From positions 124,001 to 188,000 of the forward strand of contig NZ_BMMQ01000003.1 of assembly GCF_014646015.1 (NCBI RefSeq): a stretch of DNA of 64,000 bases, given 5' to 3'. The stretch's first letter is position 1. Each line of letters begins with the position of its first letter. Positions 1 to 64,000 of this stretch are shown piece by piece. Made by a program: the position numbers and the translations under genes. The notes beneath the pieces are model-generated. The model searched no databases. It saw only the letters and a list, made by a program, of their open reading frames with translations, and had not been told where the DNA came from. The stretch is from Microbacterium nanhaiense (GTDB lineage Bacteria > Actinomycetota > Actinomycetes > Actinomycetales > Microbacteriaceae).

Positions 1-63
1 CTCGCCGCAGGCATCCGAGGATCGGTCTTCGCCGAATCGGCCTACTCGGAGGTCTTCGGATGA
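1..63 (+). CDS. C-terminal end of an upstream gene, not identified
   Basis: An open frame enters from the left edge and stops with TGA at 61-63, giving only the last 20 residues (ending SEVFG). The stop overlaps the ATG of the next gene in an ATGA arrangement, so the two are almost certainly translationally coupled. Partners of MAB_1171c-type membrane proteins are often small regulators or ImmA/IrrE-like proteins, but too little is visible here to assign a family. Confidence 0.5.
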   Translation, partial: LAAGIRGSVFAESAYSEVFG

Positions 64-1070
64 TCCAGACGCTCGTCGCGACGCTCATGTGGGCGCTCGT
101 GGCGAGCCTGCTCATCTTCCGCCGCAAACGCACCGACCGCAGCATCACCTACGCCGCCCTCACCATCGCCATCGCCATGACGCTGAACGTCGATGACATC
201 TACACGGTCGTCGATCCGCTCCTCGGCGGCACGAACATCGCGACACTGATCGCGGACGCGCTCCTGATGACAGGGCTCTTCTTCCTCGGGCGCGGCGTCA
301 TGAAGTCTGGCGAGTACCGGCCCAGGCTCGTCCGCGCCGCCGTCAGCGCACCCGTCCTGCTCGTCGCGCTGCTCGCGATCACCGCATCGTTCCTGTTCAT
401 CGACCGCGGCACCACCACGACACGATTCATGAACGACCTCGGCGCGCAACCGGCGGCAGCGGTCTATTCGATCATCAACTTCAGCTACGGAGCACTCGTC
501 ATCGCGACGATGCTCGTCCTCGCAGCCCGGCAGTATCGGCACAGCGCCGGCATCCAGCGCCTCCCCGCCGCACTGCTCAGCCTGGGATCGGCGTTCGGTG
601 TCACGCTCTGCCTCGCCGTGATCGTCATCGACATCGCCCACGCCGCCGACCACCTCGACCTCATGCACGCCATCCAGGCCGCCTACGATCCGCTTTCTGT
701 CCTCACTTTCGTGTTCCTCTGCGCTGGGTTCGCGGTCCAGCCCGCCGTCCGCCGCGCCCAGCACCGCTCCCGGCGTCGGCACACGATCTCGTTCACCGCG
801 CAGTTGGAGCCGCTCTGGCTCCGAGCGACACATGCACGGCCCGGGCTGAGCCAAGCCGACCCCCTCGCCGCCAACCGCGAAGACCCCGAAGGGCACCTCC
901 ACCGAGTGATCGTCGAAATCCGCGACGCGATGATCGACCCGCGCATCACCTTCGACATCAGCACCGACGACCGCGACCTACTCGAACGCGCCGAGACCCA
1001 CCTCGTCGGAAGCGATAGCGCCCTCGCAGCGACCTTGCACGTTCCCAACGTTGAGGAGCGTGGAGCGTGA
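60..1070 (+). CDS. MAB_1171c-type (DUF6545) integral membrane protein
   Basis: A 336-residue protein whose first 230 residues form about seven hydrophobic segments, separated by Arg-rich loops. A soluble tail of about 100 residues contains the stretch LEPLWLRAT and the helix HRVIVEIRDAMID, which resemble the DUF6545 tail of MAB_1171c-family putative transporters. That family is common next to small regulators on actinobacterial mobile elements, and its substrate is unknown. The gene starts inside the stop codon of the preceding frame (ATGA) and its stop overlaps the GTG of the following hydrolase gene, so the three form one operon. The family call comes from recognition of the fold pattern; no function can be assigned. 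Confidence 0.7.
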   Translation: MIQTLVATLMWALVASLLIFRRKRTDRSITYAALTIAIAMTLNVDDIYTVVDPLLGGTNIATLIADALLMTGLFFLGRGVMKSGEYRPRLVRAAVSAPVLLVALLAITASFLFIDRGTTTTRFMNDLGAQPAAAVYSIINFSYGALVIATMLVLAARQYRHSAGIQRLPAALLSLGSAFGVTLCLAVIVIDIAHAADHLDLMHAIQAAYDPLSVLTFVFLCAGFAVQPAVRRAQHRSRRRHTISFTAQLEPLWLRATHARPGLSQADPLAANREDPEGHLHRVIVEIRDAMIDPRITFDISTDDRDLLERAETHLVGSDSALAATLHVPNVEERGA

Positions 1071-2203
1071 TCGGCCGCATCGTGCTTGGCGGCGGGATCG
1101 CGGCGGCAGCGGCTGCCGGGCTCGGGTGGACCATCGCGCGGCGACTCACGGCACCCGTCGGCCCACGCACGTTCGACCTCACCATCCGCAGCGTTGAGCA
1201 CGACGACAATGGCGACCTGATCGTGCTCGACCGAACCGAGCAGACCACCGCGCACGGCATCTACAACCTCTGGTTCGAGCACGGTGGGTGGGCGCAACTC
1301 TCCACCGAGGTCATCGGTCGCGGACCCACCCGGGTCGCCCGCAGAATCACGGGCCTCACATCGGGCTCCACTCCAAAGGCCGGCGACCGGACCTCCTGGA
1401 GCGGCATCTACTACGCCACCCCAGCCGACGCCGGACTCCACGCCCGTGACATCACCATCACGTCCCCCGCCGGACGATGCCCGGCCTGGCGCATCGAGGG
1501 AGACCCCTCGGTCTGGGCGATACACATCCACGGCCTCGGCAGCACCCGCGCCGGCACCCTGCGCGGCGTCCTCGCCGCAACCGAACTCGGCTACACCTCC
1601 CTCGTCGTCAGCCACCGCAACACCACAGAAGGGCCACGAGTCGGCACCGGCCGAACAACCCTCGGCCACACCGAGACGAGCGACGTTGACGAAGCCATCG
1701 GATACGCCGTTCGACGCGGAGCGCAGCAAGTCGTGCTCTTTGGCTGGTCAATGGGGGCCGCCATCGCCCTCCAACTCGCCGACCACCCGCGACACGATGG
1801 ACTGATCGCCGCGCTCGTACTCGACTCACCAGTCCTCAACTGGACCGAAGTCATCAAGACCAACTGCGTTCGCAGTGGACTGCCCGCAGCAGCCGGGCAC
1901 CTTGCGATCCCGTGGCTCACCGTCGGCCCGCTGGCTTGCGCAGTTGGCTCGCCGGGCAGCATCCCGCTCCGCTCCTTCAACTGGACCGCACGAACCGCAG
2001 ACCTCGCGACGCCGACCCTGATCCTCCACGGCACCCGAGACGACTCCGTACCGATCCGGCTCTCACAAGCACTCAGAGACGCCCGCCCGGACCTCGTCGA
2101 GCTGGAGACCTTCGACGCCGACCACACCCTCTGCTGGAACACCGACCCCGACCCGTGGCGGGAAGCACTGACCGCGTGGCTCAAGGCGCGTGTCCCACGC
2201 TGA
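1067..2203 (+). CDS. alpha/beta-hydrolase fold protein
   Basis: A 378-residue protein with a hydrophobic N-terminal segment (about residues 5-25, possibly a membrane anchor) followed by an alpha/beta-hydrolase domain. The nucleophile elbow GWSMG places the catalytic Ser at about residue 228. The acid lies in HGTRDDSVP and the His in DADHTLCW near the C-terminus, so the triad looks complete. The GTG start at 1067 overlaps the TGA of the membrane protein (GTGA) and has a purine-rich ribosome site (GAGGAG) about 10 bases upstream. The substrate is unknown; esterase or lipase-like activity is the family expectation. Coupling to a DUF6545 protein suggests a membrane-linked role. Confidence 0.75.
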   Translation: MIGRIVLGGGIAAAAAAGLGWTIARRLTAPVGPRTFDLTIRSVEHDDNGDLIVLDRTEQTTAHGIYNLWFEHGGWAQLSTEVIGRGPTRVARRITGLTSGSTPKAGDRTSWSGIYYATPADAGLHARDITITSPAGRCPAWRIEGDPSVWAIHIHGLGSTRAGTLRGVLAATELGYTSLVVSHRNTTEGPRVGTGRTTLGHTETSDVDEAIGYAVRRGAQQVVLFGWSMGAAIALQLADHPRHDGLIAALVLDSPVLNWTEVIKTNCVRSGLPAAAGHLAIPWLTVGPLACAVGSPGSIPLRSFNWTARTADLATPTLILHGTRDDSVPIRLSQALRDARPDLVELETFDADHTLCWNTDPDPWREALTAWLKARVPR

Positions 2204-2338
2204 TCGGCAGAAGGGAGCGATCACTCTCGGCACCCACCTCGTTCGGCCACGCCCGGAGAAACCCAACTCAAGCCGTACCTCCGCCGGTATCATCGTGAGT
2301 GTTGGCCTGCCTGGGCCATTGAGCGAGGGAGGACCAAC

Positions 2339-2608
2339 GTGGCTGAGCCGTGGCTGTCCGCAGACGACATCGCCGCCCACCTCGGGGTCACCAAAGACAC
2401 TGTCTACACCTGGATCGCCGAGAAGGCCATGCCCGCCCACAAGGTCGGACGCCTCTGGAAGTTCCAAGCCAGCGAGATCGACGACTGGGTGCGTGCGGGT
2501 GCGGCGGCCAGCGACGACGAGACCGCTCAGCAGCCCACGCGAATGTCAGCGGTCGCTCCTACGATCGTGACAACGAGTACGGGAAGGGGAGCCGATGACG
2601 CTGAGTGA
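2339..2608 (+). CDS. excisionase-family helix-turn-helix protein
   Basis: An 89-residue protein that begins with a compact winged-helix/excisionase-type HTH. Helix 1 is LSADDIAAHLGV, helix 2 is KDTVYTWIAEK, and the wing ends in VGRLWKFQASEIDDWV. The GTG start at 2339 is supported by a strong GAGGGAGGA ribosome site. The gene overlaps the next methylase-like gene by 14 bases, so it belongs to the restriction-modification-like operon. In that position it is more likely an operon regulator (similar in role to a controller protein) than a phage excisionase. A recombination directionality factor for the element is the alternative. Confidence 0.75.
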   Translation: MAEPWLSADDIAAHLGVTKDTVYTWIAEKAMPAHKVGRLWKFQASEIDDWVRAGAAASDDETAQQPTRMSAVAPTIVTTSTGRGADDAE

Positions 2609-3239
2609 AGCCCAGCGGTTGGTGAAGTCCAAGCAGCGCGTTGCCGATCACGGCGAGGTGTTCACGCCGGGGTGGATGGTCGAGGACATGCTTGATCTCG
2701 TCAAGCACGAGTCCGAGCGGATCGACGCTCGCGTGCTTGAGCCCGCTTGTGGCTCGGGAAACTTCCTTGTCCCGGTCCTGGCCCGCAAGCTCGTCACCGT
2801 CCAGCTCCGTCACGGCAAGAGCGAGTTTGAGAAGCGCCACTACGCCCTGTTTGCGCTGATGTGCACGTACGGCATCGAACTCCTCGCAGACAACGCCGAA
2901 GAGTGCCGCGACAATCTAGCCGAGGTGTTCAACACGTTTCTGGGCATCAGCAGCGATGACCAGTGGGCGCAAGCGGCGCGCGCGGTCCTAGCCGTGAACA
3001 TCGTCCAGGGGGATGCCTTGACCATGACCTTGGTGAGTGGCCAGCCGATCACCTTCCCTGAGTGGGGCTACCTCGGCAAAGGGAAGTTCCAGAGGCGCGA
3101 CTTCCGCTACGACGATCTCACCCAGCGAGCCTCGTACGAGGGCACACTGTTCGGCGAACTGGACGACGACGACCTGTTCGTTCCCGCGCAGAACTACCCG
3201 ACCATGACCGTCAATCAGATCGCCGAGGCCGCCGCGTGA
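2595..3239 (+). CDS. N6-adenine methylase-like SAM-binding protein without catalytic motif
   Basis: A 214-residue protein that resembles the start of an N6-adenine DNA methyltransferase. It has GEVFTPGWMV at residues 20-29 and a clear SAM-binding motif I, EPACGSGNF, at 49-57. A motif II-like YGIELLADN lies at 92-100 and a motif III-like NIVQGDAL at 135-142. It ends with an acidic and aromatic stretch and contains no NPPY/NPPF catalytic tetrapeptide, so alone it should not methylate DNA. The ATG has a GGAAGGGGA ribosome site and overlaps the HTH gene. Its stop overlaps the GTG of the next gene, which does carry NPPY. A split or heterodimeric methylase is the natural inference. Confidence 0.8.
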   Translation: MTLSEAQRLVKSKQRVADHGEVFTPGWMVEDMLDLVKHESERIDARVLEPACGSGNFLVPVLARKLVTVQLRHGKSEFEKRHYALFALMCTYGIELLADNAEECRDNLAEVFNTFLGISSDDQWAQAARAVLAVNIVQGDALTMTLVSGQPITFPEWGYLGKGKFQRRDFRYDDLTQRASYEGTLFGELDDDDLFVPAQNYPTMTVNQIAEAAA

Positions 3240-4900
3240 CCCTTGCACCCTTTACCCTCAGAGGGCACAACCCGGATGTCTTGACCTGCATCGCGAATCT
3301 CTCCAACGATGAGGTCTTCACTCCGCCGGAGTTCGCAAGCCAGATGCTCGACACGCTTGCCGCCGCCTGGGCAGACGCCAACGACGGTGCGAACATCTGG
3401 GCCAATCCTGACATCACGTTCCTCGATCCGTTCACAAAGTCCGGTGTGTTCCTCCGCGAGATCGTCCGTCGACTCACCGACGGGTTGATCTTGGTGATCC
3501 CCGACTTGGCCGAACGCGTCGATCACATCCTCACCCGCCAGGTGTTCGGCATCGGGATCACTCAACTCACCGCACTGCTGGCACGCCGCAGCGTCTACTG
3601 CTCGAAACTAGCCAACGGCCCGCACTCGATCGCCAAGTCATTCACGACTGAGGACGGCAACATCTGGTTCGGGCGCACCGAGCACACATGGGGCGGCGGC
3701 AAACGCGAGTTTCGAGCCGATCCTCTGACGAGCGAAGAGGTCGCGTTCTACACCAGTCGCAAGTGCGTCTACTGCGGGGCAGCCGAGGACGACTACGCAC
3801 GTGGCGACGACCTTGAGACTCACGCCTACGCCTTCATCCATACTGACGACATCGAAGCTCGGATCGCCGAGCTGTTCGGAGACAACATGCAGTTCGACGT
3901 CATCATCGGCAACCCGCCCTACCAGCTCAGCGACGGCGGACACGGAACCAGTGCTGCGCCGATCTATCAACTGTTCGTGGAGCAAGCCAAGAAGCTTGAT
4001 CCCGCTTCCTCACGATGGTCATTCCCTCCAGATGGTTTGCCGGTGGCAAGGGATTGGAGGATTTCCGCGAGTCGATGCTCAAAGACGGACGACTTCGCTC
4101 GATAGACGACTTCCTCAGTGCGGCCGATGTCTTTCCGGGCGTTGGCCTCAAGGGCGGCGTGAACTACTTCCTCTGGGATCGCGACCATCCTGGAGAGTGC
4201 GTGGTCACGACCCACTTCAAAGGATGGGATGACTCGACCGACACCCGGCCGCTACTCGAAGAAGGCGCCGATGTCTTCATACGCTTCAATGAGGGTGTTT
4301 CCATCCTGAAGAAGATCATGAAGGTCGAGCTCGCAGGGCAGCCGAGCGTTTCCCTCCCGGCCGAGAAGAGCTTCAGCGAACTTGTAAGTTCGGCCCGTGC
4401 GTTCGGGTTGCGGACCTTCTTCAAAGCGAAGTCCGTCGCCGGCCCCGAGGATGTGAAGGTCTACCAGAACGGTGGCATCGGCTATATAGCGAGGAGCGAA
4501 GTGGCTTCTGGCAAAGCGTTGATCGACAAGTGGAAGATCTTCGTCAGTTACGCGGCTCCGGGTACCGGCAACAAGGACTCGTATCCCCACCGCGTCATCA
4601 GCACGCCATTCCTCGGCGAACCCGGGAGTATCTCCACGGAGACATACCTGGCCATCGGCCCCTTCAATTCGAAGGAGGAAGCAGAGAGTGCGCTCTCGTA
4701 CCTGTCCTGCCGGTTGACGCGCTTGTTGATTCAGCTCCGAAAGGCCTCCCAGCATGTTACGAGCAGGGTCTACGGCTTCGTGCCTGTTCAAGAATGGACC
4801 AAGCAGTGGACCGACTCTGACTTGTATGCGAAGTACCGTTTGACCGATGAGGAGATCGCGTTCGTCGAGAAAGTAGTCCGTCCGATGGAGTTGGGAATCG

Positions 4901-4908
<8 letters not shown>
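3236..4908 (+). pseudogene. Eco57I-type adenine methyltransferase with target-recognition region, frameshifted
   Basis: The GTG start at 3236 opens a frame with DEVFTPPEF (about residue 25), a degenerate motif I DPFTKSGVF at 64-72, a CVYCG knuckle near 177-181 and the catalytic NPPY at 226-229. After Pro256 (codon 4001-4003) the frame changes, and the original frame stops at 4105. The natural continuation, beginning RFLTMVIPSRWF and carrying the C-terminal target-recognition half, runs in the +1 frame to TAG at 4908. Adding one C to the CCC at 4001-4003 restores a single protein of about 557 residues. The break is therefore a one-base deletion, either real or a sequencing error. The C-terminal part could be translated separately from ATG 4015, but it would lack SAM-binding motifs. 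Confidence 0.85.
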
Positions 4909-7471
<2,563 letters not shown>

Positions 7472-7501
7472 CCATCTGCCAGCCCGACCGAGAGAATCCG
7501 C

Positions 7502-9280
7502 ATGTCGTTCCAGACCCCGCGCAGCATCGAGGAGATGCTGACCGCTATCCACAAGCGCGAGTACCTGATGCCGGCGATCCAGCGAGAGTTCGTGTGGGGT
7601 GCCGATCAGATCACCAAGCTCGTCGATAGCCTCATGCGTGGGTACCCCGTCGGGTCGTTCCTGCTCTGGGACGTCAAGCCTGAAACTGTGCAGTCGTACA
7701 CGTTCTACGAGTTCCTGACCAACTACCACGAGCGCGACAACCCCTACGCCGACAAGGCAACGGTTCCCTCCGGGAGTGGCACGACGGCGGTGCTCGATGG
7801 ACAGCAGCGGCTCACCTCGTTGAACATCGCGCTGTACGGCAGCTTCGCGGAGAAGAAGAAGTACGCGTGGTGGAACAGCGCGGACGCGTTCCCCGTCAAG
7901 CGCCTCTACCTCAACCTCGTCGACGAGCCCGACGACGAGGAGCTCGGCACGAAGTACGACCTGCGGTTCCTCACCGACCGGGAGGCCTCCCCGGCGGACG
8001 GCGAGGCCGACAAGTGGTTCCGGGTCGGCGCAGTCCTCGATCTCGCCAACGCTGGCCCCGCGATCATGCGCGAGCTGGAGCAACGCGGCATCGCTGGATC
8101 GGCTGACGCGTTCCAGCGGCTCTACGACCTGTACGAGGCGGTGCGGGTTCTCAAGCCGATGAACTACTTCCTGGTCACCGATCAGGACGCCGACAAGGTG
8201 CTCGAAATCTTCGTCCGCGTCAACAGCGGCGGCACCACGCTCTCGTACTCCGACCTGCTGCTGTCGATGGCGACGAACCAGTGGCAAGAGCTGGACGCGC
8301 GCGAGGAGGTCCGCTCGCTGGTCTCCGAGATCAACAGCAACGCCGGGCGACAGTTCTCGTTCTCCAAGGATGTGGTGCTGAAGACCGCGTTGACGATCGC
8401 GGACGTGGATGTGCGGTTCAAGGTCACCAACTTCACCCAGGGGAACATGGCCAAGGTGGAGGCCGCGTGGCCGCAGATCAAGGGAGCCTTGCTGCGTGCT
8501 GCGACTTTGCTTCAGCAGTTCGGGTACAACGAACGTAACCTCACCGCGAACAGCGTGATCGTCCCGGTCGCGCACTACCTGCACCTCCGGGGCGCAGGTG
8601 ACTCCTACCTCGACTCCACCGCGGACGCGGCCGACAGGCTCGCCCTTCAACGGTGGGTGACCCGCTCGCTGGTCAAGCGCGGCATCTGGGGGTCGGGACT
8701 CGACACGCTCCTCACCCGCATCCGCGATGTCCTCCGCACTAACTCGACGAACGGCTTCCCGGTCGCTGCGGTCGAGGAGGCAATGGCGGCCGTCGGCAAG
8801 AGCCTCACGTTCGACAACGCCGAGATCGACGAACTGCTCAACCTCAAGTACGCCGGCCAGCGGACGTTCTCCGTCCTCTCGGTTCTGTATCCGGGGCTGG
8901 ACCTGAGCAAGAAGTTCCACGAAGACCACATCTTCCCCAAGTCCCGGTTCACCAAGAAGAAGCTCCTCGACGCCGGAGTCCCGCTCGACAGCATCGACGA
9001 CTACCTGGCGGCCGTGAATCTCCTGCCGAACCTCCAGTTGCTCGCTGGCACCGCCAACATCGAGAAGCAGGACAGCCTGCCCGCGGAGTGGATTGAGACT
9101 GCCTTCCCGAGCGAGGACAAGCGAGCCACCTACCTCGCCGAGAACGACCTCGACGGCCTTCCTCTCGACCTGGCCGACTTCACGTCGTTCTTCGAGCAGC
9201 GCAAGCAGCGAATCCGGACCCGCCTACTCGCCGCTCTGGGAACAGCACCGGGCGCACCGGAGGACGCGGCTCTGCAGTAA
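7502..9280 (+). CDS. DUF262 protein with C-terminal HNH nuclease motif (GmrSD/SspE-like)
   Basis: A 592-residue protein. The N-terminal half is a DUF262 domain with PAIQREFVW (24-32), the nucleotide-binding signature DGQQR (99-103) and FVRVNSGGTTLS (237-248). The C-terminal part holds HEDHIFPKS (473-481) followed by VNLLPNLQLL and N, the DUF1524/HNH pattern of GmrD-like nucleases. DUF262 plus HNH architectures occur in GmrSD, BrxU and SspE, which restrict modified or foreign DNA using NTP. The gene begins 30 bases after the GIY-YIG helicase and shares its direction, so it is either the last subunit of that system or a stacked type IV restriction enzyme. It converges on the cytosine methylase fragment. 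Confidence 0.85.
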   Translation: MSFQTPRSIEEMLTAIHKREYLMPAIQREFVWGADQITKLVDSLMRGYPVGSFLLWDVKPETVQSYTFYEFLTNYHERDNPYADKATVPSGSGTTAVLDGQQRLTSLNIALYGSFAEKKKYAWWNSADAFPVKRLYLNLVDEPDDEELGTKYDLRFLTDREASPADGEADKWFRVGAVLDLANAGPAIMRELEQRGIAGSADAFQRLYDLYEAVRVLKPMNYFLVTDQDADKVLEIFVRVNSGGTTLSYSDLLLSMATNQWQELDAREEVRSLVSEINSNAGRQFSFSKDVVLKTALTIADVDVRFKVTNFTQGNMAKVEAAWPQIKGALLRAATLLQQFGYNERNLTANSVIVPVAHYLHLRGAGDSYLDSTADAADRLALQRWVTRSLVKRGIWGSGLDTLLTRIRDVLRTNSTNGFPVAAVEEAMAAVGKSLTFDNAEIDELLNLKYAGQRTFSVLSVLYPGLDLSKKFHEDHIFPKSRFTKKKLLDAGVPLDSIDDYLAAVNLLPNLQLLAGTANIEKQDSLPAEWIETAFPSEDKRATYLAENDLDGLPLDLADFTSFFEQRKQRIRTRLLAALGTAPGAPEDAALQ

Positions 9281-9287
9281 CCCACGT

Positions 9288-10235
9288 TCACGCGGCGAGC
9301 AGCGACAGTGCGGACACGGCCCGGAGAGGTAGCACTCCGTTGCCCAGCGCGGTGATCTGCTGGTTCTGCGTCAGGTCATCGCTGTCCGTAACCCATCCGT
9401 TCGGTAAGCCCATGAGCCATTCGACGTATGCTGGTGCTGGGCGGGGGCCGTCGGCGTCGTTCAGGAGGGCTGGCGCTGGCGCGGGGCGTCCGGTGATGTG
9501 TTCCCAGCGGGTGATGGCGTCGGCGTAGCGTCCCCAGCGTTGAAGAGTCCGTCTATCAGGAACCACAGGGTCTCCGATTCGGCTCTCCTGGTCGGTGAGC
9601 CAGCCGGTCCGTGGAGCGCGAAGTCGATGATCTGGTGCGACAGTGCGATCGTCCCGCGCCTCGCTCGCACCTGGTCGAGAGTCTCCCCGCCGCGCGATGA
9701 GTCGGTCGCCAGCGGGGTGCGGAACAGTGCGCCGGGCGAGGGCGAAGATGCGGAAACGTTGGTGAGGAGCGCCGACAAGGGAAGCCGGTAGGCCGATCCA
9801 TCGTGCATCCAGCCGCAGGTCGGCCAGATCGCCGAGAACGGCGCCGAGAGCCCGTAGAGGTCGAGCTGCGTTGTCTCCCAGATGCCACGGGTCGGATTCC
9901 AGGCCGCAAAAGGTTGCGCTGCCGGGGGTTGCATCGCCTGGGTTGCGTCGTTCATGGTCGTCTCCTTCTGCGGGTGGCCGTGTCGCGGGTGAGGACAGCA
10001 GCCCGCGGACGTTCTCGATGACGACCCACTCGGGCTGGAGCGTGTCGATGGCTGCGGCCATGTGCGCCCAGAGCCCCGAGCGCGTACCTGGCGCGAGGCC
10101 GGCGCGCTTGCCGACGGTGGACACGTCTTGGCATGGGAAGCCGCCGCTGGCGTCGAGGTCGTGCATGAAGTCTGCTCCGGCGACGGACGTCCCCGGCATC
10201 CGTGCCTCATCGAGAACTGATGCAGAGCTGGTCAC
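9288..10235 (-). CDS. C5-cytosine DNA methyltransferase, N-terminally truncated
   Basis: A 315-residue protein with most conserved C5-methyltransferase blocks. Motif IV GGFPCQDVS has catalytic Cys35, motif VI VIENVRGLL is at 72-80, motif VIII is GAPHQRFRIF, a target-recognition stretch follows, and motif X GNGVLPLRA is near the C-terminus. Motif I (the F-x-G-x-G SAM site) and motifs II-III should lie upstream of motif IV but only about 30 unrelated residues precede it. The DNA beyond, up to the relaxase start, gives no such motif in any minus-strand frame I read. The enzyme is probably inactive, a remnant cut by an element rearrangement. Intact relatives are typically about 400 residues. Confidence 0.8.
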   Translation of the reverse strand: MTSSASVLDEARMPGTSVAGADFMHDLDASGGFPCQDVSTVGKRAGLAPGTRSGLWAHMAAAIDTLQPEWVVIENVRGLLSSPATRPPAEGDDHERRNPGDATPGSATFCGLESDPWHLGDNAARPLRALGAVLGDLADLRLDARWIGLPASLVGAPHQRFRIFALARRTVPHPAGDRLIARRGDSRPGASEARDDRTVAPDHRLRAPRTGWLTDQESRIGDPVVPDRRTLQRWGRYADAITRWEHITGRPAPAPALLNDADGPRPAPAYVEWLMGLPNGWVTDSDDLTQNQQITALGNGVLPLRAVSALSLLAA

Positions 10236-10437
10236 CTGTCAGGTGCACGACTCCGACACGCGCCCGCTGCTCAACCGAGCCCCCGCTTGCCGCCGCCCGA
10301 TGCCTCCATCTCCGGCCTCGGCTCCGACCGCCATCCGAGGTCACACGCCTCTTGCAGGTCGAGGTTGAGTCGGGCATTGCCGCTTCAGAAGTCACCGGGT
10401 GCGGGTGCTCACCTGCCCGGCAGGAGCGGAGGTGGGC

Positions 10438-13400
10438 ATGACGGTTTCGATGCGCGTGATGTCGGCAGGTGACGGCTACAAGTACCTGCTCAAGACCGTC
10501 GTGGCAGCCGACGGAGACCGACCGCTCTCGACGCCGCTTACCCGCTACTACATGGAGGACGGCACCCCGCCTGGTCGCTGGCTCGGCGCGGGCGTAGCGG
10601 CCCTCGGCAAGGGCGAGATTCAGGTGGGCGACCGAGTATCGGAACACCAACTCCAGCTCCTGATGGGCACAGGCTGTGATCCGATCACCGGCGACAAGCT
10701 CGGCCTGGGCTTCGCGGCATACAAGAGCCAGGAGCAGCGAATCGAAGCGCGGATCGCTGACCTCGAACCGACGATGACCCCCGGCGCCAAGGGAGAGGCC
10801 GTCGCGCAGATCGTTGCCGAGGAGACAGCCCGAAGTACACGGCGTGCTGTGGCGGGCTTCGACTTCACCTTCTCGATCCCGAAGTCCGCGAGCGTGTTGT
10901 GGGCAGTCGCCGACGCCGGGGTCCAGGCACTCATCGCCGAGGCGCATCATCGCGCGGTTGCGGAGGTGGTTGCGTTCATGGAACGCGAGGTTGCAGCCAC
11001 GCGCACGGGCGCAACCGCCGGAGACGGCGCGGTTGCGCAGGTCGATGTCACCGGGCTCATCGCGACCGCCTTCGATCACTTCGACTCCCGCGCCGGCGAC
11101 CCCCACCTCCACACGCACGTCGTCATCAGCAACAAGGCCAAGACCGTCCTCGATGGGAAGTGGCGCTCGCTCGACGGCAGACCCATGCACACCGCCGTCG
11201 TCGCGCTCTCCGAACTCCACGAAGCCGTGTTCGCCGACCACATGACGCGCACCTTCGGCGTCTCATGGGAGGCCCGAGAGATGGGCCGCGACCACAACCC
11301 TGCATGGGCGATCACTGGAGTGCCCGATGAACTGATCGCCGAGTTCTCTACCCGCGCGCGTCACATCAACGCCGAGACCGATCGCCTCATCGCCAAGTAC
11401 GTCGCAGCGCACGGACGACGCCCGACACCAGCGGCGATCATGAAATTGCGAGCTCAAGCCACACTCGCGACTCGGCCCGAGAAGCAGGTTCGGTCCTTGG
11501 CTGACCTCACCGTCGAATGGCGGGAGCGCGCCACGAAGTCGTTGGGGCGGGATGCGACGACGTGGGCGCGCGAGGTGACCGACAACGACAAGCCGCTCCT
11601 GCTGCGTGCCGACGACGTACCGCTCGTTGTCATTGGCGAGATTGGGCGTTCGGTCGTCGAGGTGGTCGGTGAGAAGCGCTCGACCTGGCGACGCTGGAAT
11701 CTCATGGCCGAGGCATCCCGGCAGACGATGGGCTGGCGCTTCGCCACCATGCACGACCGGGAAGCCATCGTCGCCATGGTTGCCGATGCCGCCGAGTTCG
11801 CTTCGCTTCGCTTGACCCCGCCCGAACTCGCCGCCTCGCCCGTCGTGTTCCGTCGGACCGACGGCACCTCGGTGTTCCGACCGAAGAGCTCGACCGTGTT
11901 CACCTCCGAGTCCCAGCTCGCGGCCGAGGACAGACTTCTCGAACGAGCAGCTAACCTCGGCGGGTCGACGGTGACGCTTGCCACGGTCGAGAAGATCACG
12001 CGCAGTCCCGATGCGGACGGTCGGATGCTCGGCGACGACCAAGCCGACGCCCTGACCCGGATCGCGGTGTCGGGTCGGATGCTCGACGTGCTGGTCGGTC
12101 CTGCCGGTGCGGGCAAGACCACCGCAATGAACGCGCTCCGCCGCGCCTGGGAAGCCCAGCACGGCTCCGGTTCCGTCGTCGGGCTCGCGCCGTCAGCGGT
12201 CGCCGCACAGGTCCTCGCCGACGACCTCGGAATCGCGACGGAGAACACTGCGAAGTGGTGGCAGAACCACCTGATCCACGGCACCGCGTTCGAGGCAGGC
12301 CAGCTCGTCATCATCGACGAAGCCTCCCTCGCCGGCACCCTGTCACTGGACCGCATCACCCACCTCGCCCAAGACGCTGGCGCGAAGGTGCTGCTTGTCG
12401 GCGACTACGCCCAACTGCAATCCGTAGATGCCGGCGGCGCGTTCGCGATGATCGCTAGAGACCGGGCCGACACTCCCGAACTGGTCGACGTTCACCGCTT
12501 CACCCATGCCTGGGAGAAGACCGCCTCACTCGAGCTGCGTCACGGGCGCACAGCGGCTATCGACACTTACCTCGCCCACCAGCGCATCGCCGATGGCGAC
12601 GCCGAGGCCATGACCGACGCGGCTTACAACGCATGGCGCGCCGACCGCGACGCGGGACTCGTTTCTGTGCTGATCGCTGAAACCCACGACGACGTGACCG
12701 CGCTGAACGGTCGCGCCCGCGCCGACCTGATCCTCAACAAGACTCTGAATCCCGACCGCGAAGTCGAGCTGCGCGACGGCACCGCCGCTGGCGTCGGCGA
12801 CACCATCATCACGCGACTCAACAAGCGCGAACTGCGCACCCTGGTCGGGCGGGACTGGGTACGCAACGGCGACATCTGGACCGTCACCGCCGTCGGCGAC
12901 GACGGGACCATCACCATCGCACGCGACTACGGAACCGGCACCACCGTCGGCGACGACGGAACCATCAAGGCTCGCAGGCGTGGGCGCAGGTTCGGCGGCC
13001 GCATCGTCCTCCCGGCCTCGTATGTGGCCGAGCATGTCGATCTCGGTTACGCAGTCACCGCCTACCGCGCCCAAGGCATCACGACCGACAGTGCGCACGT
13101 GTTGGTCGAACCGACCTCGACGAGGGAGACCTTCTACGTCGCTATGACCCGAGGGCGGCACGCGAACCACGCCTACGTGACTCTCGACCGCGCCGACTAC
13201 CATGCCCAGCTGCACCCTGGCGACGACCCGCATGCCACCGCGCGAAGCGTGCTGTACGGCGTTCTCCAGCACAGCGGGGCCGAACTCTCGGCGCACGAGA
13301 CCATCGTCGCCGAGCAGGAACAGTGGGGCTCGATCGCCCAGCTCGCCGCCGAGTACGAGACCATCGCCGCCGCAGCCCAGCATGACCGCTGGGCTGCCCT

Positions 13401-14049
13401 CATCCGCTGCTCCGGGCTCTCCGACGAACAGGCCGAGAGCGCGATCGAGTCCGAGGCGTTCGGCCCCCTTGCCGCTGAACTTCGCCGCGCCGAGGCCAAC
13501 CATCACAACCTTGATGCGCTCTTGCCGCGCCTCGTGGCCGCGCGAGGATTCGATGACGCCGACGACATCGCCGCCGTCCTGCACTACCGGGTCGAGCGGG
13601 CGACCGGCCGCCCCGCAGGCTCGGGCCGGACCCGCAAGCCAACGCGACTTATCGCCGGCCTCATCCCACAGGCGCACGGCGTCATCGATGTTGAGATGCG
13701 AGCGGCTCTCGACGAGCGAGAGGAGCTCATCGCGGCACGCGCCGACGCCGTACTCGACGGCGCGCTGGCCGAGAGCGTGCCGTGGACGAAGGCACTCGGC
13801 ACGCGGCCCACCGAACCGCGACGGGCTGCGGCCTGGCGCAAGTCCGCGCGCGTGATCGCCGCCTACCGCGATCGTTACCGCGTCACCGACGACACGCCCC
13901 TCGGCGCGCCACCCGAGTCGGCGGTCCAGAAGATCGACGCTGCGCGGGCGCGGGCAGCCCTCGACCGAGTGCGAGTGGCCGCTGAAACCGTGGATGATGC
14001 TCACGCAGCTCGAAGCCCGTCGAGAGATGGGCCGTCGCGGGCAATGTAG
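10438..14049 (+). CDS. MobF-family conjugative relaxase with helicase domains (TrwC/TraI type)
   Basis: About 1,203 residues from ATG 10438, chosen because it follows a GGAGCGGAGG ribosome site and gives the usual MTVSMRVMSAGDGYKYL beginning; a GTG 13 codons earlier is possible. The N-terminal TrwC relaxase domain carries the metal-binding HFDSRAGDPHLHTH (His triad at about 223-227). The C-terminal half is an SF1 helicase with Walker A GPAGAGKT (554-561), DEAS box near 627, and YRAQG and VAMTRGR near the end. It would nick the element's origin of transfer, bind the DNA through a tyrosine and unwind it for conjugation. It is the clearest backbone gene of the mobile element. No oriT was identified. 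Confidence 0.93.
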   Translation: MTVSMRVMSAGDGYKYLLKTVVAADGDRPLSTPLTRYYMEDGTPPGRWLGAGVAALGKGEIQVGDRVSEHQLQLLMGTGCDPITGDKLGLGFAAYKSQEQRIEARIADLEPTMTPGAKGEAVAQIVAEETARSTRRAVAGFDFTFSIPKSASVLWAVADAGVQALIAEAHHRAVAEVVAFMEREVAATRTGATAGDGAVAQVDVTGLIATAFDHFDSRAGDPHLHTHVVISNKAKTVLDGKWRSLDGRPMHTAVVALSELHEAVFADHMTRTFGVSWEAREMGRDHNPAWAITGVPDELIAEFSTRARHINAETDRLIAKYVAAHGRRPTPAAIMKLRAQATLATRPEKQVRSLADLTVEWRERATKSLGRDATTWAREVTDNDKPLLLRADDVPLVVIGEIGRSVVEVVGEKRSTWRRWNLMAEASRQTMGWRFATMHDREAIVAMVADAAEFASLRLTPPELAASPVVFRRTDGTSVFRPKSSTVFTSESQLAAEDRLLERAANLGGSTVTLATVEKITRSPDADGRMLGDDQADALTRIAVSGRMLDVLVGPAGAGKTTAMNALRRAWEAQHGSGSVVGLAPSAVAAQVLADDLGIATENTAKWWQNHLIHGTAFEAGQLVIIDEASLAGTLSLDRITHLAQDAGAKVLLVGDYAQLQSVDAGGAFAMIARDRADTPELVDVHRFTHAWEKTASLELRHGRTAAIDTYLAHQRIADGDAEAMTDAAYNAWRADRDAGLVSVLIAETHDDVTALNGRARADLILNKTLNPDREVELRDGTAAGVGDTIITRLNKRELRTLVGRDWVRNGDIWTVTAVGDDGTITIARDYGTGTTVGDDGTIKARRRGRRFGGRIVLPASYVAEHVDLGYAVTAYRAQGITTDSAHVLVEPTSTRETFYVAMTRGRHANHAYVTLDRADYHAQLHPGDDPHATARSVLYGVLQHSGAELSAHETIVAEQEQWGSIAQLAAEYETIAAAAQHDRWAALIRCSGLSDEQAESAIESEAFGPLAAELRRAEANHHNLDALLPRLVAARGFDDADDIAAVLHYRVERATGRPAGSGRTRKPTRLIAGLIPQAHGVIDVEMRAALDEREELIAARADAVLDGALAESVPWTKALGTRPTEPRRAAAWRKSARVIAAYRDRYRVTDDTPLGAPPESAVQKIDAARARAALDRVRVAAETVDDAHAARSPSRDGPSRAM

Positions 14050-14168
14050 TGCCAGTGTCGACCCCAGGGGTGCGGACCCGCGAATGTCGGCGCGGCCAAG
14101 TAGCCTCAGAGCCACACGACAGTAGACTTAAACCCACATGACGACACACGGCTGAAGGAGGCGGGGCG

Positions 14169-15125
14169 ATGGCGCGCGCTGATCTACTCCTAGACCTCGT
14201 CGAGGCCGAACGCCGCGGCGATCGGGAACGCTTCAAGGTGCTGGTTGAGTCCGTCATCGCCGAAGAACGCGCCAACCAGCATCATCTTCTCGCCGATCGG
14301 CTCTCGCAACTCATCACGACGACGGGACAGGGACCCGTCCGCGACGACCGAGCAGCAGCGATCCGCGATCTCGTGCATGAGGTCGTACCGAACCGTCGGC
14401 TGCATGAACTCGAACTTGCGCCCGTCCCGCAACGAGTCGTGACCGAACTGATCGAGGAGCAGAAGCGCGCCGAGCTTCTGCGTAGTTACGGTATTGAGCC
14501 GCGCAACCGACTTCTGCTGTCTGGCCCGCCTGGAAACGGCAAGACGAGCGTGGCGGAAGCGATCGCGGCAGAACTGATGCTTCCCTTCTACGTGATCCGC
14601 TACGAGGGAGTCATGTCGAGTTTCCTCGGCGAAACGGCCGCACGGCTGGACAACGCGTTTGAGTTCGCGCGGACCCGCCGTTGCGTGTTGTTCTTCGACG
14701 AACTGGACACCATCGCCAAGGAACGAGCAGACGAGCACGAGACCGGCGAGATCAAGCGGGTGGTTTCGACACTGCTGCTCCAAATCGACAGACTGCCACC
14801 CCACGTGATCTTCGTTGGCGCAACCAACCACGGCGAGCTGCTGGATCGGGCGGCATGGCGACGGTTCCAGATTCGGACGGAGTTGGGACCTCCTAGCCGC
14901 GCACAGGCGACGAGATTCCTCGAACGTCTTGCTGAACGCCTCGGAGGCGACCTCGGTTTCGCTCCTCGTACCCTCGCCGACAAGTTGGCCGGGGCGAGCT
15001 TCGCCGAGTTGGAAGAGTTCGCACTTGATGTGCGCCGCCGCGCGGTGCTGGAACTCCCGGATGACAACATCCGCCGGATAGTGCTAGAACGGCTTGAACA
15101 CCGCCGAGGTCAGGCGGCAGGGTGA
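14169..15125 (+). CDS. ietA: AAA ATPase of an ietAS-type defence pair (IetA)
   Basis: A 318-residue AAA ATPase. A helical N-terminal region of about 110 residues precedes Walker A GPPGNGKT (119-126), Walker B VLFFDELD (173-180), sensor 1 GATN (217-220) and an Arg finger candidate in AAWRRFQ (231-232). The ATG is preceded by a strong GAAGGAGGCG site. The stop overlaps the GTG of a subtilase gene by four bases. An AAA ATPase coupled to an S8 peptidase is the ietAS arrangement, reported as an antiviral pair by Gao and colleagues (2020). The ATPase presumably gates or feeds the protease. A shared promoter probably lies in the 119 bases after the relaxase gene. Confidence 0.85.
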   Translation: MARADLLLDLVEAERRGDRERFKVLVESVIAEERANQHHLLADRLSQLITTTGQGPVRDDRAAAIRDLVHEVVPNRRLHELELAPVPQRVVTELIEEQKRAELLRSYGIEPRNRLLLSGPPGNGKTSVAEAIAAELMLPFYVIRYEGVMSSFLGETAARLDNAFEFARTRRCVLFFDELDTIAKERADEHETGEIKRVVSTLLLQIDRLPPHVIFVGATNHGELLDRAAWRRFQIRTELGPPSRAQATRFLERLAERLGGDLGFAPRTLADKLAGASFAELEEFALDVRRRAVLELPDDNIRRIVLERLEHRRGQAAG

Positions 15126-17728
15126 CGGTTGAGCGCAAACCGCTCCTTGCGTTCGGGCCGGCGGAGGTTGTGGCGCGGCCAACCCAGACGCCGCGTGATC
15201 TTCCACGTCTGGCAAAGCCGGGCGCTGGGCGACAAGGTGAACGACTGACTCCTCAGTTCAAGGACTTGGCCGCAGCTTTCGAAGCCGAACGTGCCCGTCT
15301 GAGCGCCGACACCCCAGAGGAGATTGACCCCGCACTCGTGGTCGTATTTGATCTGGCGGGAAGCGTCAAGGACTTCCGCAACGCAATCAACCGGATCGAT
15401 GGCCTGGAGTTTCTGTCGGAGCTTCTCGGGGATCAATCTGACCCCGACGACGATTTCCACATGACGGAGCGTGAAGCTGGACGGACAGACAAGCGCGTCA
15501 CGCACTCGCTGTACTTGGTCATGTCCAACACCAAGGCGATCGACGAACTACTCCGGCTCTTCGCTCAATGGCAGGCCGACCCGTCCGCGTCGTTCGAGCA
15601 CGGGCTAGGCAAGTTCAAGACGGCCTTCCAGCAACTGACAGCGATACGTCGGTGGGGCGCTGAGGACCGCATCCGTGAGACTGGTCTACGAGAGCGCTGG
15701 GAAGAGACTCTCAGCATGGTCGGTCAGTCAGTCAGCACCGTCCTCGTCGAAGTCGAGCTCTGGCACAGGCGTGATGCCGCCCAGCGTGCGGCTGCCGAGG
15801 CGCACGTCGAGGAAGTCATCACTTCCAGCGCCGGTCGAGTCTTGGATCGCTCGCAGATCGGAGAGATCGAGTACCACGCGCTCCTGGCTGAACTCCCGAT
15901 CCAGCAGGTCCAGTCCGTGTTGACCAACGGAGCTTCGGCCATTCGGCTTCTCACGACTGATGACGTCATGTTCGTCAGCCCCTTCACCCCGATGAGCGTT
16001 GCACCAGGGACTCTTGAGCCAGTTACTCAAACCAACCTTGCTCGCAGCGACAGAGTCGAAGGCAAGCCTCGGATCGCGCTGCTCGACGGGCTGCCGTTCA
16101 CCAACCACGACACGCTCCAAGGCCGGCTCTCGATCGATGACCCTGATGGGCTTGGTGAGAACTACCCCGTCGCGGCTCGCCACCACGGAACCGCCATGGC
16201 GTCACTCATCATTCACGGCGACCTCACTGATGGCGGTCCCGCGCTTGATCGTCCTCTCTACGTGCGCCCGATCCTGCAGCCCCATGAGTTCATGCCTGGG
16301 CACGAGCAGGTAGTCCCGAATCGTCTGCTCCCCGACGTCCTTCATCGTGCGATCAGACGGATTGTGAAGGGCGAGGGGAACCAGCCTGCCGCAGCGCCGA
16401 GCGTCCGGGTTGTGAACCTCTCCATAGGCGCACAGACACGAGCACTCACGCGTCGAATGAGCCCCATTGGGCGCCTGCTGGACTGGCTCGCCCACTCGTA
16501 CAATCTGCTGTTCGTCGTCAGTGCGGGTAACCACACCGACGAGTTCACGATCCCCGCCGATGCCGCGCACGACACTGACGCCGCTCGCCTGGCTGCAATG
16601 CGGGTCGGCTTCGAGACGGCGCTGCTACGCGGCATCCTTCCGCCTGGCGATGCACTGAACGCCCTCACCGTCGGTGCCACGCACTCAGACGGCCTCGGCG
16701 AGATCGCAGTTCCAGATACGGTGTGGGATATCACCAACCCGGACGCTCCCGCACACTACGGGTCGGTTGGGCCCGGTGTCGATCGGTCGGTCAAGCCGGA
16801 CCTTCATCACTCCGGAGGCCGCGCCCTCTACACGCGCCCCATCGTGCTGCCCGGTCAGACTGACGTTGCCGTCGGCCTGGCTCGCACCGCCGCGACGGGA
16901 CCCGGCTTGCAGGTGGCCGCTCCGGGACGCGGGGGTGCTACCAACAGCACGGTGTTCACGAACGGCACCAGTAACGCGACGGCGCTCGTCACCCGTGAAG
17001 CCAGCAGGCTGTTTGACCTCCTTGAGTCTGATAACCGCGATCCCGAAGACGCACCGCTTCCTGATCCGCAATACCACCCGCTGCTCGTGCGCGCTCTCCT
17101 TGCCCATGCAAGCAGTTGGGGCGCTTGGGAGAACAGCCTGCGCAACGATCTTGGTCTCAATGGCCAGGATGCTCGGCGGCAGTTGACGGCTCTGCTCGGC
17201 TACGGTCGCCTCGACCTCAGCAGACTCGGCGAAGCCGCGTCCAACCGAGCCGTCCTCGTCGCGGGCGGTCAAATCGCACGGAACGAGCGCCATACTTACG
17301 GATTCCCACTGCCTCCCTCGCTTCGAGCGAAAGCGGAATGGCACCGCTTCACCATCACGCTGGCATTCATGGCTCCGACGGTCGGCCAGCTCACTCGGTA
17401 CCGCAGCGCGAAGGTCTACTTCAGTACACCCGACACGAGCCTCGCAGGCGGCGAGCGTTCCGATGCAGAGCACAACGCGGTTCGGAGGGGAAGCCTTCAG
17501 CACGAGATTGTGCAGGGCTCTCGCGCCATGTCTTTCGTTGATGGAGACAGCTTCCCGATTCATGTCGAGTGCATGGACGACGCCCAGCGACTCCGTGCAG
17601 GCAACACGATCCGATATGCGCTGGTTGTCTCCGCCGAGACCGCGGAGCAGACCTCCAACACCATCCACGAAGAGGTCCGTGACAGGCTACGCGCACGCGC
17701 GCGCGTCCAGGGCCGCATTCGACCGTAG
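15122..17728 (+). CDS. ietS: S8 subtilase-family serine protease of an ietAS-type defence pair (IetS)
   Basis: An 868-residue protein. About 315 N-terminal residues contain no recognisable motif. The subtilase domain then shows the full catalytic set: Asp322 in ALLDG, His355 in HHGTAMAS, the oxyanion Asn in VVSAGNHTDEF, and Ser617 in GTSNATAL. About 250 further residues follow, including beta-rich segments. There is no signal peptide, so it acts in the cytoplasm. The GTG start overlaps the ATPase stop. In ietAS systems the protease is the likely effector and the ATPase its regulator; the trigger and substrate are unknown. All catalytic residues are intact, so this pair looks functional. Confidence 0.87.
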   Translation: MTVERKPLLAFGPAEVVARPTQTPRDLPRLAKPGAGRQGERLTPQFKDLAAAFEAERARLSADTPEEIDPALVVVFDLAGSVKDFRNAINRIDGLEFLSELLGDQSDPDDDFHMTEREAGRTDKRVTHSLYLVMSNTKAIDELLRLFAQWQADPSASFEHGLGKFKTAFQQLTAIRRWGAEDRIRETGLRERWEETLSMVGQSVSTVLVEVELWHRRDAAQRAAAEAHVEEVITSSAGRVLDRSQIGEIEYHALLAELPIQQVQSVLTNGASAIRLLTTDDVMFVSPFTPMSVAPGTLEPVTQTNLARSDRVEGKPRIALLDGLPFTNHDTLQGRLSIDDPDGLGENYPVAARHHGTAMASLIIHGDLTDGGPALDRPLYVRPILQPHEFMPGHEQVVPNRLLPDVLHRAIRRIVKGEGNQPAAAPSVRVVNLSIGAQTRALTRRMSPIGRLLDWLAHSYNLLFVVSAGNHTDEFTIPADAAHDTDAARLAAMRVGFETALLRGILPPGDALNALTVGATHSDGLGEIAVPDTVWDITNPDAPAHYGSVGPGVDRSVKPDLHHSGGRALYTRPIVLPGQTDVAVGLARTAATGPGLQVAAPGRGGATNSTVFTNGTSNATALVTREASRLFDLLESDNRDPEDAPLPDPQYHPLLVRALLAHASSWGAWENSLRNDLGLNGQDARRQLTALLGYGRLDLSRLGEAASNRAVLVAGGQIARNERHTYGFPLPPSLRAKAEWHRFTITLAFMAPTVGQLTRYRSAKVYFSTPDTSLAGGERSDAEHNAVRRGSLQHEIVQGSRAMSFVDGDSFPIHVECMDDAQRLRAGNTIRYALVVSAETAEQTSNTIHEEVRDRLRARARVQGRIRP

Positions 17729-17787
17729 ACCCCGTTTTCTACCACCGTCTGGCTCGACCACTGGTGCTGGCCACAGGGCAGTGCGCG

Positions 17788-19050
17788 TCAAGCAGTCTCC
17801 TGCGCATCGCGGTCAGGCGGCTGGATCATCAGCACGTTCGAGATGCCGCCTTGGTTCACGCAGTCCTGGGCGAGGTCATGGACGTGCCAGTAGAAGTCCA
17901 AGTCTGCCTCGGACGCGTTAACCGTGAACTCGACTGGCGTGTACAGGTGAAGTGGGACTGAGGCTCCGTCGTAGTGATAGCCGAAGTTGTCGATCGTTGA
18001 GATGGTCAGCGGATGATCGCCAGTGAAATCGATCCCGACGCGGATGTCGTACTCACCGCCGCCTGTCGCTTCCGCTGTCTTGCGCACCAGCGCCATGAGG
18101 TCCGCCATCGCGCATTCGATGGCTGCGGACTGGACCTGCCAGCCATCGAAGTAGCCGTCGCTGCTCATGCGGTGGCCCCCAACGGCCGCTGCGATCGTGA
18201 CTGATCCATCGTGGTGAATGCTCGCCCAGGCCTCCTTCCACGCCGAGCCTTCACCTGCCGCACTGTTCACGGCCACCCATCGACGAAGGCCTGGTCGCGG
18301 GTTGTGACGGTCGACGCTCTCCAGTGGGTGAATGCCACCGCGGCCCGCGTAAAAGAGCGCAAGGCTCTCAGCCTTTGCGAGGATCTCACGGGCTTCATCG
18401 CGCGTGAGCCGACTTCCGACGCGTGGGAGGCGTGGGTGGGCAACTGCTACCAGCCAGGCGCGCGTCTCTGAATCTCGCCCGGCTGCTGCTTCCGCATACA
18501 ACGTGTCCAGAACTTCGGTGGCGTGGCGGCGCTCGTCGAAGCGCGCACGGTACATCGCCTCGATCTGACGCTCCTTCATCCACACCGTGTCCGCATCGTT
18601 CCGAACGGGTGCACCGAAGTAGTCGCCCCTATAGATCAGATGCGGACCATCGACGCTGGCTGGCACCTCAACGATGACGGCACGCTCGCCTTCCGCCGAG
18701 CCCAGCCGAAACACGTTCAGGCCGAACACAGGCGGCGTGATCGCGGTGATCGCCGCGCTGCGAAGGGAGCGCTCGTACCCCTCGTCAAAGTCGCCAACGT
18801 CGGTACGCCCGGTCGCCGCCTTCTGTGACTCGTGCACGCCGAAGACGATGACGCCACCCCCACTGTTCGCCATGGCCGCAACGTCTTTCGGGAAGTCGGT
18901 CTGCGGCAATCCCTTCTGAGGTGGAAGCTCCGACTTCCAGTCCAGGTCGTCGGACTCCGTCGCACCAGCCGCGACAGCCGAATCGAGCAGTTCGTCCGTC
19001 AACGGACCGGGGCCGCGACCGAGAACGCGGTGGAGGGCAGTGAAGCTCAT
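17788..19050 (-). CDS. Schlafen-type AlbA_2 domain protein (putative ATP-binding/nucleic-acid-binding)
   Basis: A 420-residue protein with an N-terminal AlbA_2 (Schlafen) domain: ESDDLDWKSELP near residues 32-43 and the signature ANSGGGVIVFGV at 61-72. The remaining 300 residues contain WxxxW-rich alpha/beta segments that I do not recognise. AlbA_2 proteins are frequent in mobile elements and defence islands, where some act in RNA or DNA processing. The gene lies 66 bases downstream of dprA on the same strand, so the two may be co-transcribed, and it converges on the ietS gene. Function beyond the domain call is open. Confidence 0.75.
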   Translation of the reverse strand: MSFTALHRVLGRGPGPLTDELLDSAVAAGATESDDLDWKSELPPQKGLPQTDFPKDVAAMANSGGGVIVFGVHESQKAATGRTDVGDFDEGYERSLRSAAITAITPPVFGLNVFRLGSAEGERAVIVEVPASVDGPHLIYRGDYFGAPVRNDADTVWMKERQIEAMYRARFDERRHATEVLDTLYAEAAAGRDSETRAWLVAVAHPRLPRVGSRLTRDEAREILAKAESLALFYAGRGGIHPLESVDRHNPRPGLRRWVAVNSAAGEGSAWKEAWASIHHDGSVTIAAAVGGHRMSSDGYFDGWQVQSAAIECAMADLMALVRKTAEATGGGEYDIRVGIDFTGDHPLTISTIDNFGYHYDGASVPLHLYTPVEFTVNASEADLDFYWHVHDLAQDCVNQGGISNVLMIQPPDRDAQETA

Positions 19051-19116
19051 ATGACAAGCGTAGGGATGGCCACCGACAACGCGGGGAGGGAGCAGCCCAG
19101 GTTTAGAGCTTTGCTG

Positions 19117-20115
19117 TCACATCTCAACGACGCTTCGCGCATCACGCGAAGCGCTGGGAGCAGGTCGGCTTCGCACCGCCGCAACGGAACCCCTGCTGCC
19201 TACCGGCTGCCTGATCATCTGTTCGAGGTCGGTCGAGCCGGCCACCAACCGGGCCTCCCCACTGTGCAGAAGCCGGTGCGGCCCGACACTCGTCGCGCTG
19301 GTGACGGGGCCGGGGACGGCAACGAGGGAGCGACCGAGTTGGTGCGCTTCCTGCGCGACCTTCATCGATCCCGATCGCGCGCCGGCCTCAACCACGACCG
19401 TTGCTGTGGACAGTGCGGCCATCAACCGTGCACGGGCGATGAACCGATGGCGGGTCGGCGTTGCGCCGGGTGCGACTTCGCTGACCAGCAGACCGTCATC
19501 AGCGACACGACCGAGCAGCTCGCTGTGGCCCGCCGGATACGCGCGATCAACTCCGTTCGCAAGGACTGCGATGGTATCGCCACCGGCCGCGAGCGCCGCG
19601 CGATGGGCAGCACCTTCGATGCCGTAGGCACCTCCGGCCACGATGATCCGCTCAGCGCAGGCGAGGTCGGAGGCAAGCTGCCCGGCCACCTGCTCGCCGT
19701 AGGATGTCGAGGCCCTCGCGCCGGTGATCGTGACGAGATCGTTGAGCGGTCGCGCGAGAAACGAGGTCATGCCACGAGTCCAGAGGACGTACGGCCGCCG
19801 GTCGCCAAGATCGTCGAGCGCGGAAGGCCAGTCTTTCTCTCCGGGAATCAGCGTGCCGGTACCGGCGCGCTCGGCTTCGACGAGGTTCTCTTCAAGCGTC
19901 CGAGTGTCTGGGCGCTGGAACTGGGCGCGCCACACTTGAGCGTCAACGGTGCTGAGCCCCGGCACCGCGTCATCACCCTCGGCGATCCGAAACAGCTCCT
20001 GTGCACCGAGCTCGCCCAGGAGGCGACCGGTGACGGCATCGTCCGGTTCGACGAGCATCGACAGCACCATCCGTGCTGTGCGCTCGTCCTGGACTATCTG
20101 GCTCAAGATCGTCAT
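19117..20115 (-). CDS. dprA: DprA/Smf-family DNA-processing protein, element-borne paralogue
   Basis: A 332-residue DprA family protein. The Rossmann-like core shows TITGARASTSYG (129-140), the loop GGAYGIEGAAH (161-171) and VLANGVDRAYP. DprA binds single-stranded DNA and loads RecA. Chromosomal copies normally sit in a comM-dprA locus, so this copy, flanked by an AlbA_2 gene and element genes, is an accessory one of the kind carried by conjugative elements. There it may protect or process incoming single strands. A nucleoside-sensing role in defence (the SLOG-related fold) is an alternative. The start ATG at 20115 is divergent from the small membrane protein gene. Confidence 0.85.
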   Translation of the reverse strand: MTILSQIVQDERTARMVLSMLVEPDDAVTGRLLGELGAQELFRIAEGDDAVPGLSTVDAQVWRAQFQRPDTRTLEENLVEAERAGTGTLIPGEKDWPSALDDLGDRRPYVLWTRGMTSFLARPLNDLVTITGARASTSYGEQVAGQLASDLACAERIIVAGGAYGIEGAAHRAALAAGGDTIAVLANGVDRAYPAGHSELLGRVADDGLLVSEVAPGATPTRHRFIARARLMAALSTATVVVEAGARSGSMKVAQEAHQLGRSLVAVPGPVTSATSVGPHRLLHSGEARLVAGSTDLEQMIRQPVGSRGSVAAVRSRPAPSASRDARSVVEM

Positions 20116-20311
20116 CGCCGGCTCCTCTCACTCCTACAGAGAGGTGCGCGCGGCGACGCGGGAGACGGAGGGTTCCGTGAACGGCGACCCCGGCGTACAG
20201 TGGATGGTGAGGCAGGTTCTCCTCATATTGCGGGTCCTCCGGGACGGCCTTCGGGCACTCACACACGTTCTGCCTCCTCGACGGAGTAACACGTGTGACG
20301 AGAGGCCCGTC

Positions 20312-20683
20312 ATGTTCCGCCTTATCTGGACGCTCAGCGTTCACACCCGCGACTATCTGCACCGCTACATGCCGAGCAACCGACTGCTCGCTGCCATCCG
20401 CACCCGCCGCGGACTCAAGTGGGGGATACCAGCGATGCTGGTCGCGCTTCCGTACATCCTGATCGGCAGCATCTGCTCTGGCGCGGCAGCCGACGGCGGC
20501 CCAGGCTGGCTCCACCTGATTGTCCTCTGGGCATGCTGGAACGCACTCAAGTTCATCATCATGGGACCCGTGAGCGTCGCTCTGCTCATCCGCGCGCGCC
20601 TGCGCGAGGCTGCGGTCCGTCGTCACCAGCGCCACGACTCGCGCGTCGAAGCGAGCCTGCGTGAGCCAGCTCTTCGTGTCTAG
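20312..20683 (+). CDS. small membrane protein of actinobacterial mobile elements (often labelled sulfate permease)
   Basis: A 123-residue protein starting MFRLIWTLS with a basic N-terminal third, then two hydrophobic segments (about residues 37-60 and 66-92) and a basic, Arg-rich tail. Proteins with the pattern RYMPSNRLLAAIRTRRGLKWG are found next to relaxase and DprA genes on actinobacterial elements and are often database-labelled sulfate permease, which the sequence does not support. I infer an element-maintenance or transfer-related membrane role. An upstream extension of the frame exists, but ATG 20312 matches the family start. It converges on the HTH gene with a two-base gap. Confidence 0.65.
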   Translation: MFRLIWTLSVHTRDYLHRYMPSNRLLAAIRTRRGLKWGIPAMLVALPYILIGSICSGAAADGGPGWLHLIVLWACWNALKFIIMGPVSVALLIRARLREAAVRRHQRHDSRVEASLREPALRV

Positions 20684-20685
20684 GC

Positions 20686-21033
20686 TCAACCGCCCACGGC
20701 AGTGGATGCCGTGATGCGAGAACCACAGCGCCCGCCAGGCCGGATCACGACGCCGTGGGAAGCGAGCGCTCGCCGGACAGCCTGAGGCCCCGCCCCGACC
20801 TTCATGCCGACCTCTACCAGCGTCAACCCGCTGAGGTAGAGGTCGGCTGCTTCGTGGATGCGGGAGGGATCGAACCGTCCACGGCGGATCGTCACCTCTC
20901 GCCGGGTGAGGTGGGTGGCGACCGTGCGGCGGTTCACGCCGAACACGGATGCCAGCTCCACGAGCGTTGCGCCCTCGCGGTACTGCGCTACCAGATCGTC
21001 GACCTGCTCCGGGCGAAGGAGGGTTTGAGCCAT
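20686..21033 (-). CDS. helix-turn-helix protein with two HTH repeats
   Basis: A 115-residue protein from ATG 21033. It holds two successive HTH segments: ATLVELASVFGVNRRTVATHL (about residues 22-42) and LTLVEVGMKVGAGPQAVRRAL. The first resembles the C-terminal HTH of serine recombinases (resolvase family), but no catalytic recombinase domain is attached. It may be a stand-alone element regulator or the detached DNA-binding part of a recombinase. It is the last recognisable element gene before chromosomal content resumes. Confidence 0.65.
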   Translation of the reverse strand: MAQTLLRPEQVDDLVAQYREGATLVELASVFGVNRRTVATHLTRREVTIRRGRFDPSRIHEAADLYLSGLTLVEVGMKVGAGPQAVRRALASHGVVIRPGGRCGSRITASTAVGG

Positions 21034-21186
21034 CCCAAGTGATCGCACCACTCGCCCCCTTGAGTCGGAAACGGTAGGCTCAGAGGAGCGCTGGTCGTGG
21101 TCGTAGAATCCCCGTGACCTGCGCAAAGACAAGGTTTTCAGGTGTGGGCAGGGGTTCTCAAACTCTCTACGGAGGTCCACCACACG

Positions 21187-21214
21187 AGGGCCGGTCAGAA
21201 CTCTGACCGGCCCT
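21187..21214 (-). terminator. hairpin terminator after the putative metallopeptidase gene
   Basis: A perfect 12-base inverted repeat (arms 21187-21198 and 21203-21214, four-base loop) begins immediately beyond the stop codon of the minus-strand gene ending at 21215. There is no long T run, so it may need help from Rho or act mainly as an RNA 3' stabiliser. Confidence 0.6.
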
Positions 21215-21580
21215 TCACCGTTCCGTGCGCCCCACATACCCTCCGTCTTCCAGACCGGCCTCGATCTCGAAGCGGTTGCGGGAGGGATCCCGGCCGGCGA
21301 GCGCATACAGCACCGGCAGGAGCAGGCCGTAGCGCCGCCATTGGCGGACGTGCACGAGCTCGTGCACGAGCACCCGGGGGTTCTCCGACGCCGCGTGCGT
21401 GAGGTAACAGCGACCGACGCAGACCCCGCCGCGCGCATGCGTCCAGCGGGGCATTCCCCGGAACACGAGGAGCTCCCCGTGCTTTTCGACGCGGCCCGTG
21501 CTCCAGATTCCGCCCCAGATGAATCCGAATGCTGTCGCGATGACGAAGCCCGCCGATCTGAGGCCCGCAATGAGCGCCAT
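21215..21580 (-). CDS. small HEXXH-motif protein, putative membrane-anchored metallopeptidase
   Basis: A 121-residue protein with an N-terminal hydrophobic segment (about residues 5-27) and the zinc-binding motif HELVHVRQW near residue 73. Family members in this group of bacteria are sometimes mislabelled Fe-S oxidoreductase, but no Cys cluster is present. The compact HELVHxxQ pattern resembles minimal peptidase-like domains whose activity is unproven. It stands alone between the element end and the J-domain gene, read divergently from the latter. Confidence 0.6.
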   Translation of the reverse strand: MALIAGLRSAGFVIATAFGFIWGGIWSTGRVEKHGELLVFRGMPRWTHARGGVCVGRCYLTHAASENPRVLVHELVHVRQWRRYGLLLPVLYALAGRDPSRNRFEIEAGLEDGGYVGRTER

Positions 21581-21648
21581 CTCATCTCCTTCGGTCGACC
21601 TGCCCCGACTCTAACGGCGCGCCGCCGCCGGTGTGGGATCCTGGGGGA

Positions 21649-22527
21649 ATGTTCACGAGCCCCCTGTCGGCCTCGCCGTACGAGGTTCTCGGTGTCCCCG
21701 CGGGCGCGGCCGACGAGGAGATCCGGCGCGCCTACCGCGTGCGCGCCCGGCGCACGCACCCGGACGTCGGGGGAGACGCGGCCGAGTTCATCCAGGTGCA
21801 GCGGGCCTGGGAGATCCTCGGAACCGCGTCGTCGCGCGCGGCGTACGACCGTGGAGCGGGGGAGCCTCACTGGTCCCGGCAGAAGCCCGCCGCTCGGGGA
21901 TCCCGCCTGGGGGCGAGAAGCTTCGGAACCGCCGGTGGCTGGCGGCGCGAGCGCTACGTCCGGCTGGTCGGAGAGTGGGCCGGCGATGACGACGTGTACT
22001 CGGCCCGAGTCGTGCGCGAGGCGCCGTGGGAGCAGCGGCGCCTGCTGGCCGACGCCATCGCGGAGGAGGCGACGGCCTCGGCGATCGAACACCTGGGCAT
22101 CGGTTTCACCGCCTGGCACGGCGTCGAGCTCGACGGAGATGTGCTCGACCACGTCGTGCTGGGGCCCACGGGGCTCTACGCGCTCACCTCGGAGGACTTC
22201 GGCGGCCCCGTCCGGTTCCGCGGCGGCGAGCCGATCGGATCCGGGGTCGGCGGCGCGACGCCGGTCGACGACCTCGTGCGGCGCGCCCGCGTCGTCGCGC
22301 GGGCGGCGCGCGTGCGCTTCGGCGGCGTGATCCTGATCCTGCCCGACGACGACCTGGGCGAGCCCGCGACGATCCTCGGTGAGGTGCGCGGGATCCTCGC
22401 AGCGGCCGTGCGGCGCAGCGCGCTCTCGGCCGCGTTGCGTCGCGGAATCCCCGGATCCCGCACGATCGGCGGCAACGAGGTCTTCGACGTGCGCACCCGC
22501 CTCGCCGCCGCGCTGCGGGTGCGCTGA
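21649..22527 (+). CDS. J-domain protein with unknown C-terminal region
   Basis: A 292-residue protein with an N-terminal J domain: SPYEVLGVPAGAADEEIRRAYR, the essential HPD (in RTHPDVGG) and AAYDRG, covering about residues 7-70. The remaining 220 residues have no zinc fingers or DnaJ substrate domain, so it is a class C J-protein that recruits DnaK to a specific task. The tail contains an alpha/beta segment (HVVLGPTGLYALTSEDFGG) resembling nuclease-related (NERD-like) domains. The ATG at 21649 follows GGGGGAA; an in-frame GTG 18 bases earlier is possible. Confidence 0.75.
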   Translation: MFTSPLSASPYEVLGVPAGAADEEIRRAYRVRARRTHPDVGGDAAEFIQVQRAWEILGTASSRAAYDRGAGEPHWSRQKPAARGSRLGARSFGTAGGWRRERYVRLVGEWAGDDDVYSARVVREAPWEQRRLLADAIAEEATASAIEHLGIGFTAWHGVELDGDVLDHVVLGPTGLYALTSEDFGGPVRFRGGEPIGSGVGGATPVDDLVRRARVVARAARVRFGGVILILPDDDLGEPATILGEVRGILAAAVRRSALSAALRRGIPGSRTIGGNEVFDVRTRLAAALRVR

Positions 22528-22530
22528 CCC

Positions 22531-23832
22531 CTAACGGGCGTTGTCGATCTCAGACTGCAGCTCGGCCGCGAAGGCCTCGGCCGCGTCGAGCGGCGCCTGC
22601 TGGCCCGCGAGGACCTCCTGCGTATAGCGCTGCAGGATCGTCTCGAGCGTGGAGGCGCCGTTGGGGGCCACGAGCGGGGCGTCGCCCGTCTCGACCGACT
22701 CCTCGTATTCGATGGCGGCCTGCGCGGCCTCCGGCAGCTCCGCCGAGATCGCCGCGCGCACATCGCCGTTGGCGGGCAGGCCGCGCTCGGTCTGGATGAT
22801 CTCGCCCGCCTCCTGGCTGTTCGCGAGGAAGTCTGCCAGCAGGGCCGCCTCGGCCGGGTGCTCGCTCGTCGACGCGACGCTCCAGTACATCGTCGGACCG
22901 AAGAAGGCCGGCTTCACGCCCTCCGGTTCGGGCAGCTTGAGCAGGCGCAGCTCGGAGCCAGTCGACTCCTCGAGCGCCGTCAGCTGGTTGTCGGTCGCGA
23001 CGCCGAGCGCGACCTGCTTCGACGCGAGCGCGTTGCCCGAGATACCGGCGTTGAAGCTCTCGGTGATCGCGGAGGCCGACAGCATGCCGCCCGACTCCTG
23101 GAGATCGAGCTCGAACTGCCACATGGCCGCGAGCGCCTCGGGATCCATCGCGACGTTTCCGTCCTCGTCGAAGAGCTCGCCGCCCGCCGAGCGGATCCAG
23201 TATCGCAGCCCGTGCACGTCGAAGCCGCCCGTCTGGTCGGATCCGGTGATCTCGCCGCCGCTCTTCTCGGTGAGTTCCTGAGCGATCTGCGCGTAGTCGT
23301 CCCAGCTCCAGGTGTCGTCGTCGGGCAGCTCCACCCCGTACTTCTCGAACAGGTCGACGTTGGCGACGAGGGCGTACATGCCCGTGCCGTGGGTGATGCC
23401 GTAGAGCGTGCCGCCGACGCGTCCGAGGTCGAGAACGGCCGGGTCGATCTTCGCGGTGTCGATATCGAGTTCCTCGAGGTCGCGCAGCGCGCCGCGGTCG
23501 GCGTAGGAGGAGACGTAGAGGTCGCTCATCTGCACGAGGTCGGGCATCTCACCGGCGGCGGTCTGGGTCGCCAGTTGATCCCAGTACCCGGTCCAGTCGG
23601 CCGACTGCACCTCGACCGTGATGTTGTCGTGCGCCGCCTCGAAGGCCGCGATGGCCTCCTCGGTGTCCTGCACGCGGGCGTCGCCGCCCCAGAACGTGAA
23701 GCTGATGGCGACGGGGCCGTCGCTGAGCTCGGCGGGCGCGCTCTCGGCGGAGCAGCCCGCGAGGGATCCCGCGGTGATGGTCGCCAGCGCGAGTGCGCCG
23801 AATCGGATAAGGCTCTTCTTCGAGACGGTCAT
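22531..23832 (-). CDS. extracellular sugar-binding lipoprotein (ABC transporter, family 1)
   Basis: About 433 residues with a lipoprotein signal: Lys-rich n-region, hydrophobic core and lipobox SLAGC about residue 27. The mature part starts with the family-1 pattern AISFTFWGGDARVQDTEEAIAAFEAAHDNITV. It contains QMSDLYVSSYADRGAL and WSWDDYAQIA, features of oligosaccharide-binding proteins. No permease or ATPase gene lies nearby on either side, so it must work with membrane components encoded elsewhere or is an orphan. ATG 23832 gives a normal signal peptide; a second ATG at 23844 is in frame. Confidence 0.85.
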   Translation of the reverse strand: MTVSKKSLIRFGALALATITAGSLAGCSAESAPAELSDGPVAISFTFWGGDARVQDTEEAIAAFEAAHDNITVEVQSADWTGYWDQLATQTAAGEMPDLVQMSDLYVSSYADRGALRDLEELDIDTAKIDPAVLDLGRVGGTLYGITHGTGMYALVANVDLFEKYGVELPDDDTWSWDDYAQIAQELTEKSGGEITGSDQTGGFDVHGLRYWIRSAGGELFDEDGNVAMDPEALAAMWQFELDLQESGGMLSASAITESFNAGISGNALASKQVALGVATDNQLTALEESTGSELRLLKLPEPEGVKPAFFGPTMYWSVASTSEHPAEAALLADFLANSQEAGEIIQTERGLPANGDVRAAISAELPEAAQAAIEYEESVETGDAPLVAPNGASTLETILQRYTQEVLAGQQAPLDAAEAFAAELQSEIDNAR

Positions 23833-23864
23833 GCTCAGGAGCATAGCCGGAAATCGGTTTCCCG

Positions 23865-24341
23865 TTACGCGCGTTCCGCGAGAAAGCGGCGCGCCAGCGT
23901 CGGCAGATCGGTCGGATCATCGCCCCGCAGGAGCATCGTGAGGAAGAAGCCGCCGAGGCCGTCGATCACCTCGTGACGGGGCGTCCGCCCGGCATCGGCG
24001 ACGAGGTCGTCCACGAGTTCACGGCCCAGGTCGCTTCCATCGAGGATCGAGTGCACGAGATAGATCACCAGCGCCGCGTACTCCTCGCGGGTCGCGAGCT
24101 GCGCGAGGAAATCGGCGCTCGATGCGTCCGCGAGGCTCCCGCCGCGCACCTCGTCGATCCAGGCGCGCACGAACGCGTCGGTGGCCTCGCGCAGCCCCTC
24201 CTTGGATCCGAACCGCTTCATGATGAGCGCCGCCGACACGCCCGCGTCCGCCCCGATGCCGCGCAGCGGAGCGTCGAAGCCCTCGACGGCGAAGCGCATC
24301 ACTGCGGCGCGGACGATCGGATCCGAGTCGGGGGAGGTCAT
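23865..24341 (-). CDS. TetR-family transcriptional regulator
   Basis: A 158-residue protein with an N-terminal TetR HTH: VRAAVMRFAVEGFDAPLRGIGADAGVSAALIMKRFGSKEGL is recognisable over residues 10-50, with the usual Phe/Gly at the recognition-helix end. The C-terminal ligand domain is short for the family. An imperfect palindrome just upstream of its start (24350-24367) is a likely autoregulatory operator. Its neighbours are the orphan sugar-binding lipoprotein downstream and bcp upstream, both on the same strand. The ligand is unknown. Confidence 0.85.
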   Translation of the reverse strand: MTSPDSDPIVRAAVMRFAVEGFDAPLRGIGADAGVSAALIMKRFGSKEGLREATDAFVRAWIDEVRGGSLADASSADFLAQLATREEYAALVIYLVHSILDGSDLGRELVDDLVADAGRTPRHEVIDGLGGFFLTMLLRGDDPTDLPTLARRFLAERA

Positions 24342-24349
24342 CCCCCCAG

Positions 24350-24367
24350 AGTAAACAGCCGTTCACT
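24350..24367. promoter_or_regulatory. probable TetR-type operator
   Basis: An 18-base imperfect palindrome (AGTAAAC, four-base spacer, GTTCACT) lies 8 bases upstream of the tetR start. The position and symmetry are typical of TetR self-repression sites. One mismatch separates the half-sites. Confidence 0.5.
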
Positions 24368-24378
24368 CGGCGGGCAAA

Positions 24379-24852
24379 TCACCCCAGGCCGAGTTCGCGG
24401 CGCAGGCGCGCGACATGCCCGGTCGCCTTGACGTTGTACTTCGCCAGTGCGATCACACCTTCTTCGTCGATCACGAAGGTCGACCGGATCACGCCCTCGA
24501 TGAGCTTGCCGTAGTTCATCTTCTCGCCCCACGTGGCGTACGCGCGGTGCACGGCGGCGTCGGGATCGCTCAGCAGCGGGAAGGTGAGCCCGTCGCGTTC
24601 GGCGAACTGGGCGAGCTTCGCCGGCTCATCGCGCGAGACGCCCACGACCGCGTAACCCGCGCCCTGCAGCGAGGCGAGCGAGTCGCGGAAGTCGCACGCC
24701 TGCGTCGTGCAACCGGGCGTCAGCGCGGCCGGGTAGAAGTACAGGACGACCTTCTGCCCCCGGAAGTCGGAGAGCCTGACTGTCTCGCCGTCCTGGTTCA
24801 GGAGGGCGAAGTCGGGGGCAACGGTACCGGTCTCGAGGCGCGTGGAAGTCAT
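24379..24852 (-). CDS. bcp: thiol peroxidase of the BCP peroxiredoxin family
   Basis: A 157-residue peroxiredoxin. The active-site loop LTPGCTTQACDFRD holds the peroxidatic Cys and, five residues on, the resolving Cys typical of atypical 2-Cys BCP enzymes. The N-terminal GTVAPDFALLNQDGETVRLSDFRGQKVVLYFYP and C-terminal YNVKATGHVARLR are standard. It reduces peroxides with thioredoxin in the cytoplasm. It is co-directional with the downstream tetR gene, and whether they share a transcript is uncertain because the operator lies between them. Confidence 0.93.
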   Translation of the reverse strand: MTSTRLETGTVAPDFALLNQDGETVRLSDFRGQKVVLYFYPAALTPGCTTQACDFRDSLASLQGAGYAVVGVSRDEPAKLAQFAERDGLTFPLLSDPDAAVHRAYATWGEKMNYGKLIEGVIRSTFVIDEEGVIALAKYNVKATGHVARLRRELGLG

Positions 24853-24933
24853 CCCACCAGGCTATCCGCGCCCATCTGAGAGCGGCGTGGCCGCGGGCCA
24901 GCCGACGCGCGCCGGTACCCGCGTGGCGCGTGT

Positions 24934-25971
24934 TCAGTAGTCGTCGCGCCCGGCGAATGTCTCCAGCAGCCCGCGCAGCGAGGCCAGGCGCGCGGGGGAG
25001 ACGTCCGCCTCGTCGAGCGCGCAGTCCGGGGCGTCGGGCAGGTGCGTGCAGCCGCGGGGGCAGCTCTCGGCGGCCTCCGCGAGATCGGGGAACGCACGGA
25101 GGATGTTGTCGGGGTCGACATGGCCGAGGCCGAACGAGCGCACGCCCGGCGTATCGATCACCCAGCCGGATCCGGTCGCCGAACGGTACCGCAGGGACAC
25201 CGTCGACGAGGAGGTGTGGCGGCCGCGGCCCGTGACCTGGTTGACGTGTCCGGTCGCCCGCCGCGCGTCCGGGACGAGGGCGTTCACGAGCGTCGACTTG
25301 CCGACGCCCGAGTGGCCGACGAAGACCGTCGAGTGCCCCTCGAGCGCGGCGCCGATCTCCTCGACCGGCCAGGCGTCCTGCGCCGAGCGGAACACCCTCA
25401 GTTCGTCGATCCCCTCGAAGTGCTCAAGGAACTCGCTCGGATCCGCGAGGTCGGTCTTCGTCACCACGAGCAGCGGGCGGATCCCCGCGTCGAGCGCCGC
25501 GACCAGGTAGCGGTCGACGAGGCGCGGGCGCGGCGGCGGGTCGGCGGCTGCCACGACGATCAGCATCTGATCGGCGTTCGCGACGATGACGCGCTCGACG
25601 TTGTCGGTGTCGTCGGCGGAGCGACGCAGGAGCGAGGAGCGGTCTTCGATGCCCACGATGCGACCGAGCGTGCCCTCGGAGCCGGAGGTGTCGCCGACGA
25701 TCTTCGCGCGATCCCCCGTGACGATGGGAGTGCGGCGCAGCTCCCGCGCCCGCGCGGCGGTGATCTCGTGCTCGCTCGCGAGGTCCTCGTCGATCAGGAC
25801 GCGGTACCGTCCGCGATCGACCCCGAGGATCCGCCCGATGACGGCGTCGTCGTGCGCGGGCCTGATCTTCGTGCGCGGCCGGTTCGCCTTCGGGTTGGGG
25901 CGCACTCGGATGTCGCCCTCGTCGAAGAGGTCATCGTCTTCGTCGTCGGCGTCCCACCAGCTCACGCTCAC
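24934..25971 (-). CDS. rsgA: ribosome small-subunit-dependent GTPase A
   Basis: A 345-residue circularly permuted GTPase. G4 TKTDLAD precedes G1 GHSGVGKST, and G3 is DTPGVRSFG. The C-terminal zinc motif is [14 protein letters not shown]. An OB-fold-like N-terminal domain ([16 protein letters not shown]) contacts the ribosome. It assists late 30S maturation. The GTG at 25971 overlaps the aroA stop (GTGA), so aroA and rsgA are coupled. A longer upstream reading in this frame is only the antisense shadow of aroA codons. Confidence 0.93.
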
Positions 25972-27305
25972 GCGCCCAACATCCCCTGCCAGAGCGCTGC
26001 GAACTGGGGCATGGTCTTGGCGGTCGTGCCGATGTCGTCGACGACGACCCCCGGCACGCGCAGCCCGACGAGTGCGCCCGTCGTGGCCAGGCGATGGTCG
26101 TGGAACGCGCCCCACTCGCCGGCGTGCATCGGCTGCGGGACCACGCGGATCCCGTCCGGCAGCTCCTCGGCGCCGCAGCCCACGGCGCGAAGGTTCTGCA
26201 CGAGCGCCGCGATCCGGTCGGTCTCGTGCCCGCGAATGTGACCGATGCCCGTGAACGACGACGGGCCGTCCGCGAACGCGGCGAGGCCCACGAGCGTCGG
26301 CGTGAGCTCGCTGACGGCGGAGAGATCGAGGTCGACGCCGTGGATCACGGGGCCGCCGCTCACCGTCACCGCCCCGGCGCGCCGCGTGACGCGGCCGCCG
26401 AGCAGCGAGAGGATCTCCGTCAACTGGTGTCCCGGCTGGGTCGAGTGCGCGGGCCACGCGGGGATCGTCACGGATCCGCCGGCGACCATCGCCGCGGCGA
26501 GGAAGGGCGCGGCGTTGGAGAGATCGGGTTCGATGTCGATCGTCTTGCCGCGCGGGGCGCCCGCGGGCACGATCCATTCGCCCGGCGCGACGCGTTCGAC
26601 GTGCACGCCCCTGTGCGCGAGGGTCTCGATCGTCATCTCGATGTGCGGCACGCTCGGCAGGCGGTCGCCGCGGTGGATCAGGTGCAGCCCCACATCGAAG
26701 CGGGGCGCCGCGAGCAGCAGCCCCGACACGAACTGGCTCGACTCGGAGGCGTCGATCTCGAGCTCGCCGCCGCGGATGTGTCCGCGCCCGTGCACCGTGA
26801 ACGGGAGGCTCCAGCTGCCGCCGTCGTCGATATCGACGCCGAGGTCGCGCAGCGCCTTGATCATCGTGCCCATCGGGCGGTGGAGGGCGTTGTCCGCGGC
26901 CGTGAGGTGTACGTCGCCGGACGCGAGGCCGAGGAGCGGCGCGATGAAGCGCATCACGGTGCCGGCCTGTCCGCTGTCGATCGTGCATCCGCCCGCGAGC
27001 GTGTGCGGGGGCGTGACCTTGAGGTCGTCGCCGAAGGATCCAGTGTCCGGAACGCGTTCGATGCTCACTCCGAGGGCGCGGAGCGCCTCTTCCATCCGCT
27101 GCGAGTCGGCGGAGTGCAGGGGCGACTGGACGCGGCTGGGCGTGTCGGCGAGCGCCGAGAGGATCAGCTCGCGGTTGGTGAGCGACTTGGATCCGGGGAC
27201 CTCCACGGAGGCCTCGAGCGGCGCCGATGCGGTGGGCGCGTCGTAGCGGCCCGCGGGTCGCTCGGCGGCGTCGGCGGATGTCGGGGAATAGCCTCGCGTG
27301 GTCAT
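25968..27305 (-). CDS. aroA: 3-phosphoshikimate 1-carboxyvinyltransferase (EPSP synthase)
   Basis: About 445 residues. It shows the family blocks [13 protein letters not shown] near the N-terminus, [25 protein letters not shown], and the C-terminal [11 protein letters not shown] and [11 protein letters not shown]. It joins shikimate-3-phosphate and phosphoenolpyruvate in aromatic amino acid synthesis. ATG 27305 (MTTRGYSP) is preferred; ATG 27317 is in frame. Either start overlaps or abuts the divergent SigR promoter on the other strand, so aroA and sigR initiation may interfere. It is followed by rsgA with a four-base overlap. Confidence 0.95.
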
Positions 27306-27310
27306 CGGTT
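27285..27310 (+). promoter_or_regulatory. SigR-type autoregulatory promoter
   Basis: GGAAT at 27285-27289, an 18-base spacer and GTT at 27308-27310 match the SigR/SigH consensus GGAAT-N18-GTT exactly. Transcription would begin near 27317, about 25 bases before the sigR ATG. This supports positive autoregulation of the redox-stress sigma factor. The promoter lies inside or against the 5' end of aroA. Confidence 0.75.
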
Positions 27311-27341
27311 CAACCATAGTGAACTTTCGAGAGGAGAGCCT

Positions 27342-28013
27342 ATGTCATCCACGACGTGCGTCGCCGACGATACCCAGCGGCTCATCGACGATCTCGGCGT
27401 AATGTGGCCAGAGATGGACGACATCGATCTCACCCCCGCCGATCCGCGAACCCAGTTCGAGGAGCAGGCGCTACCGTTCATGGACCAGCTCTATGGCGCG
27501 GCGATGCGCATGACGCGCAACCCGCAGGACGCCGCTGACCTCGTGCAGGACACCTTCGTGAAGGCTTTTGCCGCGTGGAGTCGCTTCACGCAGGGCACGA
27601 ACCTGAAGGCGTGGCTGTACCGCATTCTGACGAACACCTATATCAACGGGTATCGGAAGAAGCAGCGCGAGCCGTACCAGAGCGCCATTGACGATCTCGA
27701 AGACTGGCAGCTGGGCGGCGCGGAATCGACGACCTCGTCGAGTCATCGTTCCGCCGAGGCGGAGGCGATCGATCACATGCCGTCCTCGGCGGTGAAGACC
27801 GCCCTGCAGGAGCTCAAAGAAGACTTCCGCATGGTCGTTTACCTCGCCGATGTCGAGGGCTTCGCCTATCAGGAGATCGCCGACATCATGCAGACGCCGA
27901 TCGGCACGGTCATGAGCCGTCTGCACCGCGGCAGGAAGCTGCTGCGGGAGAAACTACAGGACTACGCGGCAGAGCGAGGCATCACCGCGGCACAGACAGG
28001 AGCGAAGAAGTGA
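27342..28013 (+). CDS. sigR: ECF sigma factor, SigR/SigH (redox stress) type
   Basis: A 223-residue sigma factor. Region 2 is [31 protein letters not shown] with [19 protein letters not shown]. Region 4 is [44 protein letters not shown] ribosome site precedes the ATG. The gene overlaps a zinc anti-sigma gene by four bases, the standard sigR-rsrA arrangement of actinobacteria, and is driven by a matching promoter. It directs transcription of thioredoxin and other thiol-oxidation genes under disulfide stress. Confidence 0.93.
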
Positions 28014-28264
28014 GCGATTGCGGGTGTGAGAAAGCACGCGCCGACCTGGAAGCGTTCGTGCGCGGGGAACTGGACTACTGCAAGACCGCGCAGGCCGAGA
28101 TCCGCGAGCACATCGACAGCTGCCCGGGATGCCAGAACGAGGCGACCGTCGCGCGCACGATGACGATCGCCATCCAGCGCGCATGCCTCGAAGAGGTCGC
28201 CCCCGACGAGCTTCGCCGCCGGATCGTGTCGAGTCTGAAGGACGTGCAGGCCGAGCCGCACTGA
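28010..28264 (+). CDS. rsrA: zinc-binding redox anti-sigma factor, RsrA type
   Basis: An 84-residue protein with the ZAS motif H34-x3-C38-x2-C41 (in HIDSCPGC) plus further Cys at 4, 6 and 24. In RsrA these cysteines bind zinc, and oxidation forms a disulfide that releases the sigma factor. The GTG start overlaps the sigR stop (GTGA), giving coupled expression. A strong terminator follows 9 bases after the stop. Confidence 0.9.
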
Positions 28265-28272
28265 GCCTCCTG

Positions 28273-28318
28273 CACAAGAGCGCCGCCCCGGTCTTATGGC
28301 CGGGGCGGCGCTCTTGTG
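28273..28318 (+). terminator. strong hairpin terminator after sigR-rsrA
   Basis: Perfect 19-base arms (28273-28291 and 28300-28318) enclose an eight-base loop directly after rsrA. The stem is GC-rich and carries no T run, as is usual in this GC range. Confidence 0.8.
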
Positions 28319-28333
28319 TCTCGTCGGCGCGTC

Positions 28334-28375
28334 AGCGACGGGGCGTTCGCGGCGTCAGCGACGCCGGGAACGCTC
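28334..28375. repeat. 42-base palindrome-containing repeat, copy 1
   Basis: An exact 42-base direct repeat of 28422-28463. Inside each copy a hairpin can form from GCGTTC and GGCGTC on the left with GACGCC and GAACGC on the right. It lies between the rsrA terminator and the end of the convergent CNNM/CorC-type gene. Confidence 0.8.
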
Positions 28376-28421
28376 GGCGCCGAAGGCGCGCGTCCGAAGG
28401 ACGCAGACCGGCACTGTCGTG

Positions 28422-28463
28422 AGCGACGGGGCGTTCGCGGCGTCAGCGACGCCGGGAACGCTC
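28422..28463. repeat. 42-base palindrome-containing repeat, copy 2
   Basis: Identical to 28334-28375. This copy covers the TGA stop (28443-28445) and the last codons of the minus-strand CNNM/CorC-type gene, so the repeat supplies the protein's final Arg-rich residues. It can fold into the same two-segment hairpin and may act as the gene's 3' end signal. Confidence 0.8.
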
Positions 28464-29489
28464 CGTCGCATCGTGGACTTCGCCGACGAGTTCTTCGAGG
28501 ATGTCCTCGAGGAACAGGACCGACACCGTGTCGCCGTTGCTGGATCGCACCCGCCCGAGGTGGCGTCCCTGCTGGCGCATGAGCGCCAGGGCGTCCTCGA
28601 GGTCGGTGGTCTCGTTCATCGGCACCATGTGGTGAATGCGCTTGGCGGGGATGGGGTCGTCGGCCTGCTCGTCGGAGGCGCGCAGGATGTCCTTGAGGTG
28701 GACGTACCCGATCGGCTCGCCCTCCTCGTCGACGATCACGTATCGCGAGTAGCCGTGCTGGGCGACGGAGCGCTCGATCTCGGCGGGGGTCGCGTTCTCC
28801 GGAAGCGTCACGAGCTCGGTCAGCGGTACGGCGATGTCGGAGGCGTGCTTGTCGGTGAACTCGAGCGCCGCGGTGACGGTGCCCGAGGAGTCGTCGAGCA
28901 CGCCCTCGAGGCGCGACTGGCTGACGATCGTTGCGACCTCCTCGAGCGTGAACGTCGAGTTGGCCTCGTTCTTCGGTTCGACCCGGAACAGGCGCAGGAT
29001 GCTGTTCGCGATACCGTTGAGCAGCCAGATGAGGGGATGGAACACCTTCGACACCCACACGAGCGGCGGAGCGAGCAGCAGCACCGCGCGGTCGGGAACG
29101 CTGAACGCGAGGTTCTTCGCGACCATCTCACCGAAGACGACGTGCAGGTACGACACGAAGACGAGCGTGATGATGAACGCGATCGTGTCGACGGCGGCTT
29201 CGCCGAGGCCCGTGAGGCCGAGGGGTGCCATCAGGAGGTGGTGCAGCGCCGGCTCGGAGACGTTCAGGATCAGCAGCGAGCAGATCGTGATGCCGAGCTG
29301 GCTGGTCGCCAGCATCGCCGTGGCGTGCTCCATGGCGTAGAGCGCGGTCTTGGCTGCGCGCGATCCCTTCTCCGCTCGCGGCTCGATCTGGGAGCGCTTC
29401 GCGGAGATGACGGCGAACTCCGCGCCGACGAAGAAGGCGTTGCCGAGCAGCAGCACGACCAGCCATGCAAGTCCAGCCCAGTCGCTCAT
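28443..29489 (-). CDS. CNNM/CorC-type membrane protein with CBS domains, short form
   Basis: A 348-residue protein. The N-terminal DUF21/CNNM domain (about residues 1-190) has four membrane segments and the signature SQLGITICSLLI. Two CBS domains follow (VIVDEEGEPIGYVHLKDIL, then VLFLEDILEELVGEV). It stops soon after the second CBS and lacks the CorC_HlyC transporter-associated domain present in its neighbour. Such proteins are linked to magnesium or cobalt export. The ATG overlaps the stop of the upstream paralogue (ATGA), so the pair is co-expressed and may form a heterodimer. Confidence 0.85.
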   Translation of the reverse strand: MSDWAGLAWLVVLLLGNAFFVGAEFAVISAKRSQIEPRAEKGSRAAKTALYAMEHATAMLATSQLGITICSLLILNVSEPALHHLLMAPLGLTGLGEAAVDTIAFIITLVFVSYLHVVFGEMVAKNLAFSVPDRAVLLLAPPLVWVSKVFHPLIWLLNGIANSILRLFRVEPKNEANSTFTLEEVATIVSQSRLEGVLDDSSGTVTAALEFTDKHASDIAVPLTELVTLPENATPAEIERSVAQHGYSRYVIVDEEGEPIGYVHLKDILRASDEQADDPIPAKRIHHMVPMNETTDLEDALALMRQQGRHLGRVRSSNGDTVSVLFLEDILEELVGEVHDATERSRRR

Positions 29490-30808
29490 CGCTCGTCCTC
29501 GCTTTCTGCGGCTTCCGGCACGGGATCCGGGATGTAGCGCACGCGGTCGACGCGGCGCGAGTCCATTCGGACGACCTCGAGGGATCCGTGTTCGACTCGA
29601 ACGGAGTCACCGACCGAGGGGACGCGCTCGAGCGCGCTCATGATGTATCCGCCGACCGTGTCGTAGTCGTCCGACTCGGGCACGACGATGCCGACGCGTT
29701 CGCGCGCCTCGTCGGGGCGGAGCTGACCGGGGAAGGTGACGGATCCGGAGTGGCGCACGACGCCCGCGCGGCGGCGGTCGTGCTCGTCGGACACCTCGCC
29801 GACGATCTCCTCGACGAGGTCTTCGAGCGTGACGACGCCGGCGGTGCCGCCGTATTCGTCGACGACGACGGCCATCTGGTAGCCGCGCGTGCGCAGCTCG
29901 CCCAGCAGCTGGTCGAGCTTGACGGTCTCGGGCACGCGCAGCGCGTCCGATTGGAGGGCGCCCGCGGGCACCTCGGCGCGCCGCTCGCGTGGCACGGCGA
30001 CGGCGGCCTTGAGGTGCACGATGCCGACGACGTCGTCGAGGTCGTCGTCGTACACGGGGAATCGGCTGTGCCCGGTTTCGCGCGCGAGCACGATGATGTC
30101 GTTGGCGGACTCGCCGACCCCGATGGCGTGCATGCGCGGGCGCGGCGTCATGACGTCGCCGGCCGAGAGGCGCGTGAAGGTGAGCGAGCGATCGAGCAGC
30201 GTCGCGGTGTCTTCCTCGAGGAGGCCCGCGGTGGCGCTTCGGCGCACGAGGCTGGACAGCTCCTCAGCGCTGCGCGCGCCCGAGAGCTCCTCCTGGGGCT
30301 CGATGCCGACCGCCCGCAGGATGCCGTTCGCGCTTCCGTTGAGCGCGGCGACCGCCGGGCGGAAGACCGTCGTGAACGCGATCTGCAGCGGGGCCACGAT
30401 CTTCGCCGTGTGCAGCGGGAGCGCCAGGGCGAAGTTCTTCGGCACGAGCTCGCCGAGGATCATTGAGGCGATCGTCGCGATCGCCATGCCGACGATCGTG
30501 CCGATGGCTGCGACGGCGGCGTCGGGGAGCCACGCGCCGAGCAACGGCGAGAGCAGGCGCGAGAGCGCGGGCTCCATCGTGTATCCGGTGAGCAGCGTCG
30601 TGAGGGTGATACCGAGCTGGGCCGACGAGAGGTGCGTCGACGTGTGGCGCAGCGCGGAGATCGTGGCGTTCAGCCCGCTCTCACCGCGTTCCCTGCGGGA
30701 CTCGAGGTCGGCTCGGTCGAGGTTGACGAGGGAGAATTCGCTGGCGACGAAGATTCCGGTGCCGAAGATGAGTACGACACCGATGGCCAGCATGATCCAG
30801 TCCATCAC
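29486..30808 (-). CDS. CNNM/CorC (hemolysin C-like) membrane protein, full-length
   Basis: A 440-residue paralogue of the downstream gene. A CNNM transmembrane domain with [21 protein letters not shown] comes first, then a CBS pair containing [18 protein letters not shown] and [29 protein letters not shown]-terminal CorC_HlyC domain ends with [19 protein letters not shown]. The conserved VDEYGGTAG loop is intact. It probably takes part in divalent metal ion homeostasis at the membrane. It is first in the two-gene unit; its start faces the kgd gene across about 235 bases, where promoters for both should lie, although none was clear enough to call. Confidence 0.87.
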
Positions 30809-31043
30809 CGCTGTCGTGCACCTGCCTTGGTGCTCCGACGCACGCGGGCGACTGGGGATGAATGACGTGAAGCGGATCTACAACTCGGAGGGTCGTCCAT
30901 AGTCCTCCTAGCATACGGGACGAGGTCACCGGGGCGTCGCGCCTTAACCCAGCTCGACTGAGTTACGCTGGACAACGGCTTGCGTCTAACTACCAGGCGC
31001 AAACGTCGAGCAACATTCATCGATGAAAGTGGGCGATCTGGCC

Positions 31044-34000
31044 GTGTCGAGTCAGGTGACGGGTGTCGGTACATCGAGTGAGGGAGACTTCGGGGCCAAT
31101 CAATGGCTTGTCGACGAGCTCTACCAGCAGTACAAGGTGGATAAGAACACCGTCGACAAGGAGTGGTGGCCCGTCATGGAGCAGTACGCCGCCACTCAGG
31201 GCGGCGCACCGGCGGCTCCCGTAGCCGCGGCCCCGACAACACCCGCGGCACCGCCGACGACGCCCGCGGCGCAGCCCGCGTCGAAGCCCGCGCCCGCGCA
31301 GCCCGTCGCAAAGACGACGGCGAAGCCGGCCGCCGCCGCGCCGATCCCCGCGCAGCCCGTCGCGAAGAAGACCGAAGAGGTCGCCGAGCCCGCCGAGGAC
31401 AAGGTCACCGTCCTCAAGGGGCTGCCGAAGACGCTCGCGAAGAACATGGACCAGTCGATCTCGGTCCCGACCGCGACGAGCGTGCGCACCGTTCCCGCGA
31501 AGCTGATGATCGACAACCGCATCGTCATCAACAACCACATGGCGCGCACGCGCGGTGGCAAGGTGTCGTTCACCCACATCATCGGATGGGCACTCATCCA
31601 GGCGTTCAAGGCCTTCCCGAGCCAGAACGTCTACTACGCCGAGATCGACGGCAAGCCGAGCGTCGTCGCCCCGGCGCACGTCAGCCTCGGTATCGCGATC
31701 GACCTGCCCAAGCCCGACGGCACGCGCGCCCTCATGGTGCCGAGCATCAAGAAGGCCGAGACGCTCACCTTCAACGAGTACCTCGTGGCATACGAGGACC
31801 TCGTCAAGCGGGCTCGCGCCAACAAGCTCACGGCCGCCGACTTCGCCGGCACCACGGTGTCGCTTACGAACCCGGGCGGCATCGGCACCGTGCACTCGGT
31901 GCCCCGCCTCATGCAGGGACAGGGCTGCATCATCGGCGCCGGAGCGCTCGACTACCCGGCGGAGTTCGCCGGTGCGAGCCAGAAGACGCTCAACGAGCTC
32001 GCGATCGGCAAGACGATCACGCTCACCAGCACCTACGACCACCGCGTGATCCAGGGCGCCGGTTCGGGTGAGTTCCTCAAGGTCGTCCACCAGCTGCTCA
32101 TCGGCGGCAGCAATTTCTACGAGGACATCTTCGCCGCGCTGCGGATCCCCTACGCGCCGATCCGCTGGAACGCCGACGTCTCCGTCGACATCGCGGAGCG
32201 CGTCGACAAGACCGCGCGCGTGCAGGAGCTCATCAACGCGTACCGCGTGCGCGGTCACCTGATGGCCGACATCGACCCCCTCGCGTACGTGCAGCGCGAG
32301 CACCACGACCTCGAGATCGAGTCGCACGGCCTCACCTTCTGGGACCTCGAGCGCGAGTTCGTCGTGGGCGGCTTCGGCGGCAAGCGCCAGGCCAAGCTGC
32401 GCGACATCCTCGGCGTGCTTCGCGACACGTACTGCCGCACGATCGGCATCGAGTACATGCACATCCGCAACCACGAGGAGCGCGACTGGTTCCAGGAGAA
32501 GCTGGAGCGCCCGTACGAGAAGCCGGACCACGACGAGCAGCTCCGCATCCTCGGCAAGCTCAACCAGGCCGAGGCGTTCGAGACCTTCCTGCAGACCAAG
32601 TACGTTGGGCAGAAGCGCTTCTCGCTCGAGGGCGGCGAGTCGCTGATCCCGCTCCTCGACCGCATCATCGACGGCGCCGCCGATGCAGGCCTCGCGGGCG
32701 CGGCGATCGGTATGGCCCACCGCGGCCGCCTGAACGTCCTGACGAACATCGCGGGCAAGACCTACGGCGAGGTCTTCAGCGAGTTCGAGGGCGCACTCCC
32801 CGGAAACAAGCGCGGCTCGGGTGACGTGAAGTACCACATCGGCACCCAGGGCACCTTCCGCGGCTCGAACGGCAAGGAGATCGACGTCTACCTGGCGGCG
32901 AACCCCTCGCACCTCGAAACGGTCGACGGCGTGCTCGAGGGCATCGTTCGCGCGAAGCAGGACGAGTACCCGGCGGGCACGTTCCCGTGGCTGCCCATCC
33001 TCGTGCACGGCGACGCGGCCTTCGCCGGCCAGGGCGTCGTCGTCGAAACCCTGCAGATGTCGAACCTGCGCGCCTACCGCACGGGCGGCACGATCCACGT
33101 CGTCGTCAACAACCAGGTCGGCTTCACGACGCTCCCGCAGGACTCGCGCACCTCGAAGTACGCCACCGACGTCGCCAAGACGATCGAGGCGCCGATCCTG
33201 CACGTCAACGGCGACGACCCCGAGTCGGTCGTGCGCGCCGCGGAGCTCGCGTTCGAGTACCGCGAGAAGTTCAAGCGCGATGTCGTCATCGACCTGGTGT
33301 GCTACCGCCGCCGCGGTCACAACGAGGGCGACGACCCGTCGATGACGCAGCCGCTGATGTACGGCCTCATCGAGAACAAGCGCTCGGTGCGACGCCTCTA
33401 CACGCAGGCGCTCGTCGGCCGCGGTGACATCACCGAGGAGGAGTACGAGGCCGCCAAGGCCGACTTCCAGGATCGCCTCGAGGTCGCGTTCGCGGAGACG
33501 CACGCGGCCGAGACGGGTGCGATCCCGGTCGTCACCCCGGATCAGCTCCGCCCGGAGATCGAGGGCGAGCCGGAGCAGACGGGCGTGGGCGCCGACGTCG
33601 TCGCGCAGATCGGCGACGCGCACGCGAACATCCCCGAGGGCTTCACGGTTCACCAGAAGCTGAAGCAGCTGCTCGACAAGCGCGTCGAGATGAGCCGCCA
33701 GGGCAAGATCGACTGGGGCTTCGGCGAGCTCCTCGCTCTCGGCTCGCTCGTGCTCGAGGGCACCCCCGTTCGCCTCGTCGGTCAGGACTCGCGCCGCGGA
33801 ACCTTCGTGCAGCGTCACGCGGTGTTCCACGACCGCGTCAACGGCCAGGAGTGGCTGCCCCTGACCAACCTGTCGGAGAACCAGGCGCGCTTCAGCGTGT
33901 ACGACTCACTCCTCAGCGAGTACGCGGCGCTTGCCTTCGAATACGGGTACTCGGTCGAGAACAAGAACGCACTCGTGCTGTGGGAGGCGCAGTTCGGCGA

Positions 34001-34727
34001 CTTCGTCAACGGAGCCCAGTCGGTCATCGACGAGTTCATCTCGGCGGCGGACCAGAAGTGGGGCCAGGAGTCGGGCGTCGTGCTGCTGCTGCCGCACGGC
34101 TACGAGGGCCAGGGCCCCGACCACTCGTCTGCCCGGATCGAGCGCTTCCTGCAGCTCTGCGCGCAGGACAACATGACGGTCGCCCGTCCCTCGACGCCGG
34201 CGTCCTACTTCCACCTGCTGCGCCGTCACGCGTACTCGCGTCCGCGCCGCCCGCTCATCGTCTTCACTCCGAAGGCCATGCTGCGGCTGCGTGGTGCGAC
34301 GAGCGAGGTCGCCGACTTCGCGACCGGTAGCTTCCGCACGGTTCTCGACGACGACCGCGGCATCGACAAGAGCCAGGTCACGCGCGTGCTGCTGCACTCG
34401 GGCAAGATCCACTGGGATCTCGCGGCCGAGCTGCAGAAGACGACCGACCCGTCGATCGCGCTCGTGCGCCTCGAGCAGTTCTACCCGGCGCCGATCGACG
34501 CGCTGACGAACGTCGTGTCGCAGTACCCGAACGCCGAGCTGGTGTGGGTGCAGGACGAGCCCGAGAACCAGGGCGCCTGGCCGTTCATCCAGCAGTGGGT
34601 GCAGGGTCCCGTGGGCCGGCCGATCACGGTCGTGTCCCGCCCCGCGGCCGCGGCGCCATCGACCGGTTCGTCGAAGGTGCACCAGGCCGAGCAGGCCGAC
34701 CTGCTCCGCCGCGCCCTGAAGCGCTGA
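31044..34727 (+). CDS. kgd: multifunctional 2-oxoglutarate decarboxylase/dehydrogenase (E1/E2-like, KGD)
   Basis: About 1,227 residues. A short N-terminal segment FGANQWLVDELYQQY is followed by an Ala/Pro-rich linker (about 50-110). Next is an E2 acyltransferase-like domain ending in TYDHRVIQGAGSGEFL, where Gln replaces the usual Asp, as in mycobacterial KGD. The thiamine-diphosphate E1 domain has GMAHRGRLNVL, GDAAFAGQGVV and NNQVGFTT, and the C-terminal part includes PHGYEGQGPDHSSARIERFL. It converts 2-oxoglutarate in the TCA cycle and is usually controlled by the FHA protein GarA/OdhI. GTG 31044 (VSSQVTG) fits relatives; ATG 31023 is in frame. Confidence 0.95.
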   Translation: MSSQVTGVGTSSEGDFGANQWLVDELYQQYKVDKNTVDKEWWPVMEQYAATQGGAPAAPVAAAPTTPAAPPTTPAAQPASKPAPAQPVAKTTAKPAAAAPIPAQPVAKKTEEVAEPAEDKVTVLKGLPKTLAKNMDQSISVPTATSVRTVPAKLMIDNRIVINNHMARTRGGKVSFTHIIGWALIQAFKAFPSQNVYYAEIDGKPSVVAPAHVSLGIAIDLPKPDGTRALMVPSIKKAETLTFNEYLVAYEDLVKRARANKLTAADFAGTTVSLTNPGGIGTVHSVPRLMQGQGCIIGAGALDYPAEFAGASQKTLNELAIGKTITLTSTYDHRVIQGAGSGEFLKVVHQLLIGGSNFYEDIFAALRIPYAPIRWNADVSVDIAERVDKTARVQELINAYRVRGHLMADIDPLAYVQREHHDLEIESHGLTFWDLEREFVVGGFGGKRQAKLRDILGVLRDTYCRTIGIEYMHIRNHEERDWFQEKLERPYEKPDHDEQLRILGKLNQAEAFETFLQTKYVGQKRFSLEGGESLIPLLDRIIDGAADAGLAGAAIGMAHRGRLNVLTNIAGKTYGEVFSEFEGALPGNKRGSGDVKYHIGTQGTFRGSNGKEIDVYLAANPSHLETVDGVLEGIVRAKQDEYPAGTFPWLPILVHGDAAFAGQGVVVETLQMSNLRAYRTGGTIHVVVNNQVGFTTLPQDSRTSKYATDVAKTIEAPILHVNGDDPESVVRAAELAFEYREKFKRDVVIDLVCYRRRGHNEGDDPSMTQPLMYGLIENKRSVRRLYTQALVGRGDITEEEYEAAKADFQDRLEVAFAETHAAETGAIPVVTPDQLRPEIEGEPEQTGVGADVVAQIGDAHANIPEGFTVHQKLKQLLDKRVEMSRQGKIDWGFGELLALGSLVLEGTPVRLVGQDSRRGTFVQRHAVFHDRVNGQEWLPLTNLSENQARFSVYDSLLSEYAALAFEYGYSVENKNALVLWEAQFGDFVNGAQSVIDEFISAADQKWGQESGVVLLLPHGYEGQGPDHSSARIERFLQLCAQDNMTVARPSTPASYFHLLRRHAYSRPRRPLIVFTPKAMLRLRGATSEVADFATGSFRTVLDDDRGIDKSQVTRVLLHSGKIHWDLAAELQKTTDPSIALVRLEQFYPAPIDALTNVVSQYPNAELVWVQDEPENQGAWPFIQQWVQGPVGRPITVVSRPAAAAPSTGSSKVHQAEQADLLRRALKR

Positions 34728-34732
34728 GAACG

Positions 34733-34768
34733 CGAAGCGGCCGGATCCCTCGGGATCCGGCCGCTTCG
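34733..34768. terminator. bidirectional hairpin terminator between kgd and the flavin oxidoreductase gene
   Basis: Perfect 17-base arms (34733-34749 and 34752-34768) with a very tight loop start six bases after the kgd stop and end 31 bases before the stop of the convergent gene. It can serve both transcripts. Confidence 0.8.
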
Positions 34769-34799
34769 TCGTTGCCGCCGTGCCTTCTTCGTCGGCGAC

Positions 34800-35876
34800 T
34801 CAGGAGGCGCGGTGGGCGCGGATGTACTGCGGCGGCCAGAGCGCGGCGGGGTCCTCGCCGAGCTCCGAGGCGGCCCGCAGGCCGAAGTGCGGGTCGCGCA
34901 GCCACTCGCGGCCCGCGAGAATCACGTCCGCCTGGCCGGAGGCGAGGATCTCCTCCGCCTGGGCACCGCTCGTGATGATGCCGACGGAGGCCGTCAGCGC
35001 CCCCGTGTGCTCGCGCACGCGTGCGGCGAACGGCACCTGGTATCCCGGGAACACATCGATCTGCTGGTGTGCGACGAGACCGCTCGTCGAGACGTCGAAG
35101 AGATCGGCGCCCGCCTCGGCGGCCCACTCCGCGACGAGCGCGACGTCGTCTACGACGAGGCCGCCGAGTGCCGAGTCCGTCGCGGAGAAGCGCACGAAGA
35201 GCGGAACGTTCTCGCCCGCTTCCGCGCGCACCGCCCGTACGACCTCGAGGAGGAAGCGCGCGCGGTTCTCCAGCGATCCGCCGTACTCGTCGGCGCGCTC
35301 GTTCGACAGCGGCGAGAGGAACTCGTGCAGCAGGTAGCCGTGCGCGGCGTGAATCTCGAGGACCTCGAAGCCCGCGTCGAGGGCTCGGCGCGCGCCGGTG
35401 CGGAACGCCTCGACGACCTCGCGGATCCGCGACACGGCCATCTCGACCGGAGCGGACAGGCCGTCGTACGCAACCGGGGAGGGCGCCTCGGCGACCCAGC
35501 CGCCCGAGGCGGCGGGGACGGATCCGGATCCGCCGGAGAAGGGCGAGAACGTCGACGCCTTCCGGCCCGCGTGGGCGAGCTGGATTCCGGCGACCGAGCC
35601 GCGAGCCGCGATCGACGCCGTCACCGCACGCCACGCCTCGACCTGCTCGTCGCTCCAGATGCCGGCGTCCTCGGGCGAGATGCGGCCTTCCGGCACGACC
35701 GCGGTGGCCTCGGAGATGACGAGGCCCGCGCCTCCCGACGCGAACTGCGCGAGATGCACGTGGTGCCAGTCGTTCACGACGCCGTCCTGCGCGCTGTACA
35801 TGCACATGGGCGACACCCACAGGCGGTTTTGCAGGGTGGTTCCGCGGATGGTCAATGGCGAGAAGAGCAGGCTCAT
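34800..35876 (-). CDS. NADH:flavin oxidoreductase, Old Yellow Enzyme (YqjM-like)
   Basis: A 358-residue TIM-barrel flavoenzyme. LFSPLTIRGTTLQNRLWVSPMCMYSAQDG at the start holds the Cys of YqjM-type enzymes in SPMCMYSA. The substrate-binding pair is in HAAHGYLLHEFLSPLSNER. ILAGREWLRDPHF is near the C-terminus. It reduces activated C=C bonds or oxidised electrophiles using NAD(P)H and FMN, and the physiological substrate is unknown. ATG 35876 is chosen over an upstream in-frame start because a GAAAGG site precedes it. Confidence 0.9.
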   Translation of the reverse strand: MSLLFSPLTIRGTTLQNRLWVSPMCMYSAQDGVVNDWHHVHLAQFASGGAGLVISEATAVVPEGRISPEDAGIWSDEQVEAWRAVTASIAARGSVAGIQLAHAGRKASTFSPFSGGSGSVPAASGGWVAEAPSPVAYDGLSAPVEMAVSRIREVVEAFRTGARRALDAGFEVLEIHAAHGYLLHEFLSPLSNERADEYGGSLENRARFLLEVVRAVRAEAGENVPLFVRFSATDSALGGLVVDDVALVAEWAAEAGADLFDVSTSGLVAHQQIDVFPGYQVPFAARVREHTGALTASVGIITSGAQAEEILASGQADVILAGREWLRDPHFGLRAASELGEDPAALWPPQYIRAHRAS

Positions 35877-35910
35877 CGCGACCTTTCGTTCGGTTGTCGG
35901 TGGCTGCGGA

Positions 35911-35916
35911 TAGTGT
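35911..35916 (+). promoter_or_regulatory. -10 element of a leaderless nnrD transcript
   Basis: TAGTGT ends six bases before the nnrD ATG, and no ribosome site lies between, so transcription would start at or next to the A of ATG. The -35 region is weak (TTCGGT about 17 bases upstream). Confidence 0.5.
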
Positions 35917-35922
35917 TGCGTC

Positions 35923-36810
35923 ATGCCCGGTGGACACGACCTGCACGCATCCGAGTGGACGGCGTCGGACGCGAGAAGCGTCCTTCGCACGCCAACGCGC
36001 GACGACTACAAGTATTCCCGGGGCACCGTGTCGCTCCTCACCGGGAGCGTGCGGTATCCTGGCGCGGCGGTGCTCTCGGTCGAGGGCGCATGGCGGGCGG
36101 GCGTGGGCATGGTGAGCTGGCTCGGCGACCGGAACGTCGCGCGTCTCGTGCTGCAGCGCCGCCCCGAAACCGTCATGGGCTCGGGCAGCGCCGACGCCTT
36201 TGTTGTTGGCAGCGGGATTGATGGGCGCACGCGCGGCGAAGAGCAGACGCGGCTCATCACGGGGCTGCTCGCCTCGTCCTCGCCCGCCGTCATCGACGCG
36301 GGGGCACTCGACCTCGCGTCTCGGGCGCGCGGGCCGTTCGTCGTCACCCCGCACGCGGGCGAGCTCCAGGAGGTGCGGATCCCGCTCGGCCTCGGGGTCG
36401 ACGACATCGAGGTGGATCCACTCCGCGAGCGTCTCTCGGGAGACTTCCGCGAGCGCGTGCTCGTCGTGCGGGAAACGGCCGTCGCCCTCGGGGGAGTAGT
36501 GCTGCTGAAGGGCGCCGACACCATCGTCGCGACGCCCGGCGGGTGGTGGACGGTCGTTCGCGCCGGCACGCCGTGGCTCGCGACCGCGGGCACGGGCGAT
36601 GTCCTCGCCGGGGCGCTGGGCGCCCTCACCGCCGCGGCCAGTCGCGCGAGCGGGGGCGAGATCGACGTCGAAGACCTGGGGCCCATCGCGGCGACGGCGG
36701 CGTGGCTGCACGGCACGGCGGGACGCATCGCGGCGGGGCCGGGCATGCCCATCACCGCCCTGGACGTCGCGCAGAGCCTGCCCGAGGCGTTCGTGGAGGC
36801 GTTCGCGTGA
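35923..36810 (+). CDS. nnrD: ADP-dependent NAD(P)H-hydrate dehydratase
   Basis: A 295-residue ribokinase-like protein. KYSRGTVSLLTGSVRYPGAAVLSVEGAWRAGVGMV at the N-terminus, FVVTPHAGELQ in the middle, KGADTIVATP, and the catalytic AGTGDVLAGALGAL (Asp acting as base) are all present. It dehydrates damaged NADH and NADPH hydrates using ADP as part of metabolite repair. The usual partner epimerase NnrE is not fused or adjacent. The stop overlaps the ATG of the following membrane protein. Confidence 0.92.
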   Translation: MPGGHDLHASEWTASDARSVLRTPTRDDYKYSRGTVSLLTGSVRYPGAAVLSVEGAWRAGVGMVSWLGDRNVARLVLQRRPETVMGSGSADAFVVGSGIDGRTRGEEQTRLITGLLASSSPAVIDAGALDLASRARGPFVVTPHAGELQEVRIPLGLGVDDIEVDPLRERLSGDFRERVLVVRETAVALGGVVLLKGADTIVATPGGWWTVVRAGTPWLATAGTGDVLAGALGALTAAASRASGGEIDVEDLGPIAATAAWLHGTAGRIAAGPGMPITALDVAQSLPEAFVEAFA

Positions 36811-38003
36811 TGCGGAGGGTGGCGCTGTGGGTGGCGTTCGCGGCCGCTCACGTGTGGGCGATCACGCTGGGATGGCTGTGGCCGAACCAGCCGATGGGCG
36901 ACACCTACCTGGTGTACGAGCCGTGGGCGGTTTCCGCGCTGTCCGGCGGTGAGGTTATGGGCGTCGACGCGTCGTGGGTCTACCCGCCGCTGGCGCTCGC
37001 GCCGATGATCCTGGCGAAGACGCTTGTGTGGTTCTCGTCGTATTCGCTGGCGTGGGCTGTGCTCGTCGCCGTCTGCGATGCACTCGCCTTCGCCGTGCTG
37101 CTGGGGCGCGGATCGTCGCGTCCTCGCCGCCTCGCGGCCGGCTACTGGACGGTGTTCCTCGCCCTTCTCGGGCCGATCGCGATCTTCCGCATCGATGCGA
37201 TCTCGGTTCCGCTCGCGCTCGTGGGCCTCGTGCTCGCCGCGCGTCGCCCGGCGATCGCGGGCGCGCTGATCGGGGCGGCGACCTGGATCAAGGTGTGGCC
37301 CGCCGCCATCGTCGCGGCGCTCGTCATCGCGCTGCGCCGTCGCGTGCGGGTGGTGTGGGGCGGCCTCGCCGTGTCGCTCGCGATCGCCGGCGTGATCGTC
37401 GCGGCGGGCGGATCCGCGAACCTGCTCAGCTTCATCGCCGAGCAGGGCGGGCGCGGACTGCAGATCGAGGCGGTCGCGGCGACGCCGTTCCTGTTCGGGT
37501 TCGGGGGAGCGGCCGTAGAGTACAGCCACGAGATCCTGACCTTCCAGGTGGTCGGAGCAGGGACGGACGCGATCTCGGCCGCGCTCACCCCCGTCATGGC
37601 GTTCGTCGTGCTCCTCATCTGCCTCCTCGGCGCGTGGCGAGTGCGCGCGGGCGCGCCGATCGTGCGCGTCCTGCCGCCGCTCGCCCTGGCCCTCGTCGCC
37701 GCCCTGATCGTCACGAACAAGGTCGGCTCGCCGCAGTTCCAATCCTGGCTCGTCGTGCCGATCCTGCTGTGGATCGTGTGGGATCGCCGCCGTGCGGTGG
37801 GCCCCGCGGCGCTCGTGCTCGTGATCGCGATGCTGACGCACATCGTGTATCCGATCGTGTATCAGCGCGTGCTCGAGACTCAGACGCCCGCGCTCCTGGT
37901 GCTCGCCGCGCGCAACTTCGCGGTGGTGGGACTCCTGGTGTGGGCCGTCGCCGCACTGTGGTCGGCGCGGGCTCAGGAGCGTTCTTCTACGCTTGTCGGG
38001 TGA
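36810..38003 (+). CDS. polytopic membrane protein, GT87/DUF2029-like glycosyltransferase
   Basis: A 397-residue protein with ten or so hydrophobic helices. An early periplasmic loop contains GDTYLVYEPWA, and later WVYPPLAL and AATWIKVWPAAIVAAL follow; these Trp/Pro/Lys patterns are typical of polyprenol-phosphate-mannose-dependent mannosyltransferases (GT87). The acidic residue in the first loop (MGDTY) would be the candidate catalytic Asp. It may elongate cell-wall glycolipid or glycan on the outer face of the membrane. Its ATG overlaps the nnrD stop and its own stop overlaps the MFS gene (TGATG). Confidence 0.75.
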   Translation: MRRVALWVAFAAAHVWAITLGWLWPNQPMGDTYLVYEPWAVSALSGGEVMGVDASWVYPPLALAPMILAKTLVWFSSYSLAWAVLVAVCDALAFAVLLGRGSSRPRRLAAGYWTVFLALLGPIAIFRIDAISVPLALVGLVLAARRPAIAGALIGAATWIKVWPAAIVAALVIALRRRVRVVWGGLAVSLAIAGVIVAAGGSANLLSFIAEQGGRGLQIEAVAATPFLFGFGGAAVEYSHEILTFQVVGAGTDAISAALTPVMAFVVLLICLLGAWRVRAGAPIVRVLPPLALALVAALIVTNKVGSPQFQSWLVVPILLWIVWDRRRAVGPAALVLVIAMLTHIVYPIVYQRVLETQTPALLVLAARNFAVVGLLVWAVAALWSARAQERSSTLVG

Positions 38004-39220
38004 TGACTTCCACTCCCGCGCCGCGCGGCGGAACGGCCCTCGCCCTGCTGTCGATGGCCGTCGGCGCCTTCGGCATCGGCATGACCGAGTTCGTGTCGAT
38101 GGGCCTGCTCCCCGGCATCGCGGGTGACCTCCTGCGCGGTCTCTACGAGACCCGACAGGAGGATGCGATCGCGCAGGCAGGCATCCTCATCAGCCTGTAT
38201 GCGCTGGGCGTGGTCATCGGCGCCCCGACGATCGCGGCCTTCGTCGCACGTTTCCCGCGCAACCGCGTGATGATCGGCCTGCTGCTGGCGCTTCTCCTCG
38301 CGAACGGCCTGTCCGTCGTCGCGCCGACTTTCGAGACCATGGCCGCGGCCCGTTTCCTCGCGGGCCTCCCGCACGGCGCGTACTTCGGCATGGCCACGGT
38401 GGTCGCAAGCGAACTGCTCGGCCCCACCCGGCGCGGCCACGGCATCGCGATGGTCATGAGCGGTCTCACGATCGCCAATGTGGTCGGGGTGCCGGGCGGG
38501 ACGTTCCTCGGGCAGTTCTTCGGCTGGCGCGTCGCCTACGCCGTCGTGGTGGTCGTTTTCGCCCTTGCTCTCGTCATGTGCGCGATCTTCATCCCGGCCC
38601 ACGAGGGCGACAAGGGTGGTTCCTTCCTCGGCGAGCTGCGGATCTTCCGGATCCCGCAGGTGTGGATGACGGTCGCGCTCGGCTCCATCGGCTTCGGCGC
38701 GTTCTTCGCGATCTATAGCTACATCTCCACGCTCATGACGGAGGCCGCGGGTGGCCCCGAGTGGGCGGTGCCGATCGCCCTCGTCGCGATCGGCCTGGGC
38801 ATGGTCGTCGGCAACATCATCGGCGGACGCCTCGCCGACCGGAGCGTGCGACGCACTCTGCTCGTGGGTCTGAGCTGCGTCGCCGTCATGTCGGGCGTCG
38901 TCGCCGTCGCGGCGGCGCACCCCGCGACGCTCGTCGTGGCGCTCTTCGTTTTCGGCACGATGAGCCAGGTCACGGTGCCGTCAATCCAGCTGCGACTTCT
39001 CGACGTCGCGGGCGACTACCAGTCGATCGGTGCCGCGCTCAACCACTCCGCGCTGAACATCGGTAACAGCCTCGGCGCCGCGCTCGGTGGCGTCGTCATC
39101 GCCGCGGGCCTCGGCTACGCCGCCCCGGCCTGGCTCGGCGTGTTGCTCTCGGCCCTCGGTGTGCTCATCGCGGTGGCCTCCTTCGCGATGGACCGACGGG
39201 GCGTGACGCTCGCGGCATAG
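38003..39220 (+). CDS. MFS transporter, DHA1 drug/arabinose-efflux type
   Basis: A 405-residue protein with twelve predicted helices. The N-terminal GIGMTEFVSMGLLPGIA and the motif A region VARFPRNRVMIGLL, plus AARFLAGLPHGAYFGMATVVASEL, are hallmarks of the AraJ/DHA1 family. It likely exports sugars or small drugs by proton antiport. The start overlaps the preceding gene's stop. It is the last gene of the nnrD operon and is followed by a repeat-rich convergent spacer that probably contains its terminator. Confidence 0.9.
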   Translation: MTSTPAPRGGTALALLSMAVGAFGIGMTEFVSMGLLPGIAGDLLRGLYETRQEDAIAQAGILISLYALGVVIGAPTIAAFVARFPRNRVMIGLLLALLLANGLSVVAPTFETMAAARFLAGLPHGAYFGMATVVASELLGPTRRGHGIAMVMSGLTIANVVGVPGGTFLGQFFGWRVAYAVVVVVFALALVMCAIFIPAHEGDKGGSFLGELRIFRIPQVWMTVALGSIGFGAFFAIYSYISTLMTEAAGGPEWAVPIALVAIGLGMVVGNIIGGRLADRSVRRTLLVGLSCVAVMSGVVAVAAAHPATLVVALFVFGTMSQVTVPSIQLRLLDVAGDYQSIGAALNHSALNIGNSLGAALGGVVIAAGLGYAAPAWLGVLLSALGVLIAVASFAMDRRGVTLAA

Positions 39221-39536
39221 CCGGCGGGAGGAGCGACCCGGAATTGCGGAGATAGCCCCTCGCCTCGGGGCTACGGGCGCGTTGTGCCCGTAGTTCTGGA
39301 TCCTCTCCGCAGTTATGGGTCGCGAGGTTACGCAGGCGGGCCCTGCGTGTAGGTCCCGACGCGCGGAGATGGACCCTTGCTTCGGAGCTGGAGGGGTATT
39401 CCCTCCGCAGTTCGGGATCAGCTCCGCGGCGCGAGGCCGGGCGTTCGCGAGGAGCCACGCGACCCGGCCTCCCGCAAGGGGAATGCCCGCAAAGGGAATG
39501 CCCGCGAGGGCAATACTCGCGAGGGCATCTCGCGAT
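39221..39536. other. 316-base gene-free convergent spacer packed with palindromes
   Basis: No gene is visible. The region contains two related modules (about 39241-39326 and 39360-39436) that share GCGGAGAT near the start and CTCCGCAGTT near the end. In the first, outer arms 39243-39252 and 39304-39313 enclose hairpins TAGCCCC/GGGGCTA (39253-39273) and TACGGGC/GCCCGTA (39272-39292). Other hairpins lie at 39331-39347 (CGCAGG/CCTGCG), 39390-39406 (GGAGGG/CCCTCC) and 39433-39471 (nine-base arms). Tandem repeats follow. It sits between the 3' ends of the MFS and metX genes, so termination or an extragenic palindromic repeat family is likely. Confidence 0.7.
39471..39530. repeat. four 15-base tandem repeats next to the metX stop
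   Basis: Four consecutive units of 15 bases (starting 39471, 39486, 39501 and 39516) follow the pattern CCCGCRARGGGAATG, with drift in the last two. They end 6 bases before the metX stop codon. The unit is partly palindromic (CCCGC with GGG). Confidence 0.8.
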
Positions 39537-40742
39537 CTACTCCGAGAGGAGTGCGCGCAGGTGGTGGCCGAGGACGGTCGTCTCGATGAGGAAGCCGTCG
39601 TGGCCGAAGTCGCTGCGGATCACGACCGCCTCGTCGCCGTGGATGGTCGTCGGGATGCCGTTCGCGATGCGGTGCTGGCCCTCGATCGGGAACAGTCGGT
39701 CGGTGTCGATGCCGACGACGAGGGTCTGTGCGGTGACGCGGGCCAGGGCGTCGTCTATTCCGCCGCGTCCGCGGCCCACGTCGTGCGAGTTCATCGCCTC
39801 GATGAGTCGGGCGTAGGTGTTGGCGTCGAATCGCCGCGTGAACTTGTTGCCGTGGAAGTCGAGGTAGGACTCCACGGCGTAGCGCCCGCCGTAGCCGAGC
39901 GGGCTGACGTCCGACTGCCAGGAGCGCTGGAAGCGCTTGTTCAGCTCGACGACTCCGCGATAGTTCAACATCGCAAGGCGGCGGGCGAGGGCGAGGCCGC
40001 GGTGCGGTCCCTCGCCGGGGCCCGCGTCGTAGTATTCGCCGCCCGCGAAGCCGGGATCGATTTCGATCGCCTCGAGCTGCGTCGTGTTCAGCGCGATCTG
40101 ATCCGCACTCGTCTCCGGAGGCGAGGCGATCACCGCGAGGCGTGCCACGCGCTCGGGGTGCGTGATGCCCCATTCGAGCGCGTGCATGCCGCCCATCGAA
40201 CCGCCGACGACCGTGTGCCACCGCTCGATGCCGAGGTGGTCGGCGAGCGCCCGCTGCGCGTCGACCTGATCCCGGATCGTTAGGAACGGGAAGCGGGACG
40301 CCCAGTGGTCGCCGTCCGGGTGGATGCTGGCGGGACCCGTGGATCCCTGGCATCCGCCGAGGATGTTGGGTGCGATGACGAACAGCCGGTCGGTGTCGAT
40401 CGGACGGCCGGGGCCGACGATGTCCTCCCACCAGCCTGCCGTCTGATGCCCAGGGCCCGCCTCGCCGCGCACGTGGCTGTCGCCCGTGAAGGCGTGCAGA
40501 ACGAGCACGGCGTTCGAATTGTCGTCGTTGAGCTCGCCCCAGGACTCGTAGGCGAGCCGCATGTGCGGGATCGTGTCGCCGCGCTCGGTTGTGAAGGATC
40601 CGAGCCGCGCGAACTGGCGCTGGCCCACCGGGTCGCCGTCCTGCCATGCGCCGCTGGCGGGAGGTCGGCCCGCCATCAGTCGCGCGTCGGCCTCCGTGAC
40701 GGGGGCCGACGGGACGGTGTCTTCGGAGATTTGCCAGTCCAT
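39537..40742 (-). CDS. metX: homoserine O-acetyltransferase
   Basis: A 401-residue alpha/beta-hydrolase-fold enzyme. GGSMGGMHALEW carries the catalytic Ser, with the acid in VVGIDTDRLFP and the His in FGHDGFL near the C-terminus. VLVLHAFTGDSHV and NILGGCQGSTGP are family signatures. It makes O-acetyl-homoserine, the substrate of the MetY enzyme encoded just upstream on the same strand. A terminator lies between metY and metX, so metX must have its own promoter or depend on read-through. Confidence 0.95.
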   Translation of the reverse strand: MDWQISEDTVPSAPVTEADARLMAGRPPASGAWQDGDPVGQRQFARLGSFTTERGDTIPHMRLAYESWGELNDDNSNAVLVLHAFTGDSHVRGEAGPGHQTAGWWEDIVGPGRPIDTDRLFVIAPNILGGCQGSTGPASIHPDGDHWASRFPFLTIRDQVDAQRALADHLGIERWHTVVGGSMGGMHALEWGITHPERVARLAVIASPPETSADQIALNTTQLEAIEIDPGFAGGEYYDAGPGEGPHRGLALARRLAMLNYRGVVELNKRFQRSWQSDVSPLGYGGRYAVESYLDFHGNKFTRRFDANTYARLIEAMNSHDVGRGRGGIDDALARVTAQTLVVGIDTDRLFPIEGQHRIANGIPTTIHGDEAVVIRSDFGHDGFLIETTVLGHHLRALLSE

Positions 40743-40818
40743 GGTGTCGTCTATTCTGCCGTGTTTCCCGCGGCCGGGCCGCCGCGCCCGCGCGGGAGCG
40801 GATCCGGGGTGAACGAAA

Positions 40819-40859
40819 GGGGAGGTTTCGCAGAGCGGATCGCCCTGCGAAACCTCCCC
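40819..40859 (-). terminator. hairpin terminator between metY and metX
   Basis: Perfect 15-base arms (40819-40833 and 40845-40859) with an 11-base loop begin 21 bases after the metY stop on the minus strand. On the minus strand the stem is followed by a short T-containing CCCCTTTCG. Confidence 0.8.
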
Positions 40860-40880
40860 GAGTGGTGAGGACCGGAGTGC

Positions 40881-42182
40881 TCAGGCCTTGGCGCGCGCGA
40901 ACGCCTGCTCGAGGTCGGACTTGAGGTCCTCGACGTTCTCGAGGCCCACGGACAGCCGCACGAGTCCGGGCGTGACGCCGGCGGCGAGCTGCTCCTCGGG
41001 GGTCAGCTGCGAGTGAGTGGTCGACGCCGGGTGGATGACGAGCGATCGCACGTCGCCGATGTTCGCCAGGTGGCTGAAGAGGGTCAGCGAATTGACGAAC
41101 GCGCGACCCGCGTCCACACCGCCCTTCAGCTCGAAGGAGAGCACGGCCCCGACGCCCCGGGGCGCGTACTTCCGCGCCGCCTCATACCAGGGCGACGAGG
41201 GCAGGCCCGAGTAGCTGACGGTCGCGACGTCCGGGTGCTGCTCGAGCCACTCGGCGATCGCCTGGGTGTTCGCGACGTGACGCTCCATGCGTAGCGACAG
41301 GGTCTCGATGCCCTGCAGCAGCTGCCAGGCGTTGTTCGGGGCGGCGGAGGAGCCGAGGTCGCGCAGCATCTGCACACGCGCCTTCGTAATGTAGGCGACG
41401 GAGTCGCCGAGGGCACCGGTGTAGCTGATGCCGTGGTACGAGGGGTCCGGCTCGGTGAGCTCGGGGAACTTCTCCGCGTTCTTCGACCAGGCGAAGGTGC
41501 CGCCGTCGACAATCGCTCCGACGACGACCGTGCCGTGGCCCGAGAGGAACTTCGTGGCCGAGTGCACGACGATGTCGGCACCGTGCTCGAAGGGGCGCAC
41601 GAGGTACGGCGTCGCGATCGTGTTGTCGGCGATGAGCGGGAGGCCGTTCTCGTGCGCGATGTCGGCGATGCCGCGGATGTCGAGCACGTTCGCCTGCGGG
41701 TTGCCGATCGTTTCGGCGAAGAACAGCTTCGTGTTGGGGCGCACGGCGCGGCGCCACTCGTCGAGGTCGTCCTGGTTCTCGATGAAGGTCGTCTCGATGC
41801 CGAGCTTCGCGAGCGTGTACTTGAAGAGGTTGAAGGTGCCGCCGTAGATCGCGCCCGAGGAGACGATGTGATCGCCCGCCTGCGCGATGTTGAGGACCGC
41901 GAAGGTCTCGGCCGCCTGTCCACTCGCCACCAGAAGAGCGCCGGATCCGCCTTCGAGCGCCGCGATGCGCTGCTCGGCGACGTCCTGCGTCGGGTTCATG
42001 ATGCGCGTGTAGATGTTGCCCGACTCGGCGAGCGAGAAGAGGTTCGCCGCGTGATCGGAGTCGCGGAACACGTACGCGGTGGTCTGGTACAGGGGCGTCG
42101 CCCGTGCGCCCGTCGTCGGGTCGGGCTGCGCGCCGGCGTGGATCTGGCGGGTCTCGAAGGCCCACTGAGCGGAGTCGGTCAT
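40881..42182 (-). CDS. metY: O-acetylhomoserine sulfhydrylase (bifunctional aminocarboxypropyltransferase/cysteine synthase type)
   Basis: A 433-residue PLP enzyme of the Cys/Met metabolism family. The PLP lysine lies in HSATKFLSGHGTVV. FETRQIHAGAQPDPTTGARATPLYQTTAYVF at the N-terminus and MNPTQDVAEQRIAALEGG are typical. It replaces the acetyl group of O-acetylhomoserine with sulfide to form homocysteine. ATG 42182 is chosen because AGGGGA precedes it; an upstream in-frame ATG at 42251 would overlap the promoter. It sits upstream of metX with a terminator between. Confidence 0.95.
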   Translation of the reverse strand: MTDSAQWAFETRQIHAGAQPDPTTGARATPLYQTTAYVFRDSDHAANLFSLAESGNIYTRIMNPTQDVAEQRIAALEGGSGALLVASGQAAETFAVLNIAQAGDHIVSSGAIYGGTFNLFKYTLAKLGIETTFIENQDDLDEWRRAVRPNTKLFFAETIGNPQANVLDIRGIADIAHENGLPLIADNTIATPYLVRPFEHGADIVVHSATKFLSGHGTVVVGAIVDGGTFAWSKNAEKFPELTEPDPSYHGISYTGALGDSVAYITKARVQMLRDLGSSAAPNNAWQLLQGIETLSLRMERHVANTQAIAEWLEQHPDVATVSYSGLPSSPWYEAARKYAPRGVGAVLSFELKGGVDAGRAFVNSLTLFSHLANIGDVRSLVIHPASTTHSQLTPEEQLAAGVTPGLVRLSVGLENVEDLKSDLEQAFARAKA

Positions 42183-42222
42183 GGGGGTTCCCCTATCGCT
42201 GATGATGTGGTGGCTTGAGATG

Positions 42223-42251
42223 ACCATACGGCCGGTCGACGTGCGCGCCAA
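42223..42251 (-). promoter_or_regulatory. candidate metY promoter
   Basis: On the minus strand TTGGCG (42246-42251) and TATGGT (42223-42228) are separated by 17 bases, about 41 bases before the metY ATG. The short untranslated leader leaves no room for a SAM riboswitch. Confidence 0.45.
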
Positions 42252-42284
42252 TACCCGGGAAACGTGGCGTCATATGCGGATGGG

Positions 42285-42290
42285 TAGGCT
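42285..42290 (+). promoter_or_regulatory. -10 element of a leaderless SDR transcript
   Basis: TAGGCT ends six bases before the ATG at 42297, with no ribosome site between, which is the usual spacing for leaderless actinobacterial mRNAs. Confidence 0.5.
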
Positions 42291-42296
42291 GGAATC

Positions 42297-43067
42297 ATGA
42301 CGAGACGCGCAGTGGTGACGGGAGCAAGCTCGGGCATCGGCAGGGCGACGGTGGTGGCCCTGCGCGACAGCGGCTGGGAGGTGCTCGGGGTGGCGCGTCG
42401 GGCCGATCGGCTCGCGCAACTCGCCGCCGAGACGGGCGCCGAGGTCTTCGCGGCGGACCTCACGAGGCAGCAGGACATCGACGCGCTCGCGGAGCGCCTC
42501 GGTTCGGATCCAGCGCACTCGCTCGTGCACATCGCCGGCGGCGCCCTCGGCGCCGACCGCGTCGAGGATGGCGACAGCGTGCAGTGGTTGCGCATGTACG
42601 AGATGAACACCCTCTCGGCGCAGCGGCTCGTGAAGGCGCTGCTCCCGAAGCTCCGGGCCACGGCGGCGGCGGAGCGGACACACGTCGACACGCTCTTCCT
42701 CACGTCGACGGCGGCGCAGGTGGCCTATCCCGGAGGGGCCGGGTACAACGCGGCCAAGGCGGGGGAGTCGATGCTCGTGCAGGCCCTTCGGCAGGAACTC
42801 GTCGGCGAGCCGATCCGCGTGATCGAGATCGCCCCCGGCATGGTGCACACGGAGGAGTTCTCGCTCGTGCGCCTCGGCGACCGCGCGAAGGCCGATGCCG
42901 TCTATGACAACGTCGACCACCCCCTCACCGCGGCGGATGTCGCCGACGTCGTCGCCTATAGCCTGAACGCGCCCGGGCACGTCAATCTCGACCAGGTGAC
43001 GATCCGCCCCGTCGCGCAGGCGGCCCAGCACCTCGTGCATCGCGGCCCGCTGGCACCGCGCGCGTGA
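42297..43067 (+). CDS. short-chain dehydrogenase/reductase
   Basis: A 256-residue classical SDR. The cofactor motif [11 protein letters not shown] is at residues 8-18, the NAG equivalent reads HIAGG, the catalytic Ser is in LTSTAAQ, and YNAAK is the YxxxK pair. The PGMVHT after the active site is typical. GVARRADRL after beta-2 suggests NADP preference. The substrate is unknown. The gene appears leaderless and overlaps ung by four bases (GTGA), so a repair gene is coupled to it. Confidence 0.9.
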
Positions 43068-43750
43068 CCATGGCGCGGACCCTGCCGGAACTCGCGGAGG
43101 CGGGCCTGATCGACGCGAGCTGGGCTCGTGCCCTGGAACCCGTCGCGGGAACGATCGCGGCCATCGGAGAGCGGCTGCGCGCCGAGCAGAAGCCCTACCT
43201 GCCGTCGGGCGATCGCGTCTTGCGCGCCTTCCAGCGCCCGCTCGACGAGGTGAAGGTGCTGATCGTCGGCCAGGATCCCTACCCGACGCCGGGGCACCCC
43301 GTCGGTCTGTCGTTCTCGGTCGAGCGCGACGTGCGTCCCGTGCCGCGCAGTCTCGGCAACATCTACCGCGAGATGCAGACCGACCTGGGGCTCGCCCCGC
43401 CCAAGCACGGCGACCTGTCCAGCTGGGCCGATCAGGGCGTCATGCTGCTCAACAGGGCGCTGACGGTCGCTCCCGGAGCTCCCGCCTCGCACAGGGGGTG
43501 GGGTTGGGAGGCCGTCACCGATCACGCCATTCGCGTTCTCGCCGCGCGCGAGCGACCGCTCGTGGCGATCCTGTGGGGCAACCCCGCGCGTCAGCTGGCG
43601 CCGCTCCTCGGGTCGACGCCGAGGATCGAATCCGCGCATCCCTCGCCGCTGTCCGCCAATCGGGGCTTCTTCGGCTCGCGGCCATTCTCGCGCGCGAACG
43701 CGCTGCTCGAGGAGCAGGGCGCGGATCCGATCGACTGGACCGTGCGGTAA
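43064..43750 (+). CDS. ung: uracil-DNA glycosylase, family 1
   Basis: A 228-residue enzyme. The water-activating loop [18 protein letters not shown] is at about residues 67-84 with the catalytic Asp. The minor-groove loop [21 protein letters not shown] lies near the C-terminus, and [12 protein letters not shown] is conserved. It removes uracil from DNA to begin base excision repair. The GTG start is inside the stop of the SDR gene. Confidence 0.95.
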
Positions 43751-43818
43751 CACAACACGCTCTGCGGGTTTACAGAATCGTGACTTCGGGTCAGGATGGA
43801 ACGCGGGGAGGAAATCTG

Positions 43819-45186
43819 ATGATGTCACGGCGGTCCATTCGCTCTGCGAGACAGGCCAAGCGCGCGCAACTTCTTGTCGGAACGGGTCTGCTCGTCGCGA
43901 CCCTGGGCACCGTGGCGGTCGCCGGCTCGATAGGCCAGCCCGGGCCGACGGCGCCTCCCGCGGCCGCCGATGCGGCGGCTCCCGAACCCGTCGCGACGCA
44001 CGCCACCGAGACGCTGACCGGCGACGTCGAACACGGGCACGGCGGAGTGACCGAGGAGGACGTCGAGGCGAGCGCGGCCGAGCTCGCGCACAGCACCTAT
44101 GCCGCCGCGACGAAGGACGAACTCGAGGACCTGCGCCGGGAGGCGCGGAAGAAGCTCGTCCAAGACGCGATCGCGAAGGGCCTGCCCGTCGACCCGGCGT
44201 GGCTGGAGGACGACGCGACGCTCTCCCCGGGCGACAAGCTCGCCTGGCCGCTCGCCAACTACTTCATCAGCGACTACTTCGGGACCCGCGGTGGCGGGCA
44301 CATGGGCATCGACCTCGCCGCCGCCGCCATGGAGCCGATCGGCGCCGCCGCGCCTGGCGTCGTGATCCTCTCGCAGGACAACTACTTCGGATACGGCTCG
44401 GCCGTCATCGTTCAGCACGCCGACGGGTACCAGAGCGTGTACGGGCACATGACGTACGGTTCGCGCACCGTGAAGGTCGGCGACTGGGTCGAGACCGGCG
44501 ATCACCTGGGCGGTGTGGGGAACACCGGGCGCAGCTTCGGCAACCACCTCCACTTCGAGGTGCGGAAGAACGGCGTCCCGGTCGACCCCTACCCGCTCCT
44601 GACGGGCGGTTCCGCGGCGCCCGTCGAGATCAAGCCGGGCGTTCCCGTGCCGCCCGACCCGGGTCCCGCCGAGCAGCCCACGCCGTCCGACGAGCCGACG
44701 CCCAGCGACGAGCCCTCGCAGACGCCGCCGGCGTCGCCGTCGGCGAGCCCCTCGCCCTCGAAGACTCCGTCGCCGTCGAAGAGCCCGGCGCCGTCGAAGA
44801 CTCCGACGCCCTCGACGCCCGCGAGCCCGTCGCCGTCCAAGACGCCCTCTCCGTCGCCGAGCCGCGGACCCGAGCAGACGCCGTCGCCCACCGCGCCCGC
44901 CTCGCCGTCGCCGTCGACGCCGCCCTCGGAGCAGCCGTCGACGCCACCCGAGCCGGCGCCGACGCAGGCCCCGAGCCCGTCGACGGCGCCCGACCCCGCC
45001 CCGACGCAGGCCCCGAGCCCCTCGACCGTGCCCGAGCCGGCTCCGACGCAGGACGCGCAGCCGACACAGGAACCCACGCCGACGAAGCGGGCGGCGCCGA
45101 CCGAGACCGCGACCGCGGCTCCCGAGGCGACGACCGAGGCCGCGCCGGACGGCACGGCGTCGCCGACGCCCACGGACACCCCGTAG
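43819..45186 (+). CDS. secreted M23 (LytM-type) metallopeptidase with Pro/Ser/Thr-rich tail
   Basis: About 455 residues. A basic n-region and hydrophobic segment (about residues 14-37) form a signal peptide or anchor. A linker precedes a LytM domain with zinc ligands H161-x3-D165 (HMGID) and H243-x-H245 (HLHFE), all intact. From about residue 285 to the end runs a low-complexity tail of repeated PSKTPSPSK, EPAPTQAPSPST and similar units. It probably cleaves peptidoglycan cross-links outside the cell, with the tail spanning or binding the wall. GGGGAGGAAAT precedes ATG 43819; ATG 43822 is equally possible. Confidence 0.9.
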   Translation: MMSRRSIRSARQAKRAQLLVGTGLLVATLGTVAVAGSIGQPGPTAPPAAADAAAPEPVATHATETLTGDVEHGHGGVTEEDVEASAAELAHSTYAAATKDELEDLRREARKKLVQDAIAKGLPVDPAWLEDDATLSPGDKLAWPLANYFISDYFGTRGGGHMGIDLAAAAMEPIGAAAPGVVILSQDNYFGYGSAVIVQHADGYQSVYGHMTYGSRTVKVGDWVETGDHLGGVGNTGRSFGNHLHFEVRKNGVPVDPYPLLTGGSAAPVEIKPGVPVPPDPGPAEQPTPSDEPTPSDEPSQTPPASPSASPSPSKTPSPSKSPAPSKTPTPSTPASPSPSKTPSPSPSRGPEQTPSPTAPASPSPSTPPSEQPSTPPEPAPTQAPSPSTAPDPAPTQAPSPSTVPEPAPTQDAQPTQEPTPTKRAAPTETATAAPEATTEAAPDGTASPTPTDTP

Positions 45187-45202
45187 CGGGCCGGCTCGCC
45201 GC

Positions 45203-45985
45203 CTACAGCGTCGGGATCGCCGCGAGCAGCCGCTGCGTATAGGGGTGGGCCGGCCGGGACAGCACGTCGCGGGTCGCGCCCCGCTCGACGACCGCGCCAT
45301 CGGTCATGACGAGCACGCTGTCGCACACGTTCTGCACGACGCCGAGGTCGTGGCTGACCATGACGAGGGTCAGCCCCTCCTCCCGCCGGATCTCGGCGAG
45401 AAGCGCGAGGATCTGCGCGCGAACCGTGACGTCGAGGGCGCTCAGCGGTTCGTCGCCGACGAGGATCCGCGGCCGGTGCGCGATCGCCCGCGCCAGCGCG
45501 ACGCGCTGGCGCTGCCCGCCGGAGAGCTCGTGTGGGTACCGTTCCGCGGCGCCCGCGAGGCCCACGCGCGCGAGAACCTCCCGCACCCGTGCGCGCCGGT
45601 CGCCGGCCACGTCGAGCGCCCACAGCGGTTCGCCGACGATGCGGCCGACGCTCATCCGCGGGTCGAGCGATCCGTAGGGATCCTGCAGTACGACGCCCGT
45701 GAGCCGGCGCAGCCAGCGCAGCTCGCGCGCGCGTCCGCGGAAGTCCACGCGGCGGCCGTCGACCTCGAGTTCCCCGGAATCCGGCGCATCGAGAGCGAGC
45801 AGGATCCGCGCGAGCGTCGACTTGCCGGATCCGGATTCGCCGATCACCCCCACGCTCTCGCCCTCCGCGATGTCGAGGTCGACGGGATGCAGCTCGAACG
45901 ACATCTCCCGGCGTGAGAAGAGGTCGCGGCGCGGGGTGCGGAAGGTGCGGCTCAGGCCTCGCGCGCGCAGGATCGGATCAGTCAT
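45203..45985 (-). CDS. ABC transporter ATP-binding protein, peptide/nickel type (DppF-like)
   Basis: A 260-residue ATPase. Walker A GESGSGKST, Q-loop VVLQDPYGSLDPRM, signature LSGGQRQRVALARA, Walker B ILVGDEPLSALD and H-loop VSHD are present. The C-terminal HPYTQRLLAA is the oligopeptide-importer tail. It is the last gene of a six-gene operon and overlaps the preceding ATPase gene by eight bases. The two ATPases should form a heterodimer powering the permease pair. Confidence 0.92.
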   Translation of the reverse strand: MTDPILRARGLSRTFRTPRRDLFSRREMSFELHPVDLDIAEGESVGVIGESGSGKSTLARILLALDAPDSGELEVDGRRVDFRGRARELRWLRRLTGVVLQDPYGSLDPRMSVGRIVGEPLWALDVAGDRRARVREVLARVGLAGAAERYPHELSGGQRQRVALARAIAHRPRILVGDEPLSALDVTVRAQILALLAEIRREEGLTLVMVSHDLGVVQNVCDSVLVMTDGAVVERGATRDVLSRPAHPYTQRLLAAIPTL

Positions 45986-46760
45986 GGCGCCTCCACAGCG
46001 TCGCCTTCGAGTCTCTGAGCAGCCCCTGCGTGACCGGATGCGTCGGCGCCGAGAGCAGGTCCGCGACCGCGCCCTCCTCGACGACGCGCCCGCGCTCCAG
46101 GACGACGGCGTGCGTCGCAACCTGCGCGAGAACCGCGAGGTCGTGAGTGATGAACACGAGCGAGGCGCCGCGATCGGCGACGATCGATGCCAGGAGCTCC
46201 AGGATCCCCTTCTGCACGGTCACGTCGAGCGCCGTCGTGGGTTCGTCGGCGATGATGAGCGAGGGCTCGGCCGCGAGGACCGCGGCGATGCCGACGCGCT
46301 GGCGCTGTCCGCCGGAGAGCTGATGCGGGTAGCGCCGGACGATGCCCGCCGGATCCGGCAGGCCGACCGCTGCCGCGAGCCGCTCCGCGAGCGCGCGCGC
46401 CTCGGGGCCGCGGACGCCGCGATGGATCCGCGCGGCCTCCGCGATCTGGCCGCCGACGCGGCGGATCGGGTTGAGCGCGGTCTGCGGTTCCTGGAAGACC
46501 ATGCCGATCTCGGATCCGCGGATGGCGGCAAGCTCGCGGTCGGGGAGCCCGAGGATCTCGCGGCCGTTCCAGGTCACGGATCCGGTCGCGCGGGCGCCGT
46601 GGGGGAGGAGACCCATGACGGCGAGCGCCGTGAGCGACTTCCCCGATCCGGATTCGCCGATGATTCCGAGCCGCGCGCCGCTCGGCACCTCGAAGGACAC
46701 GCCGTCGACGACGCGGGATCCACCGATCTCGATTACGAGCTCGCGGACGACGAGGGTCAT
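45978..46760 (-). CDS. ABC transporter ATP-binding protein, peptide/nickel type (DppD-like)
   Basis: A 260-residue ATPase. Walker A GESGSGKS, Q-loop MVFQEPQTALNPIRRVGGQI, signature LSGGQRQRVGIAA, Walker B LIIADEPTTALD and H-loop ITHD are intact. It overlaps the permease gene by four bases and the second ATPase by eight. It has the same length as its partner but a different tail, HPVTQGLL, as expected for a DppD/DppF pair. Confidence 0.92.
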   Translation of the reverse strand: MTLVVRELVIEIGGSRVVDGVSFEVPSGARLGIIGESGSGKSLTALAVMGLLPHGARATGSVTWNGREILGLPDRELAAIRGSEIGMVFQEPQTALNPIRRVGGQIAEAARIHRGVRGPEARALAERLAAAVGLPDPAGIVRRYPHQLSGGQRQRVGIAAVLAAEPSLIIADEPTTALDVTVQKGILELLASIVADRGASLVFITHDLAVLAQVATHAVVLERGRVVEEGAVADLLSAPTHPVTQGLLRDSKATLWRRHD

Positions 46761-47605
46761 GAGCGGGCCTCCGAACGGGGGCGGGTGAGTCGGGGATCGG
46801 TGGCCTCGCGCAGGGCGTCGCCGAGCAGGTTGAGCGCGAGCACCGTCAGGGTGATGGCGAGGCCCGGCCAGACGACGCTCAGCGGGTGGATGGCGACGTA
46901 GCCCTGCAGCTCGCTGAGCAGCAGGCCCCAGCTCGGCAGCGTCACCGGCGCCCCGACGCCGAGGAACGACAGGCCCGCCTCGGCGAGCACGGCCGCCGCC
47001 ATCGACCACGACAGCTGCACGATGAAGACCGGCGCGGTGTTCGGCAGGAGGTGGCGGGTGAGGATCTGCCCTCCCGTGAGACCGGACGCGCGCGCGGCGA
47101 GAACGAAGTCGGCGCGGCCGATGCGGCGCAGCTCGCCGCGGGCCACGCGCGCGATATTGACGCCGTAGCCGATGCCGACCGACCAGATCACGACCCACAG
47201 CGACCCACCCCACACCGCGGCGATCATCATCGCGATGAGGAGGACGGGGAAGGCGATGAGAACGTCGACCGCGACGGCGACGGCCTCGCGGACGGGGCGC
47301 GACGTGAGGGCCCCGAGGGCCGCGAGGGCGACGCCGACGACGATCGCGACGATGCTCGCGCCGAGCGCGACGACGACGGTCGACCGCGCGCCCGCCATGA
47401 GGAGCGACGCGATGTCGCGGCCCGTGCCGTCCGTGCCGAGGAGGTGCGGCCACCCCGGCGGGGCCCACGCGGTGTACGCGTCGGCTCGTGCCGGATCGAA
47501 GGGCGTCCACGCGAGCGACACGGCGGCGACGATACCGATCACGGCGACGACGACGAGGGCGGCGCGGCCCGTGGGGATGCGCCAGAGGCGATGGAACCAG
47601 CTCAT
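46757..47605 (-). CDS. ABC transporter permease, peptide/nickel type (DppC-like)
   Basis: A 282-residue protein with about six membrane helices. LLGTDGTGRDIASLLMAGARST is the DppC hallmark after the first periplasmic loop. The ATPase-contacting EAA loop reads AARASGLTGGQILTRHLLPN. It overlaps both neighbours by four bases, so the permease and ATPase genes are translationally coupled. The substrate is a peptide or a related small cargo; nothing in the sequence narrows it. Confidence 0.92.
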   Translation of the reverse strand: MSWFHRLWRIPTGRAALVVVAVIGIVAAVSLAWTPFDPARADAYTAWAPPGWPHLLGTDGTGRDIASLLMAGARSTVVVALGASIVAIVVGVALAALGALTSRPVREAVAVAVDVLIAFPVLLIAMMIAAVWGGSLWVVIWSVGIGYGVNIARVARGELRRIGRADFVLAARASGLTGGQILTRHLLPNTAPVFIVQLSWSMAAAVLAEAGLSFLGVGAPVTLPSWGLLLSELQGYVAIHPLSVVWPGLAITLTVLALNLLGDALREATDPRLTRPRSEARS

Positions 47606-48552
47606 GCGCGCTCCCGGAGACGCGGGTCGACCGCGTGGTGGATGAGGTCGACGATGAAACCCACGACGAGCACGAACGCGGTCAGGACGAACAGCTCGCT
47701 CTGTACCATCGTGAGGTCGCGGGCGCCGACGTCCGCGACGAGCATCCGGCCGATGCCGGGCAGCGTGAAGACCTGCTCCACCACGACGGCGCCGACCATG
47801 ATGCCCGCGATCTGTACGCCGAGCACCGTGATGATCGACAGGCCCACGGCCGGCAGCCCATGCCGCACAAGCGCCCTGTTTCGGGTGAGTCCCTTCGCCG
47901 CCGCGGTGCGGACGAAGTCCTCGCCGGCGGCCGCGAGCGTGGCGCTGCGCACGAAGCGCATCAGCAACGCGCCCTCGACGACGCCGATGGTGAGCGCCGG
48001 CAGCACGAGCGCCCGCAGCGCGGATCCGGGATCCCTCCAGCCCGCCCGGGGGAAGCCCTGCGCCGGCAACCAATCGAGACCGACGGCGAACACGACGACG
48101 AGCATGAGGCCGGCCCAGACCACGGGCACGGCCGCGAGCAGCTGCGTCACGACGTTCAGAGCGGTGCCGGACGGCCGGTCGCGGCGCTGCGCCCCGAGAA
48201 TTCCGAGGGGCACCGCGATCGCGAGGGCGATGACGAGAGAGAAAACACCCAGCGGGATCGTCACCCGGGCCTTCTGCGCGATCTGATCGGCGACGGGCGA
48301 CCCTGTTACCAGCGAGGATCCGAGATCGCCCGTGAAGAGTCCGCCGATCCACTCGGCGTACTGCGCGAGGAGCGAACGGTCGAGACCGAGGTCGCTGCGG
48401 ATCGCCGCGATCTGCTCGGGAGTGCCGTCGGCACCCGCGATCATCTGCGCGACGTCTCCGGGGAGCACCCGGAGCGCCGCGAAGATGATGGCGCTCGAGG
48501 CGAGCAGACCCAGCGCGAGCAGGAGGATCCGCGTGAGGGCGTAGCGGATCAC
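47602..48552 (-). CDS. ABC transporter permease, peptide/nickel type (DppB-like)
   Basis: A 316-residue protein. The N-terminal MIRYALTRILLLALGLLASSAIIFAALRVLPGD is the usual DppB start, and the EAA loop is in RTAAAKGLTRNRALVRHGL. The ATG lies one base beyond the stop of the substrate-binding protein, and the stop overlaps the next permease. It forms the membrane channel with the DppC-like protein. Confidence 0.92.
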   Translation of the reverse strand: MIRYALTRILLLALGLLASSAIIFAALRVLPGDVAQMIAGADGTPEQIAAIRSDLGLDRSLLAQYAEWIGGLFTGDLGSSLVTGSPVADQIAQKARVTIPLGVFSLVIALAIAVPLGILGAQRRDRPSGTALNVVTQLLAAVPVVWAGLMLVVVFAVGLDWLPAQGFPRAGWRDPGSALRALVLPALTIGVVEGALLMRFVRSATLAAAGEDFVRTAAAKGLTRNRALVRHGLPAVGLSIITVLGVQIAGIMVGAVVVEQVFTLPGIGRMLVADVGARDLTMVQSELFVLTAFVLVVGFIVDLIHHAVDPRLRERA

Positions 48553-48553
48553 G

Positions 48554-50032
48554 TCACTCCGCGAGCGTGACGCCCGCCAGCCTCAGGCGAGTGGACGTGG
48601 CCGCCGTCGGGAAGCCCTCGACCCCCGGGGCGGTCGCGATGATGTCGGCGCGCGTGTAGAGCCAATCGGCGGGTGCCTGCTCGGCGACGATGCGCGCGGC
48701 CTCGGCGAGGAGCTGGGCCGACGCGTCGGCGTCGGTCTCGCGCATCGCGTCGGCGTAGAGGCCCTGTACCTCGGCCAGCGCATCCGGGTCGCTGAGGGAG
48801 TAGTAGTAGTCGGGGTTCGACCACGAGTCGAAGTCGCGCGGCTCGACGTGGTTGACGAAGCTCAGCTGGTAGTCGCGGTTGCTGTACACGTCGTTGAGCC
48901 ACGCCGAGAACTCGATCGTGTCCACCTCGAGGGTGACACCGATGTCCTTGAACATCGACACGAGCAGGGAGGAGATCTTCGTGTCGTAGACGTTGGGGAA
49001 GCTCAGCGTGAGCGTGAGATCCTCGACGCCCGCCTCGGCGAGGAGGGCGCGGGCGCCTTCGGGGTCGAAGCTCGTCGTGTCGGACAGATCCTCGTAGCCG
49101 GGGTCGAGCTTGGGGATCGGGCCGAACTGCGTCTCACCGGCGCCCACGGCGGTGAGGATCGCCTCGTGGTCGATCGCCATGCGCAGCGCCTGACGAACGC
49201 GCAGGTCGTCGAGCGGCTCCTCCTTGCCGTTGAAGGCGAGGATGAACTTGTCGGTCGTCTCACCCTGGGTCACCGTGAAGTCGCCCTCGAGCTGCGGGGT
49301 GAGCTCCGCGCTCACGCCCGTCAGCACGTCGAGCGTGCCGTCGAGGCCCGCGCTCACGAGGGCATTCGGATCCGGGATGTAGTGGAGCACGACCTCGGAC
49401 GGACCGGCGGGCTCGCCCCAGTAGTCCTCGTAGCGCTCGAGGGAGATGCTGTCCTTCTGGATCCACTCGCCGAGCGTGAACGGGCCCGTGCCGTTCTCCG
49501 CCGTCTTCAGGTCGGTGTCGTCGCCGCTCTTGAAGATGAGGCCACCGGGACCGGTCAGGAGGAAGAGCAGGTTGATGTTGGGCTCGGCGAGCGTGATGAC
49601 CACGGTGCCGTCGTCGGGCGCGGAGACCTCTTCGATGGCCGCGAGGTCCTTCGCGCCCGTGCTCGACTCGTCGTTCTTCGTCTCGGTGAGGCTCGTGACG
49701 ACGTCGTCGGCCGTCATCGGGGACCCGTCGTGGAAGGTCACCCCCTCCTGCAGGACGAAGGTGTATTCGAGGCCGTCGTCGGAGACCGACCAGTCCTTCG
49801 CGAGCGCGGCGACGACGTCGCCGTTCTCGCCGCGCGTGACGAGCCCTTCGTAGACGTTGTCGACGAGCGCCTGCTCGAGCGCGGCGCCGGAGGTGTGGCG
49901 GATGTCGAGGTTGCTCGGCTCGAGCACGAGGCCGATGTCGAGCGTCGTGTCGGCGGGTCTGCCGGCGCACCCGGCAAGGGCGAGCACGCCCACGAGGGCG
50001 GCGGCGGGGAGGATGCGGGCGGCGCCAGGCAT
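48554..50032 (-). CDS. extracellular peptide-binding lipoprotein (family 5, DppA-like)
   Basis: A 492-residue protein with a signal peptide ending in lipobox LALAGC near residue 22. The mature part shows the family-5 pattern DIRHTSGAALEQALVDNVYEGLVTRGENGDVVAALAKDWSVSDDGLEYTFVLQEGVTFHDGSPMTADDV. It captures peptides or other cargo and delivers them to the permeases encoded immediately downstream. It follows the alpha/beta hydrolase gene with only three bases between. Confidence 0.93.
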   Translation of the reverse strand: MPGAARILPAAALVGVLALAGCAGRPADTTLDIGLVLEPSNLDIRHTSGAALEQALVDNVYEGLVTRGENGDVVAALAKDWSVSDDGLEYTFVLQEGVTFHDGSPMTADDVVTSLTETKNDESSTGAKDLAAIEEVSAPDDGTVVITLAEPNINLLFLLTGPGGLIFKSGDDTDLKTAENGTGPFTLGEWIQKDSISLERYEDYWGEPAGPSEVVLHYIPDPNALVSAGLDGTLDVLTGVSAELTPQLEGDFTVTQGETTDKFILAFNGKEEPLDDLRVRQALRMAIDHEAILTAVGAGETQFGPIPKLDPGYEDLSDTTSFDPEGARALLAEAGVEDLTLTLSFPNVYDTKISSLLVSMFKDIGVTLEVDTIEFSAWLNDVYSNRDYQLSFVNHVEPRDFDSWSNPDYYYSLSDPDALAEVQGLYADAMRETDADASAQLLAEAARIVAEQAPADWLYTRADIIATAPGVEGFPTAATSTRLRLAGVTLAE

Positions 50033-50035
50033 CGG

Positions 50036-50938
50036 TCAGTTCCTTCCGGAGAGGCTCGCCCGCACGGCTCGTGCGAGGTCGAGGTGGCTGGTTTCCTGCA
50101 CGTTGTGCGGAGCATCGAGGACGATGGCGTCGTGATCCGGGCGTGCGGAGGCGAAGGCGCGAATGCGTTCGGCGGAGAGAAGGCCGCGGGATCCGGCTAC
50201 CAGGGTGACGGGGATGGTGAGGGAATCGAGCGCGCGGGCATCGCGGTCGTCGTCGATGTCGAGCGGCCTGCTGTCCGGTGCGGATTCCGACAGGATCCGC
50301 GCCATGTGGTGCTTCCATTCGACGACGCCGTCGTCGCGGGTGCGCGTGTTCAGAATGACGCCGCGGCGGGCCTTGTCGCGCTCGCCGCCGAGGCCGAAGG
50401 CCACGGCGTGATCAAGAACCTCCTCGACCGAGCCGAACTCGAGCCGCTCGTAGAACGGTGCGAGCGCGGAGCGCCCGGATCCTCCGATTCCGGGCAGCAC
50501 GTCGACGAGAACGAGGTGCGCGACGAGCTCGGCGCGGAGGGCCGCGACGTGGATCGCCGTGAGGCCGCCGAGCGAATGCCCGACGAGGGTCACGGGCGCC
50601 TCGGCCCAGTGCTCGATCGCGCGGATGACGGCCTCGGCGTTGCGCTCGGGGGAGTAGTCGGCGTCCTCACGCCAGGACGAGTCTCCGTGCCCGGGCAGGT
50701 CCACCGCGAGGGCGGGTGCGGCGAGGTCGATGATCGTGCGGTCCCAGGTGTGCGCGTTGAGCCCGGCGCCGTGGACGAAGACCGCGTCCGGGCGCCCGCC
50801 TCCGAAGAGAAGCGCGCTGAGCGAACGGTCGCCGTCGAGCTCGAGCCGCTCGCGGCGTACGCTCGGAACCGCGGCACCCTGATCGCGGGCATCGTCGGAG
50901 AGGAAGGCAAACTCGTCGAGAGCTGCGTGTGCGGTCAC
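50036..50938 (-). CDS. alpha/beta hydrolase leading the peptide-ABC operon
   Basis: A 300-residue protein. The nucleophile elbow is GHSLGG, the oxyanion region is VHGAGLNAHTW, and the C-terminal His lies in APHNVQETSH; the acid is probably Asp in the RPDHDA or VAGSRG region. It begins the operon and is spaced three bases from the binding protein, so it is expressed with the importer. It may hydrolyse the imported ester, lactone or peptide-like compound inside the cell. No signal peptide is present. Confidence 0.85.
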   Translation of the reverse strand: MTAHAALDEFAFLSDDARDQGAAVPSVRRERLELDGDRSLSALLFGGGRPDAVFVHGAGLNAHTWDRTIIDLAAPALAVDLPGHGDSSWREDADYSPERNAEAVIRAIEHWAEAPVTLVGHSLGGLTAIHVAALRAELVAHLVLVDVLPGIGGSGRSALAPFYERLEFGSVEEVLDHAVAFGLGGERDKARRGVILNTRTRDDGVVEWKHHMARILSESAPDSRPLDIDDDRDARALDSLTIPVTLVAGSRGLLSAERIRAFASARPDHDAIVLDAPHNVQETSHLDLARAVRASLSGRN

Positions 50939-51111
50939 GGGGTGTCCTTCGAACGGATACGAGGCACGCCCATTCTGGCGCGGCGCGGGGCGCGCCGGGA
51001 AATCAGCTCGAGAAGTGCACAGAAAAGCGTGTCATAAATGATCAGAATGTTTACTTAGAATTCATTCACTTGCGCAGAATGATTTTTGACGCGTTTTCCG
51101 TTCGGGGTCGG

Positions 51112-51117
51112 TAGGGT
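51112..51117 (+). promoter_or_regulatory. -10 element of a leaderless AhpD-like gene
   Basis: TAGGGT ends six bases before the ATG at 51124, without a ribosome site. An unusually AT-rich stretch (51030-51085) lies upstream, in the 185-base divergent spacer shared with the hydrolase operon. A TTGACG at 51090-51095 is 16-20 bases upstream depending on the exact -10 chosen. Confidence 0.4.
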
Positions 51118-51123
51118 TCGAAC

Positions 51124-51588
51124 ATGACCGAACGGCGTGTGCACCTGGCCAAGAGCGCGATGGACGTTTACCGCGCCCTCGAGGAGTTCGCGAAGCAGGT
51201 GGGGAAGGTCTGCCGCGAGAACGGAGTCGAGGATCGGCTCAAGGAACTCGTGCAGCTGCGCTGCTCGCAGATCAACGGTTGTGCGTACTGCATGCGCGTC
51301 CACGTCGAGCGTGCCGAGAAGGCCGGGGTCACGATGGATGAGCTCGGGCAGCTTTCCACGTGGCGTGAATCGGGTGTCTTCACGGAGCGCGAGCGCGCGG
51401 CGCTCGAGCTCGCGGAGGCGCACACCCTCATCCATGAGGACGGCATCTCGGACGAGCTCTACAACCGGATCGGGTCCGTGCTCACCGAGCAAGAGTATGT
51501 CGCGATCAGCTGGACGGCGATCTCGATCAACGCGTTCAACCGCCTGACGATCGCGGGGCATTACCCCGTCCCACCCAGGCAAGGTTAG
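51124..51588 (+). CDS. carboxymuconolactone decarboxylase/AhpD-family protein
   Basis: A 154-residue protein with the AhpD-like redox motif C53-AY-C56 followed by H60 (CAYCMRVH). VEDRLKELVQLRCSQINGC and ISINAFNRLTIAGHYP are typical of the CMD domain. Such proteins reduce peroxides or act as alkylhydroperoxidase partners; some act on lactones. The gene appears leaderless and lies upstream of an iron-box-controlled gene whose box overlaps this gene's stop codon. Confidence 0.88.
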   Translation: MTERRVHLAKSAMDVYRALEEFAKQVGKVCRENGVEDRLKELVQLRCSQINGCAYCMRVHVERAEKAGVTMDELGQLSTWRESGVFTERERAALELAEAHTLIHEDGISDELYNRIGSVLTEQEYVAISWTAISINAFNRLTIAGHYPVPPRQG

Positions 51589-51613
51589 GCAAGCCTTTAT
51601 CGGGGCGTATGAT
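51580..51613 (+). promoter_or_regulatory. IdeR/DtxR-like iron box overlapping the SIP-gene promoter
   Basis: Bases 51580-51598 match the 19-base DtxR/IdeR consensus at about 13 positions, including an intact GGTTAGGC core. The -35 TTAGGC (51585-51590) lies inside the box, and the -10 TATGAT (51608-51613) follows after 17 bases, so repressor bound to iron would block the promoter. The box also overlaps the stop codon of the preceding AhpD-like gene. Confidence 0.65.
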
Positions 51614-51622
51614 GGTCATATC

Positions 51623-52093
51623 ATGACCGCACGCCCCGACTTCGCCTCTCACGACGACAGCTCCTGTCGTTCGCGCCGGCACCCGCGCGCCCAGCACCTC
51701 GTCGTCGCCGACGAGCGTTCGCTCGCCGACCTCGAACTCGCGCTCGTCGCCCTGCCGATCTGTGCGTCCGGGCGTGTGTTCATCGAGGTCCCCGACGCAT
51801 CGTGGGTCTGTGCCCTCCAGGCGCCGCCCCGCATGAGCGTCACGTGGCTCGATCGCTCGATCCGCCGCGGCGAGATCGGCTCGGCGGAGCTGTGCCGATC
51901 CGGGCAGGCCGTGACTCGCGCCGCGATCGCATACGCCGACGAGGTGCTGTGCGACGAGGAAGCCCGCGAGACGAACGTCACCCTGCTCGCCGGTTTCGTG
52001 GCGACCGCCGACATCGTCGAGCACCTGACGACCCGGCTCGACATCCCGCGCGAATCGATCACGGTCGCCGAAGCGCTCACGCAGTACGTCTGA
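51623..52093 (+). CDS. SIP-domain protein (siderophore-interacting/FAD-reductase C-terminal part)
   Basis: A 156-residue protein that resembles only the NAD(P)H-binding SIP half of siderophore-interacting ferric reductases: QHLVVADERSLADLELALVAL is the usual start of that domain. A Cys-containing segment and TVAEALTQYV follow. It lacks the FAD-binding N-terminal domain. A role in iron release from siderophores is inferred from the domain and from the IdeR-like box in its promoter. The ATG lies about 3 bases after the predicted transcription start, so the message is almost leaderless. Confidence 0.7.
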   Translation: MTARPDFASHDDSSCRSRRHPRAQHLVVADERSLADLELALVALPICASGRVFIEVPDASWVCALQAPPRMSVTWLDRSIRRGEIGSAELCRSGQAVTRAAIAYADEVLCDEEARETNVTLLAGFVATADIVEHLTTRLDIPRESITVAEALTQYV

Positions 52094-52098
52094 CGACG

Positions 52099-52923
52099 CT
52101 ACGCCTTCGCGAGCGCTCCGATGATGCGCAGGATCGTGCCCATGTCGGCGACGCCCGCGTCGGCAGAGCGCGGTGCGAAACCCGCGAGCGACGCGCCCGC
52201 GAGCGGCAGGCGCCCGCGGATCGCCGCGATCGCATCGATGAGAGTCGCGGGGTCGAGCCCGAACGGCTGGGGAGACGAGACGCCCTCGACATGCGCGGGG
52301 TCGATGACGTCGAGGTCGACGTGCACGTACGCGCGCGCCGCGCCCGTGCGGGCGAGCGCATCGACGAGCCGATCGGCGAGCTCCGCGACCGCGAGCGTCT
52401 GGATCCCGGAGTCGGAGGCATAGACCTCCTCCGCGATGTCGAGGTCGCGGGCGCCCACCAGGACGACCCGGTCTGGAGTGACGGCTCCCGCGGGGGCCTT
52501 CAGGCCCTCCGGCGCGTCGCCGATCGCGGCGCGCAGCGCCATCCCCGCGTATGCGCCCGTGGGGGAGCTCTCGGGCGTGTGCAGCGCCCCGCGCGCGCTG
52601 AACCACACGATCGCGATGTCGTCCGAACCCGCGGCGGCGTGCGCGATCGACGGGACGGCGACGCCGCTGTCACCGCCGATGACGATCAGCCGCTCGCCGG
52701 GGAAGGCCTCGAGCTCCTCCCGGGTGTGCTGCGCCACCCGGAGCAGGGTGCTGGCGCGCAGGATCCCCGTGTCGAGGCTTTCTCCGGCCTCGACCGGCAC
52801 GTCGACACGGTGACAGGCGGAACTCGGCAGGTCGCCGGCGATCAGCTCGGCCCCGTCGATGAGACTCATGGCGCGGGGCGACGGGGATCCCTGCCACTGC
52901 GGTACGACGATGAAACGAGCCAT
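52099..52923 (-). CDS. arginase-fold protein with most metal ligands replaced
   Basis: A 274-residue member of the arginase/agmatinase/formiminoglutamase fold. The three metal-site blocks are recognisable but altered. GGDHS is GGDSG (83-87), and the D-A-H-x-D block is WFSARGALHTPESSPTG (107-123), lacking both Asp and the His. HVDLDVIDP (201-209) keeps its two Asp. Four of six manganese ligands are therefore missing, so normal hydrolase activity is unlikely. It could bind a guanidino or other ligand or act as a regulatory or structural protein. It converges on the SIP gene and lies after pspA with a terminator between. Confidence 0.8.
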   Translation of the reverse strand: MARFIVVPQWQGSPSPRAMSLIDGAELIAGDLPSSACHRVDVPVEAGESLDTGILRASTLLRVAQHTREELEAFPGERLIVIGGDSGVAVPSIAHAAAGSDDIAIVWFSARGALHTPESSPTGAYAGMALRAAIGDAPEGLKAPAGAVTPDRVVLVGARDLDIAEEVYASDSGIQTLAVAELADRLVDALARTGAARAYVHVDLDVIDPAHVEGVSSPQPFGLDPATLIDAIAAIRGRLPLAGASLAGFAPRSADAGVADMGTILRIIGALAKA

Positions 52924-52957
52924 GAGACGATCTTCTCTCTTTGAGGGGCGAAAGAAG

Positions 52958-52990
52958 AAGAGGCACCGGAGAAGATCTCCGATGCCTCTT
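52958..52990 (-). terminator. hairpin terminator after pspA
   Basis: Fourteen-base arms (52958-52971 and 52977-52990, one mismatch) with a five-base loop are followed on the minus strand by a pyrimidine-rich CTTCTTTCG. It starts about 11 bases after the pspA-like stop and precedes the arginase-fold gene. Confidence 0.8.
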
Positions 52991-53001
52991 CCCGCTGTGG
53001 T

Positions 53002-53733
53002 TTACGCCTCCAGCGCGCCCGCGTTGCCCGACTTCAGGGCGGCGAGACGCGCCTCGACCTCGGTCAGCTCGCCGATGTCTTCGAGCGACTCGAACTGAGC
53101 GTCGAGGCTCGACGCGGCGAGCTCGGCCTTGCCCGCGGCGAGCGCCTCCTGGCGGCGCACCTTCTCCTCGAAGCGGCCGAGCTCGCTCGTGGGGTCCATG
53201 ACGTCGATCGACTTGACGGCGTCGTGCACCTTGTTCTGCGCGTCGGCGAGCTTCGCGCGCGAGAGCAGCTCGCTCTGCTTCGCCTTGAGCTGCGTGAGCT
53301 TCTGCTTCATGCCGTCGAGGCCGCCCTTGAGCTTCTCGACGACCTGCTGCTGCTGGACGAGCTGCGGCTCGACGGCCTTGATCTCGTTCTCGGTCTGCAC
53401 CTGGCGCTGAATGGCGACCTTGGCGAGGTTGTCGAACTTGTCGGCGCCGGCGATGTCGCCCGCGGCGCGCAGCTCGTCGCCCTTGCGGCTGGCCGCGATG
53501 GCCTTGTTGCCCCACTCGGCGGCGGCCTGGCGGTCCTCGGCGGTGTCGCGCTCGAGGAGGCGCAGCTGCCCGATGGTCTCGGCGATGGCCGACTCGGCCT
53601 CCGCGATGTTGTTGGTGTAGTCGCGCACCAGCTGGTCGAGCATCTTCTGCGGGTCCTCGGCCTGGTCGATCAGGGCGTTGACGTTCGCGCGGATGAGGGT
53701 CGAGATGCGCCCGAAGATGGACTGCTTGCTCAT
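53002..53733 (-). CDS. pspA: PspA/IM30-family membrane-stress protein
   Basis: A 243-residue protein with the PspA start SIFGRISTLIRANVNALIDQAEDPQKMLDQLVRDY (amphipathic helix and helix 1). A long coiled coil over about residues 25-220 follows. PspA/IM30 proteins form ESCRT-III-like polymers that protect damaged membranes. It lies 83 bases downstream of a TPM-domain gene on the same strand, a pairing seen in other bacteria, and probably shares its transcript. Its own SD-like GAAAGGCAC precedes the ATG. Confidence 0.9.
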   Translation of the reverse strand: MSKQSIFGRISTLIRANVNALIDQAEDPQKMLDQLVRDYTNNIAEAESAIAETIGQLRLLERDTAEDRQAAAEWGNKAIAASRKGDELRAAGDIAGADKFDNLAKVAIQRQVQTENEIKAVEPQLVQQQQVVEKLKGGLDGMKQKLTQLKAKQSELLSRAKLADAQNKVHDAVKSIDVMDPTSELGRFEEKVRRQEALAAGKAELAASSLDAQFESLEDIGELTEVEARLAALKSGNAGALEA

Positions 53734-53816
53734 GGTGAGTGCCTTTCAGAGGGTAGCGGCGGATGTAGGGGGAAGTATGTCGGATAAAGGTTAAGAATGA
53801 GGTTCGAATGCGGGGC

Positions 53817-55769
53817 TCAGAAGCGTCGGCCGCCGCCGGAACGGGAGCGCGAGCCTCCGAAGCCACCGCCGGACCGGCCGCGCGAGCGCCCGCCGAAGCT
53901 CGAGCGGGATGAGCCGCCCCACCCGGATCCGCGGCGCGAGCCGCCCGAGAGGGAACCGCCGATCATCCCGCCGATGATGCCGCCTAGGATCTGCTGTCCG
54001 ATGCCCGACGACGACCCCGTCGAATAGGAGGACACGTCGGCGTGAGCGCTCTGTGAGGCGCGCTGCGCGTACTGCAGGCCGCGCTGCGCCGCGGCGAGAG
54101 CGGCGGTCGGATCGGTCTGGCGTGCGCTGATCGCGGCGTTGATCTCGGCCTGTGCCTGCGCGAGCGCCGTGCGTGCGGATGCCCCGACGGCGCCGCGCCG
54201 GGTGTTCACGAGTGTCTCGGCCGACTGCAACTGGCCCATGGCCTGTCGCAGGGTCTGATCGAGCTGGGCCTCGGCGCGTCGGCGCTTCTCGTCGGCGGCT
54301 CGCGCATTCGCGAGCACCTGATCCATCTGCGCGTTGGCGGTTGTGAGCGCCTCGAAGACGATGAGGGGTGTGCGGCCCTTGCCGGAGAGGTTCGCCCGTG
54401 CCTGCTCGATGTGGGCGCGGGTGGCCGCGATCGCCCGGGTGAGCGAACCGTCGTTATCGGGGAGCCCCTGGGCCTGGGCGATGTCGTTCTCCAGATCGGC
54501 GATCGCGGCGCGCGCGTCCTTCTCGGCCTCGGAGAAGCGCTTCTGGAGCCCGGTCACGGCGGCGACGAGCTCGTCGACCTGGCCGAGCGCCTGTTCCGCC
54601 TCGTGCAGGTCGAGGGCGGCGGATCCGGAGTCGCCCGCGGCGAGGCTCTCGCGGGCCTCCGCGAGGCGCGCGTCGACGAACTGCAGCCGCGCCGCGGCCT
54701 GTTCGTCGTTGTCCTCGACGTCGTCGAGCACGGGCGCGGCGTAGGTCTGCCGCAGGCGCGCGATCTCGGCCGTGATGCGCTCGGGCCCGTCGGCGGCCTC
54801 GGCGCGCCGCGCGGCGAGCTTCTCGAGCACCTGGGACGCGTTCTTCTCGATCGCGCGCAACTCCTCGAAGCCGGCCGCCTTCGCATCCAGTTCGGCGTCG
54901 GCCTCCTCGAGGAGGCCGACGATCTCGGAGTATTTCTCGTGCTGCTCCTCGAGGGTCTCGGGCGTGGAATCGTCGAGTTCCTGCTGCAGAGTGAATGACC
55001 GGTTCAGGGCCTGTCGCGCCTGCGCGAGCGCCTGGGCGTATTCGCTCACGGCCTCGGCGCCGAACTGTGCCGTCGCGAAGCCCATCTCCTGCTCCGCCGT
55101 GCGCAGGGAATCGTCCATCTCGAGCAGCAGGCTCGTCGCCTGCGTGCGATAGGTCTCGACCTCCGCCTCGAGCCGCTCGCGGGCCTCTTGCTCGGTGCGG
55201 CGCTTCTTCGCCTTCTTCGCGGCGGTGACGGCGATCGCGATGATCGCGCCGACGACGACGATCGCGCCGACCACGTACCAAACGGTGTAGTTCGGCTGGG
55301 ACTGCCGCGTCATCTCGTCGGCGGCCCGATCGACGGCCCCCGCCCAGTCGTTGTCGCCGAGCGCGTCTCCCGCGGCCTCCTCGATCGCGAGGAGCTTGCC
55401 CTCGGCCAGGCCGCCGACGGCCGGCTTGGCGAGATACAGCTGGCGTCCCTCCGTCGCGACAGCGAGGAGGTACTGGTCGTTGCCGAGGCCGTTGAGGTCG
55501 GCCGTCGCGTTCGCCCAATCCGCGGAGTCGGCGGGTGAGTCGAAGGTCTCGACATACACGACCCACAGCTCGAGCCCCGTCTCGTCCGCGAGGGCGTCGA
55601 GGCGGGCGTCCGCGGCCTGCTCCTCGGCATCGCTCAGGACGTCGGCGCCGTCGAAGATCTGCGAATCCCCCAGGCGCGGCGGCTGCTCGGCCTGGGCCGC
55701 GAGCGGTGCGAGCACCATCATGCCGCCCAGCCCGAGCGCGGCGAGGAGCCGGGTCATTCGTCTGCGCAT
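53817..55769 (-). CDS. TPM-domain membrane protein with long coiled coil and Gly/Arg/Ser-rich tail
   Basis: A 650-residue protein. A signal peptide (to about residue 28) precedes a TPM domain (about 38-155, including IFDGADVLSDAEEQA and LGNDQYLLAVAT). A transmembrane helix at about 165-188 is followed by AAKKAKKRR. About 350 residues of Ala/Glu-rich helix form cytoplasmic coiled coil. The last 60 residues are Gly/Ser/Arg/Phe-rich (repeated GGS and RS), like disordered nucleic-acid- or membrane-associating tails. It probably anchors the downstream PspA to the membrane and senses envelope state; the TPM activity is unproven. Confidence 0.85.
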   Translation of the reverse strand: MRRRMTRLLAALGLGGMMVLAPLAAQAEQPPRLGDSQIFDGADVLSDAEEQAADARLDALADETGLELWVVYVETFDSPADSADWANATADLNGLGNDQYLLAVATEGRQLYLAKPAVGGLAEGKLLAIEEAAGDALGDNDWAGAVDRAADEMTRQSQPNYTVWYVVGAIVVVGAIIAIAVTAAKKAKKRRTEQEARERLEAEVETYRTQATSLLLEMDDSLRTAEQEMGFATAQFGAEAVSEYAQALAQARQALNRSFTLQQELDDSTPETLEEQHEKYSEIVGLLEEADAELDAKAAGFEELRAIEKNASQVLEKLAARRAEAADGPERITAEIARLRQTYAAPVLDDVEDNDEQAAARLQFVDARLAEARESLAAGDSGSAALDLHEAEQALGQVDELVAAVTGLQKRFSEAEKDARAAIADLENDIAQAQGLPDNDGSLTRAIAATRAHIEQARANLSGKGRTPLIVFEALTTANAQMDQVLANARAADEKRRRAEAQLDQTLRQAMGQLQSAETLVNTRRGAVGASARTALAQAQAEINAAISARQTDPTAALAAAQRGLQYAQRASQSAHADVSSYSTGSSSGIGQQILGGIIGGMIGGSLSGGSRRGSGWGGSSRSSFGGRSRGRSGGGFGGSRSRSGGGRRF

Positions 55770-55829
55770 GGGTCCCCCTTCGGATGCCTGTGAAATCGAT
55801 CCTAGGGATAACGCGCGGCAAACAAAGCG

Positions 55830-55858
55830 TTCGGCGCGATCTCGTTCTTTCGTAGTCT
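55830..55858 (+). promoter_or_regulatory. candidate leaderless promoter of the DUF3097 gene
   Basis: TTCGGC (55830-55835), a 17-base spacer and TAGTCT (55853-55858) end seven bases before ATG 55866. There is no ribosome site, so the mRNA should start at or beside the ATG. Confidence 0.5.
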
Positions 55859-55865
55859 GGACGAG

Positions 55866-56705
55866 ATGTTCGAAGACAGGTACGGATCCGATGTGCTCGC
55901 GGGCGAGTGGCGGGCCAAGGGCAAAAAGGTGTCGAAGCCGGTGGCGGCCGAGGTCGATCTCGTCGTCGAGGTCGCGGGCGACGGATGGTGCGGGGCGATC
56001 ACCCGCGTCGAGGCGGGAAACGTCGAGCTCGAGGACTGGAAGGGACGGCGCCGTTCGTTCCCGCTCGGTGCCGGATTCCTCATCGACGGCGAGCCCGTCA
56101 CCCTGCAGAAGGCCGTCGCGCAGCCGCAGGGGCGACGGCGCACGGCGTCCGGATCATTCGTCGCCGCGGACGAGCGCGCCAAGGTCGCGCTGCCCAGCCG
56201 GATCCTCGTCGAGGGCAAGCACGATGCGGAGCTCGTCGAAAAGGTGTGGGGCGCCGACCTCCGGGCGGAGGGCGTCGCGGTCGAGTTCCTGCAGGGTCTC
56301 GACCTGCTCGAGGACCTGCTCGAGGTCGAACCGCCGAGCGCGAAGCGGCGCTACGGCGTGCTCGTCGACCATCTCGTTGCGGGATCCAAGGAGGAACGCG
56401 TCGCGCGGCGCATCCTCGCGGGCCGCCATGGCGCGCACCTCAAGATCGTCGGTCATCCCTTCGTCGACGTCTGGCAGTGCGTGAAGCCGCAGGCCATGGG
56501 CATTCCGGCGTGGCCGGTCGTGCCGCGGGGGCAGGACTGGAAGACCGGCGTGTGCCGGGGCCTCGGGTGGCCCGCCGAGAGCAAGGAGGACATCGGAATC
56601 GCGTGGCAGCGTATCCTGTCGCGCGTGACGACGTTCCGCGACCTCGAGCCCGAACTCCTCGGACGCGTCGAGGAACTGATCGACTTCGTGACGGTCGGGG
56701 ATTAG
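55866..56705 (+). CDS. DUF3097-family protein
   Basis: A 279-residue member of an actinobacteria-specific family. The N-terminal part is a small beta-domain (VVEVAGDGWCGAITRVEAGNVELEDWKGRRRSFPL). The middle has a Toprim-like ILVEGKHDAELVEKVWG, and VLVDHLVAGSKEERVARRI supplies the next acidic stretch. The Toprim similarity suggests nucleic acid or phosphotransfer chemistry, but the function is unknown. The gene is directly upstream of trmB, 27 bases before its chosen start, so a tRNA- or translation-related role is plausible. Confidence 0.85.
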   Translation: MFEDRYGSDVLAGEWRAKGKKVSKPVAAEVDLVVEVAGDGWCGAITRVEAGNVELEDWKGRRRSFPLGAGFLIDGEPVTLQKAVAQPQGRRRTASGSFVAADERAKVALPSRILVEGKHDAELVEKVWGADLRAEGVAVEFLQGLDLLEDLLEVEPPSAKRRYGVLVDHLVAGSKEERVARRILAGRHGAHLKIVGHPFVDVWQCVKPQAMGIPAWPVVPRGQDWKTGVCRGLGWPAESKEDIGIAWQRILSRVTTFRDLEPELLGRVEELIDFVTVGD

Positions 56706-56732
56706 TCAGTGCCCACCCGTACGCTGGAGGGT

Positions 56733-57455
56733 ATGACCGAACCCGGGACCCAGCGCAAGGGCACGCTCTCGTTCGTCCGTCGAAACGGCCGCATCTCCGA
56801 CGCGCAGGAGCGCGCCTGGCGCGAGCTCGCGCCGACGTACGTCTTCGACGTGCCCCGCGACGTCGCCGAGACGAGCGTGCACCCCGACGCCCGCCTGGAC
56901 CCCGCCGCGGAGTTCGGCCGCTCCGCGCCGCTCGTCGTCGAGATCGGCACGGGGCAGGGCCACGCGATCCTGCATGCCGCGAGTGAACACCCCGAGACCG
57001 ACTTCCTCGGTGTCGAGGTCTACCACGGCGGTCTCGCCCGAACGATGCTCGAGGCCGACAAGGCGGGCCTGTCGAACATCCGACTCATCGAGGCGAACGC
57101 GCCCGAGGTGATGCAGACGCTCCTGCCGGAGGGCTCCGCAGACGAGGTGCGGATCTTCTTCCCCGATCCCTGGCACAAGAAGCGCCACAACAAGCGCCGC
57201 ATGATCAGCCCCGGATTCGGCGCCGTCGTGGGACGCGTGCTGCGCGACGGAGGGCTCCTGCGGCTGGCGACGGATTGGGAAGACTACGCGCTGCAGATGC
57301 GCGAGGTGATGGACGCCGAGCCCGAGTTCGAGCGCGCCTTCGACGGCGAGTGGGACGCCCGCTTCGCGGGTCGGCCCATGACGGCCTTCGAGCGGAAGGG
57401 CCTCGACAAGGGTCGCGACATTCGCGACCTCACCTACCGCCGCGTCGCGCGATAA
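56733..57455 (+). CDS. trmB: tRNA (guanine-N7-)-methyltransferase
   Basis: A 240-residue enzyme. The SAM-binding motif VVEIGTGQGHAILHAA and the family signature FFPDPWHKKRHNKRRM are both intact, with LATDWEDYALQM following. It methylates G46 in the variable loop of tRNAs. ATG 56733 is preferred because GGAGGG lies five bases upstream; a GTG at 56709 is in frame but has no site. It is probably co-transcribed with the DUF3097 gene and the membrane protein that begins two bases after its stop. Confidence 0.95.
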   Translation: MTEPGTQRKGTLSFVRRNGRISDAQERAWRELAPTYVFDVPRDVAETSVHPDARLDPAAEFGRSAPLVVEIGTGQGHAILHAASEHPETDFLGVEVYHGGLARTMLEADKAGLSNIRLIEANAPEVMQTLLPEGSADEVRIFFPDPWHKKRHNKRRMISPGFGAVVGRVLRDGGLLRLATDWEDYALQMREVMDAEPEFERAFDGEWDARFAGRPMTAFERKGLDKGRDIRDLTYRRVAR

Positions 57456-57457
57456 GC

Positions 57458-58141
57458 ATGTCGCACGACCGGGGCCTCGGCGGTTCGCCGCCGGTCTCGG
57501 CGTGCCCGAAATCCTCGCAGCGCGTGCGCGCGGCCCGCGCCGCCTTCCTGCGCCGCGGCGCCGCGTCGTCCGTCGTGACGACCATGCTCGCGGCGATCTC
57601 GCACACCGTCGGCGGAGGCCCCGCGCCCGCCCCGACGATCGTGCTCGGCATGATCGTGCTGCTCATCGCGCCGTCGGCGCTGCTGCTGCAGGCACCCGCG
57701 CCGCGGATCCGGGGGAGCGCCCCCGTTGCGCTTCGCCGCATCGGCGGCCTCGCGCGCATCGTCCTCACGACGATCGTCGCGCAGGCGGCGTTCCACTCGG
57801 CGTTCTCGGCCCTCGGCAGCCCGATCGAGGGCGGTCCCGTCGTCGGCGGGCACCACCACGCGGCGCTACCCGAGTCGGTCGTCGCACATGCCCATCCCGC
57901 GGGGCCGGGGATGCTCGCCTCCCACGCCATCGCGGCCCTCGTCACGATCGCGATCCTCGCCTACGGCGAGAGCGTGATCCGCCGCGGCGCCGACTGGATC
58001 CGCCGCGCCGCGCGCGTCGCCGCGCCCCTCGCGCCGCTGCCGCTGTTCCCTCGCCTGCTCGCCCCGGCCCGGCGGCGGATCCGCGCCGTGGACGCCTGGG
58101 TCCCGCCCGTGGGGCTCCGCGGGCCGCCCGTCTTCTCCTGA
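57458..58141 (+). CDS. membrane protein with a His-rich loop, upstream of ycnI
   Basis: A 227-residue protein with about five hydrophobic segments (near residues 45-60, 65-80, 100-120, 150-170 and a weaker one after). The loop between the third and fourth carries HHH, then HAHP, enough His to bind a metal ion. It does not match CopD/YcnJ obviously. Its position just before a YcnI-domain gene suggests copper or another metal as cargo, but that is context only. The ATG is two bases after the trmB stop. Confidence 0.7.
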   Translation: MSHDRGLGGSPPVSACPKSSQRVRAARAAFLRRGAASSVVTTMLAAISHTVGGGPAPAPTIVLGMIVLLIAPSALLLQAPAPRIRGSAPVALRRIGGLARIVLTTIVAQAAFHSAFSALGSPIEGGPVVGGHHHAALPESVVAHAHPAGPGMLASHAIAALVTIAILAYGESVIRRGADWIRRAARVAAPLAPLPLFPRLLAPARRRIRAVDAWVPPVGLRGPPVFS

Positions 58142-58154
58142 ACACCATCCATCG

Positions 58155-58176
58155 ACCGGTCGCAGACCGGTGTTTT
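58155..58176 (+). terminator. short hairpin with T run upstream of ycnI
   Basis: A seven-base stem (58155-58161 with 58165-58171), three-base loop, then TTTT at 58173-58176. It ends 24 bases before the ycnI ATG, so it either ends the upstream transcript or attenuates ycnI expression. Confidence 0.65.
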
Positions 58177-58199
58177 CGCATGCTTTCTCAGGAGAAAAA

Positions 58200-58847
58200 A
58201 TGACCACCACCAAGAAGCTCTCGCTCGCCGTCGCGGGAACCGCGCTCGCCGCGGGCCTCGTTCTCGCCCCCGCGGCCGCGTTCGCGCACGTCGGCGTCGA
58301 TGCCGCCGACGAGCCGGTCGCCGGCCAGAGCACGACCCTCAGCTTCGGATTCAGCCACGGCTGCGATGGCTCGCCCACGACGCAGATCGCCATCTCGATG
58401 CCCGAGGGCCTGAGCGGCGTCCACCCGATCGCGGACGCCGGCTGGTCGATCGACGTCGAGCGCGGCGGCGACGCCGGACGCGTCTCGACCGTGACCTACA
58501 CGGCGATCGAGCCGATCCCCGACGAGCTGCGCGGAGAGGTCGCCATGCAGGTCGGTTTCGCCGATGACGCCTCGGGCGAACTCGTGTTCCCCGTGGAGCA
58601 GAGCTGCGAAAGCGGATCCACGTCCTGGTCCGAGGTCGCGGAGCCGGGCCAGGATCCGCACGACCTCGACGCCCCGGCACCCACGCTGGAGATGGTGACC
58701 CCGACACCGAGCGAGGAGCCGGCCGCCTCCGAGGCGGGCGACGGCGTCGAACCGTGGACGATCGTCTCCGCGAGCGTCAACGTTCTCGCGATCGGGGTCG
58801 CCGCCGTCGCGCTCACGATCGCCGTGCGTTCGGCGCGTCGCCGCTGA
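58200..58847 (+). CDS. YcnI-family (DUF1775) copper-binding membrane protein
   Basis: A 215-residue protein. A signal peptide cleaved at AAAFA leaves His as mature residue 1 (HVGV), the copper ligand described for YcnI proteins. The domain continues with LSFGFSHGCDGSPTTQI, where conserved Trp/His occur. A Thr/Pro/Glu linker and a C-terminal transmembrane helix (about 190-210) followed by RSARRR anchor it outside the cell. It probably takes part in copper homeostasis. A strong AGGAGA site precedes the ATG. Further copper genes are not adjacent. Confidence 0.88.
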   Translation: MTTTKKLSLAVAGTALAAGLVLAPAAAFAHVGVDAADEPVAGQSTTLSFGFSHGCDGSPTTQIAISMPEGLSGVHPIADAGWSIDVERGGDAGRVSTVTYTAIEPIPDELRGEVAMQVGFADDASGELVFPVEQSCESGSTSWSEVAEPGQDPHDLDAPAPTLEMVTPTPSEEPAASEAGDGVEPWTIVSASVNVLAIGVAAVALTIAVRSARRR

Positions 58848-58923
58848 CCCGTCCGCCGCGCGACTCACCCGGGAGCTCGCCTGAACGAGGCACATCGCGA
58901 GCGCTGATAAGCTCGTGGTGTCC

Positions 58924-58996
58924 GCCTCTGTAGCTCAGGGGATAGAGCGCTGGTTTCCGGTACCAAAGGTCGGGGGTTCGATTCCCTCCAGGGGCG
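58924..58996 (+). tRNA. tRNA-Arg (anticodon CCG)
   Basis: A complete 73-base cloverleaf. The acceptor is GCCTCTG with CAGGGGC, the D-arm contains AGCTCAGGGGATAGAGC, the anticodon loop is TTCCGGT giving CCG, and the T-arm reads GGTTCGATTCC. CCA is not encoded. A terminator follows ten bases after the end. Confidence 0.95.
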
Positions 58997-59005
58997 CGGA
59001 TGAGA

Positions 59006-59039
59006 GAAGCGGGGATGGCCGAGCGGCCATCCCCGCTTC
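59006..59039 (+). terminator. hairpin terminator after tRNA-Arg
   Basis: Perfect 15-base arms (59006-59020 and 59025-59039) with a four-base loop, ten bases after the tRNA. The next gene starts 20 bases further on. Confidence 0.85.
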
Positions 59040-59058
59040 GTCGTCGGAAGGGAGCGTC

Positions 59059-59403
59059 ATGGCGGAGGAGACCCCGCGCATCGTCGGCGATGCGCGCGCG
59101 GGCGACGGATCCGGCGCCGTGTGGCGCCTGTCGCCCGGCGAGCGCACGCTCGACGCGAACGTGATCCACCTGCCCGCGGGCGACGGCATCGCCGAGCACG
59201 CGGGTCCGCAGCTCGACGTGCTGATCCATGTCATCGATGGCTCGGGCACGCTCACCACGGAGGATGGCGACATCGAGCTCAAGCCCGGATCGCTCGTGTG
59301 GCTGCCGAGGCTCTCGCGCCGCGCGTTCGCCGCGGGGCCGGACGGGCTGCGCTACCTCTCGGTGCACGGGCGGAAGCCGCTGCTCGGGATCGTCACTCGG
59401 TGA
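59059..59403 (+). CDS. small cupin-domain protein
   Basis: A 114-residue protein with a single cupin fold. VIHLPAGDGIAEHAGPQLDVLIHVIDGSGTLTTEDGDIELKPGSLVWLPRLSRRAF gives the two cupin blocks, with HxxxxxD/H-type residues at the metal site. No substrate can be assigned. GAAGGGAGCG precedes the ATG. Its last 11 bases overlap the 3' end of the convergent SGNH-hydrolase gene. Confidence 0.8.
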   Translation: MAEETPRIVGDARAGDGSGAVWRLSPGERTLDANVIHLPAGDGIAEHAGPQLDVLIHVIDGSGTLTTEDGDIELKPGSLVWLPRLSRRAFAAGPDGLRYLSVHGRKPLLGIVTR

Positions 59404-60145
59404 CGGGAGCGAAGGGACTCAGCGGATCGAGCTCGGCGAGATCGGCCGCGAGCCGCTCGGCCAGGTAGGCGTGACCCGCATCCGAGGGGTGGAAGGCGGC
59501 CGACGCGTCGATGTACTCACCGATGTTCGCCTCGGTCAGCCACTCCTCCGCGATGGGCGAGATGTAGCCGAGGCCCGCCTCCGCGGCAAGATCCGCGAGC
59601 ACGGCGTCGATCTCCTCGACCCGCTCGTCGAGTGGCAGGGTGCTCGGGGCGGGGCCGAGGATGATGACATCCGCCTCGGGATACGTGTTCTCGACGGCCC
59701 GCCACACCGCGCGCGCGGCGCGGGGGAGCGCGGAGATCAACTCGTTGCGGTCGTTGACGGAACCCTGCACGATCACCACATCGGGGTCGAGATCGGGGTT
59801 GAGCTCCGCGACGCGGGTGCCGTAGAACCCGCCGAGCTCACCCGGATGAAGGTAACCGCTGCCGTCCTCGCCGAGCGCGGTGACGTCCCAGCCGAGAAGC
59901 TCGCCCGTGAGATGCGGGTACGCGTGAGCGGTATCCGTCGCGGCCATGCCGCGGGTCCACGAGTCTCCGAAGACGAGCATGCTCGGGGACGGCGTCGGGG
60001 TGGGCGTCGGGGTGGCGGCCGACGGCGCCTGCCAGCGATCGGTCGCCGCGGCGTCGCTCTGAGGCGTCGCGGCGCACCCGGTGAGGGAGGCGAGCGCCGC
60101 CAGGGCGCAGCAGACGACGGTCGCGGGGCGGATCGCACGGGCCAT
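59393..60145 (-). CDS. SGNH/GDSL-family hydrolase lipoprotein
   Basis: A 250-residue protein with a lipoprotein signal ending LTGC near residue 23. A Thr/Pro linker with TPTPTPTPSPS follows, then the SGNH blocks: FGDSWTRGM (catalytic Ser), the Gly block near GEDGSGYLHPGEL, QGSVNDRNEL (Asn), and FHPSDAGHAYL (Asp/His). It is an extracellular esterase or acyl hydrolase tethered to the membrane; the substrate may be an acetylated wall sugar or lipid. It ends inside the cupin gene's 3' end. Confidence 0.88.
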   Translation of the reverse strand: MARAIRPATVVCCALAALASLTGCAATPQSDAAATDRWQAPSAATPTPTPTPSPSMLVFGDSWTRGMAATDTAHAYPHLTGELLGWDVTALGEDGSGYLHPGELGGFYGTRVAELNPDLDPDVVIVQGSVNDRNELISALPRAARAVWRAVENTYPEADVIILGPAPSTLPLDERVEEIDAVLADLAAEAGLGYISPIAEEWLTEANIGEYIDASAAFHPSDAGHAYLAERLAADLAELDPLSPFAPVTE

Positions 60146-60239
60146 CCCTCCAGGGTATGTGCTCGGCCCGTGGGATCACGCGCCGCGCGTTCGCGCGTGC
60201 GGGATCGGTGCCCGTGCAGGATCCGGCGCGCCGCGCCAC

Positions 60240-60245
60240 TAGAAT
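60240..60245 (+). promoter_or_regulatory. -10 element of argS
   Basis: TAGAAT lies nine bases before the argS ATG, giving a leader of two or three bases. The -35 region is weak. Confidence 0.5.
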
Positions 60246-60254
60246 TGTCCTTCT

Positions 60255-61904
60255 ATGAACCCCGATGCTCTCGCCACAGCCCTGCTGACCGTTCTCGACG
60301 CCGTCGCAGAGCAGCGACGCCCGGGTGAGCCGCTCGGAGCGACGGCCGCCGACATCACGGTCGAGCGTCCCAAGAATCGCGACCACGGCGACTGGGCGAC
60401 CAACGTCGCCATGAAGTTCGCGAAGCGGCTCGGGGCGAACCCGCGCGAGCTCGCCCAGCAGATCGCCGAGCAGCTTGGATCCGTCGACGGCATCGCCTCC
60501 GTCGAGATCGCCGGCCCCGGCTTCATCAACGTGCGCCTCGACGCCGCCGCCGCGGGTGCGCTCGCGAAGACCATCGTCGAGGCGGGGGAGCGCTACGGGC
60601 GCAACGACTCGCAGGCCGGCAACAGCATCAACCTCGAGTTCGTCAGCGGCAACCCGACCGGCCCGCTGCACATCGGGCACACCCGCTGGGCCGCGCTCGG
60701 CGATTCGATGGGACGCCTGCTCGAGGCGTCCGGCGCGAACGTCGCCCGCGAGTACTACATCAACGACGCGGGCGCGCAGATGGACCGCTTCGGTGCGAGC
60801 GTGCTCGCCGCGATGACCGGCGCCCCTGCCCCGGAGGACGGCTACAAGGGCGCCTACGTCGATGACCTCGGCCGCCGCGTGCTCGAGGCGCACCCGTCGA
60901 TCCTCGACTCGGAGGCCCCGCAGGACGCGGTGCGCGACGCCGCCTACGAGATCCAGCTCGCCGACATCAAGGAGTCGCTCGCGAAGTTCAACGTGCACTT
61001 TGACGTGTGGTTCTCGGAGCGCGAGCTGCACGCGGGCGAGCCGAGCCTCATCGACCAGGCCGTCGACCGCCTGCGCGCCCAGGGGCACGTCTACGACGCC
61101 GATGACGCCGTGTGGGTGCGGACCACCGACTTCGGCGACGACAAGGACCGGGTGATCCGGCGCGGCAACGGCATCTACACGTACTTCGCCGCCGACGCCG
61201 CCTACTACCTCAACAAGGGCGACCGGGGCTTCAAGCACAAGATCTACCTGCTCGGCGCCGACCACCACGGCTACGTGCACCGCCTCAAGGCCCTCGCGGG
61301 CTCGGCGGGAGACGACCCCGAGAAGGACATCGAGGTGCTCATCGGCCAGCTGGTGTCGGTCAACGGCGCCCGCCTGTCCAAGCGCGCCGGCAACATCATC
61401 GAGCTCGACGACCTCCGCGACTGGATCGGCACCGACGCGCTGCGCTACTCGCTCGAGCGCTCGCCCGCCGACTCGCCGCTCTCGCTCGACCCGGAGCTGC
61501 TGCAGAAGCGCACGAACGACAACCCCGTCTTCTACGTGCAGTACGCGCACGCCCGCACCCACAACGTCGCGCGCAACGCGGCGGACGCGGGTGTGACGCG
61601 CGATTCCTTCGCCCCGGAGCTGCTCGCGCACGAGACGGAGGCGGCGCTCCTCGGCGCGCTCCAGGAGTTCCCGCGCATCGTGGCCTTCGCGGCGGAGGTG
61701 CGCGAGCCGCACCGCGTGGCGCGTTACCTCGAGGAGCTCGCGGGCCTCTACCACCGGTGGTACGACAACTGCCGCGTCACCCCGAAGGGCGACGAGGAGA
61801 TCGCGCCGGTGCACGGCACCCGCCTGTGGCTCAACGACGCGACGGGCCAGGTGCTGCGCAACGGCCTCTCGTTGCTCGGCGTGAGCGCGCCCGAGCGCAT
61901 GTGA
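60255..61904 (+). CDS. argS: arginyl-tRNA synthetase
   Basis: A 549-residue class I enzyme. The HIGH block is GPLHIGHTRW, ENV-like SGNPTGP precedes it, KMSKS is replaced by LSKRAGN as usual in ArgRS, and the anticodon-binding C-terminus ends RNGLSLLGVSAPERM, the normal ArgS ending. It charges tRNA-Arg; a tRNA-Arg(CCG) gene is 1.3 kb upstream. The transcript is nearly leaderless. lysA and hom follow in the same direction, a conserved actinobacterial order. Confidence 0.97.
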   Translation: MNPDALATALLTVLDAVAEQRRPGEPLGATAADITVERPKNRDHGDWATNVAMKFAKRLGANPRELAQQIAEQLGSVDGIASVEIAGPGFINVRLDAAAAGALAKTIVEAGERYGRNDSQAGNSINLEFVSGNPTGPLHIGHTRWAALGDSMGRLLEASGANVAREYYINDAGAQMDRFGASVLAAMTGAPAPEDGYKGAYVDDLGRRVLEAHPSILDSEAPQDAVRDAAYEIQLADIKESLAKFNVHFDVWFSERELHAGEPSLIDQAVDRLRAQGHVYDADDAVWVRTTDFGDDKDRVIRRGNGIYTYFAADAAYYLNKGDRGFKHKIYLLGADHHGYVHRLKALAGSAGDDPEKDIEVLIGQLVSVNGARLSKRAGNIIELDDLRDWIGTDALRYSLERSPADSPLSLDPELLQKRTNDNPVFYVQYAHARTHNVARNAADAGVTRDSFAPELLAHETEAALLGALQEFPRIVAFAAEVREPHRVARYLEELAGLYHRWYDNCRVTPKGDEEIAPVHGTRLWLNDATGQVLRNGLSLLGVSAPERM

Positions 61905-61929
61905 CGACCGGCACCCGACGAACAGGAAT

Positions 61930-63333
61930 GTGACGACGCCCATGAACCCGCTCGCGCCCGACTGGCTCGCGGAGCCCGACGACGCCAACGACCTCGCCGC
62001 CGGCGTCTGGCCGGACACGATCCGCCGCACCAAGAAGGGCGAGCTCTCCGTCGGAGGCATGAAGGCGAGCGCCCTCGCCGAGCGCTATGGCACACCCGTC
62101 CTGGTGCTCGACGAGCTGCACGTCCGTGAGCGAGCTGAGCGCACCCGCCGCGCCTTCGAGACCGCGGCTGCCCGCCACGGCGGATCCGCGCGCGTCTACT
62201 ACGCCGGGAAGGCGTTCCTCACGTCCGAGGTCGCGCGCTGGATGCTCGCGGCGGGCCTGAACATCGACGTCTGCTCGCGCGGCGAGCTCGAGACGGCGCT
62301 CGCGGCCGATGTGCCCGCCGAGCGCATCGGTTTCCACGGCAACAACAAGAGCGTGTCCGAGCTCGAGCGCGCCATCGGCGTCGGACTCGGCACGATCGTC
62401 GTCGATTCGCCCATCGAGGTCGAGCGCATCAGCGCGATCGCCGAGCGCCTCGGCACCTCGCAGCGCGTGCTGGTGCGCGTGCGCAGCGGCGTGCACGCCG
62501 ACACGCACGACTTCCTCGCGACCGCCCACGAGGACCAGAAGTTCGGCTTCTCTCTCGAGGAGGCGGAGTCGGCCGTGGCGCGGATCCGGGAGCTGCCCTC
62601 GGTGGAGTTCGTCGGCCTCCACTGCCACATCGGATCCCAGATCTTCGGGGTCAGCGGTTTCCGCGAGTCGGCCTCGCGCGTGCTCGAACTGCACGAGCGC
62701 CTGCTCGGCGGCGGACCTGTGCCGCTGCTGAACCTCGGCGGCGGCTTCGGCATCGCCTACACGCGCGCCGACACCCCCGCCGAGATCGAGGCGCTCGCCG
62801 ACGGCATCGTCGACGCCGTGGCGAACGAGTGCGCGGCGCGGGGCATCGACATGCCGGAGCTCGCTTTCGAGCCGGGCCGGTCGATCATCGGCTCGGCCGG
62901 CATCACCCTGTACGAGGTGGGCACGACGAAGCCGGTCGTGGTCGACACCGGCGACGGATCCGCCGAGCGGCTCTACGTCGCGGTCGACGGCGGGATGAGC
63001 GACAACGTGCGCCCCGCCCTCTACGGCGCCCAGTACTCGGCGCGCATCGCCTCGCGCACCTCCGAGGCCCCGGCCGCTCTGGTGCGGGTCGTCGGAATGC
63101 ACTGCGAATCCGGCGACATCGTCGTCGACAACGAATACCTGCCGGGCGACGTCGTGCCCGGCGACCTCGTCGCCGTCGCCTCGACGGGCGCCTACTCGGC
63201 CGCCATGGCGAGCAACTACAACCACGTTCCGCGCCCCGCCGTCGTGGCGGTGCGCGACGGCGAGGCCCGCGTGATCCTGCGCGGCGAGACGATCGACGAT
63301 CTTCTCGCCCGCGATCCCGGCCTGGTCCGCTGA
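61930..63333 (+). CDS. lysA: diaminopimelate decarboxylase
   Basis: A 467-residue PLP enzyme of the alanine racemase fold III. The PLP lysine lies in YYAGKAFLTSEVARWM, HCHIGSQIF is the phosphate/substrate block, GGGFGI binds the cofactor, EPGRSI is conserved, and the active-site CESGD is near the C-terminus. It makes lysine from meso-diaminopimelate. GTG 61930 or ATG 61942 could be the start; neither has an ideal ribosome site. The gene lies 25 bases after argS and 28 before hom. Confidence 0.95.
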   Translation: MTTPMNPLAPDWLAEPDDANDLAAGVWPDTIRRTKKGELSVGGMKASALAERYGTPVLVLDELHVRERAERTRRAFETAAARHGGSARVYYAGKAFLTSEVARWMLAAGLNIDVCSRGELETALAADVPAERIGFHGNNKSVSELERAIGVGLGTIVVDSPIEVERISAIAERLGTSQRVLVRVRSGVHADTHDFLATAHEDQKFGFSLEEAESAVARIRELPSVEFVGLHCHIGSQIFGVSGFRESASRVLELHERLLGGGPVPLLNLGGGFGIAYTRADTPAEIEALADGIVDAVANECAARGIDMPELAFEPGRSIIGSAGITLYEVGTTKPVVVDTGDGSAERLYVAVDGGMSDNVRPALYGAQYSARIASRTSEAPAALVRVVGMHCESGDIVVDNEYLPGDVVPGDLVAVASTGAYSAAMASNYNHVPRPAVVAVRDGEARVILRGETIDDLLARDPGLVR

Positions 63334-63361
63334 GCCCCCTTCTAGCCTTCGAGGGAGAAGA

Positions 63362-64000
63362 ATGATCGATCATCGTACGCTGCGTGTCGCGCTGCTGGGA
63401 GCCGGGTCGGTGGGCGCGCAGGTGGCGCGCCTGCTGCTCGAGCATGCCGACGAACTGGAGGAGCGCTCGGGCGCCCGCCTCGAGCTGGCCGGAATCGCGG
63501 TGCGCAACATCGACGCGCCGCGCGACGTCGAGCTGCCTCGCGAGCTGTTCACGACCGATGCGCACGAGCTCATCGTCGGCAGCGACATCGTGATCGAGCT
63601 GATGGGCGGCATCGAGCCGGCGCGCACCTACATCCTCGAGGCGCTCCAGTCGGGCGCCGACGTCGTGACGGGGAACAAGGCCCTCATCGCCACCCACGGC
63701 GCCGAGATCTTCGACGCCGCCGACCAGGTGGGCGCCTCCGTGTCCTACGAGGCGGCGGTGGCCGGCGCGATTCCGATCATCCGTCCCCTGAAGGACTCGC
63801 TCGCGGGCGATATCGTCACGCGGATCTTCGGAATCGTCAACGGCACGACGAACTACATCCTCGATCGCATGGACAAGGAGGGCGCGGACTTCGACGCCGT
63901 GCTCGCCGACGCGCAGGCGCTCGGATACGCGGAGGCGGATCCGACGGCCGACGTCGAGGGTCACGACGCCGCCCAGAAGGCCGCGATCCTCGCCAGCCTC
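63362..64000 (+). CDS. hom: homoserine dehydrogenase, N-terminal part (runs off the window)
   Basis: The first 213 residues are present. LLGAGSVGAQVARLL is the NAD(P) site, TGNKALIATHGAEI and EAAVAGAIPIIRPLKDSL form the catalytic-domain entry, and GIVNGTTNYIL and EGHDAAQKAAIL follow. It reduces aspartate semialdehyde to homoserine, the branch point feeding metX/metY and threonine. GAGGGAGAAG precedes the ATG. An ACT domain would be expected beyond the window edge. Confidence 0.95.
   Translation, partial: MIDHRTLRVALLGAGSVGAQVARLLLEHADELEERSGARLELAGIAVRNIDAPRDVELPRELFTTDAHELIVGSDIVIELMGGIEPARTYILEALQSGADVVTGNKALIATHGAEIFDAADQVGASVSYEAAVAGAIPIIRPLKDSLAGDIVTRIFGIVNGTTNYILDRMDKEGADFDAVLADAQALGYAEADPTADVEGHDAAQKAAILASL

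What the first reader, a model, noticed from the sequence alone, without database searches (positions are those of the whole stretch)
2339..9280. Five-gene, overlapping HTH / split methylase / GIY-YIG-helicase / DUF262-HNH operon
Seen: an HTH gene overlaps a SAM-binding methylase-like gene by 14 bases. The next junctions overlap by 4 and 8 bases, and the DUF262/HNH gene begins 30 bases later. Known: GIY-YIG, SF2 helicase, Eco57I-type methylase and DUF262/HNH modules each occur in restriction systems. Inferred: together they make a restriction-modification-like system with two possible effectors (GIY-YIG and HNH). I do not recognise this exact composition as a named system.
Basis: partly seen in the sequence, partly recalled or inferred. 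Interest (0 to 1): 0.78.

Follow-up and report, generated by a model that had tools for sequence, protein, structure and literature searches.

The report
DrdVI-type split restriction system plus BrxU
This is a member of a little-studied family of bacterial restriction-modification systems, in which the methylating enzyme appears to be divided between two proteins, carried beside a known anti-phage enzyme (BrxU) on a mobile element; in this genome its main methylase gene is broken.

Summary
The coordinates and overlaps are right, but the second methylase gene (M2) carries a one-base frameshift near 4001. The core, M1-M2-helicase, is not unnamed: it is the DrdVI type of "split methylase" RM. On plasmid pDrdVI (methylates GCAGCC) the same three genes stand in the same order, helicase 70% identical. 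The core is compact in 59 of 69 testable genome loci.

The HTH gene is found in 7 of 67 loci. A full-length DUF262 gene follows the helicase in 2 of 65, intact in one. The DUF262 protein is a full-length BrxU homologue.

The interesting feature lies inside the core. M1 keeps its SAM-binding motifs but has no NPPY (0 of 71). M2 keeps NPPY (69 of 69), but its three SAM motifs are altered in all 69. In a distant branch the catalytic half is a separate gene starting shortly before NPPY. I infer a methyltransferase assembled in trans, aiming a GIY-YIG/SF2 translocase that works like Type ISP. The M2 C-terminus swaps between elements, so specificity probably sits there. The composite active site is untested.

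The parts
2339..2608 (+). HTH: excisionase-type helix-turn-helix protein, MAD1-like; probable regulator; found only in loci whose helicase is 84-98% identical to the window's
   Evidence: Pfam HTH_17 52.5 bits; NCBIfam MADS1 74.3 bits, below its cut-off of 80; 7 of 67 loci
2595..3239 (+). M1: half methyltransferase, SAM-binding half (motifs X, I, II, III) without a catalytic NPPY motif
   Evidence: motif counts; AlphaFold2 best model pLDDT 81.2, the other four 60.7-70.4; residues 4-157 match CamA 6-160, Z 9.8, rmsd 3.3 over 138 residues
3236..4105 (+). M2, 5' part: altered SAM half and the catalytic NPPY motif; ends in an out-of-frame tail because of the frameshift near 4001
   Evidence: Eco57I PF07669 80.8 bits; frameshift
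4015..4908 (+). M2, 3' part in another frame: end of the methyltransferase domain and target-recognition region
   Evidence: PF07669 27.1 bits, PADLOC PDLC03375 109.6 bits; 99% identical to L003
4901..7471 (+). HEL: N-terminal GIY-YIG (T5orf172-type) nuclease domain, SF2 (ResIII) helicase/translocase
   Evidence: ResIII in 35 of 35 and T5orf172 in 22 of 35 members scanned; Y20, K36, G38, R48, D78, E100, K171, T172 and E271-Y272-H273 invariant in 81 of 81, D270 in 80 of 81
7502..9280 (+). BrxU homologue: DUF262 (GmrS) plus DUF1524-type HNH (GmrD), Type IV restriction enzyme, open reading frame intact
   Evidence: phmmer to 7p9k 549.7 bits over residues 3-582, with QRE, DGQQR and DHI-P motifs aligned; PADLOC HEC-05 740.8 bits

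Best explanation
A DrdVI-type three-subunit restriction-modification system (M1-M2-HEL) with two accessory genes (HTH, BrxU) on an actinobacterial mobile element. Proposed working: M1 and M2 together form one N6-adenine methyltransferase that marks one strand of a short asymmetric site. M1 brings the SAM-binding half, M2 brings the catalytic NPPY half and the target-recognition domain. HEL, in which I see no recognition domain, is aimed by M2. At an unmethylated site its SF2 motor moves along DNA and its GIY-YIG domain cuts, probably when two complexes meet, as in Type ISP enzymes. BrxU acts separately on phage DNA with modified cytosines, and the HTH protein probably regulates the operon. In this genome M2 is frameshifted before the recognition region, so the RM part is probably silent (or mis-assembled) while BrxU is open. 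SHOWN by computation: gene content, family membership, conserved motifs, exchange of the M2 C-terminus, frameshift. SHOWN by others: methylation by M1-M2 of DrdVI; BrxU activity. INFERRED: composite active site, translocation, cutting, regulation.
For: pDrdVI carries the same three genes in order, helicase 70% identical; M1-2.DrdVI is listed as an m6A methylase of GCAGCC, cloned and expressed in E. coli (PMC6430315, whole text); MaeIV is placed in the same split-methylase family (PMC10113651, passages). The core is compact in 59 of 69 loci with room for it. Motif counts. The M1 profile matches a Type I methylase subunit, 3ufb, over the SAM motif, E 1.3e-4. M1 and the M2 N-half are homologous, hhalign probability 95.8%, E 6.7e-9. 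Fission and fusion forms in distant relatives. M2 C-terminus: L006 and L025 are 98-100% identical in both flanks and 48-66% across the recognition region; three recognition classes (single linkage at 52% identity) hold 64 of 70 copies, and the window falls in the DrdVI class, 64% identical to DrdVI. BrxU.
Against: No cleavage by a GIY-YIG/helicase member of this family was seen in print; the DrdVI paper lists M1-2 only and calls it Type IIG. The SAM motif in M2 still has D-P and the second glycine, and M.TaqI is recalled to work without the first glycine, so M2 might bind SAM alone. M1 of two distant loci (L102, L105) has lost the second glycine. T5orf172 scores just below its cut-off in the window protein and is not reported for the DrdVI, Enterococcus or L108 helicases. 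The HEL profile finds no PDB chain at E 0.01, so no sequence link to Type ISP was shown.
Confidence: 0.72

Rival explanations
1. One five-gene system: HTH, methylases, GIY-YIG helicase and DUF262/HNH act together with two coupled effectors.
For: Same strand, overlapping or 30 bases apart; one relative (L010) keeps M1, M2, HEL and an open BrxU gene in the same order, without the HTH gene.
Against: HTH in 7 of 67 loci. The BrxU gene is intact in one relative, has two stops in L002, and is split by an insert in 8 loci; in 6 of those 8 HEL is open, in L011 HEL is interrupted and in L012 it is cut by the contig end. BrxU cleaves modified DNA on its own in published work (PMC8565348, passages).
Confidence: 0.1
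2. M2 is a complete methyltransferase that binds SAM itself; M1 is an accessory or allosteric subunit (for example a SAM sensor), not a supplier of the SAM site.
For: The M2 model aligns along most of its length with CamA (Z 13.2) and M.TaqI (Z 13.1); D-P and the second glycine of motif I are kept.
Against: All three SAM-contact positions of M2 are altered in 69 of 69, while M1 keeps them in 70-71 of 71 (the motif III position in M2 is assigned by eye).
Confidence: 0.3
3. Type ISP or Type IIG family member rather than its own kind.
For: Order nuclease-helicase-methylase-recognition domain in the Enterococcus fusion (L085); PADLOC assigns helicase and M2 to one REase_MTase_IIG model; DrdVI is listed as IIG.
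Against: Separate chains with a separate M1 in 10 of 12 distant loci (the other two are cut by a record or contig end), a T5orf172-type rather than Mrr-type nuclease domain, no PDB sequence match of HEL at E 0.01.
Confidence: 0.15
4. The whole locus is decaying cargo with no function in this genome.
For: M2 frameshift here and, separately, in L008, and M2 in two frames in L078; BrxU broken in several relatives.
Against: Codon differences after the break are mostly synonymous (21 to 3); HEL, M1 and BrxU are open here; 66 of 80 loci have M2 in one frame.
Confidence: 0.3

Closest known systems
DrdVI (Deinococcus wulumuqiensis 479, pDrdVI), split methylase RM
   Same: Same three genes in the same order; helicase 70% identical, recognition region 64% identical to the window's; M1-M2 motifs of the same kind.
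   Different: No HTH or DUF262 gene adjacent in the annotation; M2 in one frame there, frameshifted here.
MaeIV (Methanococcus aeolicus), GCACY
   Same: Stated in print to be a split methylase/RM pair similar to DrdVI (PMC10113651, passages).
   Different: Archaeal; its sequence was not fetched here.
Type ISP enzymes LlaGI / LlaBIII
   Same: SF2 motor plus N6-adenine methylase plus recognition domain (PMC7049714, passages); the M2 model matches LlaGI 5ffj (Z 11.2).
   Different: ISP is one polypeptide with (recalled) its own SAM site and an Mrr-family nuclease; here two or three chains, a separate SAM half and a T5orf172-type domain.
BrxU (plasmid pEFER; PDB 7p9k)
   Same: Full-length homologue, 549.7 bits. 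7p9k occurs once in the BrxU paper (count, passage not shown).
   Different: Sits beside a DrdVI-type RM rather than BREX.
M.AquI and M.EcoHK31I, naturally split C5-methyltransferases
   Same: One methyltransferase made of two polypeptides (PMC3404938, passages).
   Different: Cytosine-C5 enzymes whose large subunit keeps motifs I-VIII; here the SAM half is duplicated and the two copies have diverged reciprocally.
MADS (MAD1 HTH + MAD2 methylase)
   Same: A MAD1-like HTH gene directly before a methylase gene.
   Different: MAD1 score below the NCBIfam cut-off; M1 matches MAD2 over about 60 residues only (25.7 bits against a cut-off of 720).

Membership tests
DrdVI-type split methylase RM | Two adjacent methylase genes (M1 without NPPY, M2 with NPPY) followed by a helicase gene | tested here: met
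   in the window M2 carries a frameshift
DrdVI-type split methylase RM | m6A methylation of one strand of an asymmetric site, requiring M1 and M2 | not testable with these tools
   Print lists M1-2.DrdVI, cloned and expressed, with motif GCAGCC; whether each gene alone suffices was not seen; not tested for this copy
Type ISP | Single polypeptide with nuclease, SF2 motor, methylase and recognition domain | tested here: not met
   Separate genes here; a helicase-M2 fusion exists in Enterococcus, still with a separate M1
Type ISP | Mrr-type nuclease at the N-terminus | tested here: not met
   Pfam reports only ResIII, T5orf172 (22 of 35) and MUG113 (6 of 35) in the members scanned
Type ISP | ATP-driven translocation and cutting at head-to-head sites | not testable with these tools
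   Needs biochemistry; helicase motif residues are conserved
Type IIG | Endonuclease and methylase in a single polypeptide (PMC12602166, passages) | tested here: not met
   Separate chains and an SF2 motor, although DrdVI is listed as IIG
BrxU / GmrSD Type IV | DUF262 with QR and DGQQR, and a C-terminal HNH with DHIxP | tested here: met
BrxU / GmrSD Type IV | Cleavage of DNA with modified cytosine | not testable with these tools
   Published for BrxU itself (PMC8565348, passages)
GIY-YIG / T5orf172 nuclease domain (HEL N-terminus) | T5orf172 profile match above cut-off and catalytic Tyr/Arg/acid conserved | tested here: inconclusive
   19.8 bits against 20 in the window, 22 of 35 members matched, 32 bits in L101, none reported for L083, L085, L108; Y20, R48, D78 and E100 invariant, their catalytic role assigned by eye; no structure made
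MADS | MAD1 and MAD2 above NCBIfam cut-offs | tested here: not met
   74.3 of 80 and 25.7 of 720 bits

The most novel reading that the evidence does not exclude
An N6-adenine DNA methyltransferase whose SAM site and catalytic site lie on different polypeptides: a stand-alone SAM half (M1) works in trans with a subunit (M2) whose own SAM half has become a pseudo-domain, and this two-part reader/writer also aims an ATP-driven GIY-YIG translocase. In a distant branch the pseudo-SAM half has moved onto the motor and the catalytic half is a separate gene, so the methylase may form only when motor, SAM subunit and recognition subunit are together, tying restriction to modification.
Probability: 0.42. 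Interest if true: 0.72.

Novelty: new variant of a known kind. Interest (0 to 1): 0.5.

Why it matters
The finding as given (a new five-gene system) dissolves into known parts: a DrdVI-type RM, BrxU, and a regulator on one group of related elements. The reciprocal motif loss makes this directly testable with the published DrdVI clones. The exchangeable M2 C-terminus, with DrdVI as an anchor of known specificity, offers a way to predict or change recognition sites.

Tried and rejected
Five-gene unit as one system: rejected on neighbour counts. MADS membership: rejected on scores. A first HTH search by regular expression found nothing even in loci with a known HTH gene; the pattern was wrong, and (phmmer then profile) replaced it. 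Besides the 7 hits, one search gave one weak minus-strand hit in L020 (E 0.016), not counted; L004, which has no M1 and so is outside the 67, has a 49% HTH match on the minus strand. PDB sequence search gave no match for M2 or HEL at E 0.01, and at E 10 only chance-level matches for M2, none covering the SAM motif; so the M.TaqI and general SAM-motif consensus that I use as comparison are recalled, as is the position of NPPY in CamA. Phase variation of M2: no run of four or more identical bases around the window break; not supported, although the L008 frameshift lies in a run of four. Whether intact BrxU and intact M2 exclude each other: among the relatives only L010 has both intact, but the copies are not independent; left open. 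A paper search for MADS listed only papers on unrelated genes; a search for HEC-05 found one relevant paper of six. Rows dropped before counts: M1 hits spanning 150 residues or less, M2 not open in one frame, HEL with stops or spanning 780 residues or less. The 71 M1 rows are the window, 67 of the 80 genome loci, L082, L083 and L085; the 69 M2 rows are 66 genome loci, L082, L083 and L084; the 67 loci are 64 genome loci and L082, L083, L085. The short loci (L086-L100) were not used for neighbour or motif counts.
Full report
Observation. What the finding leaves out is that M2 is not one reading frame in the window: 3236-4105 and 4015-4908 are two frames of one gene. Against L003, the closest intact relative, the only length difference is one base near 4001. 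The codons after the break differ from L003 by 21 synonymous and 3 non-synonymous changes, so the break is recent or an assembly error. L008 has a separate one-base frameshift in M2 although it differs from L006 by only 3 substitutions in 2.6 kb, and L078 also has M2 in two frames.

Identity of the core. Of these, 69 have enough sequence before the helicase: M1 was found in 67, M2 in 68, and the three genes are compact in 59. Among plasmids, the match on pDrdVI of Deinococcus wulumuqiensis 479 (70% identity) shows M1, M2 and helicase in the same order. The genome paper lists M1-2.DrdVI as an m6A methylase of GCAGCC, type IIG, with its genes cloned and expressed (PMC6430315, whole text). [quoted passage not shown] The core is therefore a known kind. 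The phrase "split methylase" with "restriction" was found in that one paper only; the library is open-access PMC, and REBASE was not available.

The accessory genes. HTH lies before M1 in 7 of 67 loci with 700 bases upstream (64 genome loci and 3 plasmid loci): L002, L006, L007, L008, L017, L025 and L034, with helicases 84-98% identical to the window's; L005 keeps only the end of it. Of 65 genome loci with 2 kb after the helicase, L010 has an intact DUF262 gene, L002 has it full length with two stops, and L006-L009, L011, L012, L025 and L034 keep only its ends. In L006 these lie either side of about 5.7 kb with an oxidoreductase, a signal-peptidase-II-like protein and a P-type ATPase (Pfam scan of L006 only). 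Within the 4 kb that one search examined, the oxidoreductase recurs in all 8 of these loci and the ATPase in 7. L018 has a distant match on the other strand. Outside this lineage the largest neighbour family covers 7 loci, on mixed strands and at varying distances, not identified. The DUF262 protein is BrxU-like over its full length: phmmer to PDB 7p9k gives 549.7 bits over residues 3-582, with the QRE, DGQQR and DHI-P motifs aligned. BrxU cleaves DNA with modified cytosines and was found beside BREX as a complementary layer (PMC8565348, passages). PADLOC's HEC-05 family, 740.8 bits, is equated with BrxU in PMC11411939 (passages).

Anatomy of the methylase. In 71 M1 sequences both glycines of motif I are invariant, the acid of motif II is present in 71 and the Asp of motif III in 70, but no [NDS]PP[YFWH] motif occurs in any. 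In 69 M2 sequences NPPY is invariant, the first glycine of motif I is Lys in all, the motif II acid is Gly, Ala or Ser in all, and the motif III Asp is Asn or His in all. The M2 positions of motifs I and II are fixed by profile alignment with M1 (probability 95.8%, E 6.7e-9, residues 18-96 on 23-108); that of motif III is assigned by eye. The M1 model (best mean pLDDT 81.2, the other four 60.7-70.4) has three strands that I take as the first three of the Rossmann fold, then a hairpin. It matches CamA residues 6-160 (Z 9.8, rmsd 3.3, 138 residues; a modest Z by the tool's own note). Foldseek alone gave no match at E 0.001 for M1, CamA being the best at 0.059. The M2 model (mean 74.5, taken from L003) is under pLDDT 50 in 61-70, 96-133 and 138-146, where the altered SAM motifs lie, and otherwise follows CamA (Z 13.2) and M.TaqI (Z 13.1). 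Low confidence there may also come from the shallow alignment (36 rows).

Distant relatives. I examined 12 further loci (L083-L085, L101-L109). M1 was found in 10 of them and none of the 10 has NPPY; L103 ends at the record start and L107 at the contig end. None of the 11 M2-type SAM halves seen has the two-glycine motif: the first glycine is Lys in 9 and Thr in 2. In L102, L103, L108 and L109 the altered SAM half sits at the C-terminus of a longer helicase protein and the catalytic half is a separate gene with NPPY at residue 16-37 of its open frame; L105 has the same kind of catalytic-half gene, with its helicase in two open frames. In L085 helicase and M2 are one chain, with M1 still separate. 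Against the simple picture, M1 of L102 and L105 has lost the second glycine of motif I. In L108 and L109, M1 is the only one of the three proteins with a canonical SAM motif, so an active methylase there would have to be assembled from several chains. This is the main argument for the composite site, and it remains an inference; no methylation data exist for these loci in what I saw.

Specificity. The M2 C-terminal region falls into three classes of 23, 21 and 20 among 70 copies (single linkage at 52% identity), while the M2 N-part is more uniform. L006 and L025 come from different genomes and are 98-100% identical for kilobases on both sides, yet 48-66% identical across the recognition region and 88-97% in the helicase; M1 is 100% identical at protein level. 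So M1 does not follow the recognition class. The window belongs with L003 (99%) and DrdVI (64%), which suggests a GCAGCC-like site; that is a prediction, and 64% leaves room for a different site.

Mechanism and naming. HEL has the conserved motor residues (K171/T172, DEYH) and an N-terminal domain of T5orf172 type with invariant Tyr, Arg and acidic residues; Pfam does not report T5orf172 in the DrdVI, Enterococcus or L108 helicases. In the Enterococcus fusion the order is nuclease region, motor, methylase, recognition region, as described for Type ISP (PMC7049714, passages). I take Type ISP as the best model of action but not as the family, because the single chain and the Mrr nuclease are not met. 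Because no recognition domain was seen in HEL, losing the end of M2 should silence modification and restriction together, which would explain how a cell tolerates the window's frameshift (inference).

Verdict. The five-gene unit is not supported; the core and BrxU are known. The reciprocal split of the methylase is the part worth a specialist's attention.

Noticed in passing
window 14169-17728: IetA (AAA ATPase) and IetS (subtilase) pair, a known defence system: PADLOC 474.9 and 1052.5 bits over nearly the whole profiles.
   Followed up: partly
window 10399-14049: TrwC/MobF-type relaxase with helicase domain, suggesting a conjugative or mobilisable element; parts of it match L002, L008, L009 and L012 at the same place.
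   Followed up: partly
window 9288-10235, minus strand: C5-cytosine methylase piece matching only part of the profile, apparently lacking its N-terminal part; it lies next to BrxU, whose published relative attacks modified cytosine.
   Followed up: no
window 17788-20115, minus strand: A Schlafen/AlbA_2 protein and a ShosA/PsyrA-like protein, DprA-like in my reading, extend the defence island.
   Followed up: no
L006:11684-17292 and same place in L007-L009, L012, L025, L034: About 5.7 kb with oxidoreductase, signal-peptidase-II-like and P-type ATPase genes replaces the middle of the BrxU gene (Pfam scan of L006 only).
   Followed up: partly
L006 vs L025: Elements from different genomes with 98-100% identical flanks but an exchanged block covering M2 and the helicase: recent allelic replacement.
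   Followed up: yes
L082:2990-14559: On Corynebacterium plasmid pCRULAC2 the M1-M2 pair is separated from the helicase by transposition genes and aminoglycoside-resistance genes; described only.
   Followed up: no
L104:79-7913: A phage (NatCom_35866) carries M1, M2 and the helicase, with an excisionase-type regulator gene two genes upstream of M1.
   Followed up: no
L008:8025: A second, independent frameshift in M2 in an otherwise almost identical element.
   Followed up: partly
L002, L031, L035, L042, L046, L054, L063 (within 4 kb of the core): A shared neighbour protein family of about 440-560 residues, on mixed strands, not identified.
   Followed up: no
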